The translations under genes were made by a program, and so were the position numbers. This document shows positions 1 to 64,000 of a DNA stretch of 64,000 nucleotides, one piece after another; the stretch's first letter is position 1; every line of letters starts with the position of its first letter. Source of the DNA: Zopfochytrium polystomum (lineage: Eukaryota > Chytridiomycota > Chytridiomycetes > Chytridiales > Chytridiaceae); NCBI GenBank assembly GCA_025765615.1, contig JAIVFJ010000111.1, positions 62,001-126,000 on the forward strand, read 5' to 3'. The notes below the pieces were generated by a model, which worked only from the letters and a program-made list of their open reading frames with translations, did no database searches and was not told the origin of the DNA.

Positions 1-39
1 CACGCGTCTCGCGTCCCTTCCGCCCCCCCTTGGCCACTT

Positions 40-841
40 TCACTGCTTGTACCCGCCCGCTCCGCTGCTGCTACTGCTACCGCCGCCGTCCTCAGTCGCC
101 AGCGTAAACTGACTCGCGCGGTACGCCCCCGCGTCGCTCCCGGCCGCCGTTGCGCCGCCGCCGAGTCCGGTGCCGTCCGCGAACCCGTTGAACCCGCTGG
201 GCGGGCCAAAGATGCTGCTTCCGCGCTGTCGAATCTGGAAGCTGGCGCGCTCGATGCGGGACCCAGCGCCGTCGATCCACTCGTTCCGCGTCGCCCCCGG
301 CGGGGTGCTGCCGCCACCACCACCGGCCACGTCGGACTCGTTGACGTAGGGCGCGACGCAGGCGAGCGGGAAAGAGCCCTCCATCTTGGTGGTCATGTTG
401 AAGCCAAAGCCCCAGCCGTCGTCGAACTTGCATTTGACGATGACGGGGTCGCCGACGTAGAGGTAGATTTCGTCGGAGAGGTTGGGGACGTAGTTGAAGA
501 CGACTTCCATGGTTTCCGACATGACGGACGCGCCGCCGTTGCCGCCGTTGGCGCCGTCCATCAGGCCGCCGCCGAGCGAGGACAGGCCCGGCGGCAGCGG
601 GATGACGTTGCCGCCGCCGCCGCCGCCGCCAGACACGTTTGAGCCGACCGCCGACGCCGCGGCGCTGCCCGCCACGAGGTTGCCGGCGAGCGGCGCCTGC
701 TGCATGTACTGCGCGGTGGTGATGGGCTGCTGCGGCGCCTGGTACTGCTGCTGCTGCTGCTGGCCGTACGCGTCGTACCCGCCGCCGCCGCCCGGCGACG
801 CAAGGCCCGTTCCGTACATGCCGCCGACGTTTTGCATTCCG

Positions 842-873
<32 letters not shown>

Positions 874-1962
874 GTTCCACGTCGAGTACCCCGCAGCGCC
901 GCCGTCGAGGCCGCCGTCAAACTTGGACGGGCTGCCGGAGCGGCCGCCGGCGCCGCCGACCGTGGTGCCGCCCCTGTTCTTTCTGCCGCGGACAAACATG
1001 ATTGTGCCGACGATAATGGCAATGAGGACCGCGGCGCCGCCGCCGACGGCGCCGATAAAGATGGGCTGGGAGAGACCCAGGATGGTCGAGTCGGCGGTGG
1101 TCTGCGTCGCCGGGGAGGAGGGCGAGGCGGACGGGCTGGCGGTCGTCGTCGTCTTTGGCGAGGACGACGACGACGCCGTCGCCGCGTTAGCGCTGCTGCT
1201 GCCGGACGAGGAGGTCGCGGACGATGTGGACGACAGCGTGGAGGACGGGGTGAAGCCGGCAACGTTGGCGCAGCAGGCGTCGGAGGAGAGCTCGTTGCAG
1301 TGCGCGATGGCTGCTGCGTTGTCGTAGTAGCCGCAGTTGGAGTTTTCGGCGGATCCGGTGGCGGCGGCGACGCAGTTTGCGGCGTTGTCGCCCATGTGGG
1401 TGACGAGGAGGTTGACGGTGGTGGCCAAGGAAGTGCGCTGGTTGACGACGTCGGCGGACGGGTTCTGGTTGCAGATGCTCGCAGTCGAGAAGAGGGTTTG
1501 AGCGGACTGGATGAACGCCTTGGCCGAGGTCGTGCAGGTGGACTTGCTCGGGGCGACGCCGTTGTTGCACTGGTTGTTGATGTACGCCGTGTCGACGTAG
1601 AGGCCGCACAGGGTGGTGATGTGGTAGCGGAGGCCGACGCCGGTGAAACCGGGGCAGTCGTAGGTCGCTTTGAACAGGTCGATGGAGCTCTGCTTGGTGT
1701 CGACCTGCGAGGCGATGTAGGCGTCGAATGACGAGACCGAGTTGTCAAAGGGCGACGAGCCGGCCCCAGAATAGTACACTTGGTAGGAGGACCAGTCCGA
1801 GCAGCTGGTGGAGCCGGTGAGCGACAGGCACTGGGCCATGGCTGCTGACGGACCTTGCACGACGACGATGGCAGCGGCGACGACGGCGGCGACGACGGTG
1901 CGGGCCTGACGACGGAGACGGTGTCGCCGGAAACGGTTGGCGTGGTATCCGTCCGTCATCAT
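40..1962 (-). CDS. Single-pass membrane protein with extracellular Cys-rich domain and cytoplasmic SH3 domain
   Basis: One uninterrupted 640-residue frame. Residues 1-20 are basic and are followed by a hydrophobic signal segment ending near AMA-Q (about 21-44). A Cys-rich ectodomain (about 45-240) leads into a Ser/Thr/Ala/Pro-rich stalk. A transmembrane helix lies at about 299-322 (IFIGAVGGGAAVLIAIIVG) and is stopped by RGRKNR. The cytoplasmic part has polyQ runs (near residue 370), glycine-rich stretches and, at about 484-540, an SH3 fold recognisable from ALYDY-like VVFNYVPN, acidic DEIYLYVGD, DDGWGFGFN and the closing GSFPLACV. Known of the family: fungi have many SH3 proteins with an N-terminal signal and one helix, linking the cell surface to actin or polarity complexes. 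A sensor or adaptor role here is inferred. The start has two adjacent Met codons; the second is equally possible. No intron is needed. Confidence 0.85.
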
Positions 1963-2455
1963 CTGTCTTCCTGGTTACTCTTTTTTTTGCAAAAACAACG
2001 GGGGGAGGAAGGTGCAGCGGGAGATAGGAAGAGCGAGCGAGCGCGAGCAGCCAGCGAATCGAGCGAATCGGACAACAGGAGGCCGATGTGGTAGAAGAGA
2101 AGAGCAGTCGGGAGTAGCAGCGGGGGAAGGGTAGCAGCGATTAGGAGGGGAAAGAATGAAAATGATCAAGGGGGCAGGCAGGGCTGCTTGCACGCCCAAT
2201 CAGGCGGGTACGACGTACGCACTAGTAGTGGTATTGAGAGTTTCGAACTGTACCCCGTCAGTCCAGTCCAGCAGGAGGGCTGCGGGCTGGCTGTGGCTTT
2301 GTCGATGAGACTGCGAGCCTCTTCGTTTGTTCCAATCCAATCCGACGCCAATCCAATTCAATCTCCTCGCCGTCCGTCCGTCCGTCCACTCTGCTACTCT
2401 CTCGCGCCTGCCTGTCTGCGATCCGGACGCCCCCGTCGACTTCTTGTTCTATCAG

Positions 2456-2487
<32 letters not shown>

Positions 2488-2640
2488 ACGCAGGAGTAGC
2501 AGTAGAAGCGTTTTCGCCGTGCGCCGTGCGACGTCGTCGTCTGGTCGTGGACGATGAAATGAGGGGGTGATTGATTGATTGTGAGGTATTAATTGGTCCA
2601 AAGGGAGAGAGGCAGACAGGCACTACGACATACCAGATGA

Positions 2641-2644
2641 AGAC

Positions 2645-2678
<34 letters not shown>

Positions 2679-2712
2679 GCAGACAGACGGACAGACGGAC
2701 AGACGGACGGGC
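2641..2712. repeat. (AGAC)n microsatellite, degenerating to (GGAC)n
   Basis: Tandem AGAC units with A-to-G substituted units at the right end. The same unit recurs near 34680-34704 (as TGTC) and 35031-35075. Confidence 0.9.
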
Positions 2713-3103
2713 ACAAACAACAAAATTTTTTCTTGGGGTTTCGTTTTTGTTGAGCGATGGCGTGTTTGCTGATTGGAGAGGCAACAAACCCCAAATGAAG
2801 AATGGAAATTCAATGCAACACACCAAAATGGAGAAGAGAAAGAGAAAAATCTCTTATAGGCGATAAAATGAGTAACAGGGTGAAAGACAGAAAGAGAGAC
2901 GGGTCAGACAGAGAGACACGCAACAGCCCCAAACAATGCAAAAGACGTGAACGGGAGTGCAGTTCGTGCTGGTGTGTGTGTGTTGGCGGGTTGCTTTCCC
3001 AGTTCCCACCGTTGGACCGATTCAAACGCAGTCGACGAAGATCGAAGAAGGAAAAACAAAAAAATAGTTTGGGATGGGGGGAATCGGATAGAGACTATAG
3101 TAA

Positions 3104-3125
3104 TAGAGAGAGAGAGAGAGAGAGC

Positions 3126-3160
<35 letters not shown>

Positions 3161-3172
3161 AGACAGGGAAGA
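3104..3172. repeat. (GA)n microsatellite
   Basis: A nearly pure GA run of about 70 bases with a few CGA and AAA interruptions, just 3' of the S41-like gene on the minus strand. Confidence 0.9.
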
Positions 3173-3232
3173 GAGAAAAAAACAAAAAAAGAACAAGAAA
3201 AGAATGGAACCATCCTCCAATCATGTCACTAC

Positions 3233-5967
3233 CTAACCCTTGGCCAACCTGGCCGCCGCGGCCCTCCACACCCCGACAAAGTCCGCCGCGTCCGGGGCGC
3301 CCGCCTGCCCGCCGCCACCGCCACCGCCGATCCACGCGTCAGCGACATCCGCCACAAAGTCCATCGGATTGCCCGCCGCCGTGTCGGTGCCGGGCGCGTA
3401 GGCGTTGGCGATGGGCAGGGTCGTCATGACGGGCAGCGGGATGGGGCCGGCGGGCAGCGAGGCGGGGCGCGGCTGCGGCGAGGCGGGGACCGCGGCCACG
3501 TCGTAGGTCCATATGTCGTCGAAGTTGAGTGCGGTGGCGCCGCTCTCTGCGGTGGTGGCGGGGAAGGGCGCGAGCGAGGCGCCGCCGTAGACGAGTGATT
3601 TGACGCCGTTGAGGGCGCGGAGGGTGCTTTTTTGTTTTTGGTTGTGGTTGTTTTGTTGTGGTTGTTGTTGTTGTTGTTGTTGTTGTTGTTGGAAAGTGTG
3701 AGGATGAAAGTGTGAGAACAAACCACAAAAAAAAAAAAACAAAAAAAAAAAAGACAAAACAAAAAAGACTCTTACCGCACAAACACCCCGCACGTGCCGC
3801 CGCACACGCCGTTGGACACGACCGCGACCTTTTTCCCCGGCCACCCCTTCGCCAAGGGTCGCACGCGGGAGGCGTCGCGCGCCGCCGCGACCTCGGCGTC
3901 GCAGTTCCAGGCCAGCCGGTTCGTGTACCGCCCTTTCACGCCTCCCCTCACAAACCCGGCCCCCGGGTCCAGCACGCCCGCCGCGCTCGCGGCCTTGAAC
4001 GAGCTCGGCACAAACACGGGGTCCGGCGCGTTGTCCGGGTCCACCGGGACGCCGCCTGCGGCCGCGGCCGCCGCCAGCGACTTGATGAGGTCCGTGACGG
4101 CGGCCGTCGCGCGCAGGTCGTACGTTACCGCTCGCTGCTGCTGGCTGGTAGAAGGAGGAAACAAGTACGTCGCGGCGGCCGAGGCGAGGCACGGGGTGGT
4201 GAATGTGAAGATGTTTGACGAGACGTCGATCAGCAGCTGCGAGACGTTTGCGCGCTCGAGGGCTCCGAGGCCCGCGGTGATGTTTGCCATCCAGTTGTCG
4301 AAGCCGTCGGTGGTGTAGAACGTGTGGAGCACCCAGACGCCCGTGGAGGCGTCGAGCTGGTAGAAGGCCATGTCGTTGCTGGCGAAGAAGGGCGTCGAGG
4401 GGTCGATGGTGGCACGACGGCGGTGCTGCTGCTGGCTGCTGCTCGTGTTGGATGCCGCCGCCGCCGCCGCCGCCGGCGGCAGCAGCGCGTCGAGCTCGGT
4501 GTCGGAGACGGGCCGCGCGTCGGATGCGCCCCCGCTTCTGACGCCCGCGACGGCGGCGGCCATGGCGCGGCGGGTGGCGGGCGAAGGGAACTGCGCGTAG
4601 TGCGAGGCGGGCGGGGACACGCGTGGGAGGTCCGCCGTGACGGCGACTGCTGCTGCTGGTGCTGCTGCTGCTGCTGCGTTGTCGTCGGCGTTTGGTGCGA
4701 CGGCGGCCGCAAGCTTGCGTCCGACGCCGCCTGCCGTCGTCGCGCTCGACGCACTCGCGATACTCGCCGCACTCGCCGCGGCCGCCCCCCTCGGCGTGCA
4801 CCCCGCGGCAGCGTAGTACCCTGCGTTGCTGGTGAAGATGGACCAATCGCTCGCAAGCACGGCCCACTTCGCCGATACTTTGAGCGTCGCGCCCGTTTTG
4901 GGGTCCGCGAGGACCATGTTGTGGGCGTCGGGCATGTCTTGGGGCAGGTAGTACCTATAGTAGAAGGAACCGTCGACGGCGGCCATGCGGCCGTTGGCAA
5001 AGCCGTAGCCGGCGAGGGCGGCGTTGAGGCGGGCGTCGGGGTGGCGCGACGCGGCGTCGCGATCAGCAAAGGCCTGGACAAAGGTCTTTCATTATTTTGT
5101 ATTTGTTTTTTTTTTTTTTTTTTTTTTTTTTTGTTTTTTGGTGAGTGTGTGTGCGGATTGCGTGTGCGGTGGCATTCCAAAACAGGGCAAGTTCGAGGCA
5201 AGGACCAAACAAAAAAAAAAAAAAAAAAAATTTAAAGCAGACAAACTCACCAGCGCGTCAACGCCGTCGATCGACTGCACCACGAACCCAACAAACTCGC
5301 TCGGCAACTTGCCGCCCAGCCCAGGCCTCCAGTACGCTCCGTCCAGCGCGTCCGCGTGCGCCCTCGCCGCCTCGCCGTTGCCAAGCCCCTTAAACAGCGC
5401 GCTGCCCCTCGTAAACGTTTCCCTGACCACCAGCCTCGCCGGCCCGAGCCCCCCGCTCTGCTGCGTGGCCAGCACGAACGGCAAGAACGCGAAAAACTGG
5501 CCGACAAAGCACTGCGGGAGGTAATCCGCCTTTGCGTCCCCCAGCGCCCGCACGGCGTCGCGGATGGCTCCTTGCAGCGCGTACTCGGTCGTGAGCGAGG
5601 CGTTGTTTGCGACCGCGGCGTCGAGGCGGGCGAACAGGTCGGACTTCCAGGGGATCAGGGGGTTTGCGCTGGATTTGGCCGCGTCGAGGAGCGGGTAGAA
5701 TTGGTAGTAGGATTTGACGGCGGCGGATTGCTGGGCGCGGAGGGACGGGGTCACGGGGAAGGACTTCATGCAGGCGAGGGCGGCGGAGACGGGGATGGTG
5801 TGGAAAACGGTGGAGTTCGGGGTCGCGCTGATGGTGTGGGTTAGCACGTCGGCGCATTCATCGGCCATGGCGGCATTGTGGGGGGCGAAGGACTGGGTGA
5901 GGGCGATAGCGATTACGATCGTGGCGGCAACGGCGGCGATCCGGGGGATGGTGGTGGTCGTGGTCAT
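3233..5967 (-). CDS. S41-peptidase-like (CPAF-type) secreted protein, active-site motifs degenerate
   Basis: Three exons: 5251-5967, 3776-5085 and 3233-3626. The introns begin GTGAGT and GTAAGA and end in AG; the phases agree and give about 806 residues. A signal peptide occupies roughly residues 1-34. The order matches the paralogue at 17393-20228: an N-terminal helical domain, a PDZ-like part (LPSEFVGFVVQSIDGVDAL), a repeat-rich insert, and an S41 C-terminal domain (FYQLDASTGVWVLHTFYTTD, ALERANVSQLLIDVS). The two conserved active-site loops are altered. The paralogue's IDVSGNGGG is IDVSSNIF here (4207-4230), and its CASSC is CGGTC (near 3790-3805), so the expected nucleophilic serine is absent. 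Known: S41 proteases use a Ser-centred active site, and CPAF-like members occur in fungi. Inference: a non-catalytic paralogue or a relaxed duplicate. The frame is fully open, so it is not an obvious pseudogene. The first intron carries long A and T tracts. Confidence 0.82.
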
Positions 5968-6504
5968 GGTGAATGGGAGCCGACTGCGGTCGCGGTGCGA
6001 CGGGTGGGTGCTGGGGAGGTGTAGGCGGTGAGGAACACTGTTGTTGTCGGCGTGGTAGATGTGGGCGCTCTTTCGTTTCTATTCTCTAGGGTATAGGGAG
6101 GAAGAGGAGGGGCTACTGAGCGGGCGATAGGAGGGACGAGAGCAAACCCTACTCGCTCAAACTTTCGCTTCTATCTCCCCCTTTTTGAGTGATTGAGAAA
6201 CGGGGTGCAAAAAAATAAGTGACGTCTTCCGTCCCTTCTCTGTCTCTCTCTCTGTCTCCCGCGTCTCCTCTCTCTCTCTGTCTCTCTCGCTCTGGCTGTG
6301 CGCCTCTGTCTTACTCCCATTGCTCTCTGCGCACCTCCGATCCTAAATTTTTCTTTCTCTTCCCCTTTTTTGGATGGTGCGGCGCACGCAGGCAACAAAA
6401 GGCCGAACAAGCGCGTTGCATGCAGGAAGGCCACTCCTCCCCTTCCTTTCTCGTTTGATCCCTCGCCCTCTCTGTCTCTATCTCTGTCAGTCTCGGTCTC
6501 GGTC

Positions 6505-6566
<62 letters not shown>

Positions 6567-7098
6567 GTCTCTCTCTCCCAACAGGGAAGAAATGTCGACG
6601 ACGCCCAGTCCCTCATGCGCACGCTGAGGGGTCAAAGTCTCTTTGTTGAATTCTGAGAAATCTTTTACCGTGGCCCTTTTTACGTAGCGTGAAACGTCTT
6701 TCGACCCACAAGTAGTGGTGGCGCACTGCTGCTGTTGTTGTTGAGGTTGCTGCTGCCGCTGGGCAGTGGGATTGGGATTGGGTCGTATGGCAGCGCGCAA
6801 AACGGAGACGCTACGCGTAGTTCTCCTCGTCCAAAGGACACCGCCCTGCTGCTGCTTCCCCCCGACGCGGCCTCCACCAGCCGTCGCAACACCTGAGGGA
6901 ACAGCACCACCTCCTCCCGGTTCACTAAGTCGACATGCAACGCCGGGAATCGCGCGATGGGACAGGCGGGCGTGCGGGGCATCGGCTGTCTCAACATGGC
7001 GCAAAGGTCCGTTGGGCCTGCGCAAATGTTGGTTGTTTACTTGGTTTGCGCGAAATGGAGGCAGTGAGCCTTCGGTTTGACAACATTCATCTCGACCT
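5968..7098. other. Intergenic DNA with (CT)n tracts
   Basis: Two pyrimidine-rich blocks (about 6238-6296 and 6470-6575, mostly CT) dominate. Long frames here (for example 6171-7025 minus) are repeat artefacts rich in Arg/Glu dipeptides. The S41-like gene promoter is expected at its left edge. Confidence 0.6.
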
Positions 7099-7413
7099 TG
7101 TAAACAGTCTACCCTGAGTGAGGGAGTGAAAGGAGTGAAAGAAGTGGAGACGTGTGTTTGTGGGTGGAGGAGAGTGTGACTGGCGCAGGGTAAAAACCTC
7201 TCCTATCTGATCTGCTTGAGCAGAAGAGGAGAAAAACTGTTAACACTGGGTTTCTGTTCCATTGTATACTCAATTTATTTGTAAACAGCACAAGCCAGTG
7301 CCCAAGTCTGCATTGGTGGTGGCTCACTCACAACATAGGTTGTGTGGAACAATAACTGACGGTCACAATAGGTTCAGGTCTGTCTTGTGCTTGCTAACCA
7401 GTTCCGCCTAACA
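7099..7413 (+). repeat. LTR-like dispersed repeat (family B), copy 1, flanked by 5-bp duplication
   Basis: Starts TGTAAACAGTC and ends CCGCCTAACA, so it has TG...CA termini. It is flanked by GACCT at 7094-7098 and 7414-7418, a perfect 5-bp target duplication. The same family occurs at 21619-22029, 42771-43062 (reversed, truncated), 49440-49613 (partial) and 61418-61819. No coding capacity. This copy lacks about 90 bp present in the 21619 copy. The best reading is a solo LTR of a family whose internal part is not in this window. Confidence 0.8.
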
Positions 7414-7418
7414 GACCT

Positions 7419-7772
7419 TTTGACTAATCAGTGTGCAAACAACTTGTTTTCTGTGAAGTCACTTTTCATTGATATTATAGTAAGTAAAAAAGATATTTTG
7501 ATCATCATTTACTCAGACTGTCTTCCAGCCAAAAGGTCCAGATACGACACCAGTTTTTCTCCAGCTTTGGGCAGACCACAAAAATCCACTCCTCTGCCCA
7601 GTTCGCCATCTTCCTGTGTATATTAACTGTCACAGCGCAACGAGTGGCTATATTTTCCCTTCCTATGCACAGCAAAAAGAGCGAAAACCGGGCAAACCCA
7701 TAAATGTTCATATCTCAGGAAAACAATTCTTGAACAAGATGCGAGATCTTTGCTGTAGCCTTTTCAGTCAGG
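7419..7772. other. A+T-richer spacer without recognised gene
   Basis: Lies between the family B repeat and the chromovirus. Only short random frames are present. Nothing else seen. Confidence 0.5.
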
Positions 7773-7777
7773 CCATT

Positions 7778-8130
7778 TGTCAGGAACAGGGCAGGACAGG
7801 ACAAGGCAGACAAGGAACTGAGAGGAGTGATGATTGTATTGGAAACAATAATTCACTTGAGGGATGGGACAGGTCCCCCATCCCCCTTTTATACCTTTTG
7901 AGAGTGTTCCTTGTCAAGACTCCAAGAAAGTTCCAGAAAGAGCAATTAGTAATACAATGATACCAATGATACCAATGACAACAAGACAAGTCAGGAAATC
8001 AAAGAAGGTTCCAGAAGGTTCCACAAGGTTCCATGAAGGAATGTTCTAGAAGGTTCCAGAAGGTTCCAGAAGGTTCCATGAAGGAATGTTCTAGAAGGTT
8101 CCAGAGGTTTCCAGAGGGTGATTCATAACA
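7778..8130 (-). repeat. 3' LTR of chromovirus copy 1
   Basis: On the coding strand it begins TGTTATGAATC and ends TTCCTGACA. It matches the other LTR over 353 bp by eye. It contains GAA/TTC pentamer arrays, a TATA box and the AAGTGAATTAT segment. Confidence 0.95.
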
Positions 8131-11100
8131 TCATCTCCCCCTTTTAGGCCTCTTCTGCAACTTGGTGGGGTACCTGGTCTTGAACTTGAGCAGAAGGTCT
8201 TGGCAGTGAGTGAGGTTTGACTCAGGCTCCCAGGTGTTGTCAGCATCTGAGTAACCTTTCCACTTAACAAGGAACTTGAGTGTTCTTCCAAACCACTTGG
8301 CATCCAAGATTTGTTCAACCTCAAATTCCTCTTCACCTTCTACCTCAACTGGAGGAGGAGGAGGAACAACTCTGCCTGGAATGGAATTGGCCACAAACTT
8401 CTCTAAAAGGCTGACATGGAAAACTGGGTGGATCTTCATGGATGCAGGGAGATCCAGCTTGAAGGTGACTGGATTGATTTGCTCCAAGATCTTGAAAGGA
8501 CCCAACTTGAGGTTGTCTAGCTTGGGACTTGGTCTTTTGGTCTGCAAGTTCTTCCTCAGAAGCCAAACTTGCTGACCCACAGCAAGGTCATGGTCCATTC
8601 TGTGAGTGTTGGCAAATCTTGAGGCATCTTCTTGGGCTTGCTTCAGGGTGGAGTCCAGGAAGGTGCTGATGATCTTGAGCTTATGTAAGTGTGAAGCCGC
8701 AGCAGGAGCTTGGACATTGGATAGGGTCTCTTGTCCCAGAAGATCTCCTCTTGGATTGAAGCCATAGGTTGCAAAGAAAGGAGATAGCTGGGTGCTTGAG
8801 TGGAGAGAATTGTTGAGAGCAAATTCTGCCAGTGGAAGGAGGGTGGGCCAATCATCCTGTTGATAGCTGACATAGCACCTCAAATACTGCTCCAGAGTCT
8901 GGTTTGTTCTTTCTGTTTGTCCATCAGTCTGAGGGTGATAAGCAGTTGACAGTTGAGACTTGATTCCAAGGGCTGCTGTGAGTGCTTTCCAAAATTGAGA
9001 TCTGAACTGTGGTCCTCTGTCACTGACGATTGACTGAGGCAGCCCATGGAGCCTGAATATGTGCTGCAAAAACAGGTCTGCTGTTCCTTGTGCATCTATA
9101 TTCTCAGTGCAGGGGATGAAATGGGCCAACTTTGTCCTTCTGCAGATGACAACAAGGATAGAGTCAAATCCATGGGATGGGGGCAGTTTCACAATGAAGT
9201 CCATGGATATTGATGACCAAGGGCTGATGGCAATTGGGAGGGGCTCCAGAAGTCCATAGGGCTTGTGTCTGCTGGACTTGTTTCTTTGACAGGTTTCACA
9301 GCTGCTGACATAGTTCTTGATGTACTTCCTCATGCCTGGCCAGTAGAAGTCTCTGGAAACAAGCTCATAGGTCTTGTGCTCTCCTGGGTGTCCAGCTGTT
9401 GCTGCATCATGCCTTGTCTTGAGTATCTCAAGTTTTTCCTCTTCTTGGCTGATTTGAATCTTGTGAGGCTTGGGGTCCTTGGAAATAGCATGGGCCCACA
9501 CACTGTCAGGAAGCAATGAAAGGTGTGTCTTGGATGGTGGGGTGAAACCATCTCCCCCTTCAGGTTCAAGGTCTGTTCTTCTTGACAGGGCATCAGCCAC
9601 AGTGTTAAGGTGGCCAGGAGAATAGCACAGCTTAAAGTCATACTCAGAGAGCAGTTCAGCCCACCTGGCATGCCTCTGCTTGAGCAACCTCCTTGCCCTG
9701 AAGAAGGTGAGGTTCTTGTGATCAGAATAGACAGAGATGTTTTTAGAACCAGCCAAGTAGTGTCTCCAGAATTTGAATGCTTCCACAATTGCAAGCAACT
9801 CCTTGTCATGAACTGTGTAGTTACACTCAGCACTGTTCAGCTTCCTGGAGTAATATGCCACTGGATGCAGAGGAGCAGAGGGGTCCTGAGAGCTTGGCTG
9901 GGACAGAACAGCGCCAAGGGCATAGTCTGAGGCATCAGTTTCCAAGGTGAAGGGAAGCAAGGGATCCACATGCTTAAGGAGTGGTGCACTTGTGGTTGCT
10001 GTCTTAAGAGCTAGCCAGGCTTGCTCTGCTGCTGGGGTCCATTCAAACTTGGTGGTCTTCTTGGTGAGATCAGTGAGAGGCTTGGCTATGGCAGAATAGT
10101 TGGCAATGAAGGTTCTGTAGAAGTTGCAAAATCCAAGGAAGCTTTGAACATCCTTGATGGAATTTGGAGCCTTCCATTCAAGAATAGTTTGGATCTTGTC
10201 TGGTGCCATGGAGATCCCTTTGTCAGACACAATGAACCCCAAAAACTCAATGGAGGTCTTGTGGAATTCACACTTCTCCAGCTTTGCATAGAGGTGATGC
10301 TGTCTGAGTCTCTCCAAGACAGTCTTGACATGTCCCATATGGCTTGCAGTGTCAGATGAAAATACCAGGATATCATCCAGGTAGACAATGACAAAAAGGT
10401 CCAGAATATCCCTGAAGATGTCATTCATCATGCCTTGGAAAATAGCTGGAGCATTGGTAAGTCCAAAGGGCATGACCAAGTACTCAAAGTGACCGTATTT
10501 GCATCTGAAGGCAGTCTTCCATTGATCCTGGGGCTTAATTCTGACCAAATTGTAGGCACCTCTGAGGTCAATCTTGGAAAATATCCTTGCATGGCTCAGT
10601 TTGTCCAGTAATTCAGAGATGAGAGGCAGTGGATAGCGGTTCTTGACTGTCATCTCATTGAGATCTCTGTAGTCCACACAGGGTCTCAGTCCCCCATCCT
10701 TCTTCTTGACAAAAAAGATGGGAGCTCCAGCTGGTGACTTGGAAGGTTGGATGAATCCCTTGTTCAGCATTTCTTCAATGTATTCTTGGAGGGCCTTGGC
10801 TTCTGGTGGAGAGAGGTGGTACAGTGGCTTGAAAGGTGGGCTGCAAGTTTCATCCTTGAGTGGGATTTCACAGTCATAAGGCCTCTGAGCTGGTAGCAGG
10901 TCTGCCTTGGTCTTGGAAAACACATCAGCATAAGGGAGATATTCTTTTGGTAGCTTGGATGCCAGCAAAAGGTCTGATGGGTCCAGGTTGTTGTGCTCCT
11001 CAGCAGTGGGGCTTGAATTCTTGACTGGGAACTGTGATTCTTGAATCTTTGACTGAGAGTTCTGTTCTTGGCAAAGACTGTGAGCTGTGGAACTTGAATC

Positions 11101-11787
11101 TTGAATGTGGACTGTGAACTGTGGTACTTGAATCTTTGACTGTGGGTTCTGTGAACAAGAGTCATGGCCATGACTGTGAGCTCTATGAGCTCTACTTGAA
11201 TCTTGACTGTGAACTGTGAACTGTGGAACTGGAGTCTTGGCTGGCTGTGAATCTTGAATCAAGGGCTTGAGAGCATGAGACTTGGGGGCTTGACTTGAGT
11301 TTTGGGTGACTGTTCCAATTGGTGGAGGTTGGACTTGACCAGTGACCCAATCAATGGCAGGGTTCTGGGCTTGCAGCCATGGTAATCCCAGGATGACAGA
11401 GAATGTGGGTGAGCCAAGATCCAATACTTCCAGATTGACCATGGATGGTGGAAAGTCTTGGATGTGGAGGTTTAGCTTGGTTTCATGGCTGATTTCCTTG
11501 AACAGAGCATGATTGGCAAAGTGGACCTTGAGGGGTGTGGATTTCTTGATCGTAGGAATGGCACAAGACTTGGCAAGGGTGGCATCAATGATGTTGCAGG
11601 ATGATCCAGAGTCTATAAGGGCCTTGGTTGTGATGGTTGACTTGGGTGAGAGTTGAATCTTGACATCCATGGTGAGTTGGTGGGGCTTGGAATCTGAGGT
11701 GTTTGTGGTGCTGGTGGTGGTGATGAAACAGGGGCAGCTTGGAGGAGGGTCCAGGGAATTGCCCCTCAGTGAGCCTGGACCTGGGAG
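8131..11787 (-). CDS. pol: Pol polyprotein: protease, RT, RNase H, integrase, chromodomain
   Basis: Open from before the frameshift site to TGA at 8131; about 1218 residues are added to Gag after a -1 shift. In order: aspartic protease with active site LIDSGSSCNIID; a polar linker of [17 protein letters not shown] repeats; reverse transcriptase with [17 protein letters not shown] and catalytic YLDD; RNase H (ETDASDYALGAVL, DKELLAIVEAF, YSDHKNL); integrase with an HHCC zinc finger (AGHPGEHKTYE...CETCQ) and the DDE core (SMDFIVKLPP, VSDRGPQF, TDGQTERTNQ); a GPF/Y module; and a C-terminal chromodomain (EQILDAKW, LVKWKGYSDADNTWEP). All catalytic residues I looked for are present, so it should be functional. 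The product matures by self-cleavage in cytoplasmic particles, and the integrase acts in the nucleus (family knowledge). Confidence 0.95.
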   Translation of the reverse strand, partial: LPGPGSLRGNSLDPPPSCPCFITTTSTTNTSDSKPHQLTMDVKIQLSPKSTITTKALIDSGSSCNIIDATLAKSCAIPTIKKSTPLKVHFANHALFKEISHETKLNLHIQDFPPSMVNLEVLDLGSPTFSVILGLPWLQAQNPAIDWVTGQVQPPPIGTVTQNSSQAPKSHALKPLIQDSQPAKTPVPQFTVHSQDSSRAHRAHSHGHDSCSQNPQSKIQVPQFTVHIQDSSSTAHSLCQEQNSQSKIQESQFPVKNSSPTAEEHNNLDPSDLLLASKLPKEYLPYADVFSKTKADLLPAQRPYDCEIPLKDETCSPPFKPLYHLSPPEAKALQEYIEEMLNKGFIQPSKSPAGAPIFFVKKKDGGLRPCVDYRDLNEMTVKNRYPLPLISELLDKLSHARIFSKIDLRGAYNLVRIKPQDQWKTAFRCKYGHFEYLVMPFGLTNAPAIFQGMMNDIFRDILDLFVIVYLDDILVFSSDTASHMGHVKTVLERLRQHHLYAKLEKCEFHKTSIEFLGFIVSDKGISMAPDKIQTILEWKAPNSIKDVQSFLGFCNFYRTFIANYSAIAKPLTDLTKKTTKFEWTPAAEQAWLALKTATTSAPLLKHVDPLLPFTLETDASDYALGAVLSQPSSQDPSAPLHPVAYYSRKLNSAECNYTVHDKELLAIVEAFKFWRHYLAGSKNISVYSDHKNLTFFRARRLLKQRHARWAELLSEYDFKLCYSPGHLNTVADALSRRTDLEPEGGDGFTPPSKTHLSLLPDSVWAHAISKDPKPHKIQISQEEEKLEILKTRHDAATAGHPGEHKTYELVSRDFYWPGMRKYIKNYVSSCETCQRNKSSRHKPYGLLEPLPIAISPWSSISMDFIVKLPPSHGFDSILVVICRRTKLAHFIPCTENIDAQGTADLFLQHIFRLHGLPQSIVSDRGPQFRSQFWKALTAALGIKSQLSTAYHPQTDGQTERTNQTLEQYLRCYVSYQQDDWPTLLPLAEFALNNSLHSSTQLSPFFATYGFNPRGDLLGQETLSNVQAPAAASHLHKLKIISTFLDSTLKQAQEDASRFANTHRMDHDLAVGQQVWLLRKNLQTKRPSPKLDNLKLGPFKILEQINPVTFKLDLPASMKIHPVFHVSLLEKFVANSIPGRVVPPPPPVEVEGEEEFEVEQILDAKWFGRTLKFLVKWKGYSDADNTWEPESNLTHCQDLLLKFKTRYPTKLQKRPKRGR
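8134..8145 (-). other. Polypurine tract of chromovirus copy 1
   Basis: AAAAGGGGGAGA on the coding strand, immediately followed by the pol stop TGA and then the 3' LTR. Known role: primer for plus-strand DNA synthesis. The coding sequence of the chromodomain tail runs right into it. Confidence 0.85.
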
Positions 11788-11793
11788 TTTGGG
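11748..11793 (-). promoter_or_regulatory. Programmed -1 ribosomal frameshift signal between gag and pol
   Basis: On the coding strand, in Gag frame, the heptamer C CCA AAC (11787-11793) fits X XXY YYZ exactly. A 5-nt spacer (11782-11786) separates it from a perfect 8-bp stem, GGTCCAGG (11774-11781) with CCTGGACC (11748-11755), around an 18-nt loop. The Gag stop TGA (11766-11768) sits in that loop. The pol frame is precisely -1 relative to gag. Confidence 0.85.
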
Positions 11794-12689
11794 TGCTTCT
11801 TCCTTGGGCAGTCCTTGACAGCATGCTCCTTGGAGCCACAGTAAAAACACAGTCCCTGCTGGGCCCTCCTTGTTTTCTCCTCTTGGCTCAGAGGACCCTT
11901 AGGAAGTGTCTCAACTGCATCCACTTGCATGGGTTCAGGAACTGTAAGAGCTTGAGGAACTGGGGTAGGTCTTGATGTAGTTCCTACTTGTCTTTGCTTC
12001 AGCCTCTTGGAGTAGAGTCTGTTGTCAATCTTGATGGCAAGGAGAATGTACTCTTCCAAGGTCTCAGGGATGTGCAGAGACTGGGAGAGCATGTCTTGGA
12101 TAGACTCATGGAGACCATCATGGTACAGCTCCATCAGAGCTGCATCATTGTATCCAGAGTCTCTGGCTAGTTGCTTGAATTGGTTGGTGTAGGCCACACA
12201 AGATTGCTTTCCTTGCTTGATATGCTTGAGCTTGGATCTTGCTGTCCAAGATGCGTAGGGGTCACCAAAGGTAGCTTCCAGCCCCTCCCAGAGCTCTTGC
12301 AGGGTGGTGGGTGTGCTTGGGAGAGATCTGTACCATGATTGAGCTTGACCAGACAGGAGGGTGCTTGTGAAAAGAACCTTGACTTGCTCACTGGGAAATC
12401 TTGAAGGTTGGAGAAGGATGACATTCTCCACAGTGGCCATGAAGTTCCTAAGGTCTTTGGCCAGCCCAGTGAACTTGTCAGGGCTGGGAACCTTGGGCTC
12501 TCTTGCTTGGTTGGCTTGAGGCAGGGGAAGAGCTTGATGTTCTTGTTGGTGAAGTTGTTGTTGAAGCTGGTGCTGCTGGTGAAGGACTTGTTCTTGAAGT
12601 TGGTGTGTCTGTCTTGAAAGGGCTTGTAATTGGTCCATCAAGGCTTGGAAGGCAGTTGCATCAGGGAAGGTGTTGTTTGGGTCAGACAT
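11766..12689 (-). CDS. gag: Gag with CCHC zinc knuckle
   Basis: 307 residues starting MSDPNNTFPDATAF. It has a Gln-rich coiled region (LQEQVLHQQHQLQQQ), a capsid-like retrotransposon Gag domain (about 75-190; [33 protein letters not shown]), a linker and one zinc knuckle, [14 protein letters not shown] (C-X2-C-X4-H-X4-C), near residue 285. Gag forms the particle and binds the RNA genome. Just past the knuckle it runs into the -1 frameshift signal, so most ribosomes end here and a minority make Gag-Pol. The start lies about 40 nt downstream of the primer-binding site. Confidence 0.93.
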   Translation of the reverse strand: MSDPNNTFPDATAFQALMDQLQALSRQTHQLQEQVLHQQHQLQQQLHQQEHQALPLPQANQAREPKVPSPDKFTGLAKDLRNFMATVENVILLQPSRFPSEQVKVLFTSTLLSGQAQSWYRSLPSTPTTLQELWEGLEATFGDPYASWTARSKLKHIKQGKQSCVAYTNQFKQLARDSGYNDAALMELYHDGLHESIQDMLSQSLHIPETLEEYILLAIKIDNRLYSKRLKQRQVGTTSRPTPVPQALTVPEPMQVDAVETLPKGPLSQEEKTRRAQQGLCFYCGSKEHAVKDCPRKKHPNSQVQAH

Positions 12690-12716
12690 GATGGCAGAGA
12701 GTAGTGGGAGAGGGTG

Positions 12717-12727
12717 AAGTGAATTAT
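12717..12727 (-). other. Primer-binding site, self-complementary to the presumed RNA 5' end
   Basis: ATAATTCACTT on the coding strand, two bases inside the 5' LTR. It is the exact reverse complement of AAGTGAATTAT in the LTR (12800-12810), about 35 nt past the start of the TATA box. It does not begin TGG, as tRNA-primed sites do. Confidence 0.75.
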
Positions 12728-12799
12728 GATGTCAGGAACAGGGCAGGACAGGACAAGGCAGACAAGGAACTGAGAGGAGTGATGATTGTATTGGAAACA

Positions 12800-12845
12800 A
12801 TAATTCACTTGAGGGATGGGACAGGTCCCCCATCCCCCTTTTATA
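12800..12845 (-). promoter_or_regulatory. LTR core promoter: TATA box and presumed transcription start
   Basis: TATAAAA at 12839-12845 reading leftward. The presumed start is at or near 12810, where AAGTGAATTAT begins. The start is inferred from TATA spacing and from complementarity to the primer-binding site. Confidence 0.65.
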
Positions 12846-12877
12846 CCTTTTGAGAGTGTTCCTTGTCAAGACTCCAA

Positions 12878-13028
12878 GAAAGTTCCAGAAAGAGCAATTA
12901 GTAATACAATGATACCAATGATACCAATGACAACAAGACAAGTCAGGAAATCAAAGAAGGTTCCAGAAGGTTCCACAAGGTTCCATGAAGGAATGTTCTA
13001 GAAGGTTCCAGAAGGTTCCAGAAGGTTC
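12878..13028 (-). promoter_or_regulatory. Array of heat-shock-element pentamers in U3
   Basis: GAA and TTC alternate at exact 5-bp steps. Seven consecutive units (TTCnnGAAnnTTC...) lie at 12996-13028, four at 12956-12973, and a separate three-unit GAAnnTTCnnGAA at 12878-12890. This is the binding pattern of trimeric heat-shock factor. The arrays lie about 70-220 bp upstream of the presumed start. The same array is in the 3' LTR (7926-7938, 8004-8076). Confidence 0.7.
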
Positions 13029-13087
13029 CATGAAGGAATGTTCTAGAAGGTTCCAGAGGTTTCCAGAGGGTGATTCATAACACCATT

Positions 13088-15260
13088 GATGAGAGCACTG
13101 GCCTTGGTCGCTTTTCGGAACCCACACCTGCTGCAAGACCTTTTTGTCATTGCGTTATGAACGGTGCAAGCGATTTGTACTTGATGGATGGCTCTTGACA
13201 AACCTGCTGCAAGCACGTTTCGACGTTGATTGAGATGCTGAAATCCAATGATCAAATACCAACCTATCAAATCAGCTGGAGAGCTATACAAGTTAACAAT
13301 CCAAACATGCCACACAGCGTTGCCAGCCCATCTGGATTTAGTACTGCTGCTGCTTTGGCTGTTTTCTTTCTCGAAGTTGTGTCAGAATTTCCATCCTCAC
13401 AAGTGCGCTTCAGCGGCTGAGTCCTCAAAGTGGGAAACTTCTGGTAAGTGCCACCATCTTAATGTGATAAAAATGGAGCGGTAACCGAAAGCCGGATGAA
13501 GGATGTCCTTGTAGCTACAGTCACCCATGTCCAGTTGTGACGGTTAAGTGGAGTCTTGGATGTCCTATTTTCTTTCATTGTTTAGGATACAGATACCTCC
13601 GCACGTATCCTCCATACCCGTTCGCTAAAATATATGTTATGTTGCTTCCAAATCAAGCTGACTCTATGTCAATGCTTTTTGTGGAAAAGTTCTTCGTCCA
13701 GCCATCAATCATCATAACAATAACGAGTTTCTTTTGGAATTCCAAACAGAATAATAGACTTTTACGAAATATACGTTATACGCAGCGGCGGAGAGCCAAG
13801 CATTGCCTTTGTTGACTAATCGAGTGCCACGTCGTATATGTCTTATAATTGTCTACTTGTCGGTCAGAGGCTGCTCATGGGGGTCATTCTGAAGTACATT
13901 CTGCGAGGAAACTGGGCATTTCTATTTTTTGGCTCATCTGGCCATTCTACAACAAGCGGAGAACCAATCAAACACAACCCAAAAAATTGCATTTCTAAAA
14001 ACAGAATTTTGGGAGGGAACTTGCTTGGAGCCGTTTGCACAAAGTGTATGTGTTTTACAGGAACATACGCTTGTTTCGCTTCTTCGTTCTGGCAAGTCAT
14101 TAAAATACACGGAGGGGGGGGGGGAAAAACAAATTTTCCCATAGCACGGCGTTAACATCAGGAGCATGAAGGGTGGAACAAACTTGACAAAGACCACGAT
14201 GACAACAGAGACTCCGGCTCTGAGAGCAATTCTTCAGGAAACGACGAAGACGAGCGCAGTGAGCGCAAAAGTGACGACTATTTTGAATTGTACATCTTTA
14301 CAGTTTCAAAGGTTGTTCTCAGACACGAAATGCTTCTTAGCGCCAGATTTGAAGCGAGGGAACCCCCCAAGCGGGGGTTGCAAGCGACAAACTTTTCTGC
14401 CTTCCAACTTGCGTGCCGATGATGACTTTACGAGCCCGTTTTGGTTTCAAACATTCTATCGTCGTATACTGTTCTGTCTCAATCCGTTTTGAGCACTGTC
14501 AAGTTATTCTCCCATTTTCCGAAATTTCAAGTGGATTCAGCAAATTGGGTATTCCCCCCTCACCCTTGTGATCATTACAGGGATTTGCGTTGTTTACTTA
14601 CTCTGACAAGCCAACCGCGTTGAGGGCTTCACTTGGGAAGGGTGGGAGAGAGAAAGGAAACGGGAGAAGAAAGAAGCAACCGAGCTCGTGAAGGGGGGGC
14701 GCATCGCTTTCTTGATTTTGTGCCAAGACGGAAGTTTCCTTCGGGGAATATTCATCCTTCCACCCTCCATGTCCGCCATCCGTGGCGCGTCACGCGATCG
14801 CGCGGCGCTCCTTGCGGGCGTTGAGAATCTAGAAAATTGTTGAACCGAGAGAGAGAGAGAGAGGGTGTGTGCGTGTGTGTGTGTGTGAAAGAGGCAGCGT
14901 CTCACCCCTCTGTGCAGGTTGATGCATGAACAAACAAGGAAATGCGCACAAGCTCCTTTCCCGCCGTACGATTTTTCTTTCTTTCCGTTCCGACGAGTGT
15001 GTGTGTTAGGCGGGACGGAAGAAACGGAGTGTTTGTTCCAAAGGGCAACGCGCCAACCACGATCTCGTGCCAAGAAATTGGAAAGACACCCACCCCCACC
15101 GAAAAAAAAAAGGTGGAAAAAATTTTCTCGGGCTCCCCGCCGCGGAGACCTGTCTTGCCCGCAAGCAAATGGACGGAAGCCAAGGCGATTCCCCATCCTC
15201 CCACTCCCTTCCCCCCCTCTCTTCCGGTCCGTCACACGTGTATTACGCCCGAAACGCAAG
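13088..15260. other. Long A+T-richer spacer, no recognised gene
   Basis: Only short, compositionally ordinary frames are present up to about 14600. From 14600 to 15250 the sequence becomes more G+C-rich and carries short GA and GT tracts. A 254-codon minus-strand frame at 14594-15358 contains repeat-coded runs and no domain I know, so it is not called. Confidence 0.5.
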
Positions 15261-15268
15261 TATAAATA
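15261..15268 (+). promoter_or_regulatory. TATA box of the Cys-rich secreted-protein gene
   Basis: TATAAATA 120 bp upstream of the ATG at 15388, in a pyrimidine-rich leader. Confidence 0.55.
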
Positions 15269-15387
15269 CCCGGGGAGCGGCCGGTCTCGATGCCCACACT
15301 CTACCCCAACAAGCTTCTCACTCCTCAAACGAATCCAGCTGAAGAAAGGAAAAACCATCCTACCGCCCCCGAAGCAAACAAACCCCT

Positions 15388-15888
15388 ATGCACTTCGCAA
15401 CCCTCCTTGCCGTCGCCGCCTCCGCCGCCTTCCTTCCCTCCGTCCACGCGGTACCAACAAGCCCCGGCACCGTCGACCTCGGCGGCGCGACGGTGACGCT
15501 GGCACAACTCAAGACGATCCTGCGCGACCCGTTCGCAGTCGTCGGCGGCGACGTCTCGACGCCGTACACGCTACCCTCCTCCTCTTCCTCCACGACCACC
15601 TTCGGTCTCTCCGCGTCCGTCGTCGAGACGGTGCTAGCCGGCAACCAGACGCAAGAGGCGATCACTAAGGCTCTGCGAAAGGGCGGCGGCGGTGGCGGCC
15701 TGTCGCGGCGCGGCGGGGGCAACACCTGCGACGTGGACTGTTTCTGCGAGTGCGAGTGCGACTGCGCGATCGCGGGGCCTGCGATCTGCGGCGGGGACGC
15801 CGGGAACTGCGGCGTGACGCACGTGTGCTACATGTGCGAGAGCCCGGACGACAATGCGGAGTGCCACCAGTGCTACTACGGCAACTGA
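15388..15888 (+). CDS. Small secreted cysteine-rich protein
   Basis: Intronless, 166 residues. A clear signal peptide (MHFATLLAVAASAAFLPSVHA) occupies about residues 1-21. A propeptide-like middle with Ser-rich linkers follows, then a Gly run bracketed by basic Lys/Arg pairs (LRKGG, LSRRGGG, near residues 95-108) that look like Kex2 sites. The C-terminal 55 residues contain 12 cysteines, starting CDVDCFCECECDC, and end CHQCYYGN. The layout (signal, pro-region, dibasic site, even number of cysteines) fits a secreted, processed, disulfide-stabilised mini-protein such as an effector, antimicrobial or adhesion peptide. No family recognised. A TATA box upstream supports it as a real gene. It stands alone between a transposon and the S41 gene. 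Confidence 0.78.
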   Translation: MHFATLLAVAASAAFLPSVHAVPTSPGTVDLGGATVTLAQLKTILRDPFAVVGGDVSTPYTLPSSSSSTTTFGLSASVVETVLAGNQTQEAITKALRKGGGGGGLSRRGGGNTCDVDCFCECECDCAIAGPAICGGDAGNCGVTHVCYMCESPDDNAECHQCYYGN

Positions 15889-16985
15889 AGAAATTATCTT
15901 GCCCCACCAAAAAGGGGGACGGGGGCTCGCAAAGAAAGCTTTCATTTCATTTTTTTTTTGTTTGTTTTATTTTTTGGAGTTGTAGAGTGGTTCCGAGAGA
16001 GAGGCGAAACTAGTTTTTTTTTCTTCGTCAGTCCAACTTTCCTTTCTGAAGTAGTGTTCTGATGTTTTCTCTCAAATTTCTTGCAAGCATTTAAGCTTTT
16101 CAAGATTTTTTTTTTTCTTCTGTTGAACAAATAAGAGTCGAGAACAACTGGTTGTCCACCCCCCGGCAAAGGGCTCGTGCCCAAAAAGAACCGTTGACAG
16201 CTAGCCAAACATCGTCGCGATTCGTTCGACTCCCAGTTCCTCTTGCAGCGTGCCGATGAACAACTTTCCCCTTTGCTTCAGATATTCAAAAAATCGTGAA
16301 AGCAGGGGGGCGGGGTTGCCTTTTTCACGCCGATCTCGCGGCCTGTTCTGGTTGTCTTTGTTGTGGTGTCAATGCGGCTGCGACTGAACCTTCGCTGTTC
16401 AAAAGGTCACATTGGCGTCTCTCGCATTAAACAGCACGGATAAAACGCAAATCAAAATGAAGGGCACGGTGTGGACTCAAATGTGAGTTTTTGTGGGAGG
16501 CGGGGGTGGCGGCGTTGTCGGGGGAGGTGCGTTGTGTCAAGTTGTTTCTACTTTGAAATACAGTCGCTTATTTTCATGTTTCACCGCAAAGCTGTTCCCA
16601 TCGCGTTTCTCTTTTCTATGTCCTGTTGTAGGGGGCAAGGGTTTTTGGGTAACACTCTAATTGGAATACCGTAAAGCCAAAGCTTTTCAGTAGAATGCGA
16701 CGACTCTTTACACTCACACACAATAAAAATCTCTCTCTTTCTCCAAAAACATGCTCTTATTCGCTCAGAAAGGGGGAGAATCTTTTCCTTCTTTATTGGT
16801 TTCAGTTTCTCGCCTTGAGGTCGGGAATGGAGGGGTTGGTCGCCTTTTGCTTTGGCTCGACCCAACGAGGTGCTAGTGCAAAGAAGAGGAGTGGTAAACG
16901 ATAAAGCAAACTGAAACAAAAAAAAAAAACAGAGCGTCTATCGTCGTCTGCAACGGGTGGAACAAGAAAAGACTGAGAGAGGGGG

Positions 16986-17048
<63 letters not shown>

Positions 17049-17392
17049 GGTGACGAGTTATAATGAGATGTAGGAAAGATGAACGAAAATAGAGGAAAGA
17101 TGGAAATAAAGGGGTGGAATTAAAGGAAGGAAGATAATGTTGTAAGGAGTGCCCGATGGTTGAGAGGCATAGAAGAGAAGCAACAAGTCGAACAAGAAAT
17201 AGGGCACAACGAGATTTTTCTTCAACCATACAACGATGTAGTACAGGCCAGGGAAAGGTGGTCGCAAACGAGGGACAAGGACCTTCAAAGAAAATAAAAA
17301 ACAGTTCAAAAGTGAACAAGCGAGACGGACAGGAATAGTCGAGCAACGGCACTACGTTCCGCGCTTCGACGTCTATTTCCTTCTCCTTCCGT
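15889..17392. other. Intergenic spacer with (GA)n tract
   Basis: No gene recognised. It has T-rich sequence after the Cys-rich gene (likely its 3' UTR, to about 16150), then unassigned DNA and a (GA)n run. Confidence 0.55.
16977..17044. repeat. (GA)n microsatellite
   Basis: Almost uninterrupted GA run of about 65 bases, 350 bp downstream of the second S41 gene. Confidence 0.92.
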
Positions 17393-20228
17393 TCAAGCAT
17401 TCGCCGCGAGCCTCGTGGCAACGGCGTTCCACACCGCTAGGGGGTTGAGAGCATTCCCAACTTCGGAGAGCAAGGCGTCGGCGGGGTCGATGGTAAAGTC
17501 GAGCGGGCGCGCCGATTCGTCCAACGACGCATTTGGCGAGTACGCTTCCCACAGCGGGATGGAACCTTGTCCGCTCAGCGGGAACGCGGACGGCAGGGAC
17601 GAGCGGGGCGACACTGCGGCGACCTTGGTGCCGGCGACGGCGTTGTTGGTTTCGGTGAGGAGGTCGGCAAAGGTGACGCGGAGACCTCCGTCGTACGAAG
17701 TCGGGGCGAAGGACTGGCCCGAGGCGCCGCCAACGACGTATGCGCGCACCCCGTAGTTTGCGCGGAGGGTGCGCGTGAACACGGCGCAGCTGGAAGCGCA
17801 GTTTCCGTCGCTGATGAGGGCGACCTTGGAGGCGGGCCAGCCGGCCTTTAGCTGGTTGAACTTGGAGGCGTTCAGCATGTAGGAGGCGGAGGAATCGCAG
17901 TAGCGGAAGCGGTTGCTGTAGCGTCCGGTGACGCCGCCGCGGGTGCTGGTGACTCCGGGGACGAGCAGCTGGTCCGCGGTGGTCAGCTGTTGAAAGGACG
18001 TTGCGTTTTGCAGGATTGTCACGTCCAGTGTGCCGCCGGTGCCTGCGGACCGCTCCATGCGCACGATGTCCTGCAGGACCTGGGACGCCCGCACGTCGTA
18101 AGTCACCGCCGAGATGGGCTGTTTGGGGAACAGGAATTGCGCGATCGCGAGCGCCTGGCAGATGAGCCCGCCTCCGTTGCCGCTCACGTCGATCAGCAGC
18201 TGCGTTACGTTTGCGCGCTCAAGCGCCGACAGACCTGTCGCAATCGTGGCCATCCACGCGTCACCATTGTTATTCGTCGCGAAAAACGTAGGGAGCATCT
18301 GCGCCATCAGTGCAAACGGGGTGAAACAATCAGAGTTTGTCAGCCAGTCGATCTCACTAAACAATCAATGGGAGCCAATAGACCCACGTGACGAAGCCAC
18401 CATCCCCACGTGACAAACATACCCAAACTCCAGTTGTCGCGTCGAGCTGGTAGAACGCGCCGTTGTTGTCCGACACCAGAGGGGCTTTGATGCTGATGGC
18501 CCGCCGGCGCAGCGAGCCTCTGCGTTGGAGACCCTCGTCGGTCGCCAGTGCCGCTGCCGCCGCGCTCTTGCTTGCGATGCGGTCCAGCACTTCCTCCTCC
18601 ACCGGTACGACGCCTGTCGTCCCGGAGGACGCCTCCTTGACGGCCTTTTCCAGCGCGAGTGTCGACTTGGGGAGCACTGGGCGGAGCGACTCCGGTAGGA
18701 TCTCGGAGAGGTTGAGGATGGTGCCCGCAGGCAGAGGCTGAACGAGGCCCTTTGCGACGGCACCCGCGACCGGGACGGCAGCAGGCTCCGCAGCGGCTGC
18801 AATGTCGTCGACGGAAAGGTCGAGGTTTGCCGCCTTTGCAGAGGACGCGGACGCGGAAGATGACGATGCGAGGGCACTTCTGGGACAGTATTGGCTGTAG
18901 TACTTTGCATTGTTTGCAAAGCCCGACGTGTCGGTGGGCCATACGGCCCATTTTGCCGAGACGGAGACGGTTTCGCCGGTGGTCGGGTTCGAGAGGACGA
19001 GAGCCAGGGCGTCGGGCATGTCTGCGCGGAGGATGTTAGTGCGGAGGTAAAGGTTGCCGTCGCGCGGGATGAGCTGGCCGTTGAGGTACTGGTACGAGAC
19101 AAGGGCGTTGTTGAAGCGGGTGTCGGCGCTGCGGCTCTGGCCTTCGCTGTCTGCGTAGCTCTTGACAAATGTCTAGTGTGTTGGTTCAAGATTGGTTCGG
19201 TGGTGCGCGGAAGTGGAAAAGAAAGAAAAGGCGCGTAAGCGAAGGTATGTGATCGAGGGAGACCGACAGAGCGAGACAAACTGACGACGTTCCCGCAAAT
19301 TTCTCTCCAAAAAAGGAAGCCAACATCCCAGAGGGATAAGCGAGAAAAAAAAAAAAAAAATAAAAAGAGGAAAAAGACAGAAAACGCCACCGCACCCCCC
19401 AAACCACCACCCACACTCACCACTGCGTCAACGCCGTTGATGGACTGCACAACGTAGCCCGCAAAGTCCGCGGGCAGCTTGCCGCCGAGCCCGGCCGCCC
19501 ACCAGCCGTTGTCGAGCACCGCGCCGAACCGGGCGCCCGCCGTGCCGAGCTGCGCAAAGTAGCCGCTGCCCCGCGTGAACGCGTCGCGTATCACAATCTG
19601 CGGCGTCGCGCTGCCCGAGTACTGCGCGCCAAACACGAACGGCAGCATGGCGTAGAAGCGCAGCGTGAAGCAGTATGGCAGGTACGTCGCATGCCCGTCG
19701 TTCAGCTTGAGGTTGACCGCGTCGATCAGCGCCCACTGGAACGCAAACTCGCTAGTCAGCGTCGTGTCCGCCGCCGCCGCGTCGAGCGCCGCAAACAGGT
19801 CGTATTTGGACGCGTAGTACGGCGACGAGGAGTCCTTGGCTTCATCGAGGAACGGGTAGCTAAGATTTGATTGTTGTTGGTTTGGGGTATAGTGCGGAAA
19901 GAGGTTCAATGAAGAAGTTCAGATGAGATGAACGTGAATATCTCAAAGACGCTCATCATCCTTTCCATCTGAGCCACGTTTCCACTCACAGCTGAAAGTA
20001 CGACTTGAGGGCGTTGACTTGTGCCTGACGGTAGTCCGCCGTGATGGAAAACGTCTTGAAGCAGTTGAGGACGTTCGAGGGCGGGTTCATATAGAATAAA
20101 GAGCCGTTGAACGAGGCGAAGGTGTTAATGATGGTGCTGCACTCGTCGGCGGCGGCGAGAGGGGCGGCGGAGAGGATGCCCGTGGCGGCGGCGGCGGCGG
20201 CCACCGCAAAGACGGTCGCGCTGCGCAT
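17393..20228 (-). CDS. S41-family (CPAF-like) secreted serine peptidase
   Basis: Four exons: 19990-20228, 19421-19859, 18423-19172 and 17393-18298. The introns begin GTGAGT, GTGAGT and GTATGT and end in AG; phases agree and give about 777 residues. The start at 20228 was chosen because it gives a clean signal peptide (MRSATVFAVAAAAAATGI). It has a PDZ-like segment (LPADFAGYVVQSINGVDAVV), a long variable insert, then the peptidase domain with LLIDVSGNGGGL (18171-18200) and VALISDGNCASSCAVF (near 17785-17820). The latter contains the expected nucleophilic serine. Known: S41 peptidases cut proteins near the C terminus or at loops; fungal CPAF-like members are extracellular. Compared with the paralogue at 3233-5967 it has two extra introns and intact active-site loops. 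Likely a working extracellular protease. Confidence 0.88.
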
Positions 20229-20395
20229 AGTGAAGCCGCCGTCGCGGATGCACCGGGAGCGTCCGCTGCTGCTGCTGCTGCTGCTGCTGGTGAGGTGGTC
20301 GCTGGGGCAGCAACCGTTGTTGTGGGTGCTGTTGCTCTTGCTCCTCATACTCGTGCTGAGGAGGCGGCGGCTGGGTAGGCGCGTAAGAGGAGAAG

Positions 20396-20434
<39 letters not shown>

Positions 20435-20525
20435 AAGGAAGGGCAAGGAGGTCGCAGGACACGATGGGTTGATGTTTCAATATGGGTGGCTGGCCGTGCC
20501 CGATTTGTTGTTGCTTGGTTGGGGT

Positions 20526-20565
<40 letters not shown>

Positions 20566-21405
20566 GTCTCTCTGTCGCCCTCTCATCCTCTCTCTCAATC
20601 TCTCTCGCATTCGTTTGTCCCTTTTTGTCTCCATTTTGCGCACTTTTGTGCACACGGGTTTGATTGGATATCCAATGCTCCGGAGGCACTATCAGCACGT
20701 GACATTAGACCTGGCAGCCTTCTTTCTCCTTTTGTCCAAAAATCATGTCCTAGCCAGCTCGGCCCGTTGGTGGCGCACATCACCTCACAAGAATTTGACA
20801 GCTTCCGTTGATTCTTCATTCGATGTGCATCCATTCCAAATGCCTCCCTGCTCCCTCAGTGTCTTTAGAGGCAAAGATTCTTGGCCTTTGCGGTTCTTTC
20901 ATTCCAAAGTACCCACAAGTAGCTGGGAAAATCTTGCTGGTTTTAAGCGTGTAATGCGTTTTCAGTCTAGGACACACACACCCCCACAAGCTGCAACGTC
21001 GCGTCCCAGCGAGGCAGCGTTCCCTAGGGCTGACATCCACCAACTCTCCATCTAGGCTACGGAACAGGAGGGAAGTGGGACCGCACAGCTTTACTCACTG
21101 GGACGACCAGAGCCACCCTTGGACACCACTGGCCATGGAATGCGCGAGTCGGAACTACCAACCTGGGGCCAATGGCCACGGAAACCAATGGCCACGGTTC
21201 AAGCAAGGCCTCCGCACCAGCGGTAGCGAGAGGAGTGAGCAAGTCAAGTACTTGGTGAGGGACAGAGGCTGTTTTCCTATCCCCCGCAGTTATCACATTC
21301 TCTGTCACCCACAGGGTATCCACTTCATGCCATCATGATATCCCATTGGACTTTGTTATAAAGTCGAATGCTCTTCCTGTCTTAATTTTTCATATCAGTT
21401 ACCGA
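20229..21405. other. Intergenic spacer
   Basis: Holds CTG and GAC trinucleotide runs (20265-20290, 20395-20435) and a (CT)n tract (20526-20575). No gene recognised up to the tRNA. Confidence 0.5.
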
Positions 21406-21478
21406 GGGCATATGGCGAAATGGTTACCGCGTTCGACTTCGGATCGAAAGATTGCAGGTTCGAGTCCTGCTATGCTCG
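21406..21478 (+). tRNA. tRNA-Arg (anticodon UCG)
   Basis: 73 nt fold into a cloverleaf. Acceptor GGGCATA pairs with TATGCTC (one G-U), discriminator G. D stem is GCG/CGC. Anticodon stem is TTCGA/TCGAA with loop CTTCGGA, so the anticodon is TCG, reading CGA codons. T arm is GCAGG-TTCGAGT-CCTGC. No intron. CCA is not encoded, as expected in eukaryotes. Oddity: no run of four or more T follows within 50 bp, so the Pol III terminator is unclear. Confidence 0.88.
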
Positions 21479-21618
21479 ATCAGGAGTCCTAAACAAAATC
21501 CTGCACCCTGATTTAGCAAAAACTTGGGACATGATCAGCGCGAAATGTCAATCAATGTAGAATCCCCCGAATTTGTTGATAAATGCAGGAATGTGCTCCT
21601 GGAAGAAACTGACAGCAC

Positions 21619-22029
21619 TGTAAACAGTCTACTCTGAGTGAGTGAGTGGAAGGAGTGAATGAAGTGGAGATGTGTGTTTGTGGGTGGTCCTTCTCTCCAA
21701 GTTGGAGAGAAAGAGAAAAACTCTGTTATGAATTATTGATACATAATGATGATATACATGCTGTAATAGTTGCTAGGCAAGTGTGACCGGCACAGGGTAA
21801 CAACCTCTCCTATATTATATGCTTGAGCAGAGGAGGAGGAAAGCTGTAGACACCGGGTTTCTGTTCCACTTAATACTTGGAGTATTTGTCATCAGTGCAA
21901 GCCAGCGCCCAGGTCTGCATTGGTGGTGGCTCGCTCTCCCATGGGCATGTGAGAACGATAACTGACAGTCACAATAGGTTTGGGTCCATCTTGTGCCTCT
22001 TGCTGCTAACCAGTCAGTTCCGCCTAACA
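21619..22029 (+). repeat. LTR-like dispersed repeat (family B), copy 2, most complete
   Basis: Starts TGTAAACAGTC and ends CCGCCTAACA; 411 bp. It contains a near-perfect 10-bp inverted repeat, TTCTCTCCAA-G-TTGGAGAGAA (about 21692-21712). Flanks AGCAC and AATAC do not match, and the right side abuts a chromovirus LTR fragment, so this copy was rearranged after insertion. It lies 140 bp downstream of the tRNA. Confidence 0.75.
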
Positions 22030-22164
22030 AATACAATGATACCAATGATACCAATGACAACAAGACAAGGCAGGAAAGCAAAGAAGGTTCCAGACGGTTC
22101 CGCAAGGTTCCATGAAGGAATGTTCTAGAAGGTTCCAGAGGTTTCCAGAGGGTGATTCATAACA
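22030..22164 (-). repeat. Truncated chromovirus LTR fragment
   Basis: Reads TGTTATGAATC... on the minus strand, matching the first third of the LTR, then stops where the family B repeat begins. Confidence 0.85.
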
Positions 22165-22199
22165 TTTGTCCCCGATTCGCAGGGCAACCTTGGCATCAA

Positions 22200-22800
22200 A
22201 CTCACTCCAACAATGTTCCAGTAGGTGCATCCTCCAATGTATAAAATTTACGCCCATAGTTGTGAACTGGAATGTGATAGCCCATGGTGAAGTTGCCTGC
22301 TTGAGCCCATGTGGTACGAGGGGCCAGTGCACCAATACCAACAGCAGCTGCTTGAGCATTCACAGCAGACTGGTCTCTTCCAAACAGTTGCAATGCAAGC
22401 TGAAGACGAAAATCCTTCGTGGCAATATCATGATGACATTGTCATCTGACAACCCAGCAGATTTCTGCACCTTTTGGTAAACGACATGTGCATTGCCCAG
22501 ACAGGCATCCCATGCAAAGTAAACAGCCTGTGATACCACATCCTTGTTTTATGAGCAACACTGCAGGTTGCAATCATCTGATCAGCTCTGCCCACAACAC
22601 CCATGAACTGGTTACACAACAGCAAGGCTTTTGGGACAAACACCTCCGAGTCTTTTGCCTCTTAATTCCATTGAACACCTGAGGAGAGATCGTGACTATC
22701 CCAGGTGGAGTTCACGTGGACCTTCTTATCAGAGAATCCATTTGCAGTGATAAGAGCATCACCCTATGGGAGAATCCCCCATTGGTGAGTTCCCTGCTTT
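22200..22800 (-). pseudogene. piggyBac-type transposase remnant
   Basis: The minus strand reads GFSDKKVHVNSTWD, then, after an in-frame stop, FVPKALLLCNQFMGVVGRADQM and HKTRMWYHRLFTLHGMPVW. Known: piggyBac (DDE_Tnp_1_7) transposases have a DKK..V..ST segment and a YNxxMGGVDxxDQM...RKTxKWW..LF block just after the catalytic core; the resemblance and order fit. It is broken by stops and frame changes, and there is no detectable N terminus or terminal repeat. The remaining part up to 23134 may belong to the same dead element. Confidence 0.55.
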
Positions 22801-23134
22801 GCATTTTTTGCCACTTTTGCCCTGTGTGCAATCAATCTTCTCAAGAAGATAAGGTTCATCAGAGCTCTCATCAGCCTAGAGAACACTTCCAGCGCACAAA
22901 ACACCAGTGGAGCCAACTTGTGCCCCAGAATTTGCCAGATGAATCAGTCCTGAAGAAATCTGTTCACCTCCAGCAGAACCCATTCACCCATCAACAGCAG
23001 ATTCCAATGGAAAAGCAACCATATGCACATCAAAGTTCTGTTTTCAGCACTTGCAGCAGATCCAGAAGCATCCAAATTTTCATGAGCACCAGGCAGTGCA
23101 GAGGGCTCCAAAATTCCACATCCAGCACCAAAGG

Positions 23135-23409
23135 TGTTATGAATCACTCTCTGGAAACCTCTGGAACCTTCTAGAACATTCCTTCTTGGAACCTTGTGGA
23201 ACCTTCTGGAACCTTCTTTGCTTTCCTGACTTGTCTTGTTGTCATTGGTATCATTGGTATCAATGTATTACTAATTGCTCTTTCTGGAACTTTCTTTGAG
23301 TCTTGACAAGGAAGACTCTCAAAAGGTATAAAAGGGGGATGGGGACCTGTCCCATCCCTCAAGTGAATTATTGTTTCCAATACAATCATCACTCCTCCTG
23401 TTCCTGACA
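23135..23409 (+). repeat. Solo LTR of the chromovirus family
   Basis: 275 bp, TGTTATGAATC...TTCCTGACA, flanked by AAAGG at 23130-23134 and 23410-23414 (perfect target duplication). It arose by LTR-LTR recombination. It inserted next to or inside the piggyBac remnant. Confidence 0.92.
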
Positions 23410-23414
23410 AAAGG

Positions 23415-24315
23415 TTTGTGCTGGCTCTCTGCTTATGTTAGAAAAATCTTTTCCTGCTTGGCAGCGCATAAGAGAGCCACTTTGAGCTGTATGATCAAGT
23501 AGATTTTGTCAGTTGTGAGTTTTTTGGATTAAGAACAGTTCGACAGCCCAAGCTTTCAACTCCCCATATGCCTTTGTGTTTCTTCCTGGCTTCTTTGGTA
23601 GTTTTGGTGCAGCTGGGGGTGTTTTGTTCAGCCATCTTTTTCCAGGTTTTGTTCAACAGCTTGGTGTTAGCTGATCAGCGAACAGATTCAAACAAATGAG
23701 GTGTCCACAGATGCGCTCATGCTGGATCTACCTCTACGCGAAAAAATCATGATTGGGAATCACGGTGATCTTACAGGACGGCTCTTCTTGCAGCACACAG
23801 ATGTGGCAAGCAGGCAGGTTGTGATTGGTGGCACGCTGTTTTGTTGGTTTGACACAACTTTTATTCACTAACAAAACGAGCTAGCTAATTTAGACTGCCT
23901 TTGCAGAATTGGCAGGACTACAACATATCAAAGTTTCATGAGGATTTGTTTAGTTTTGGTGAAGTTCTTCTAATTGTAATGGTGGAAAAGTCAGTCATTG
24001 TGCTGCTGGCGGCACAGTGCCTGTTAAAAGGGTTAACGGACTCCAACTCCCCCTCCACTATCCAGAAAAGGCAGCACTGCAAGCTGAAAGTGCGGTAGAA
24101 TAATCAATCAACCGTTGGAACCGAAAGAGTGAGAGTATGTGTGTGCGTGCGTGTGTATTGCAAGCGGGCCAAGCAGCTACACACACACACACACTCACTC
24201 ACCCAAACACACACACACACTCTCTCTCTCTCGCCCTCTCACACTCTCTTTCCCGCCTGCCCGTGTGCGACACTGGAACCGACCAGGGGGTCAGATGGCC
24301 CGCCCGCACCCCCAA

Positions 24316-24354
<39 letters not shown>

Positions 24355-25199
24355 ACTAATGAACGGGGGTTCGCTTGGTCACAAGACGCGACCGCATATT
24401 TAATAATTTTTTTCTCTTGTTTTTTGTTTTCATTTTTTGCCTTCTTCGGACCCGAAAGTTCGACCAACACGGAGGAGACAAGACAAGAAGAAGGCACAGC
24501 GAGACAGACAGACAGACAAATCAGATGTAGACAGCAAATCGGGGTCAGCCGCGGACCCTTCAATATTTGATGGCACAGTGCTGGGCCATACACAATTGCC
24601 TGTCGCTGCGTCCCCTGCCTGCGCCGAGATGGATATTTCGAATCACAAATTGTGCGTGTGAGTCTCTCTATATCTCTCTCTGTCTCTCTCTCTCTCTCCG
24701 CCTCTCTCTCTCTCCATGTCTCTCTCTCCGTCTCGTTCTGTCTCCCTCCCATGCCTGGATCTCCCCACCACACCCCCCCCCACACCCCGCACCACGCGCT
24801 CACGCGTTTTCCCGCCGAATGAGCGAGCCGTCGAAAAACCCTCATCAAACAAAGCAACATTTCATTTCATTGTCGGAATGGCAGTACGAGCAATAATAAT
24901 AACAATGTTAATGAAAGAGGTGCAATGAAGGCCGCGCCGACTGCAACTACTACTGCAACTACTACCGCTGCTGCCGCTACCACTCCATAGCTGTGCCTAC
25001 TCTACCACTACCTGCCAGTTGCCTCCCTCCTCCGCCTTGCTTGCTGAAAAGCAGACAACCTACAGCACCCTCCTTCTCGCATCCTCACACCTGTTCTGAC
25101 TTCCGTCCGTCCCCTCCTAATCGACTCATCTCCCCTAACGGCATACTCCAAGTTGGCGACTTCAGCTCATCGACGCCCTCCTTCCACGCACTCTAAGCG
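23415..25199. other. Intergenic spacer with (AC)n and (CT)n tracts
   Basis: Unassigned A+T-rich DNA to 24120. Then come (AC)n/(CT)n blocks (24180-24250, 24322-24350, 24665-24735) and the C-rich presumed leader of the F-box gene (24950-25199). No gene recognised. Confidence 0.5.
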
Positions 25200-27352
25200 A
25201 TGGAGGAGCCACGGTCTTGTTCTTGCGCTTCTTCGATGGACTCCGCCGCCGCCGCCGTTGATGCTGCTTCTGTCGGAGGTGGGGCAGCCGGCAAGGTCCA
25301 AAGCGACGCCGTCGGTGCCGCCACCCGCCACCGCCACCGCCTTGCTGACCGCTGCTTGCCCTCGCCACCCGACCCCCCGTGACCGTGACGGCAGCACTCG
25401 CCACACCGCACCGTCGAGCGGCGGCGACGGCGACGACGCCGACTCAGCCGCCTCCGCCTCTATACCCTCACCCCACGACGATGCCCCACCGCGTCCCGCG
25501 CTCAGCACGTCGTCGTCGTCCTCCCTCTGCACCCACCCGGCGCTCGCCACCTCTGGCGTCGTGCTGGACCGTATCCTGACGTTCCTCGCGCCGCCCGGTT
25601 ATCTCCGCCACGCCCGCGAGGCTCGCCGCGTTTGCCGACTGTGGCACGGCACGTTGCTTTCGTCGTTTTGGCGCAGCCTTTCCGTCAACGCATTCCATCT
25701 CCCCGAGTTCGCCCGCATCGCTGCCGCAACGACGTCAGACTCACCCAACGCCCCCGGCTTGTTCAACTCGACCGACAGCTGTCAGCTCCCCATCGCTTCC
25801 GCCACCGCGCCACCATGGTCTCCGTTCATCCTCGAGCTGCACGTCTGGCTACCCAGCAGCAGCAGCAGCCCCCCCGCATCGTCGTCGTCGTCCTCGCACC
25901 GTAGCAGAACACCGCACGTAGCGTCGACGACCACCGGCGCTGCGTTCGCTGCGTCCTTTGACCGCCCGTCCGACCTCAACGCCCTCTTTGCGGCGCTGCC
26001 TAACCTCCAGCTGCTGCACTGCGACCACCCCGCGCTCTGTAGTCTCCTCGTCCCCGCGGCGCTGAACCGTTGCCGCCGGCTGCGCGAGATCCCGGACCCT
26101 TGGACCACCCTTTTAGACCGCGGCCCTCGTCGTTGACTTGCTCGATGGAAAGCTAAAGGAGCGATTCCCAGAGCTTCGCGTGCTGCCCTTGCCTCCACGC
26201 GCATTGATGATGCGAGCCGCAGCGGCAGCAGCGGCGGCGGCGGCATCTGTAGCTGGGAAACGCTCTTGCATGCCTCAGGGACAAGAAGTTGACAGCACCG
26301 GCAGTCGCACCGCTGGATGCCCTTACACAGAAGCTGCGCCGCCCACAACAACCTCTACCACCACCACCACCGCCGTCGACACGCCCCGGCCGCCTCCGAC
26401 CACCACCACCACCACCCTCAACCTCCCCACCTCGATTGACTCCATCGACCTCTGCGACGTCGCGGCCCTCATCCTCCTCTTCACCGCGACCCCTCACACA
26501 CCACCCCTCCACCTCAACCTCCCGCGCCTCCACACTCTTCGCTGCGCCCTCCCACGCGCCGACGCCCTCGCGGCCGCCACGCACCTAAACGCCCTCCACC
26601 CGCCCCTCTCAACCGCCCTCACCTCGCTCGCCATCACCGCGGTCGACGAATCCGCCTACCCAGACGCAGACGCGGCAACGACCTCGACCCGCTTCGCCGC
26701 GTCCACCGCCCTCGCCGCAGCCGTCGCCCGTCACGCGCCGGCGCTCCACAGCCTCGCGCTGCCCTCGCTCGCCGACCCGGCCGCCGCCGCCCGCATCGCC
26801 GCCGCCGCCCCGCGCATCTCCTACCTCTCCGTCGCCGCCCCGGCCTGGTCCCCGCAATGCCTCGCACCCTTCGCTGCCCTCAAACACCTCAAAGCCGACC
26901 CGGCGCCGCTCCTCCGCCTCCCCCTGCCCCTCCTCCCCGGCCCCGGGGCCGCAGCCACCGAGCTCGACCCGCGCCCAACCCTCGCCCGCCTGCGCTCCCT
27001 CGAGCCGCGCGGTCCGGCGTTCCTCCTCCCGCACCACCCGCCGTCCGCATCACCGCCGCCCGCGCCGCTCGCCGCGCTCGCTCCCCTAACGCCGGCGCTG
27101 GAGATGCTGGGCCCGCTGGCGCTGGGCCCGGCGGCGCGCGACCGGGCGGGCGGGGTGGCGGCGCCGCGGGCGGCGGCGGCGGCCGTTGCCGCCGCCGTCG
27201 CCGCGTGGCCGCGTCTGCGGTGGGTGCGGGTGTGGGCGTTCCCGTCGCCGGCGGTCGCGCGCGGGGTGTGGCGGGCGCTGCGCGGGTTCTCTGCGTGCGG
27301 CGGGGGGCCGGCCGGGGCCGGCGACGACGGCGGGGCGGTGCGGTGGAAGTAG
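25200..27352 (+). CDS. F-box / leucine-rich-repeat-like protein (gene model incomplete, frame breaks)
   Basis: The coding signal is strong but not in one frame. The first block (to 26136) contains an F-box at about 25556-25690: VLDRILTFLAPPGYLRHAR, RRVCRLWHGTLLSSFW. LRR-like text follows (FAALPNLQLLHCDHPALCSLL, NRCRRLREI). The second block, open from about 26110 to TAG at 27350, continues with ALVVDLLDGKLKERFPELRVL and many L/A-rich helical repeats. The frames meet near 26090-26137. TTTTAG at 26111-26116 could be a splice acceptor, but I see no good donor, so a 1-nt indel is as likely. The start is uncertain: ATG 25200 opens a different frame that ends at 25382. Known: F-box proteins bind Skp1 and present substrates to SCF ubiquitin ligases, with LRRs as the receptor part. 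Confidence 0.6.
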
Positions 27353-28346
27353 GAGGAGGAGGACTGTTGTGGTGCAGGGGAACTGGGCGGGGCTGGAGGT
27401 CGAGGAGGAGGAGGTGGGGGAGGCGGCGGGGGAGGGCGGGCTTGTGGTGGAGCCGTGGCCGAGGGACGGGTGGCTGTGGCCGTCGGCGACGGCGACGCGG
27501 GAGGGGGACGAGCTGGTCGGCAAGCGGTGTGGGTGCTGCGAGCACATGTTTTAGGGTCGGCGTGTTACGACGAGAGAGAGAGAGTGTGTGTGTGTGTGTT
27601 TGTGTGTGTGTGTTTGTGCTTATCTTCTTACATGTACGAACTCTTTAGTGTGTGTTACCTTCCGAATTCGTCCCCCACCCCCCGATGAATGCCACGGCCT
27701 GTGTTTTTCTTCTTTGTCAAGCGACACAAGTTACCTGCCCACTATTTTTCTTTCTTTTTTTTTTTTTTTTTTCCTTTCCTCTCGCAGTCGATTCTTTGCG
27801 CAGAGTGTTACCTACCTACCATTGTTGAAATATAACCAACCCCCCCTACTGATATCACCCTCTCAAAATCATCCTCACCCCTCGCAAATCGCGGCTGACC
27901 GTACCCAATCACAACGCGGTCCTCCTCCGAGATGTCATGTTAATGTGGGGTGCGGAATGAGCACAACTTTCTAAAATTTGAATGACTCATTCTTTTTGGG
28001 GGTAAGAAAAAGAAAAAGAAAAAAAAAGAAAGAAAAAAAAGAAGAAAAAAAAAAAGAGTGGCATGGAGTCGACAAAGAATGGAGGGAAGGTGAAAACACG
28101 ATGTAACAGAATAACTCAGCATCCGTCCTTGCCGCTGCTGCCGTACCTTCAAAACGCCGTTCTTCTCGTCGTGGTTGTAAGCCTTCGCCGTCTCTGGCTT
28201 GGTTGTGGCCGAGATCTTGTGGGGGCCGAGTGGTGGTTGCCAACGTGCCAGGCCAAGCAGTCCGGCGGTTCACCATTCGGGGGGCTTTTCCACGAGGGGG
28301 GGAGGTTTCGATAACAGGACTTTCCTGCCTCGCCCCTATCTCTATC

Positions 28347-28424
<78 letters not shown>

Positions 28425-29293
28425 GCCCGGACACTGATAGGTTGTGCCTCTGTCCTCACTGACAGCTGAGACAGAGATACAAAGCCGGATTGTTGCGGCG
28501 AAGTATCAATATTACAACCCCTCTTTGGACGGACGCACGCGGGGCAGAACAACTATCCCACCCCTGTCACTTCCGCGCCGCAAGTTAGTTGATGCGGATG
28601 TTTGGTGCGCGCGGCGGGTCTGCCGCGGACCGTTTGGCAAGTCAGGGTCAAGTTGCCGCCAAGTAGGTGCAAGCAAAAAAGCGTTCGGCGGGCGAACATG
28701 GATAATCCCATCTCATTTGCGGCGTGAATTTCTCCAGGCCGAAAGCTAGGACGCGGGACTCGTGTGTGGCAATCGACGGGGGGTGGTGTGTGTGAGCAGC
28801 GTTCGGCGCCAGTGCCTTCGTGCAGCCCTCGTCCGTCATCCTTTTTTTGTGTGGAATTCTGGCACCAACTTAGCTCGTGGTACTGGGAATTTGTACCCAC
28901 ACTCCACACTTCCGAACATAATATCGCGGTAAGGAAAGAATGGTCTCGGACGATGTTCAATGATTCGGTGGCGAAAACTGAGGCTCGGGAGCCGAGGATT
29001 TTTCGCGGTTTGTGAGGACGCTGAGGATGGACAGGAGGTGGGACGAATAGGGAAAATGACACCGGTTCATTCAAGCCAGACGAAGGTGGAGCTATCCACG
29101 CTTACTGGAGTTCGTCCTTGACGCTCGCCCAACCGCCGCCATGCACAAACATGACAAAGTAGATCCGCCGCAAAAGCCGTGTCCCTCTGTGTATTCAACG
29201 GTAAAGGCACACAGAAAAGAAAAAAAAAGAAAGAAAAGAAGAAATGGAAGAGCCGCTCAAAGCGCAGCACGACGAACAAAAAAAACTATACGT
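27353..29293. other. Intergenic spacer with long (CT)n tract
   Basis: Includes a G+C-rich stretch to 27550 (a 3' extension of the F-box gene is possible), a GT tract, T-rich and A-rich tracts (27755-27775, 28005-28055) and the (CT)n tract. Nothing else recognised. Confidence 0.5.
28345..28421. repeat. (CT)n microsatellite, uninterrupted
   Basis: About 75 bases of pure CT, one of the longest simple repeats in the window. Confidence 0.95.
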
Positions 29294-31710
29294 TTACGAC
29301 GACGCCGCCGTCGCCGCCGCCTCATCCATCTGCTCCCGCCACCGCCGCTGCGCGGCGATCATATCCAGAAACACCTGTTTGCAAAGCCAACGGGGGGCGG
29401 GGCCCAGGAACATCGTCAGAGTTTCGGCGAGGGCGTGTGTGTGGACATCTCACAATTCCCCCCACCGTCCCGACCCACCCACACACACACACACTCCCAA
29501 ACACACTCCCACACACACACACGCGACTTACAGCGTATTTTGCGTCCAGCAGCCTGCCGAGCGCCGGGTCTTCGTCGGGCAGCACGACCTCGCCCGGCGC
29601 GGCCATCTCCGTCATGGCCCTCCACAGCATCTCCCCGCTGGCGGTCGCCGTCGCCGACGGCGGCGTCCCTTCCCTCCTCTCCACCTTCTCCGTTTCCTCA
29701 ACGGCGCGCCCCGCCACCATGCCCAGCACCGCGGCGCCGAGCGCCACGCTCACGTCCTCGTTCGCCGGCAGCAGCACGGGCAAGCGACACACGGTGGCCA
29801 GGAGCCTCACAAACCGTCTGTTCTTGACGTACCCGCCGCTCAAACACAGCCTCCTCACCTTGCCCGCCTTGTCCGCAGCACTCCGCGTCATCCTCTCCAC
29901 AATCTGCCTCGTCTGGAACGCGAGCGCCTCGATCGCGGCGTGGTAGCGGACGGCGAGGTCCGCGACGGAGGCGTCGAGGGAGAGGCCGGCGAGGACGCCG
30001 CGCATGCGCGGGTCGGCGAGCGGGGAGCGGTTGCCGTGGAAGTCCGGGTAGACGTGGAGGTGGCGGGAGAGGTAGGAGGCGGAGGAGGCGGCGGCGGCGG
30101 CGGCGAGGGAATCGAGGACGCGGTCGAGGGTCGTAAAGTGCGAGTCGTCGTGGGCGAGGGCCGAGAGCCGGCGGAGCTCGCCGGCGGCAGGGTGCGTGTC
30201 GATGAGGAAGTCGATCAGCTTGGTTATTGTGTGTGTGTGTGTGTGTGTGTCGATTGGTTTAGGTGGTGGACAGCAGTCCCATGAAGAACAAAAAGAAAGA
30301 AAAAAAAAATGGAGCACCCCACCAACCTGCCCAGTCGAGCTCTGCCCGCCCTCGCTCATCCACATTCCCGGAAACACGGCGTCGCAGTACGGGCCCCAGA
30401 CGCCGTCGACAAAGGCCGGCTCGGGCGACTGGAGCAGCAGGCAGGTGCTGGTGCCGGCGATGACGGCCATGCTGGCGGCCGCGCCGCCTCCACTGCTTCG
30501 TCCCGGCGACGGCGATCCGAGGCCCGCCGCCTCCTCCTCCGCCGCCGCCGCGCCGACGGTCCCGAGCCACCCCGCGTACGCGTCGATGACGGGACATCCG
30601 ACGGGCAGACCCTGCGGGAGTCCCAGCTCGGCGGCGGCGGCGGCGCAGAGGCCGTCGGCGACGGGGGTGCCTGCGGTCAGCAACCTCCCCCCACCGCCGC
30701 CGCCGTTCTCTTTGTCGTCGTCGTCGTCGCGGAACGAGCCGCCGAGCTGGACAAACCGCTTATCGGCGACGGAGCCGAGGCCGACCTTGGCCAGCAGGTC
30801 CCGCTGCCAGCCCCACGCGTTGGCGGGATCGGCGGCGTGGTCGCCGTCGTCGTCGCCGTCGTCGATGCAGGCGCGGCGGGGGACAAAGCCAAACTTGCAG
30901 ACGAGGCTGCAGGCGGAGCGGGTGTTGCTGGCGCCGGTGGCGCGGTAGGCGAGGTAGTCCGGGAGGTCGAAGAAGCGGCAGGCGTCAAAGAGGCGGGCGG
31001 GCATGCGCTTTTTGAGCCAGAGGATCTTGGGCAGTTGCATTTCCACCTGTGGCCGTCCTCGTCGTCCCGCGCGAGTTTTGTTAAAAAGGGTGTAGCCTGA
31101 CGGATCGGCGATGGGGAAAAGAAAAAAAAAAAAGTACACGCCCACACTCACCGACATGGCCCCGCCGACGAACCGCAGCGCGCGGCTCCCAGTGGCGTTG
31201 ATCAAGTCGGCCTCCTCGACGGCGCGGTGATCCGCCCACAGCACCACGTTCCATTTATCGTCGCCCCACGCATCCGCCGCTCCATCGCCCTCGAACGACG
31301 ACGACGCCGCCGACGGCGACGGCGACACGGCGACGGGTGATCCGTCCTCCCTCACGACGGCGAGGCTGCATGTCGCGTCGAAGCCGATGCCGCGGACCGC
31401 GGCGCGGGCGTCGGGTGGGAGCGCGGCGACGACGGCGCGGACGGCGGCGGCGACGGCGGCCCAGATGTCGTCGGTCGACTGCTCGAGGAGGGTGGCGGTG
31501 GTGGCGTTGTTGTTGGTGACAGTGCGGGTGGCGATCGGGTGGGTCGAGGAGGCGAGGACGACGCCAGAGTCGGAGACGGCGGCGGCGCGGACGGAGCCGG
31601 TGCCGCTGTGGGAATGCGTGTGGAGTTGGTGGCGGTGTGAAGGGAAGGGAAGGCAAGGGGACTCACACGTCGACGCCGATGGAGCAGCACGACGACGGCG
31701 TCGGATTCAT
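29294..31710 (-). CDS. FGGY-family carbohydrate kinase (ribulokinase-like, YDR109C type)
   Basis: Five exons: 31667-31710, 31152-31605, 30327-31046, 29532-30218 and 29294-29374. All introns are GT-AG with matching phases, giving about 661 residues. The 14-codon first exon carries the start of the phosphate-1 motif (SIGVDV), completed by GTGSVRAA in exon 2. GIGFDATCSLAV and WADHRAVEE are hallmarks of the FGGY subgroup that includes yeast YDR109C and human FGGY. VIAGTSTCLL and the C-terminal adenosine motif LSGGYVKNRRFVRLL complete the two actin-like lobes. The expected role is ATP-dependent phosphorylation of a pentulose such as D-ribulose in the cytosol. Oddities: an Asp/Gly-rich acidic insert (near 30700) and a Ser/Gly insert (near 30500) lengthen it beyond the usual 550-ish residues. 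Donor GTTGGT (30321-30326) is weak. Confidence 0.9.
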
Positions 31711-32854
31711 CGCGCACTGTATCGCGAGTGAGTGGGAAGAACGGGCAGGCAGTGGTGTTGAAGCAAGCAAGATTTAGCATGGCGATGAGGATGGCGCTGC
31801 GCCAAGGAAGTGTGTACTCGTTCGTTGTGGAGGGTTGTGTGGGGGGGTTGTGGGGCGGGCAGGTGGTAGGTGAGCTGAGCCAAGGCATGACCTCCTCCTC
31901 CTCCTCCCACGCGATCAAAGAGGGACCGGCGCAGTTGGTGCGGACGGCGAGAGGGATGCGACCTGACGATTGGACCGGGCACCGGCACCAACGGACACGA
32001 CACGACACGACGCGCGGATGGATGGCGGCGGCGGGAAGGGGCGGGAAGGGGCGGGCAGCACAGGTAGATGGATGGGGTTGGGGCCGGCGGGGGGAAGGCC
32101 GGCGAACACACCTGGAGTTGGGCGAACGGCTGGATAGGCAGACAAAAAAAAGGGGCATGTACGTATGAAATGTATGTATGCGCATTCACACACACTGCAC
32201 ATACACTGCACATTGAGCAATGTGCCAAAAACGTACATATCCACAGTACATACCATCCCCATATATACACATGTGTGTTATAGTGTCGGTACGAGCGGCG
32301 CGATCAGCCCGGGCACCACTCGTACGCGAACACGGCCGTCGTCAAGATCCAGAAGTGCCTGAAGCGGCTCAGGGTTACCATGCATGCCTAGTCTGGAAAG
32401 TCATGCTTTACTAGTAGCTATTTTATAACGAACGGGCCAATCGACGAATCGTGCACGACGCATCTGCTGCCGGCCAATGGCTAATTGGACCGAGACAAGA
32501 TTCATTAGCTCCACGCGTGCCCCCCCTGCGCACGGCGGAGGTGGCAGACGGGGGTGGAGGGAGAGAGTGGTGTGAGTTAAAGGATGGATGTAAGGGTACA
32601 CAACAAACAGACACAAGACACAAGGGCGGGGAGCAACACATCGCAAGCAGCTGGCGCAGCAAAGGGGGGCATTAAAATGCAGCAGCAGCAGAGCAAGCAC
32701 AATCACAAACAGAAAGAGAAGGAGACCATTAAACGACCAATTCGACCCTCGTCGTCGTCCACGCACATACAACGCCCCAAACCGCCTGAAGAAAAGGAGA
32801 GGAAAAAAGGGGGAATGCTTCTTCCTCACGCCGGAGCCGACCCCCCAATCAAAC
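31711..32854. other. Intergenic spacer with possible orphan exon
   Basis: Mostly unassigned. After TTATAG at about 32279-32284 there is a short codon-like G+C-rich stretch on the plus strand (32285-32392), open to TAG and ending KIQKCLKRLRVTMHA. It could be a last exon or a gene fragment, but nothing upstream pairs with it. The rest carries the presumed promoters of the FGGY gene (left) and low-complexity DNA. Confidence 0.35.
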
Positions 32855-33808
32855 TCAGTAGCAGCCGGCGTAGTACTGTTGGTCCTGGTAGCAGAGCGGG
32901 CCCTGGTCGGTGGTCAGGTACTGCGAGCCTGCGCCGCCGTCCTGGCACGTGGCAGCAATGTACTTTGACCCGTCGCAGTACTTGTACGACCCGCTGGTGC
33001 CGTCGGCGCCGATGCAGTACGTGTCGCCCTTGTAGGAGCACGAGCCGAGCGATGTGGGCGTGGACGTGGCGGTGCCCTTTGTCGTTGACGTAGTCTTTGT
33101 GGCGGTGGTGGTGGCCGCGGTCTTTGTGGACGCCGAGTTCTTTGGGTACGACACGGTGCCGGAGCACGTGTCGGACTCTGAGAACGAGGCCGCTTTCGCG
33201 ACGGCGCCGCCGCCGACGCCGAGCAGCGACAGGCGGGCCTCGGTGAGCACGCCCGAGGTGCACTGGAGGCCGACGGCGATGCCCGGGTAGGCGGCGGTGA
33301 TGGCGGAGCGGATCTTTGTGGCGGAGTAGGAGCCGCCGGGGGTGATGCCGGCGGCGGCGAGCGGGGCGTAGAGGTCGAATTTGGCGCGCAGGGCGAGGGC
33401 GTCCGAGAAGAACTGCACGAGGTCAGCGCCCTTTGAAGTGCCAGTGCATGACGTGTCGGCGGGCGAGTAGCACGTGCCGTGCTTCCCCCACTCGTGGTTC
33501 CAGAAAGTGTTGTAGTCCCCGGCTGTGTTTGTTGTGTTTTGTGTTTTTGTGTGGGAGGGTCATCGTTGATTAGTTAATAAAAAGAAAAAAACTTAAAAAT
33601 AAAAATAAAATCAAATCAAAACACGCACACGACGAGATCCAGTACGTCAGCATGTCGCTGTAGATGGACGACGACTGGATACGCGACTGCGTGTCCGTGT
33701 ACTGGCGCGACGAGTCGCACGTCGACACCTGGCTGCCGCTGCAGCTGTCAGGCCAAAGCCCATCTGTCATTATTACAATTATTGTTATTGTTGTTATCAG
33801 TGTGGTTT

Positions 33809-33839
<31 letters not shown>

Positions 33840-34196
33840 GGTTTGGTTCGATGGTTCGATGGTTCGATGGTTTGATGGTTTGATGGTTCGATGGTTTGGT
33901 GGTGTTTTGTTGGTTCAGACGCACAAGACGCAGACAAAAAAAACAAACAAACAGTCAATCAAATCAAACACACTCAACGAAGCGTCCAAGCGTTCGACGG
34001 CGCGCCCGCCAGCACGCCCGACGAGCACGACGTCGACTGGCAGTACCCGGGCAGCCACTGCAGCGCGAGCACAAGCTCGCCGTTCGTCGGCACGCAGCAC
34101 GAGCTGGCCGACGACGACCCGCACGCCACCGTCGTCGCTGAGCACGTCGCGCGGCGCAGCAGCAGCGGGCTGCTGCTCATGTCCGCCGACACGGCC

Positions 34197-34227
<31 letters not shown>

Positions 34228-34258
34228 AGAGGAGGACGGAGAGGGCGGTGTGCACCAT
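32855..34258 (-). CDS. Secreted ribonuclease T2 with Thr-rich linker and C-terminal Cys domain
   Basis: Three exons: 33979-34258, 33629-33763 and 32855-33522. Donors are GTTGAG and GTGCGT, acceptors CAG; phases agree and give 360 residues. An Ala-rich signal peptide is followed by QWLPGYC. The two catalytic blocks are split by introns: CAS1 WTLHGLWPDSC (made by joining exons 1 and 2) and CAS2 FWNHEWGKHGTC (exon 3), with both histidines, Glu and Lys present. Known: RNase T2 cleaves single-stranded RNA through 2',3'-cyclic phosphates in vacuole or medium. After the enzyme domain (ending about residue 265) a Thr-rich linker leads to a roughly 60-residue domain with six cysteines (CSYKGDTYC...YKYCDGSKY...CQDGG) that I cannot name; it may bind carbohydrate or wall. 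Nutrient scavenging is the likely role. Confidence 0.92.
33842..33900 (+). repeat. GGTTCGAT octamer tandem repeat inside the RNase T2 first intron
   Basis: About seven copies of GGTTCGAT/GGTTTGAT next to a T-rich tract. Confidence 0.85.
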
Positions 34259-35734
34259 TTTTTGCTTGCTTCTTGCTGTGTGCGTGTTGGGGGAAAGTCG
34301 ATTGCGATGCGTTCACTGCTGGGAAACTGCGTCGCGTGTGTGTGTGTGAGTTGCGTGGGGGAAAAAAGTGTGCGTGTGCGTGTGTTACGTATACGGGATG
34401 GGTGTGTTTTGTGGGGGCTTGTTTGCTGTCGGACGATGAGGGGAGCGGGGGCTTCCTATGAGGGATTGCCGAGCAGCAACGAGAAACCAGCAGGGGGGAT
34501 GTGTACTATGAGGTAACGAGAGCGGGCTATGAGGTGCGAGGGTTGAGGGGACGGGAAGGACCCGGAGTCGGTCGATCTGGGGAGGTGGAGGAACGGAGCA
34601 CGCGTTGGGCGATGCGGAGCAATCCGGTCCTTTAAATACGGGAAGTGTCTGCCAAATCAGTCAATCCATATCATCACATCGATCTGTCTGTCTGTCTGTC
34701 TGTGCGCCAGTCCTAGCCTCCCAATTAAGCGCAAGCGACGACGGCACGCGCGCTCTTTTTTCTTTGTTCCTTCCTTGCTTTCGGGAGCGCCCACCGTCCG
34801 TGCCGCGTTGCCTGTCTGTTTGTTACCCCCCCAATGAAACCGCCTCGCCGACGCACACGCGATGCCGCGTCTGTCCCTTCCCCTATTGCCTGTTTTCACT
34901 CTATCTTATCGCGCCACCCCGCGTGGGTGCTCCTTTTCGTTGCGTGCATGGCCGGATCGAGTGTGTGTAGTTTCCAAAAACGAACAAGCGGGACGGCTTG
35001 TTTTGAGCAGAGATACGCGAGACAGACAGACACATAGGCAGACAGACAGACAGACAGACAAACAGACAAACAAGGAGTCAGACAAAAACAGACAAAACTT
35101 TTTAGCGATGGTATCTAGCAGCACGTGCGCCAAGAAAAAAAAAAAACAATTCGCTGCTGGGTGTACTCTCTGGTTGACTAATCCGGAAATCGCGGTGAGA
35201 GAGAGGCAGAGACGACTCCCACCGACGACGCCCACGCCCTTTGCTTGTGTTCCGCCGAACATCGCTGGCGCCGTTCGTTGATCGATCAATTCCCCACCCC
35301 CCCGCGGGACACTTCTTCGCTCACGTTCTCAATGAATGCCTGCTAACGTCGCAAACAACCTGGTGTTCCTTTCACCGCTGTGCCTTCCCATCCTGTTGTG
35401 AAGGGCCAGGCAGCCACGACGGGCACCCTGGCGTGTTGCTCTTTTTTGTGCAGCACTCATTTCTGATTGGCATTTTGTTGTGTCTGCAACTGATGACAAG
35501 ACAGTCACACTTGGGGATGCATCCAGAAGCACGAGCTGTTGGGACACTCTGATTTTGATCAGCAGTATTCAGTCTTTTTGGGCAGTTTCATTAACGCTGT
35601 CAACCGAAAAATTGGTTGTCGGTTGTTTCGGTTGTTTCGCCATTTATCTAGCCTGCCAAATACAGTAAATTTTGGATTCGAACAAGCCTGTATATTCAAC
35701 AAACAGAGGCAAAGGAGATACTGTTATTCATTTT
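34259..35734. other. Intergenic spacer left of chromovirus copy 2
   Basis: GT-rich and (TGTC)n/(AGAC)n tracts (34680-34704, 35031-35075), then unassigned sequence. No gene recognised. Confidence 0.5.
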
Positions 35735-36033
35735 TGTTATGAATCACCCTCTGGAAACCTCTGGAACCTTCTAGAACATTCCTTCATGGAATCTTGTGGA
35801 ACCTTCTGGAACCATCTTTGCTTTCCTGACTTGTCTTGTTGTCATTGGTATCATTGTATTACTAATTGCTCTTTCTGGAACTTTCTTTGAGACTTGACAA
35901 GGAAGACTCTCAAAAGGTATAAAAGGGGGATGGGGAGCCCGTCCCATCCCTCAAGTGAATTATTGTTTCCAATACAATCATCACTCCTCTCAGTTCCTTG
36001 TCTGCCTTGTCCTGTCCTGCCCTGTTCCTGACA
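35735..36033 (+). repeat. 5' LTR of chromovirus copy 2
   Basis: TGTTATGAATC...TTCCTGACA. It keeps shorter GAA/TTC pentamer arrays, TATAAAA and AAGTGAATTAT, and lacks a 9-bp tandem unit present in the 3' LTR. Confidence 0.93.
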
Positions 36034-36035
36034 TC

Positions 36036-36046
36036 ATAATTCACTT
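36036..36046 (+). other. Primer-binding site of copy 2
   Basis: ATAATTCACTT two bases inside the LTR, again the reverse complement of AAGTGAATTAT in the LTR. Same geometry as copy 1. Confidence 0.7.
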
Positions 36047-36073
36047 CACCCTCTCCTACTACTCTCTGCCATC

Positions 36074-38395
36074 ATGTCTGACCCAAACAACACCTTCCCT
36101 GATGCAACTGCCTTCCAAGCCTTGATGGACCAATTACAAGCCCTTTCAAGACAGACACACCAACTTCAAGAACAAGTCCTTCACTAGCAGCACCAGCTTC
36201 AACAACAGCTTCACCAACAAGAACATCAAGCTCTTCCCCTGCCCCAAGCCAACCAAGCAAGAGAGCCCAAGGTTCCCAGCCCTGACAAGTTCACTGGGCT
36301 GGCCAAAGACCTTAGGAACTTTATGGCCACTGTGGAGAATGTCATCCTTCTCCAACCTTCAAGATTTCCCAGTGAGCAAGTCAAGGTTCTTTTCACAAGC
36401 ACCCTCCTGTCTGGTCAAGCTCAATCATGGTACCGGTCTCTCCCAAGCACACCCACCACCCTGCAAGAGCTCTCGGAAGGGCTGGAGGCTACCTTTGGTG
36501 ACCCCTACGCATCTTGGACAGCAAGATCCAAGCTCAAGCATATCAAGCAAGGAAAGCAATCTTGTGTGGCCTATACCAACCAATTCAAGCAACTAGCCAG
36601 AGACTCTGGATACAATGATGCAGCTCTGATGGAGCTGTACCATGATGGTCTCCATGAGTCTATCCAAGACTTGCTCTCCCAGTCTCTGCACATCCCTGAG
36701 ACCTTGGAAGAGTACGTTCTCCTTGCCATCAAGATTGACAACAGACTCTACTCCAAGAGGCTGAAGCAAAGACAAGTAGGAACTACATCAAGGCCTACCC
36801 CAGTCCCTCAAGCTCTTACAGTTCCTGAACCCATGCAAGTGGATGCAGTTGAGACACTTCCTAAGGGTCCTCTGAGCCAAGAGGAGAAAACAAGGAGGGC
36901 CCAGCAGGGACTGTGTTTCTACTGTGGCTCCAAGGAGCGCTCTGTCAAGGACTGCCCAAGGAAGAAGCACCCCAAACTCCCAGGTCCAGGCTCACTGAGG
37001 GGCAATTCCCTGGACCCTTCTCCAAGCTGCCCCTGCTTCATCACCACCACCAGCACCACAAACACCTCAGATTCCAAGCTCCACCAACTCACCATGGATG
37101 TCAAGATTCAACTCTCACCCAAGTCAACCATCACAACCAAGGCCCTTATAGACTCTGGATCATTCTGCAACATCATTGATGCCACCCTTGTCAAGCCTTG
37201 CCCCATTCCAACCATCAAGAAATCCACACCCCTCAAGGTCCACTTTGCCAATCATGCTCTGTTCAAGGAAATCAGCCATGAAACCAAGCAAAACCTCCAC
37301 ATCCAAGGCTTTCCACCATCCATGGTCAACCTGGAAGTATTGGATCTTGGCTCACCCACATTCTCTGTCATCCTGGGATTACCATGGCTGCAAGCCCAGA
37401 ACCCTGCCATTGATTGGGTCACTGGTCAAGTCCAACCTCCACCAATTGGAACAGCCACCCAAAACTCAAGTGAAGCCTCCAAGTCTCATGCTCGCAAGTC
37501 CTTGATTCAAGGTTCACAGCCAAGTATCAAAGGTCAACCACCAAAGACAACTCCAGTGTCAACCTGCAGTTCACAAATCCCAGCCAAGACTCAAGTTCCA
37601 CAGTTCACAGTTCACAGTCAAGATTCAAGTAGAGCTTATAGAGCTCACAGTCATGACCAAGACTCTAGTTCACAGAACCCACAGTCAAAGATTCAAGTAC
37701 CACAGTTCACAGTCCACATTCAAGATTCAAGTTCCACAGCTCACAGTCTTTGCCAAGAACAGGACTCTCAGTCAAAGATTCAAGAATCACAGTTCCCAGT
37801 CAAGAATTCAAGCCCCACTGCTGAAGAGCACAGCAACCTGGACCCATCAGACCTTTTGCTGGCATCCAAGCTACCAAAAGAATATCTCCCTTATGCTGAT
37901 GTGTTTTCCAAGACCAAGGCAGACCTGCTACCAGCTCAGAGGCCTTATGACTGTGAAATCCCACTCAAGGATGAAACTTGCAGCCCACCTTTCAAGCCAC
38001 TGTACCACCTCTCTCCACCAGAAGCCAAGGCCCTCCAAGAATACATTGAAGAAATGCTGAACAAGGGATTCATCCAACCTTCCAAGTCACCAGCTGGAGC
38101 TCCCATCTTTTTTGTCAAGAAGAAGGATGGGGGACTGAGACCCTGCGTGGACTACAGAGATCTCAATGAGATGACAGTCAAGAACCGCTATCCACTGCCT
38201 CTCATCTCTGAATTACTGGACAAACTGAGCCATGCAAGGATATTTTCCAAGATTGACCTCAGAGGTGCCTACAATTTGGTCAGAATTAAGCCCCAGGATC
38301 AATGGAAGACTGCCTTCAGATGCAAATATGGTCACTTTGAGTACTTGGTCATGCCCTTTGGACTTACCAATGCTCAGCTATTTTCCAAGGCATGA
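36074..38395 (+). pseudogene. Copy 2 gag-protease-RT segment, broken
   Basis: Starts with the same MSDPNNTF as copy 1. TAG at 36185-36187 replaces a Gln codon at position 38 in the Gln-rich region. Past the zinc knuckle ([14 protein letters not shown], His replaced by Arg), an extra C puts gag and protease in one frame, so no frameshift is needed here. The protease ([12 protein letters not shown]) and the RT N-terminal half are readable. A missing C near 38373 ends the frame before YLDD. The linker repeats are longer than in copy 1. Confidence 0.9.
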
Positions 38396-40236
38396 TGAAT
38401 GACATCTTCAGGGATATTCTGGACCTTTTTGTCATTGTCTACCTGGATGATATCCTGGTATTTTCGTCTGACACTGCAAGCCATATGGGACATGTCAAGA
38501 CTGTCTTGGAGAGACTCAGACAGCATCACCTCTATGCAAAGCTGGAGAAGTGTGAATTCCACAAGACCTCCATTGAGTTTTTGGGGTTCATTGTGTCTGA
38601 CAAAGGGATCTCCATGGCACCAGACAAGATCCAAACTATTCTTGAATGGAAGGCTCCAAATTCCATCAAGGATGTTCAAAGCTTCCTTGGGTTTTGCAAC
38701 TTCTACAGAACCTTCATTGCCAACTATTCTGCCATAGCCAAGCCTCTCACTGATCTCACCAAGAAGACCACCAAGTTTGAATGGACCCCAGCAGCAGAGC
38801 AAGCCTGGCTAGCTCTTAAGACAGCAACCACAAGTGCACCACTCCTTAAGCATGTGGATCCCTTGCTTCCCTTCACCTTGGAAACTGATGCCTCAGACTA
38901 TGCCCTCAGTGCTGTTCTGTCCCAGCCAAGCTCTCAGGACCCCTCTGCTCCTCTGCATCCAGTGGCATATTACTCCAGGAAGCTGAACAGTGCTGAGTGT
39001 AACTACACAGTCCATGACAAGGAGTTGCTTGCAATTGTGGAAGCATTCAAATTCTGGAGACACTACTTGGCTGGTTCTAAAGGCATCTCTGTCTATTCTG
39101 ATCACAAGAACCTCACCTTCTTCAGGGCAAGGAGGTTGCTCAAGCAGAGGCATGCCAGGTGGGCTGAACTGCTCTCTGAGTATGACTTTAAGCTGTGCTA
39201 TTCTCCTGGCCACCTTAACACTGTGGCTGATGCCCTGTCAAGAAGAACAGACCTTGCACCTGAAGGGGGAGATGGTTTCACCCCACCATCCAAGACACAC
39301 CTTTCATTGCTTCCTGACAGTGTGTGGGCCCATGCTATTTCCAAGGACCCCAAGCCTCACAAGATTCAAATCAGCCAAGAGGAGGAAAAACTTGAGATAC
39401 TCAAGACAAGGCATGATGCAGCAACAGCTGGACACCCAGGAGAGCACAAGACATATGAGCTTGTTTCCAGAGACTTCTACTGGCCAGGCATGAGGAAGTA
39501 CATCAAGAACTATGTCAGCAGCTGTGAAACCTGTCAAAGAAACAAATCCAGCAGACACAAGCCCTATGGACTTCTGGAGCCCCTCCCAATTGCCATCAGC
39601 CCTTGGTCATCAATATCCATGGACTTCATTGTGAAACTGCCCCCATCCCATGGATTTGACTCTATCCTTGTTGTCATCTGCAGAAGGACAAAGTTGGCCC
39701 ATTTTATCCCCTGCACTGAGAATATAGATGCACAAGGAACAGCAGACCTGTTTTTGCAGCACATATTCAGGCTCCATGGGCTGCCTCAGTCAATCATCAG
39801 TGACAGAGGACCTCAGTTCAGATCTCAATTTTGGAAAGCACTCACAGCAGCCCTTGGAATCAAGTCTCAACTGTCAACTGCTTATCACCCTCAGACTGAT
39901 GGACAAACAGAAAGAACAAACCAGACTCTGGAGCAGTATTTGAGGTGCTATGTCAGCTATCAACAGGATGATTGGCCCACCCTCCTTCCGCTGGCAGAAT
40001 TTGCTCTCAACAATTCTCTCCACTCAAGCACCCAGCTATCTCCTTTCTTTGCAACCTATGGCTTCAATCCAAGAGGAGATCTTCTGGGACAAGAGACCCT
40101 ATCCAATGTCCAAGCTCCTGCTGTGGCTTCACACTTGCATAAGCTCAAGATCATCAGCATCCTTCCTGGACTCCACCCTGAAGCAAGCCCAAGAAGATGC
40201 CTCAAGATTCGCCAACACTCACAGAATGGACCATGA
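38392..40236 (+). pseudogene. Copy 2 RT C-terminal half, RNase H and integrase segment
   Basis: Open from [12 protein letters not shown] through YLDD, RNase H and the integrase zinc finger and DDE core (SMDFIVKLPP, ISDRGPQF, TDGQTERTNQ). An extra T near 40160 shifts it to a stop at 40236. Residues closely track copy 1. Confidence 0.9.
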
Positions 40237-40695
40237 CCTTGCTGTGGGTCAGCAAGTTTGGCTTCTGAGGAAGAACTTGCAGACCAAAAGACCAAGTCCC
40301 AAGCTAGACAACCTCAAGTTGGGACCTTTCAAGATCTTGGAGCAAATCAATCCAGTCACCTTCAAGCTGGATCTCCCTGCATCCATGAAGATCCACCCAG
40401 TTTTCCATGTCAGCCTTTTGGAGAAGTTTGTGGCCAATTCCATTCCAGGCAGAGTTGTTCCTCCTCCTCCTCCAGTTGAGGTAGAAGGTGAAGAGGAATT
40501 TGAAGGTTGAACAAATCTTGGATGCCAAGATGGTTTGGAAGGACACTCAAGTTCCTTGTCAAGTGGAAAGGTTACTCAGATGCTGACAACACCTGGGAAC
40601 CTGAGTCAAACCTCACTCACTGCCAAGACCTTCTGCTCAAGTTCAAGACCAGGTACCCCACCAAGTTGCAGAAGAGGCCTAAAAGGGGGAGATGA
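40237..40695 (+). pseudogene. Copy 2 integrase tail and chromodomain segment
   Basis: The GPF module and the chromodomain (LVKWKGYSDADNTWEP) are readable, but two extra A bases (about 40504 and 40531) break the frame between them. It ends at the TGA next to the 3' LTR with the polypurine tract AAAAGGGGGAGA. Confidence 0.88.
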
Positions 40696-41002
40696 TGTTA
40701 TGAATCACCCTCTGGAAACCTCTGGAACTTCTAGAACATTCCTTCATGGAACCTTGTGGAACCTTCTGGAACCTTCTTTGCTTTCCTGACTTGTCTTGTT
40801 GTCATTGGTATCATTGGTATCATTGTATTACTAATTGCTCTTTCTGGAACTTTCTTTGAGACTTGACAAGGAAGACTCTCAAAAGGTATAAAAGGGGGAT
40901 GGGGGACCTGTCCCATCCCTCAAGTGAATTATTGTTTCCAATACAATCATCACTCCTCTCAGTTCCTTGTCTGCCTTGTCCTGTCCTGCCCTGTTCCTGA
41001 CA
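40696..41002 (+). repeat. 3' LTR of chromovirus copy 2
   Basis: 307 bp, TGTTATG...CCTGACA, followed by ATTTT. Confidence 0.93.
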
Positions 41003-41007
41003 ATTTT

Positions 41008-42770
41008 ACATATAAATCTTGTCAAAAAATCCGGGATATCCACCATATCTGTGTCTCGGAGCGGACATAGCTGTGAGACTACACCGAGGTCTCAGTGATA
41101 AAGTCTGGGATTTTATTCGCAAAAACAAGCGTACCTGTCATAAAACCGCAAGGATCGGGACCCCTATTATTGCTCCCAGTTCTTTAGTTTCCAAGGCGTT
41201 ATCAAAGTGTATTTGCGGCTAACCCGTCTTTATTATTGGGCCTGCTTTTACTACTATCGTCTTAACAGTTTCCGTTGCACCAGGGTTTTCTCAACATATT
41301 TTCTTTTTCGGTGACTAACGGAGACTGCCTGACTGCCTGGGGATGGGGTGCCTGACAGGCCGTACCCCAAGCCCACCTAATTTATTATTTATTTTTTATT
41401 TTTGGCACTTGTACATACATGCATAGGGTTGGGGGGGGACTTAGAGCATTTGTGGTGGATGCTCCAAGTCAGGGGGGTTGACTTGTCAATTTTCTCTCTC
41501 TCTGTTTTTGGGCCATTTCTCTTTTTCCTTTTTTCTTCAATCTGATTTCTGTCCATTGGCACCAATACAGAGTCCCTTCAAATCCATCTGGCTCGCAAGG
41601 TGAGGGTAGTGAGAGATGGTACACACCCGGGTGTGTACATGGTCCCTTCGTGGGGCTCCTCTTAAGGGGCCGTGGGTGGGGAATGCAGCTGGCCCCACCA
41701 GCGACTGTGTGACATTGCCAGCTCTGTGTTGGAGTGAGGATGCCCGGTGCTTGCCTGCCGCGACGACGGTGATGGTGGTGGTGGCGACGACGGCGTCGTT
41801 GTCCCCAACCTTCCCGTCCCTGCGAGGGTGTTGGTGGCTGCGCCCGGTGCAGCGCCCAACGCCTGAGAGTTCGATCTACAAGCGCCTGCCTCGGTCCTAT
41901 TGCTGTGAGGGCGAGATGTGTGAGTACGAGTGCGATGCGATAAAGCCCGTTGGTCGAGCGATCGTGCCGACGCAGCCCGGCGGGGTGCGTGTACGATCGC
42001 AGGTGTTTCCGCGTGCGAGTTCCCAGCTGGCGACCTTCCAACCCCTACATAGTCGACTCCCTTCTCTCTCTCCCCCCCATCGCTGGCGACGACGAGGGCT
42101 CCCGCAGCACCGTCTGCGACGAGGGGCTCTAGGTCGCGCCCTGTCCGTCCCGTCGCTATTAACCGCTCCTGTTGTATTTGAGATTAGGTTCCTGAGATAA
42201 AAACCCCCGTTTCCCTCTTCTCTCTCTTTATTCTGCGGTTGTGTTGCGCCTTTGGGAGTGCCCTTCTGTTTCCCCTCGCATCGGCCCGCGGCCACGCGAG
42301 TAATCGGTGCTCCAGCACCGATCCTTCAGAGGATTGTCCCTCTGAATGTTCATTCTTTGTGTTTGAGACCCCTGTTAGACAGATCAGTAGGGATACTTCG
42401 TGGACTAGGCAAGTAGTAGGGTTGAAACACCCCCTAGACAACAGCCCAATAAAGTTAGTTTTAGCCTATTATTTGCTTTCCCTCACTCTAGGGCCCAGAT
42501 CCCAGGGTCAAAGGAGTGAGTATAGTCTCACATAGCTTCGTTTAACAGATTATCTGTCTTTTTGGACACGGCATCTTTCTTCAAGACAACAGCTCATTTT
42601 TAAGCCCCTCAAGATACAAAAAACTCAAATAATGGGCCTTCCTGCCAAAAAACAAAGGGAGAAATGATCACACAGCAGAAAAATGGTGACAAGATCGATG
42701 CTTAATTGTTTGGCTCTAGTCACCATAACTGCCTGCATCTCCTCATCTACCACTTCCTTTTTCAATGTTT
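41008..42770. other. Unassigned sequence, probably old mobile-element DNA
   Basis: No gene recognised. Composition alternates between A+T-rich and G+C-rich blocks, typical of old LTR or DIRS-like material. It contains the hairpin pair at 42304-42346. A short CGACGACGG-rich stretch (41755-41800) makes spurious frames. Confidence 0.4.
42304..42346. other. Two adjacent perfect 8-bp hairpins
   Basis: TCGGTGCT-CC-AGCACCGA (42304-42321), three bases, then TTCAGAGG-ATTGTC-CCTCTGAA (42325-42346). Confidence 0.6.
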
Positions 42771-43062
42771 TGTTAGGCAGAACTGACTGGTTAGCAGCAA
42801 GAGGCAAAAGACAGACCTGAACCTATTTGGACTGTCAGTTATCGTTCTCACAGTTCCCATGGGAGAGCGAGCCACCACCAATGCAGACCTGGGTGCTGGC
42901 TTGAGCTGTTGACAAATACTCCGAGTATTAAGTGGAACAGAGACCTGGTGTCAACAGCTTTCCTCCTCCTCTGCTCAAGCAGATAATATAGGAGAGGTTT
43001 TACCCTGTGCTGGTCATGCTTGCCTAGCAACTATCACAGTGTGCATATCATCATTATGTATC
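42771..43062 (-). repeat. LTR-like dispersed repeat (family B), reversed and 5'-truncated copy
   Basis: The minus strand ends ...TTCTGCCTAACA at 42771 and matches copy 2 from its middle onward (GATACATAATGATGATAT...). Truncated near 43062. Confidence 0.8.
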
Positions 43063-43099
43063 ATGTCTGAAGCAGTTTGCAGTTGGACGGGCCAGACCC

Positions 43100-44064
43100 A
43101 CATCACCTGGAATACCCTACCCACCAGGCGGAGCCGGAGGAATCGGCGCAGGAAAGACAGGAACAACATACTCGTCGTCAGCGAGGTCATCAGCAGGGGA
43201 CAACGGGTACACGTGTGGGGTTAAGCCGGACCGGAGCTCCGGGAGAAGGACTGACAGCTGGAGTAGACGACCACTGTAAGATCCCAAAGATCTGTGACCA
43301 AAAGTCTTCAAATAGGCTCAGGGTTTGGGAACACACACAAGGAGCGGAAGGCGGAAAAGAGGATTCATCGAAAAGGACATCCCAACTGACAACGGTAGTT
43401 CTGTTAGGGCGGCGCAGAATTGAGCTGGGAACAAGCGACACTTCTCCGAACGAAAATGAAGGCCCATTGGGAACTCCTTAGGCAGGTTTCGGTACGGCAT
43501 GGAGGCAAAGACGCGAAGCATGCCAGCAGACAGTTGGTCCCTGCGGACAGACTCGTACGTTGTCATTGCGACTCCGTCAGGACGATGATAGGGCCATCAC
43601 TCCCGAACATAAGCGGCTGCTCGCACCGCATAGGACCAGTCAGTGAGGCTGCAAAAACAGGTCTGCTGTTCCTTGTGCATCTATATTCTCAGTGCAGGGG
43701 ATGAAATGGGCCAACTTTGTCCTTCTGCAGATGACAACAAGGATAGAGTCAAATCCATGGGATGGCAGTTTCACAATGAAGTCCATGGATGTTGATGACC
43801 AAGGGCTGATGGCAATTGGGGGTCGTTGAGGGTTCCAATAGTGGTCGAGCATGTTCCACTTCCCTCCGCCCGAAGTGGGGACCCTGCTTGTGCAGTGGCA
43901 AACTCTCCCCGACGAACGTGGTAATTTGTAAACCCTTTCCGGCGTTTAGCCAGATGTTGAGAACATCCTGAGTCCACGACAAAAGAGTCAGACAAGTGGG
44001 ACAAGCCTTCAGTTGGACAAACTTCGTCAATATTCAATGCAATGTTATGAAACTTTGTACACAC
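43100..44064 (-). pseudogene. Ty1/copia pol remnant, interrupted by chromovirus integrase fragment
   Basis: The minus strand shows a copia-type protease signature, DSFVVDSGCSQHLAKRR (near 43950-43990). Further on comes an integrase C-terminal-like segment, TVVSWDVLFDESSFP (near 43360-43405), preceded by FRSEKCRLFP. Known: copia elements order protease, integrase, RT, with (S)RDVVFDE close to the integrase end. Several stops and frame changes; no RT seen. The order agrees with one decayed copia copy on the minus strand. Confidence 0.6.
43647..43823 (-). pseudogene. Fragment of chromovirus integrase core
   Basis: Nearly the same as 9060-9240 of copy 1 (STSMDFIVKLPSHGFDSILV...FIPCTENIDAQGTADLFLQ) with a 3-base deletion. 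It sits inside the copia remnant, with no LTR nearby. Confidence 0.88.
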
Positions 44065-44065
44065 A

Positions 44066-45950
44066 GAGCAAATCAGTGAAACAATATGCTACATTAACCT
44101 GGTAGTTGCTCTTTCTCTGGGGCATTGATTAAATTTAATTATATCTTCCAACTCCAGAAATTGGAAGAAAATCTTGGATTGGTCTTTAAAAATAGACGCA
44201 CAGTGCTGAAGATGGCCGCAGCAGGTAATATCTGCAGAGAATTGAAGGTAGAGTTTTTTCGTACATACAATCATAAAGCCAAAGATACTGTGGAAAATTG
44301 GAGATAAGGCTCAAAGGCATTGACTCAATTAGGTCGAAAACACCAATTTTTTTCAGCTATGCACCTGTGTTGCATTAATATAGTCCATGGGTGGGCAAAC
44401 CTCATAATCGGCTTACAAAATGTATACTGCCAGCAAGTATTTACAGGATAGTCATTTTGGGGTGAACTAATTTTTGGCAGGTTTCAATCCGTCTATCAGG
44501 CAACAGTTCACAACATAGTGTTTCGCTCCACAAATATTTTTCGGATGTTTCAACTGTTGTACACAGTCTTTTATCTTCTTCTTCCCGCCTGACATTTACC
44601 GTGGCGGTTATTCAGGTTCTGGCATTCAGCTGCATCAGTCAGTGTCCTTTGGTTCATTTCTGTGGTTTGCGCTGTCCAACTGGGGGTGGAGTAGCATAAA
44701 CCTTGCTCAAACAGTCTCTCTCTATATCGGGATCTGACCTTTCAATCCACCTTTTCATTTACCCTGTTTCCTTATTTGTACCTGTCTTACCCTCCCTTTT
44801 CCTTCATGTGTAAGTGGGAATGATTGCTGTTGAGGGCTGACATTCTGCTCACTTCTGAACAGCTGTAGGTGGGAGTAACTTTGTCACTCACAGGATCAGC
44901 GCAAGGGGAGGCCTTGTGTGTCCTGTGGTGGGCGTATCAACCCTCTTGAGCAAGGGCTGCCTACTCCGCTGGACTGAACTGTGAGGACGACAGGCCGCCA
45001 AGCCCTCCTCTTTCCTCCCTGTGATTCCAACCCTCTCCTATTTAAACTGCTGCCCCCCCTTCTTGTTGACTGTGAGAACTGTGCCTGAAGTCCCTTGTCT
45101 GCCCTTTTCTTCCTGACTGTGTGTATGAGCTGGGGGTTGCAGTCCCCTGGTGTGTGACAGGAGGGTTGGTTCCTCTTGGCCATCATGGCAGTGTGTTGGG
45201 TTCAATCCCCTGTGCACCTCACCATTCTGCATACTGTTTGGGTTGGACTAGGTAGGAGCCACTTGGTGATGGAAGGACAGATGGTAAATCTGTGGTGGTG
45301 CCTCTAGGTTCCTGTCAATACATCTAGTCAAATCCAGGTCTCTCAAGGTGATATGAATTATCTGGCTGGTCAGGTACTGCTGCAGGAATGGTCTCTCAGG
45401 TATGCCCCCATCTCCCTGTGTGTTGGCTCCTGTGGCCTCTGGTGGGCCTGGTCTTCACTGGGTTCAGACCCTCTTCCTCTCAGATTAATGCCTGTGATGT
45501 CATGGTGCCACACTTGTGTGTGGGAGTGGGTTTTAACCTTCCTTGCTTCTAAGATAGGGGATTCCTCTGGCCTGGTGAGGCAGATATCTGTATCCTAGTA
45601 GGATGAAGCAAGAAGAGTCCCCCGTGTGCCCCCTCCTTGGATTGAGTTGGAACCTCTCTTGGGAGTGAGACAAGATGTGTCTGGTTCTGTTAAGTGGAAA
45701 ACAGTTCTGGTTTGATCCAACAGGAATCTCTGCACACTAACTGTTCCTTGTGTTTGCCCTTTGTGTCCAACCCCCTCCAACTTAGGGCTTGTCTTTGGCA
45801 GAGAGGGAGCTGGTGCTCCAAGGTGGCGGCTCCAACAGGTTGGGACCTGGCCACTTTCCTCCCCACTCTTGCCTTCCCCCTTGGCTTCTGCCTTGGGAAG
45901 GAGCTGTCACAGATTGGTTGGTGCTGCCTTAGGCGCCCCCCTTTGTTGCC
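44066..45950. other. Unassigned sequence left of the polymerase/helicase module
   Basis: No gene recognised. A TATTTAAA (about 45038) and a tRNA B-box-like GGTTCAATCCC (about 45208) look like pieces of a mobile element. The composition changes sharply at about 45955, where the helicase frame starts. Confidence 0.4.
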
Positions 45951-47243
45951 CTAAGTCTCATTCCTTAGGACGAAGATGAGTCCGCGTGTAGCTCGATATG
46001 CAGCTGCTCCAAATATCGTGAGCAGCACGTTACGAGTTGTGACGGGTGGATGCTTGAGCCTGACTCTCAGTGATATGCACCTGGACGCGAAGAGCAGTTG
46101 ATTGTGTGCCGAGAATGAGTTGGATGAAGGAGGGAGCTGGAGTGCGTCTACGGTGAGCTCAATTGCTAGCATCCTACGTGCGAACCACCGTTGCAGAGTA
46201 TCCTTGCGAGGCCACCAGAGCGTGTTGCTGCCGAATATGCCTGTTGCGCTCACCTCAATTGCACCGTACTTCGTCGAGGACAGGTCCTCACCTCCAAGCA
46301 GCTTAATCGCCTCTTGATTGACATGCCCGTCAGTGAACTCTACGTCGCCATATGTCACGATCCTGTGCAGTGCAACATTGAGCTTGTCATCATCACTGAA
46401 CGCACGCTTCAAGTCACCAAGGTAGTTGTGCGACATGGCATAGGCGACACCGGGCAAGTTGGATATGATCGTCCTGATGGCTCGACTCTTGCCCTGGCCG
46501 CCTGAGCCATATAGGAAGAGCAGTCGTGGCCGTGACACTGGATCGACTAGTGCGTTGCCGATGACCCACATCACGAGGTCGAGATCGTGCTCAGGGATAG
46601 TACGCAGCAGATCATGCTCAGCAGCAGACTTCAAGTCCGTTCGCATGACACGCGGAATGAGAGGTATATGCAATGGGCAGATGCACAACGTTGACACTAT
46701 GACTCCGCCTACTCCATCCATGTCCGATATCGGTATCAAGTCCAGTGCAGGAGCGAACGTCAGTGTGTCAGGTGAAGTCGGAGTCACTGTCAGCCGACAT
46801 GTGGATATGCACACGCTCGTCGGAATACTATCAGCCCTGACTGACTTAGTCTGAATGAGCGGCAGGTAAGGTGCCATTGCTGCATCGTAACTGACTGGCA
46901 CATTGTCGACTCCCATGAGCATCGCAAGTTGCATTGTAGACTGAGGACTTCTGAGATGGCACTAGTAGCCCACGTTGCGGACATACATGTAACATGATGA
47001 CGACAGGATCACAGTGTGGAAGCTTCCGTACATAATACGCCTGATTGCCAGGAACTTCTTGTCGTCATTGAGGTACACTGCGAGATGCCCGCCCATGGGG
47101 AACGGATCTTCACGTGCCTCAGATCCATGGATGACAGCAGAGGGCGCCTGGTCATAGCCACTGAACTCGTTGAATATGTCCTCGTAGAAGCCTCCGGGAT
47201 TAGTCTCGGTAACCTCGCTGTGCGCGTCATAATGTGACATCAT
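45951..47243 (-). CDS. SF3 (D5-like) helicase, virus-type; one in-frame stop possibly removed by a 36-nt intron
   Basis: One frame reads leftward from MMSHYDAH (47243) to TAG at 45951. It holds Walker A YGSGGQGKSRAI (46485-46508), Walker B IVTYGDVEF (about 46336-46360), and a sensor-like block KYGAIEVSATGIFGSNTLW, then an Arg-rich ARRML. This is the superfamily 3 pattern, closest by memory to poxvirus/NCLDV D5 and P4-type primase-helicases. Known role: hexameric replicative helicase. A TAG at 46962-46964 interrupts the frame. A possible intron (46951-46986) with donor GTATGT, TACTAG and acceptor CAG would remove exactly that stop in phase, giving about 418 residues; alternatively it is a nonsense mutation. 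No primase domain is visible upstream. The 3' end meets a composition break, so the C terminus may be truncated. It is divergent from the DNA polymerase 42 bp away. Confidence 0.78.
46951..46986 (-). other. Candidate 36-nt spliceosomal intron in the helicase gene
   Basis: GTATGT...CTACTAG...TCTCAG, length divisible by three. Removal keeps phase and eliminates the only stop. Shorter than the other introns in this window (115-250 nt), so doubtful. Confidence 0.35.
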
Positions 47244-47285
47244 GTCAGGCGACTGGTGCCCGGCTAGCTAGCTACTCGTCGTACC
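47244..47285. promoter_or_regulatory. 42-bp bidirectional start region between helicase and polymerase
   Basis: Start codons of the two divergent genes face away from this gap. It contains the palindrome GCTAGCTAGC (47263-47272). No TATA box seen; leaders must be very short or overlap the opposite gene. Confidence 0.5.
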
Positions 47286-48990
47286 ATGGAGAGCTATCTG
47301 TGCATGCTCGATGCGGGCTGGTGCCCAGTATGCGTCGGCGCTGACGTGATGCATGACAGCTCGCAACCAGTTAATGTCGACTCGAATGGCAGGCCGTACG
47401 TGATGGTGAAGATGGCAAGAGATGACGACAGAGTGATGATACCCGTGACGCCTGTCCTATCAGCGCCGAAGGACTCGATCGTGCTGACTAAGCGCACCGC
47501 ACTAGAGCCAGGCAGTGACGTGGGCATCATTGGTGGCGCCATGAGTCCGCAGAACTTGACACGCATCGCCACTGTGCAGGGGAATTGTCCATTCACTCGA
47601 CCTGGCTATGGACTAGGCACTGAAGTCATGAAGCAAGATACTGTCCACATAGTCGGCATGGACATTGAGCAGACGACGTACCTGCGTAATGGCAAGTTCC
47701 CTTTGCCAACTGATCCATTGCTGACAATTGCCATAGTGACATGGGACAATCGTAGATATTGCGCATACGCCTACGGGACCGCTGACGTGTCCAAGTGTGC
47801 ACCTGATGACTCGTACCACATTGTCAAGTGCGCAAATTCAACTGAGTTAGCCGACTGGGCTTTGCAATGGATCATAGATGAGTCACCTGACTTCGTTGCA
47901 GTGCATAACGGCTTCGGGTTCGATGTGTCAAGATTGGCTGCTCATTGCTCTCCTGAGTACATGCACTGCTTCACTAGAGTCAATCTCGGCAAGGTGTCGA
48001 AGGGAGTCGATCTGTCCATACCTGGCGTTACAGTGGTCGACACGTGGTGGTACATCGACAAGCTCCATGGACCAGAGTACGCGTCCACATCACTGGATGC
48101 CATATGCAAGGCGAAAGGGATCGGAGGCAAGGTCAAGTCGCCACCGATGATGATAGATCCGTCTGACAGCAGCTACGACTACAGTGATATGATCGTGTGC
48201 AACATGTACGACGCCTATCTGCACATACGAGTTGCGCTCGACACTAAGTGCCTTGACGAGATCATCGCGATTGGAGTCCTGACCAAGTCCCCATTGGCAG
48301 ATTGTACGAGATTCATCAGTGGAACGCTCATGACTAATCTGACGTCAGCAGTGGCCCTTGATGCAGGCTGTGTCATGGACTGGTCAGCGGAGCCGTTACG
48401 TCAAGGCAAGTACCGAGGCGCAATAGTGCTAGATCCATCAGTTGGGTTTCACCGCAACGTATTCACACTGGACTTCAAGAGTCTGTATCCGAGTATCATG
48501 ATTGGGCTGAACATATCACCAGAGACTGTGACAACATTCGATGTGTATGATGACGACGTACGTGAACAATATGTCGAGCTCATGGGGCTGAGAGCGGATG
48601 GCAGCATGACATGGACGAGTGACGCGACCCTGCTACGCATGAACGATGTCATTGTCAGCATAGATCGTCGAGCTGAAGGCATTCAACCGAAGTTCCTGAA
48701 GTACCTGATGACTAAGCGGTCAGCGATCAAGAAGTCCAACGGAGGCAAGGACACTCCGCTCAGCTTCGCCATGAAGATCGCAGCCAACAGCACATATGGC
48801 GCATGCGGATCCAGCACGTCAGGCATGAGCACGCGCTATGGCGCAGCAAGTGTCACTGCTACAGGTAGAACTCTACTAAGTCTCGCTGTTGCCATAGCGA
48901 CTCTACTAGGCTTCGAAGCACTGTACGGAGACACGGATTCCATATTCCTGCGCATGCCTGAAGGCAGCAGGTTCACTGTGTACAACTACC
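47286..48990 (+). CDS. Family-B DNA polymerase, virus-like, truncated after motif C
   Basis: An uninterrupted frame runs from ATG 47286 (in-frame stop upstream at 47265) and ends at 49070, but polymerase similarity stops near 48990 (residue about 568). Exonuclease: Exo I VGMDIEQT (D126, E128), Exo II VHNGFGFDVSRL (D213), Exo III NMYDAYLHIRV (D309). Polymerase: motif A LDFKSLYPSIMIG (D396), motif B KIAANSTYGACG (K497), motif C YGDTDSIF (547-554). All catalytic residues are intact. About 90 residues separate motifs A and B, without the large insertion of protein-primed enzymes, so nucleic-acid priming is inferred. The thumb domain (about 200-300 residues) is missing: the last 27 codons and following DNA are unrelated T-rich sequence. 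It is shorter and arranged differently from host Pol delta/zeta. With the SF3 helicase it suggests an integrated large-DNA-virus or related element. Confidence 0.9.
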
Positions 48991-49439
48991 AAGTAATTCA
49001 GTCCCTTTGGCTTTGCCACTGGGGTTTCTCTGTGTCTTGGACCAGAGGCATTTTGCACTTTCTTTTGTGATTGTGCCACCTTTGTCACACTTTTCTTATG
49101 TTTCCCTTTTAGACTTGTGATAGGTGCTCTTTTTTGTTTAAAGAGTTTCTTTTGTGTTTGATGATGGGCTTTAGTAGACTCCAAATACATTTTCCTGTCT
49201 AGTGACCCCTAGACACCGTCTTTTGCCCTTTTCATTAGATAGGATTGGTATTTAGGCCATTGCTCTATTTCCACCTCCAGCCCAGGGTGAGGAGATTTAG
49301 AGAGCACAGTCTCACAGAACAGACAGCCAACCAAAGACAGAACAAGAACAACCCCCCCCCCCCCCCCACCTGTGACAAGGGTGCCTTGTGAGGCCTTGCC
49401 ATGTGAGACGCAAGTTCACCGGTGGCAGGAAATCTGTTC
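48991..49439. other. Unrelated T-rich flank of the module
   Basis: Abrupt change to T-rich sequence after 48990; includes an 18-C tract near 49351-49368. A Lys-rich frame on the minus strand (48906-49190) overlaps the polymerase end and is not called. Confidence 0.4.
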
Positions 49440-49613
49440 ACACTGTTCCACTTACTACTCGGAGTATTTTTCAACAGCGCCAGCCAGTGGTCAGGTCTGC
49501 ATTGGCAGTGGCTAGCTCTCCCCATGGGCATTGTGAGAACGATAACTGACAGTCACAATAGGTTCAGGTCTGTCTTGTGCCTCTTGCTGCTAACTAGTCA
49601 GTTCCACGTAACA
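49440..49613 (+). repeat. LTR-like dispersed repeat (family B), 3' partial copy
   Basis: Matches the last 170 bp of copy 2 (CTGTTCCACTTA...AGTCAGTTCC...TAACA). 5' end missing. Confidence 0.8.
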
Positions 49614-51404
49614 TTTGCTTTGTCTGCTTCATTTGTCCACATGCACCTACTTAATTGGATTTAATCCCTTGTTGTTTGTCTTCAACCTTGTCCACTGCAG
49701 TCATCCTTAATGGGCTCTGTCCACCACACTGACTCATCTCTTCAGCAAAATCATTTTGCAAAGCGGACCAAGAGGGTGCCATGCACCTGTCTCCACCATA
49801 GATGGACTACATCCCTTCATTGGCCCACACTGGCTGCACTTGGTGTAAGATTTCTTGCTTGTCTGTCTCCCCTGTTGACTGACTGGCTCATCTCCGATAG
49901 TTGAAGAGACTGATGTATTTTGTCTGTGCCCCACAATCAGAAACTTCCTCTTTTATCAGGCCAGCAGCACAGCAAATGGGCAAGAGACAGGTGCTCTGCG
50001 CCTGTCCCTGGCAGTCACTCCCACTGCTCCAAGGCCCTTCATGGGACTATCCTGGTGACAGCTCTGTCTACAACCAAGCCACAAACAGGGACTCTTCAAT
50101 GTGAAAAGGACAAATTTGCCAGATATAAATAGCCCAACTTGACCGTCAGTTAAGAGCTTCGCACTTGACAAAGTAGCTACAACCCAGTACACTCCATAAA
50201 AGACTAAGTGACTTGCCGCCCCTCATCGCATCCCAAATCGAAATCACAACACTGTAACAACAAGTTGCGCATATTTTCTCGTTTGTGATTGCAAAACCCA
50301 CAGAAACTGAAAGATCTCTATTTGCTACTTTTTTCAAGCAGTTTGCGGGGCTTCCAGCCCCAACCAAGGTTATAAACATTATGAAAATGATACGTGATGA
50401 CATGTAAATGGCGTGATAGCCAAGTTGTTCGCTGTGGAATTTGCATCAGGCTCAGAAGTCAGGGCCACAATGAAAAAGCAAGCACGTGAGGTCTGAGCTC
50501 TGAAGAAACAACTTCAGAGCAGTTTTACCTAGGAGCACAGAAAAGGTGAATAGAAGGGACTCCAATGAATAAATATATCGAGTGAAAACAGAACCAGTCT
50601 GATGTAAAATGCATGCAATCAATATCCATAAAAATTTTTCTGCTTGCAACAATTCGTTTCTCAAGGTTCCAGAGGCTACCGCAATTGACACAAAGCATTA
50701 GACCTCACTGTTACTATATCAATTTTTGTATAGCATTGATTCACTATTCATCCACCTTTTCAGCCAACTTAACTGCTTTGAATTTTCTTACTAAAGGAAG
50801 TCATGTTGAGCGGCCAATTTCCAGATGTTTCATATTTAGGTTACAATAGTGAGGGGTAGTATAATCAAAATTCAGGGGCAATGCACTCTACTAACTGACT
50901 ATCCATCTGTGTACGAAAATTTGCGTTGAATAAAAAAAAACTGACGAAGTTTTAGATATTGTGGTTACTGTTCAAAACCGAACAGAGGGCCTTTTTGGAT
51001 TTGCACGCAAAAATCTGCACAGTGCTTTCTCTTAATAAACACAAGTGATCTGTTCATATTCCCCCGCCAGTGCTGCCACCGCCCCCAGCAGAGGAACGAC
51101 CTGGTCAAGAAGCATTGGCCTGCGCACTCCCAGTGAGGCGGTCGATTTGAGCACCGCTCGCGTTGCCAGCACCCATCACTTGGCGCCAGGTTTCAGCACC
51201 TTCTTGCAGACGCTGGCGGCCGCGCTTCATTCCATCCTTCTCCTTTCGCACAATTGTTACCACTGCTGCCACAGCACATCATGGTTGTTTTGCATTAACC
51301 CATTCCAACATTCTTGTCGGTAAGCTTCAACCATCAGTCTCCATCTGGGGCTCAACCAGGAGCCACTTGTTCGAAGCAGCAGCAACACATTTCAGCACCA
51401 CCCA
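49614..51404. other. Unassigned A+T-rich spacer
   Basis: Short frames only. Nothing recognised on either strand. The last 350 bp (51060-51400) are more G+C-rich and may be a gene fragment. Confidence 0.45.
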
Positions 51405-51615
51405 TGTTATGAATCACCCTCTGGAAACCTGTGGAACCTTCTAGAACATTCCTTCATGGGAACTTTCTTTGAGTCTTGACAAGGAACACTCTCAAAAGGT
51501 ACAAAAGGGGGAAGGGGGACCTGTCCCATCCCTCAAGTGAATTATTGTTTCCAATACAATCATCACTCCTCTCAGTTCCTTGTCTGCCTTGCCCTGTCCT
51601 GCCATGTTCCTGACA
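51405..51615 (+). repeat. Solo LTR of the chromovirus family, internally deleted
   Basis: 211 bp, TGTTATG...TTCCTGACA, flanked by ACCCA at 51400-51404 and 51616-51620 (perfect target duplication). About 100 bp of the U3 pentamer region is missing and TATA is changed to TACAAAA. Confidence 0.92.
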
Positions 51616-51620
51616 ACCCA

Positions 51621-52324
51621 GGCAGCGGTGACCCCACAACAAACAGACGCCCCACGTGGCACACAACAGTGATCGCAATGCAGTTCTCCTTTGAGCTAGT
51701 CGCGGAAGTGAGGGATAGGATCCAAGGCGTGTTTTTGGTGGTCGGTAAAGGGGGAAGCCTCTCCACCACATAGACTGAGCCCTCGGCTCATCACAAGCAC
51801 TGGCAGTTGCATTTGCCTTGAGATATCACAAAACAAGAAGCGTTTCTTATCTGTGATGGTGGTTGCGCAGCTGCTGAATCCTCGCACAGTATTTGTCTGC
51901 TCTTCGATACGTGTTCAATTTTTCGACAGAAAGGACAGTATTGCACCTTTGTCAGGGAAGGTAAATTTTTGGGGGGGTGGCGAAAACATGTGTCTCCCCC
52001 CACACTGACTTCTGGGGAAAAAAGACAAACAAAGAAACCGTGAGAGAGACAGACAGAGAGACAGAGAGAGAGCAGACTCGCTGCTGTTCGTGCATCCGAT
52101 GGATGAGGAAGAAAGAAGAAAAAGAAAAAATTGGGAAGAAAGTTGATTTGAGCCATAGCAAAACAAGAAAGAAGTAACAGGGGTGGTCCTTGTTCGCTTC
52201 GCAACTCCGTCCTCCTCATCTCCCCCGTCGTCCGCCTTGTTTCTTGTTTGTTCCCTGGACTTGGACTACCCCGCGCTGGCCCCCCCCCGCTCACAAACTA
52301 TTACCCTGCCTAACTAACTAACTA

Positions 52325-52359
<35 letters not shown>

Positions 52360-52817
52360 ATCGAAGTAGGAGCCGGATCGGATCGGATCGGATTGCATTG
52401 TATTGGATTCGCATCGCATCTTCCCGTGCGTTGTGGAGGCAGCAGGCGCAGGGAAGGACGCAGTCACCGCTCGACGCACACACACACGCACGCACACACG
52501 CGCACACACACGCACGCACTCGCCCAGTCAGCCGCGGAGGGGCCCGGTGGGAGGATCGCTGCGCGCGAACGTGGAACCCCCTCACAGCAACGCGCTTGAG
52601 TGGTGCGGGGACGTGACTTGCCATTGTGCCGTGGCCGTTGGCCCCCGTTTTACCCGCATCTCTGCCGGTGGCCTTCCGGTCGGGGACACTCGACTCCTGC
52701 CTCCGCGGGACCCCTTTCCTCCGCATCGATTCGTCAGCCCGGGACACAAGCACACACACACACACACACACCTACCTCACCACAAACCCTCCCCCGCCCA
52801 AACCGCTCCGACCAAAA
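51621..52817. other. Intergenic spacer with CTG and (AC)n tracts
   Basis: CTG run at 52327-52360, (CA)n tracts near 52480-52520 and 52750-52772. Presumed promoter and leader of the next gene at the right end. No other gene recognised. Confidence 0.5.
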
Positions 52818-53137
52818 ATGTCCTCACAGTCCGACCCGTCGCTGGTCGTTGTCGTAGCGCTCCTCCTCACCACCTTCTTCACGTGCTACTGCTGCTGCTG
52901 CTGCTGCCGACGGCGGCCGCTGTCGTCGACCCCGATGCCGGGCGCAGAAGAGGGCCTCGAACAGGACCCTGCGACGCTGTACATGTACGACCACGCCGCC
53001 ATGTCGGGCCGCAACACGCTGTTTGGCTCGTCGCCCCTCCCGCCAGAGCGCACCGCATCGCCGCTGCCGGTGTACAAGGTGCGCCCGGGACCGACAGAGG
53101 TCGGATCCGGCGTCGCGGGCGGGATGGTCGTCGTCGG

Positions 53138-53172
<35 letters not shown>

Positions 53173-53534
53173 GCGATGGCGGCGGCCGCGATGCTTCATC
53201 CGCCGCGCGGCCGCCGGAGGATCAGACTGTTCACGACGGGACCACGAACACGACGGTCGCCGTCCCCGCGACAATAAACGGTGTTGCGCACGCTGCATTG
53301 GTAGGCGAGGACTCGACGATGCGGCAGACGCCGCAGGCTGCAGCTGCAGCTGCGGCCGCGATCCGGATCGTTGCGCCAACGCCGCCTCCGCCAAGTTACG
53401 ATGCGTCAGCGTCGATGGGTCCGATGCGCTACTCGTATGGATTCTTTGTTGCCGAAAGCGATCCGGTTTCGGGAGCCTCGGCACCCTCGATGAGGACGTC
53501 TTACGTTGGGCCCCCACCGCAGCGTTCCACATGA
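52818..53534 (+). CDS. Small single-pass membrane protein with poly-Cys juxtamembrane and PY motif
   Basis: 238 residues from ATG 52818. One N-terminal hydrophobic segment (LVVVVALLLTTFFTCY, about 8-24) runs straight into six cysteines and RRR, a likely palmitoylated anchor with the rest cytoplasmic. The tail is disordered: an acidic Asp/Gly run (about 105-125), Ala-rich stretches, LPVY, and PPPPSYD, which fits the PPxY ligand of WW domains. Known: short membrane PY-motif proteins recruit Nedd4/Rsp5-type ubiquitin ligases. An adaptor role here is inferred. Upstream in-frame codons extend the frame to 52626, but that part is (CA)n-coded and unlikely to be translated. Confidence 0.7.
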
Positions 53535-54621
53535 GGAACTGACCCCAAATGCATGCACGACCATCCACTATCCGCACACTCGCCTGCTCACCCAACTTCG
53601 CGCGTTGAACACCTTCAGAGCCACCCTGGCTTCCATACCAATCAGTCAAAATATTTTCCGGCTTTCATCAACACTCGAATTCGCCGTTGCGGTCCTTCTC
53701 CCCCTACTCTTCATTGTGTCACCGTCTGCAAACCGTGCATACTCTGCTTGCTTTTTTTTTTTTTTTTTTTTTTGTTGGTCATCCGCCTTTCCGCAACGCG
53801 GCCCAGGCTCCTCGACACTCCAATGTTTTCACAATCTTGGAGCCGTTACGCAGTCGAATCCCCTTTGTTTTGCTTTTTGTTTTGACGGGGCTGACCGTCA
53901 ATGCTTGTATCCGTCTTTTTTCCTCCACCACGGTTCTCACTCTTTCACACTCCCCCGATCAGCACGCAATCACATCGAGCGGCGAGCATGCGGGCCTACA
54001 CCTCCCCCTGAGCCCCCCCACCCCCCCTTTTCTTGCGGGAACGCTCTCCTCACATGGCGTACCTTCTCGTACACGTGCGATCTCCTCACCGTATCCGCCT
54101 TTGTCTCCTCCAGGTCCTCTGCCTGTTTTTTGCCTGTGTTTTGTGTTTTTTTTCCCTTCTTCCTGGCCGTTCAGCCTGCGTTTATGTTTATCCCCCGCTC
54201 GCCCCTTTTCGCCATTCTAAACGCTGTCTGTCTGTCTGTCTCTCTCTCTCTCCCGATACACACTGCGTTTAATCGCGTCCTTGTCCCATTTTACCTTTCT
54301 TCTTCATTTGTGCTTTTATTTTTCGTTCTTGTTCGTTTTCTTTCTTCTCGTGGGCGTCGCGTTGTTCCTTTTTTCTTCCTTTTTTTTTTTTTTTTTGCTC
54401 TTTCCTTCGCTTTTTTTTGCGTTGTGTATTTAAAAAGTTTTATTTTTTTTGTTGTTCTTTTTCGCGATCCTTCCCACGAACGCGCAGACACAACCAGCTA
54501 GCCAGCCCCAAGACAATTCCCCATCCCGCCGACCCCTAGAGACGAGAGAAAGCGAGCGACACACGGACAAAACGCCAACAAAGCAAAGCCCCCTTGCTCG
54601 GTGCCACCGGCTCTCATGTCC

Positions 54622-54696
<75 letters not shown>

Positions 54697-54937
54697 CGCA
54701 CGTGCTGGCCCACTGTGGCTCAGACAATTCTGCTGGATTGCAACACACACACACACAATCAGTCACATACACACAATCAAAAGAAGAAGAAGAAAAAAGG
54801 AAACAGAACAAAAAGGCGGGGAGAGAGGGGTTTTGCTGCGCTCAAACCCCTAAACCTTCCCCCATCAAACAACAGCAACCAGCCAACCCAACCCAACCAA
54901 CCACCCAACCAAACTCTTCCCACCCCCTCCCACCCCA
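53535..54937. other. Intergenic spacer with T-rich and (CA)n tracts
   Basis: T-rich 3' region to 54450, (CA)n tract at 54623-54692, then the presumed leader of the next gene. No gene recognised. Confidence 0.5.
54623..54692. repeat. (CA)n microsatellite
   Basis: About 70 bases of pure CA. Confidence 0.95.
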
Positions 54938-56058
54938 ATGCCACAGCAGCGTCACCGTGGCCGCCACCACCACCGGCCGGGGCAGAGCGGTTCCGGCGAC
55001 GCCTTCCGGCATCGCGTTAGCAACGGCAGCAACGGCGGCATCAGAAGCAGCAGCAGCAGACGCAGCAGCAGGATCGGTCTTTCGACCGCTGCTGGTGCCG
55101 TTCTGATGGCTGTTACGGGCGGGATAGTGAATCCCGCGGCGGCGGTGCCAAAGACGGTCGACCAGTGCCAGAACGCGTATTCGCAGGCGTTGACGCTGTC
55201 CTGTAAGGAGTTGGAGTGAGAGAGAGAGAGAGAGAGAAACCGCCGCAACCGTACAGTTTGTGTGTGTTTCGTGTGGGCGTTGTTTGGCACCAACGCTGCT
55301 TGTTTGTTGCCGTCCATCTAACCTTGAACCAAAAACAACCAAACGAAAACAACCGAACCAAACACCCCCACGAAAAAAAAAAAATAAAAATAAAAAAAAT
55401 AAAAAACACACACACACACAAAAGACAACTGTGGCGCATCCACACTGTTCTCACAGTCGTCGTTCCCGACGCCGGCGACGTTTGTGGCGTGGTCGGGCGG
55501 CGCGGTGGTGAGCGGCGGCGACCCGGCGGCGGGGATCCCGCTGCTGCCGAACGCGACCGAGGTCGCGCAGTTTTGCGGGGGGCGCGGCCGCGTGCCTGGC
55601 CGCGAATGGGGGCGCCGGACTCGTCAACGACGTGCTGGACTGCGGTGAGTGAGCTTTTTTTTTTTTTTTTTTTTGCGTGTATTGTTGTTGTTGTTAAGGG
55701 AGGGTGTGGGGAAAAGTGGGAAGTCGGGCGGAGGCGGGTGGGCGGGTGGGTTCTTTCTCGATCCGACCATCCACCATCCTTCCGCCAACGCGCTGCTCTC
55801 GAATTTTTTCGCTAAAGAATAAAATTTTGTACTGGGGAAACTCGCAGCAACCAACAACGACACGGCCGCGGTGATTCCAAATAGCTTTCTCCAGCAGCTC
55901 AGCGCGCTGTTCAGCAGCCGCGGCATCTGCAAGGTGCGTTTGCGTTTGTTTGTTTGCGTGTGTGCTTGTGTGTTTTTGTGTGTGTGTGTGTGTGTGCGTG
56001 TGTGTGTGTGTGTGTGTGTCCCTACGAGCGAAATGAATTCTCAATTCGTTGCGGGAAC

Positions 56059-56099
<41 letters not shown>

Positions 56100-56272
56100 C
56101 TCGTGCTTAACATCACCCCGAAACGGATGTTTTCACCTCAACAACAGACAAAGACGGACGGAGGAGGAGACTGTACGTGTTTTTTGGGGGTTTTTTTTTT
56201 TTTTGTTCGTTGCTCTCGCATTTTCTCGCCCAACTGACGAACTCGGAACTCTCGCACGCACCCTCACACACA

Positions 56273-56322
<50 letters not shown>

Positions 56323-59300
56323 AAAAAAAAACACGAAACACTCAGACTGCTACTCCACGGCCCTGAAGGCCATCCAGGCGTCTACGCGGTGGATTCTCTT
56401 TCCCAACTCCACCGCCGATGCCATCGCCAGCACCGCCACCGACATCGCTTCAACCCTCCTCGCGCCAGAGTCGAACCTCACAACCGCCGACCTCTGCCAC
56501 CCCTGCGTCAGCGACTCCCTCGACCTCGTGCTCAACACAATCGTGCCCACCTTCTTCTCCTCGCAGGACCTGACCGCCGGCTACGTCGAGCCCACAAAGA
56601 TCGGCTACGCCGCTGCCTGCCCCGGAAACGACACCGTCCTGAGCCTCACAGTTCCTCCCGTCGTCGTCAACGTCACCGTCGGCGGCCAGCCGGCTCCACC
56701 AGGGCCTTCCCAACGTTGCCAGGACAGCTGGCGCCGCTACGCCGGCGCCGCCGCCGCGGGATACAGCCTCTTTGTCAACGCGACCAACTTGCCCTACGCT
56801 AGCCCCGTCATGTACTACGCAAAAACAGCCGTCAAACGCCGCGGCGAGCCCGACACACCCGTCGAGTCCACGATTGTTCCCTTGGATGCCAGCCCGCCGC
56901 CCCCTCCACCTCCCGCCACCTCCACCGAGGGTGCCGCGCCCTCGCCATCGCCCTCGCCCTCGCCCTCAACCCCGCCCTCGACTTCTCCGCCCCTTCTCGA
57001 CCCCGTCTTCGTCGTCGCCGACGCGCTGTCGTACGGCTACGGCAGCTACGGCCTGTCGCCGCCGCCGCACTTGCTGCTGGACACGATCACGAGCATGCTG
57101 GGGTACAGCGGGTGGGCCGCAAACGCGTCCTTCATTGCAGACCTGTGCACGCGGGTCGCCGCCGCTGATGTTGTTGGGAACTGGACCGGCGCGTACACTG
57201 CTGTCGTCGAGGACTGCGGGCGGGACGCGCTGCCCACCGACAGCGGCGACCCGCTGGCGGCGCTGCTGCTGCTGAACGCGGCAGAGTGGACGTACGGATG
57301 GGTGCGGGGCGTCGTATGCCAGACAGGCGGGACCACAAAGGACGACTACTGCTTGCCGCAGGTCGTTGCAGACGTAAGCACTTTTTTTTGTCGCATTTGC
57401 GGATGTTGCTTCCTGCTCCTCACGGCACATTTTTACTCACATATTCCTCTCTTCTTTTCTCTCATTCCCTCCTTTGAAATAAACGAAACCAATAAAAAAT
57501 AAAAAATTCGCAGTACTCCAAAGTGAGCGACCTTATCAACCCAATCCGCCTCTACCGGTACGAGCCCACAACAGTCACCACTACCATGCCACCCGCCCCA
57601 GCATCTCCCACTCCAGCCAGTGACGCAACCCCGGCGACCGCGAGCAGCTGGAACCTCAACCTCACCAGCTTCTGCACGCCCTGCCAAACGGCGATCGGCA
57701 CAAACATCGCGCTCCTGCTCAACCGCACATCTGGAATGACCGAGACCGTCGCGTCGGGGATCCTCGGCGACGCCGAGGGGATCCAAGAGTTCTTTTGCGG
57801 CGCGCGCGGGACGACCACTCCGCTGGCGCCGTACGCGGCGCGCGGGCCCGCTCCCGCCGACCGCTGCGCGGCGGTCGCGACCCGCACCGAGCTGGCGCTG
57901 CGGTCGTGCCAGGCCGCGAGCGGGCTCGACCCGGACTCGGCCGCGACGGGCTACTCGTGGATGAGCAGCGGGTCCGGGTCGCTGGAGGGGCCGTGCGCCG
58001 CGTGGCAAGCGTGCTTTGGCTCGGCGGCGGTGGACGGCGAGGCGCTGTTGGCCGAAGGCCGTGGCGATGATGGATGCAAGCCGGTCCAAGGGGTGCCTGT
58101 GAAGGACCGGTTCAGGAAGTTGGACTTGCAGGCGGGCTTGGTGGAGAACGGAGTGTGTGTACAGGAAAAGGGGCTCTGTGAGTGGATTCTTGCATGTTGC
58201 CTTGTTCTTTTACGCTTTTTTTACTGTTCGTGGGGCTGCTTTTCTTACTGACTCTGTCACTCCCTCCGGCCCCTTCCGATGCTTCTAAGTCTGCTACTCG
58301 GAGTTCATCGACTTGATCAGTCAGATGGAGGACGCCTTTGCTCGGCAGAACAAGGTCCCGTTCGTTGCCGGCATGCCGTGGTGCACGGACCAGTGCATCG
58401 TACGGAAGCGGCCATTGCTCGACTCGGCGCTGGAGCTGCGGTACCTGTGGGGGTCCAACTCATCGTCGGTTTTCAATGCTACGTCCCTCAAAGCGCGATT
58501 TGACGCGTACAGCAAAGATGGTTCGATTTGGCGGCTTCTTTTTGAGATTGTTCCCGCAAAACTGACCAAACCCCCTCGTTCAAACAACGCAGAATGCCCA
58601 TACTACACCAACCTGACGGTCGTCACGACGACGCAGACCGTGACGGCTTCCCCAACTACTACCTTCAACGCGACGCTGACCGAGTCTGCGACCACCACGA
58701 CTACCACGACCGCAAGCAACACGACGACGACTTCGACGACAACGACGACAACCACGACCGCGACGACCACGGTCAGTGACGGAGGCAGCGGGTCGCTGAC
58801 GCGGACAGCGTCCGCGTCGACATCCGCCTCGGAATCGCTGTCGTCGAGCGAATCGACCGAGTCGCCAACCCCATCGCCGTCGACATCGTCTCAGGAATCG
58901 ACAGAGACCGCGGCCTCGTCCCAATCCCCGTCGCAGAGCCAGTCCACAGATATTGCATCCCAAGCCCCGTCGCCAAGCGAATCTACCGAGACATCGTCGC
59001 CTGCACTGTCGTTCAAGCAATCAACCGAGACCGGGTTCCCCTCGAGGTCGACTGAGACGCCGTCGCCCGCCTCTTCGTCAGTCGAATCCACAGAGACTGC
59101 GGCTCCTTCGCCGTCTCCATCTCTTTCATCCAAGGAATCGACAGAGACCGCGCTGCCGTCGCCTTCGCCGTCGCAAAGCCAGTCAACGGAGGCGCCGTCG
59201 CCCACTCCGTCGCAATCACCGGAGACAGCGTCGCCCTCAGTGTCCTCCAACGAGTCGACAGAGACTGCGCAGCCTTCGCCGTCCACCAGCCAGCCGACAG

Positions 59301-60670
59301 AGACGCCGTTGCCTTCTTCTTCGCCAGTCGAATCAACAGAGACACCGGCTGCCTCGCCGGCTCCATCTATTTCGTCTAAGGAGTCGACAGAGACCGCACT
59401 GCCGTCGCCATCGCCGTCGGAGGGCCAGTCCACCGAGACGCCGTCGCCGTCCACGGCACCAAGCGGATCGTCAGAGCCAGCGCTGCCTTCACCGTCATCC
59501 CAGGAGTCAACAGAGACCGCGCAGCCGTCGGCGTCCCCGAGCCAGTCGATAGAGACGCCCGCGCCAACGTCAACCCAACCGACCGAGACGCCCGCTTCTT
59601 CACCGTCTCCATCGCCGTCATCCCAGGAATCAACTGAGTCCGCGCAGCCATCGCCCGTGAGTCAGTCAACTGAATTGCCGTTGCCCCCGCCCTCCTCGGC
59701 ACCAATTCCGTCGACCGAGACGCCTGCCCCTTCGCCGTCACCATCACCGTCCTCCACCGAGAACGCGCTGCCGTCGCCGGCAAGCCAGTCGACCGAGACG
59801 CAACCGAGCCCATCGACAGAACCGCAGCCTTTGCCGTCGCCGCCACAAAGCGAGTCAACCGGGAGCCCGTCGCCCCTCCCCTCGCCTTCGCCGTCGTCAC
59901 CCAGCGACTCGACCGAGCCCGTGTCGCCGAGCCCCTCGACCGAACCGCAGCCCTCGCCGTCGCCGAGCGCGTCCACGGACCGGCCGTCGCCGTTCGCCAA
60001 GCTCGAGTCGACCGAACCGCTGCCTTCACCGCGGGAGTTGACCGCCGAGCCCGCAACGCCGTCCGCCGCGCCCTCCCCGTCGCCGAGCGAGTCCCCGTCA
60101 CCCTCCGAGCCGTCGCCGTCGGCGGCCTCGGCGTCGCCCGCGAGTGCCGACGCGCCGTCGCCGACGCCGACCACGGACACCACGCCAGCAAGCCTCACGG
60201 ACGCGTCGCCGTCCCCGTCCCTGACAGCGACGACGGGCGACGACAGCGAGTCCGCCACCGCGGCGTCGACCACGGACTCGACCGACGGCGACGGTGGCGG
60301 CCAGAGCGAGACGGACAGCAGCAGCAGCACCAGCGAGGAGCCGGAGGTTGTGGTTGAGACGGAGGTGGAGACGGACGTTGCGACGGACACCGAGACGGAC
60401 GCTGCGACCGAGACGGGGACGGACGGCGGCGGCGTGGGGACTGACTTTGTGACGGAGGTTGTGACGGAGACGGAGAGCAGCGATACGGAGACGGCGACGA
60501 CGGCCCCGGCGACTACGACACCCGCGGCGACGCCGGCTGCGACGACCGCGCCGCCGGTGACGGCGAGCGGACCGAACGAACCGCAGCCCGGAGGCGGATT
60601 TGGACAAACCCCGACGCCGACGGCGAGGGGGGCGACGACGGTGAACAATGTCCCGGTCACCAAGACTTGA
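54938..60670 (+). CDS. Large secreted modular glycoprotein: Cys-pair repeats plus mucin-like Ser/Thr/Pro tail
   Basis: Exons read as 54938-55202, 55425-55644, 55848-55933, 56346-57373, 57514-58177 and 58290-60670. Donors include GTAAGG, GTGAGT, GTAAGC and GTGAGT. Signal anchor IGLSTAAGAVLMAVTGG sits near residue 47. A repeated module of about 200 residues starts with a C-x2-C or C-Y motif (LCHPCVSDSLDLVL, FCTPCQTAIGTNIAL, CYSEFIDLI) and carries further cysteines and N-glycosylation sites. The last 690 residues are mucin-like: STET/SPSPS units in large number, then Thr/Glu-rich text, with no membrane anchor. A surface or extracellular-matrix protein is likely; function unknown. Problems: a G6 run at 55577-55582 is one base too long for the good frame (AAACLAANGGAGLVNDVLDC), and the exon 3/4 junction phase is unresolved. 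A 75-nt in-frame stretch at 58519-58593 may be an intron. Confidence 0.75.
56280..56317. repeat. (CA)n microsatellite in an intron
   Basis: Inside the third intron, which also has a (GT)n tract (55976-56020) and about 40 A bases (56060-56097). Confidence 0.9.
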
Positions 60671-61412
60671 AGTCCGAAACCCCGGCCGCCTGCCGCCAGC
60701 TCTCGCTCCGAAACCCCTCCCCTTTCACACCAACCCCCCCTATCCCTCAATTTAGCACTACCCCCACCTGAACGCCCGTTCGTCAAAGTTAGCGAACTCC
60801 ATTTAAAAAACAAACAAAAAAAAAATGATACAAAGCCATTAACCCTTCCCCCGTGAACAAGCAAGCGGCTGAACAAAGCAAGCAATGCGAAGCCGCCGTC
60901 GGTCGGGCAGTGCAAGACAATCCACTACTTATTTATAAAACTTTACAGTGAAAGAACGAAACAAAGAAATAATATTAATAAAGAACAAAAGCTGGACCGA
61001 CTTTTCGATGTTCCTGTTGTGGATCTCCTTTTTTTTGTTGTTTTTTTTTCTTTCGCAACGCACGAAAAAGATCAGTTCCAGACAAAGGCATGTTCTGCTC
61101 CTGCTCGACTGAGATAAGGGATGTGCTCTGTTTCGAACGACGATCCAGTTTTTTTTGGTGAGCCCCAGCCCTGCATCTTGCGTTTTTTACTCCCAAACAC
61201 TTGAGGTAATTCGCATGTGGTTTTCAAAAGTTGGAGATTTGTTGCGCTTTCTTTCCCCCAATAATCTTCCTGTTCCGCAACAAAAGCCGGGAGGGCAAAA
61301 AAATTTTAAAAAAAAAAAAAATTGACGTTTGAGTGTACATTTTTTCATTTCAAGACTCGGTCAAAAACAAAAAAAACGGAAAAAGAATCGGGTTGAACAC
61401 ACAGAATTAATT
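60671..61412. other. Intergenic spacer
   Basis: 3' flank of the mucin-like gene with A-rich tracts; nothing else recognised. Confidence 0.5.
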
Positions 61413-61417
61413 CAAGA

Positions 61418-61819
61418 TATAAACAGTCTTCTCTGAGTAAGGGAGTGTGGAAGGATGAAAGTGGAGATGTGTGTTTGTGGGTGATCCTTCTCCCCCAACT
61501 TGGACAGAAAGAGAAAAAAACTCTGTTATTTATTTATAATTGATACATAATGAAGAGGTGCACAAGATAATAGTCGGTAGCTGAGCATGACAGGGTAAAA
61601 TCCTCTCCCACAATCTCTGCATGAGCAGAGTAGGTGGAAAACTGTTTGCACTGGGTTTCTGCACCTCTATACACTTGGAGTATGTGTCAACAGCCCAAGC
61701 AAGTGCCCAGGTCTCTGCATTGGCAGTGGCTTGCTCTCCCCATGGGCATCATTGACAGTCACAGTAGGTTTGGGTCTGTCTTGTGTCTCTTGCTGCTAAC
61801 CAGTCAGTTCTGCCTTACA
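61418..61819 (+). repeat. LTR-like dispersed repeat (family B), older copy with decayed duplication
   Basis: Begins TATAAACAGTC (TG changed to TA) and ends GCCTTACA; 402 bp. Flanks CAAGA (61413-61417) and GAAGA (61820-61824) match in four of five bases, fitting an aged target duplication. Confidence 0.75.
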
Positions 61820-61824
61820 GAAGA

Positions 61825-62165
61825 GGAAAGTTGACAACAAGAATATGATGTTGTCAAGTTAGGAAAAAGGTCCCTTTTGCCGGACATTTGACCAGTGACA
61901 CTCACCAAAGCACCGGGTGTATTTACAGTGTCGCTCTTATGGATTGTCTTTAACCTGAACCTTGATAATTTTTTGTTGTAATACTTTTTGACTTTTGCGG
62001 GGCTACCAACGACTAATATTTGTTCTTCAGGTCCGAGTCTGATTGCAAAGGAGTCAAAAAAAAAAAAAAAAAAAAAAAAAGGGAGCAGAACACAAAAAAA
62101 AACCAGTTGTGCGGCTCTGAATGAATACCCCCATCTGGACATAACATATACACACACACTGACGA

Positions 62166-62196
<31 letters not shown>

Positions 62197-62994
62197 AGAG
62201 AGTGCGAGAGAGTGAGAGAGACAGAAAGAGCGGAGGACGGCCGAGAGGGAGAGAGCTAGCTAGTGAGGGAGAGGAGGGCGGCAGAGAGGAGAGAAGGCGT
62301 GTGTGAGTGTGTGGAGTGTAGCGAGGGCGGGTTGGGGAGGCGCGGGGCGCCAGAGCGAAAAGAGTGGAGAGCCAACGAACCGGGGGGCTGCAACAGACTG
62401 GAGGAGGAGCACCGATCAGCCATGACGAGAAACGAGAGACAGAGAGAAAGAGAGAGATAAGGGAGATAGAGGGAAAAAGAAAAAAGCATCATAGAAAGAG
62501 AGGAGGGGAAAGAGAGAGAGGTGAAATTGCGCGCAACTAAATCAAAAGAGAGAAAAAAGAAAAAAAAAGGGACACACACACACACACAGACATGGCACCC
62601 GCTCGACACGACACATACACACCGCATGGAGACAGAAAGAGACAGATAGAATGGGGGGGACAGGTTCATACATACAGACGGTCCCAACCGGCAGACAGGC
62701 AGACAGACAGACAGCAGCCAGAAAAGCTTACGACTTCCACGCGCGCACTGGCACTCTGGCGCTGCCGCTCGTCGTTAAGCCAGTCTAGAAGAAGAAGTGG
62801 AAGAATGACAACGATAAAAGGAACAACGAGGGGGGAAAAAAAAATAGAGAAGAAACATGCCATGAAAAGAAAAAAAAACAACAAGAAAGAGGCACACACA
62901 CACGCACACGCACGCTCAGCAGCTCCCACTCATTCCTCGCTTTCCTTTCCTCCTATTTTTCTTTTTTTTTCTCCTCCCCACCAACCTCAACATT
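61825..62994. other. Intergenic spacer with A-rich, (CA)n and (GA)n tracts
   Basis: 24 A bases at 62057-62080, (CA)n at 62166-62193, (GA)n-rich DNA to about 62520. Frames here are repeat-driven. No gene recognised. Confidence 0.5.
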
Positions 62995-63960
62995 TCAGGG
63001 CCACAGCCGCTGCAGCGGCCGCATCCCCGCCATGCACGACTCGATGCACTTTGCTGCGTGCTCGTACACGCGGTCTGCAATCTCCTCGACGGGCCGGCGC
63101 GCCTCGATCGCGACCCACGTCAGCTTCTCGCCGTCTGACTTTTCCGCATTGTCCGCCTCCTCCGCCTCAAACACCTCCATGAACGCACTGCGGATGCTGC
63201 GCATAGCTTCGGCCTGCTCGGGCCGGTCCTTGCCCACCGCCCCCGTGCGCGCCGCCTCCTTGCCGTCCGTCGCCACCCGCAGCGCCGCAATCTCGGGCTG
63301 CAGGTCCAAAAACACGACCAGGTCCGGGTGCAGAATGCCCGAGTCGCCCAACTTGCACCACGCAAGGTCCATGCCGGGCAGCCGCTTCGACAGCGTGTAC
63401 GCGACCCCCGAGTACGCGTAGCGGTCGACCACCACCGTCGTGCCGTCGAGCAGCTGCCGCTGCAGCGCGGGCATCGCCTCGCTGCGGTTGGTCGCAAACA
63501 GCTGGTGCAGCGTGCGCTCGTCAAACTTGACCGCGCCGTTCAGGTACGTCTCGATCATCTTGCCGATCGGCGTCGACCGGTCCGGGAACCGCCACACCGC
63601 CGCCCTTTCGCCGATCCGCCGCCGCAAAATGTCGCACTGCGTCGAGATGCCCGACCGGTCCAGGCCCTCGATCACAATGAGTGCGCCGCGCGGCCGGTGC
63701 ACGTCCGCCTGCGGGATCGGCGTCGGGCTCGCAATTACGTCGATCGACGCGAGCGTCGGCATCGGCGACGGGATCGACGACGTTACGTACGACCCCGAGC
63801 CCGTCGTCAGCGGCGACCGCCAGTTTGCTGGGAACGTTGGCGGCGCGCTGACAACGTTGGCGTCGTTCTGCTGCTGCTGATGCGGGTGGTAGTAGTTTTG
63901 CGTCAGGTACGGGCGCAGCGGCACCAGGCGCGGGTTCGACCCTCCGCCGACCGATCCCAT
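62995..63960 (-). CDS. Thymidylate kinase homologue with altered P-loop
   Basis: 321 residues, no intron. The core starts at about residue 92: GALIVIEGLDRSGIST (P-loop 99-107), WRFPDRSTPIGKMIETYL, LFATNRSE, VVDRYAYSGVAYTLSKRLPG, WCKLGDSGILHPDLVVFLDL. This order is that of dTMP kinase, which makes dTDP from dTMP and ATP. Key oddity: the P-loop consensus GLDRxGKST reads GLDRSGIST, so the phosphate-binding lysine is Ile (ATC, 63646-63648). The DRY and other substrate-binding motifs are intact. The first 90 residues are disordered, Pro/Ser-rich with QQQQ; initiation could be internal (for example MPTLASID) or the gene could extend beyond 63960. An Ala/Glu-rich insert lies near 63150-63180. Could be a degenerated paralogue or regulatory subunit. 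Confidence 0.88.
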   Translation of the reverse strand: MGSVGGGSNPRLVPLRPYLTQNYYHPHQQQQNDANVVSAPPTFPANWRSPLTTGSGSYVTSSIPSPMPTLASIDVIASPTPIPQADVHRPRGALIVIEGLDRSGISTQCDILRRRIGERAAVWRFPDRSTPIGKMIETYLNGAVKFDERTLHQLFATNRSEAMPALQRQLLDGTTVVVDRYAYSGVAYTLSKRLPGMDLAWCKLGDSGILHPDLVVFLDLQPEIAALRVATDGKEAARTGAVGKDRPEQAEAMRSIRSAFMEVFEAEEADNAEKSDGEKLTWVAIEARRPVEEIADRVYEHAAKCIESCMAGMRPLQRLWP

Positions 63961-64000
63961 GGCGGCGGACGTCGGCCCGTGGCCGCCCGCGGAGGTCGAG

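What the first reader, a model, noticed from the sequence alone, without database searches (positions are those of the whole stretch)
45951..48990. Divergent family-B DNA polymerase and SF3 helicase: an endogenised viral replication module
The sequence directly shows PolB motifs Exo I-III and A, B, C in order with all catalytic acids, and beside it, in opposite orientation with 42 bp between ATGs, a D5-like SF3 helicase with Walker A GSGGQGKS and Walker B. This pair is the replication core of nucleocytoplasmic large DNA viruses and relatives and is not a host chromosomal arrangement. By eye the module has about half G+C and different codon choice from both the G+C-rich host genes and the A+T-rich flanks. 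Its ends are abrupt and the polymerase lacks its thumb. The compact polymerase N terminus (Exo I at residue 126) and motif spacing without TPR2-type insertion argue against a Polinton-type, protein-primed enzyme. It may represent an undescribed fungal DNA virus or virus-derived mobile element.
Basis: partly seen in the sequence, partly recalled or inferred. Interest (0 to 1): 0.88.

Follow-up and report, generated by a model that had tools for sequence, protein, structure and literature searches.

The report
Fragment of a chytrid virus-like element
A broken 3-kb piece of a DNA virus-like element, carrying parts of its DNA polymerase and helicase genes, sits inside a repeat in a chytrid fungus genome, and fuller copies elsewhere in that genome suggest an undescribed group of elements that encode their own DNA-copying and RNA-making enzymes.

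Summary
A family-B DNA polymerase (PolB) and a D5-like SF3 helicase lie head to head, 42 bp between ATGs. The borders are exact: a 3,019-bp insert (45968-48986) in one copy of a dispersed repeat that runs on uninterrupted at 24 other listed loci. TA stands at both junctions. Both ends cut through genes and the helicase holds an in-frame stop: a dead captured fragment. The missing thumb is where the piece ends.

The genome matches Zopfochytrium polystomum. It has ten PolB loci of this family, eight with the divergent helicase pair. The fullest (C175) is an 18-20-kb block with PolB, helicase, RPB2-like and RPB1-like RNA polymerase subunits, a possible capping enzyme and unknown genes. C175 and C384 genes differ with dN/dS 0.01-0.11, so they diverged as working elements. 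The PolB clade also holds Clydaea vesicula and five proteins of unnamed source, is separate from host alpha/delta, and no member was found in IMG/VR. No capsid gene was recognised. Best reading: an undescribed group of virus-like elements that works like yeast cytoplasmic virus-like elements but with different replication genes. NCLDV membership is not shown.

The parts
45345..45967 (.). Left half of the dispersed host repeat that received the insert (its left end was not determined)
45968..48986 (.). Captured element fragment, 3,019 bp, TA at both junctions, no terminal inverted repeat seen
   Evidence: Uninterrupted copies of the repeat at C3, C73 and C105 read straight across the insertion point
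45951..46934 (-). C part of the D5-like SF3 helicase (Walker A GSGGQGKS); its last 17 bases come from the repeat and the gene's own C-terminus (after about residue 414 of 475 of the C175 copy) is missing
   Evidence: about 30% identical to the C175 and C374 helicases
46962..47243 (-). N part of the same helicase gene, same frame, separated from the C part by an in-frame stop; true start at 47243
47244..47285 (.). 42-bp divergent intergenic stretch between the helicase and PolB start codons; no AT box of the kind seen in the C175/C374 lineages
47286..48986 (+). PolB, residues 1-567 of the element gene: exonuclease domain and palm to just past motif C; thumb absent
   Evidence: Pfam DNA_pol_B 6.5e-31; alignment with full-length relatives; 41% identical to the C175 copy over 505 aligned positions
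48987..49070 (+). End of the PolB open frame that is repeat sequence, not polymerase (residues 568-594 and stop)
   Evidence: 61 of the 79 listed protein matches in the genome cover only residues 549-594
48987..49320 (.). Right half of the dispersed host repeat
   Evidence: 95-97% identical to uninterrupted copies

Best explanation
The module is a dead 3,019-bp fragment of a replicating virus-like DNA element, captured at a double-strand break inside a host repeat by end joining (inferred from TA at both junctions, no inverted repeats and mid-gene ends). The parent belongs to a diverse group of elements, about 20 kb or more, present as many full or partial copies in Zopfochytrium polystomum. 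From the fuller copies: PolB copies the DNA with the D5-like SF3 helicase as its unwinding motor (shown: the genes and their conserved divergent pairing; inferred: activity). A two-subunit RNA polymerase (RPB1-like, RPB2-like) and a possible capping enzyme transcribe its genes from AT-rich boxes about 18-53 bp upstream of start codons (shown: RPB genes, box enrichment at a minority of genes; inferred: capping, promoter role, cytoplasmic site). Some lineages carry a LysM/chitin-binding/GH18 protein as cargo. Copies circulated outside the chromosomes under purifying selection (inferred from dN/dS) and were integrated repeatedly, then decayed.
For: Insert in a repeat with exact borders. Ten PolB loci, divergent helicase pair in 8 of 10. 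RPB2-like: Pfam Rpb2_6 4.8e-15; RPB1-like: Rpb1_2 1.2e-8; many matches of each in the genome. Gene order shared by C175 and C374, whose compared proteins are only about 19-35% identical. dN/dS 0.058 PolB, 0.106 RPB2 N part, 0.014 helicase C part, 0.057 capping-like, 0.089 and 0.023 for two unknown ORFs between C175 and C384 at dS 0.18-0.26. PolB clade of window, C175, C48, Clydaea and five unnamed-source proteins supported at 100 in three trees. AT boxes at 4 of 11 genes in C175/C384 (P 2.7e-7) and 4 of 11 in C374 (P 2e-5).
Against: No capsid, packaging ATPase or protease recognised in the element ORFs scanned. The capping assignment rests on eye-read motifs and a sub-threshold Pfam match (E = 0.082); a profile against the PDB found nothing relevant. 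Free DNA molecules are not shown; the contigs of the relatives outside this genome could not be fetched, so their gene content beyond PolB is unknown. The helicase profile found no protein at E <= 0.01 among the 8,000 candidates scored, not even one of this genome. The box patterns were chosen after seeing the sequences, PolB and helicase share one box, and 7 of 11 genes in each set lack it, so those P values are optimistic. The window copy shows no box. Branching inside the clade is only moderately supported.
Confidence: 0.8

Rival explanations
1. Remains of a small or divergent member of the Nucleocytoviricota (or mirusviruses) in the strict sense, with a capsid too diverged to see.
For: PolB, D5-like helicase, RPB1, RPB2 and a capping-like gene are an NCLDV-type set (recalled); best PDB profile hit of the helicase is 'putative primase C962R', which I recall as the African swine fever virus primase-helicase, not significant (E = 0.031). 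One NCLDV capsid fragment exists in the genome at C206.
Against: That fragment is on a contig where no element gene was found; element ORFs scanned have no capsid match. The RPB2-like protein is only about 830 aa and its best PDB hits are archaeal and RNA polymerase I, with poxvirus at 2.9e-5. No primase match on the 474-504-residue helicases; PHROG primase matches cover the helicase part only.
Confidence: 0.2
2. A member of the yeast-type cytoplasmic linear plasmids (killer-plasmid VLEs) that entered chytrids.
For: Own multisubunit RNA polymerase and possible capping enzyme; AT-rich boxes at a distance like that of the VLE upstream element (20-40 nt before the start, PMC6211774 section 4); cargo with LysM, chitin-binding and GH18 domains, an architecture I recall for the K. 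lactis toxin alpha subunit.
Against: VLEs are thought to replicate by a terminal protein like adenoviruses and phi29 (PMC6211774); this PolB's best profile matches are archaeal PolB, Pol delta and Pol alpha and DNA_pol_B_2 stays below cut-off. The VLE helicase is superfamily II (PMC6211774); here it is D5-like. C64 joins the sides of RPB1 and the capping-like gene that face outward in C175, which suits a circular map or concatemer better than fixed linear ends.
Confidence: 0.1
3. A transposon that moved by itself into TA (TA target duplication) rather than an end-joining capture.
For: TA stands at both junctions.
Against: No terminal inverted repeat or transposase seen, both ends inside genes, no near copy of this lineage in the genome (next PolB 36-45% identical); two bases are easily microhomology.
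Confidence: 0.05
4. Assembly misjoin or contaminant.
For: The window copy has no near copy in the genome.
Against: Insert splits one native repeat cleanly; nine other contigs carry relatives, several beside or interrupted by retroelement-like frames (by eye); no near relative among the best 80 of 572 matches in GTDB genomes or found in IMG/VR.
Confidence: 0.03

Closest known systems
Yeast cytoplasmic virus-like elements (pGKL1/pGKL2 of Kluyveromyces lactis)
   Same: Small DNA element of fungi with its own PolB, multisubunit RNA polymerase, possible capping enzyme, a short box upstream of genes, and (some lineages) a secreted-type LysM/chitin-binding/GH18 cargo
   Different: PolB of archaeal/delta/alpha type, D5-like SF3 instead of SF2 helicase, RPB1- and RPB2-like genes separate rather than the ORF6/ORF7 split, not AT-rich (9.9-kb stretches L009, L012, L040 at 46-47% G+C, against about 74% AT in pGKL, PMC6211774), many integrated copies, map compatible with a circle
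Nucleocytoviricota and endogenous giant viral elements
   Same: PolB, D5-like SF3, RPB1, RPB2, capping-type gene set; endogenised, invaded by retroelements
   Different: About 20 kb, no recognised capsid or A32 ATPase, helicase without recognised primase part, RPB2-like protein of about 830 aa
Polintons/Mavericks and protein-primed mitochondrial plasmids
   Same: Integrated elements with a family-B polymerase
   Different: No DNA_pol_B_2 match above cut-off, no integrase or capsid recognised, only about 40 residues between motifs B and C, too short for a TPR2 insert (spacing recalled)
DNA-directed DNA polymerase 'delta' of Clydaea vesicula (P0002) and unnamed-source PolBs P0003-P0007
   Same: Same PolB clade, 35-41% identical to the C175 copy over 75-98% of it, longest contigs 6.7-26.3 kb
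   Different: Only PolB could be seen; gene content of those contigs unknown. The delta name does not fit the trees

Membership tests
Nucleocytoviricota | Double-jelly-roll major capsid protein | tested here: inconclusive
   PF04451 finds one fragment in the whole genome, C206:50226-50384, not at an element locus; unknown ORFs have no capsid match in Pfam, PHROGs or PDB; no fold prediction finished
Nucleocytoviricota | PolB of the NCLDV clade | tested here: inconclusive
   Own clade, support 100; the single clear delta-like viral PolB (L183) sits with host delta, but no proper NCLDV set was at hand
Nucleocytoviricota | D5-type primase-helicase | tested here: inconclusive
   Helicase part supported (phrog_1156 1.3e-8); no primase match on the 474-504-residue proteins
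Yeast cytoplasmic VLE | Protein-primed PolB with terminal protein | tested here: not met
   Best PDB profile hits are archaeal PolB, Pol delta and Pol alpha; DNA_pol_B_2 below cut-off. Priming itself was not tested
Yeast cytoplasmic VLE | Own multisubunit RNA polymerase plus capping enzyme | tested here: inconclusive
   RPB2-like 4.8e-15 and RPB1-like 1.2e-8; capping enzyme only E = 0.082, no relevant PDB match
Yeast cytoplasmic VLE | Linear molecule with terminal inverted repeats, cytoplasmic | not testable with these tools
   Only integrated copies available; the C64 and C175 arrangements suit a circular or concatemeric map
Polinton/Maverick | Protein-primed PolB, integrase, terminal inverted repeats | tested here: not met
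   PolB type as above; no terminal inverted repeat at the window insert; no integrase match among the element ORFs scanned. The ends of the fuller copies were not defined
Host Pol alpha/delta | Nested in the eukaryotic alpha/delta clade | tested here: not met
   Clade separate from host alpha and delta, 100/95 and 100/99; zeta and epsilon not included
SF3 helicase | Walker A GxxGxGK[ST], SF3 motif C with S/T-N, arginine finger (motifs recalled) | tested here: met
   Invariant G143, G145, G146, G148, K149; S236-N237; W250-F251 and R253-R254 across three copies; profile support

The most novel reading that the evidence does not exclude
The window piece is a fossil of a family- or order-level lineage of extrachromosomal DNA elements of chytrids, with relatives in unnamed public sequence sets: a roughly 20-25-kb, perhaps circular molecule that replicates with a non-protein-primed type of PolB and a primase-less D5 helicase, transcribes itself with a compact two-subunit RNA polymerase and capping enzyme from AT-rich promoters, and in some lineages carries a killer-toxin-like chitinase cargo, so that giant-virus-type and killer-plasmid-type gene sets meet in one element.
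Probability: 0.45. Interest if true: 0.88.

Novelty: new variant of a known kind. Interest (0 to 1): 0.74.

Why it matters
To my knowledge DNA viruses and autonomous DNA elements of chytrids are little known. A compact element with its own DNA polymerase, SF3 helicase and two-subunit RNA polymerase would give another case of self-transcribing DNA elements in fungi next to the yeast killer plasmids, and a test of whether such transcription modules came from large viruses or the reverse. Genes that diverged under dN/dS near 0.05 suggest that working molecules existed after the C175 and C384 lineages split, and may still be found in culturable chytrids.

Tried and rejected
Rejected: a transposon inserted into PolB (my first reading, notes). 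The flanks proved to be the two halves of one repeat that is whole elsewhere, so the PolB piece was inserted into the repeat.

Led nowhere: helicase alignment against 5.8 billion proteins (nothing at E <= 0.01); the unknown protein next to the helicase (only its own genome); PDB profile searches of capping-like and unknown proteins; viral-contig scans with RPB2, host Pol alpha and P0014 (none confirmed); PolB structure job (ticket, not finished), so no fold search was made. IMG/VR scan: 51 loci, mostly 20-33% best segments; two (L092, L095) have 47-48% segments but E only 4e-5 and 3e-4; L095 falls outside the clade, L092 is among the 10 loci not put in that tree. Ten paper searches listed no paper that, by title or abstract, describes these elements in chytrids; no preprints are held.

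Unresolved: nearest kin of the window PolB inside the clade, and the nearest neighbour of the clade (differ; one search puts host alpha/delta beside it at 82/86, one search does not).
Full report
WHAT IS THERE. The window holds a PolB frame at 47286-49070 (+) and a helicase frame at 45951-46934 (-). PolB matches Pfam DNA_pol_B at E = 6.5e-31 and carries the exonuclease and palm motifs with all seven catalytic acids; the only motif change I saw is C305 where the relatives have the Exo III tyrosine.

BORDERS. DNA searches with each flank list 40 places each, the cap, the window included. Comparing the two lists by hand, 24 other loci carry both halves abutting, 21 with a 2-3-bp overlap and 3 with a 3-bp gap. 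Three of them (C3, C73, C105) were fetched and aligned: the repeat runs on from the base matching window 45967 to the base matching 48987, sharing TA. So 45968-48986, 3,019 bp, was inserted into a copy of a dispersed repeat. I saw no terminal inverted repeat. The insert ends inside both genes: helicase after about residue 414 of 475 of the C175 copy, PolB after residue 567. The last 27 residues of the PolB frame are repeat; 61 of the 79 listed protein matches of the PolB query in the genome cover only residues 549-594. I read this as end-joining capture of a fragment; that step is inference.

HOST. The assembly is 80 Mb in 761 contigs.

RELATIVES IN THE GENOME. PolB of this family lies at ten loci: C111 (window), C175, C384, C374, C94, C104, C319, C48, C70, C270. 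In a 9.9-kb stretch around each of the nine others and in the window, a helicase match at E <= 1e-3 lies divergently beside PolB at 8 of 10; none was found at C48 and C270. The C175 locus holds, in uninterrupted frames: RPB1-like (Pfam Rpb1_2, 1.2e-8), three unknown ORFs, a 446-aa ORF, RPB2-like (Rpb2_6 4.8e-15, Rpb2_7 2.1e-6 below its cut-off), PolB (761 codons), helicase (475), a 106-aa ORF, an ORF of 597 codons or more, and a 630-codon ORF with eye-read guanylyltransferase-like (CDGVIAI...YRIK...TVDLKV) and methyltransferase-like (VDIGSG) motifs but only a sub-threshold Pfam mRNA_cap_C match (E = 0.082) and no relevant PDB profile match; beyond it the frames are broken. From the small ORF before RPB1 to the last clear frame this is about 18-20 kb. 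C374 shows the same order in reverse, interrupted by a Ty3-type LTR retroelement (type by eye); the pairing of the unknown ORFs is by position and size, and only some pairs were aligned (19-27% identity). RPB1-, RPB2- and capping-like queries have 17, 23 and 12 matches in the genome, among them pieces and perhaps host RNA polymerase genes, not sorted out here.

THEY WERE WORKING ELEMENTS. C175 and C384 are about 94-95% identical in DNA. Between them dN/dS is 0.058 (PolB, 760 codons), 0.106 (RPB2 N part, 326), 0.014 (helicase C part, 403), 0.057 (capping-like, 614), 0.089 (u597, 458) and 0.023 (u106, 106), with dS 0.18-0.26; two shorter C374/C94 pairs give 0.136 (87 codons) and 0.046 (116). These are all the pairs computed. 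Selection on each of them means divergence while replicating, not after integration. Some copies are now broken: the C384 RPB2 frame runs into a retroelement-like frame and its helicase is split.

KINSHIP. The protein search (8,000 candidates scored) gave 14 PolBs at E <= 1e-5: one of this genome, Clydaea vesicula (P0002), five without an organism name (P0003-P0007, longest contigs 6.7-21.4 kb), then seven at 22-30%. Trees: with 41 of 51 IMG/VR PolBs, the ten-row clade has SH-aLRT 100; with 19 IMG/VR, 25 prokaryote PolBs and host alpha and delta, the nine-row clade has 100/95; with four NSxYGF viral candidates added and other subsets, 100/99 (two of these four sit on a branch of 5 and one on a branch of 6 and say little; the fourth, L183, groups with host delta). 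Subsets were taken by locus number to keep run time down. The neighbour of the clade differs: weakly beside host alpha/delta (82/86), elsewhere (92/77). The C48, C175 and window copies do not form one clade of their own in any of the three, with moderate support inside (for instance 80-95), which together with identities of about 45% or less among most copies suggests that several lineages entered this genome. PDB profile hits are an archaeal PolB (1s5j, source recalled) 2.7e-51, Pol delta 2.7e-50, alpha about 1e-41, DNA polymerase F8 (poxvirus, recalled) about 8e-33. IMG/VR has no match to a family-diagnostic peptide pattern nor to RPB2 words; its PolBs that were treed lie outside the clade. 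GTDB genomes give only 23-37% segments (best 80 of 572 kept).

TRANSCRIPTION SIGNALS. Upstream of start codons, TAAAAWTTTA occurs at 4 of 11 genes of C175/C384 (background 0.5% of random 60-mers) and GTTTTAAAA at 4 of 11 of C374 (background 1.6%). PolB and helicase share one box between them, so these are not all independent, and the patterns were picked after reading the sequences. The window pair has none.

CARGO. Between RPB1 (C64:60875-62551) and the capping-like gene (C64:69214-70977) lies a 969-codon ORF with two LysM stretches, a chitin-binding and a GH18 domain (6.6e-50). Copies of 76-98% identity lie beside element genes at C491 (under 100 bp from RPB1, as in C64), C48 and C528; C326 has only a weak, overlapping RPB2 match and is not counted; others (C82, C311, C94:147-148k, C263, C10 and smaller pieces) were not examined for neighbours; the remaining matches are 28% (C320, C230) and one 65-residue stretch (C115). 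The architecture is one I recall for killer-toxin alpha subunits. A 61%-identical small ORF lies next to RPB1 in C175 and before the capping-like gene in C64; together the two loci read like two arcs of one circle or concatemer, an inference. No PolB or RPB2 match was listed on C64.

LITERATURE. PMC6211774: abstract and sections 4, 11, 12 read. PMC10328495, PMC7482067 and PMC5784728: passages only. All others: listings. The ten searches named in Tried and rejected listed no description of these elements.

VERDICT. Ordinary as a locus (a captured fossil fragment), unusual in what it points to: an undescribed, diverse group of self-replicating, self-transcribing DNA elements of chytrids whose virion, if any, is unknown.

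Noticed in passing
G000:C206:50226-50384: One 53-residue fragment of an NCLDV-type major capsid protein (PF04451, E = 2.6e-20), not at any locus of the PolB elements; its surroundings could not be fetched.
   Followed up: no
G000, 30 places (e.g. C52:72674, C382:20472, C63:294802): A second, abundant family with a DUF5906 (SF3-type, recalled) domain, 30 matches scored, best E = 5.8e-9; of these only C319:39916 lies in a stretch fetched here.
   Followed up: no
L097:150-3056 (C64) and C491:23164-25461: Element-linked LysM/chitin-binding/GH18 ORF with similar pieces at about 14 other contigs, several broken.
   Followed up: partly
L039:1594-5978 (C374): Large Ser/Thr-rich, secreted-looking ORFs (by eye) in the position of cargo next to the capping-like gene; no Pfam match above cut-off.
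   Followed up: partly
window 45968-45983: The first bases of the insert form a small inverted repeat with 4-bp arms (GGAC...GTCC), likely chance; no Rfam family at gathering score there.
   Followed up: no
G000:C491:21393-31600: Two different RPB1-like genes (28% and 94% to C175), a GH18 ORF and an RPB2-like gene (34% to C175) within about 10 kb: perhaps nested or recombined element copies.
   Followed up: no
window 21406-21478: tRNA gene, the only Rfam match in the window.
   Followed up: no
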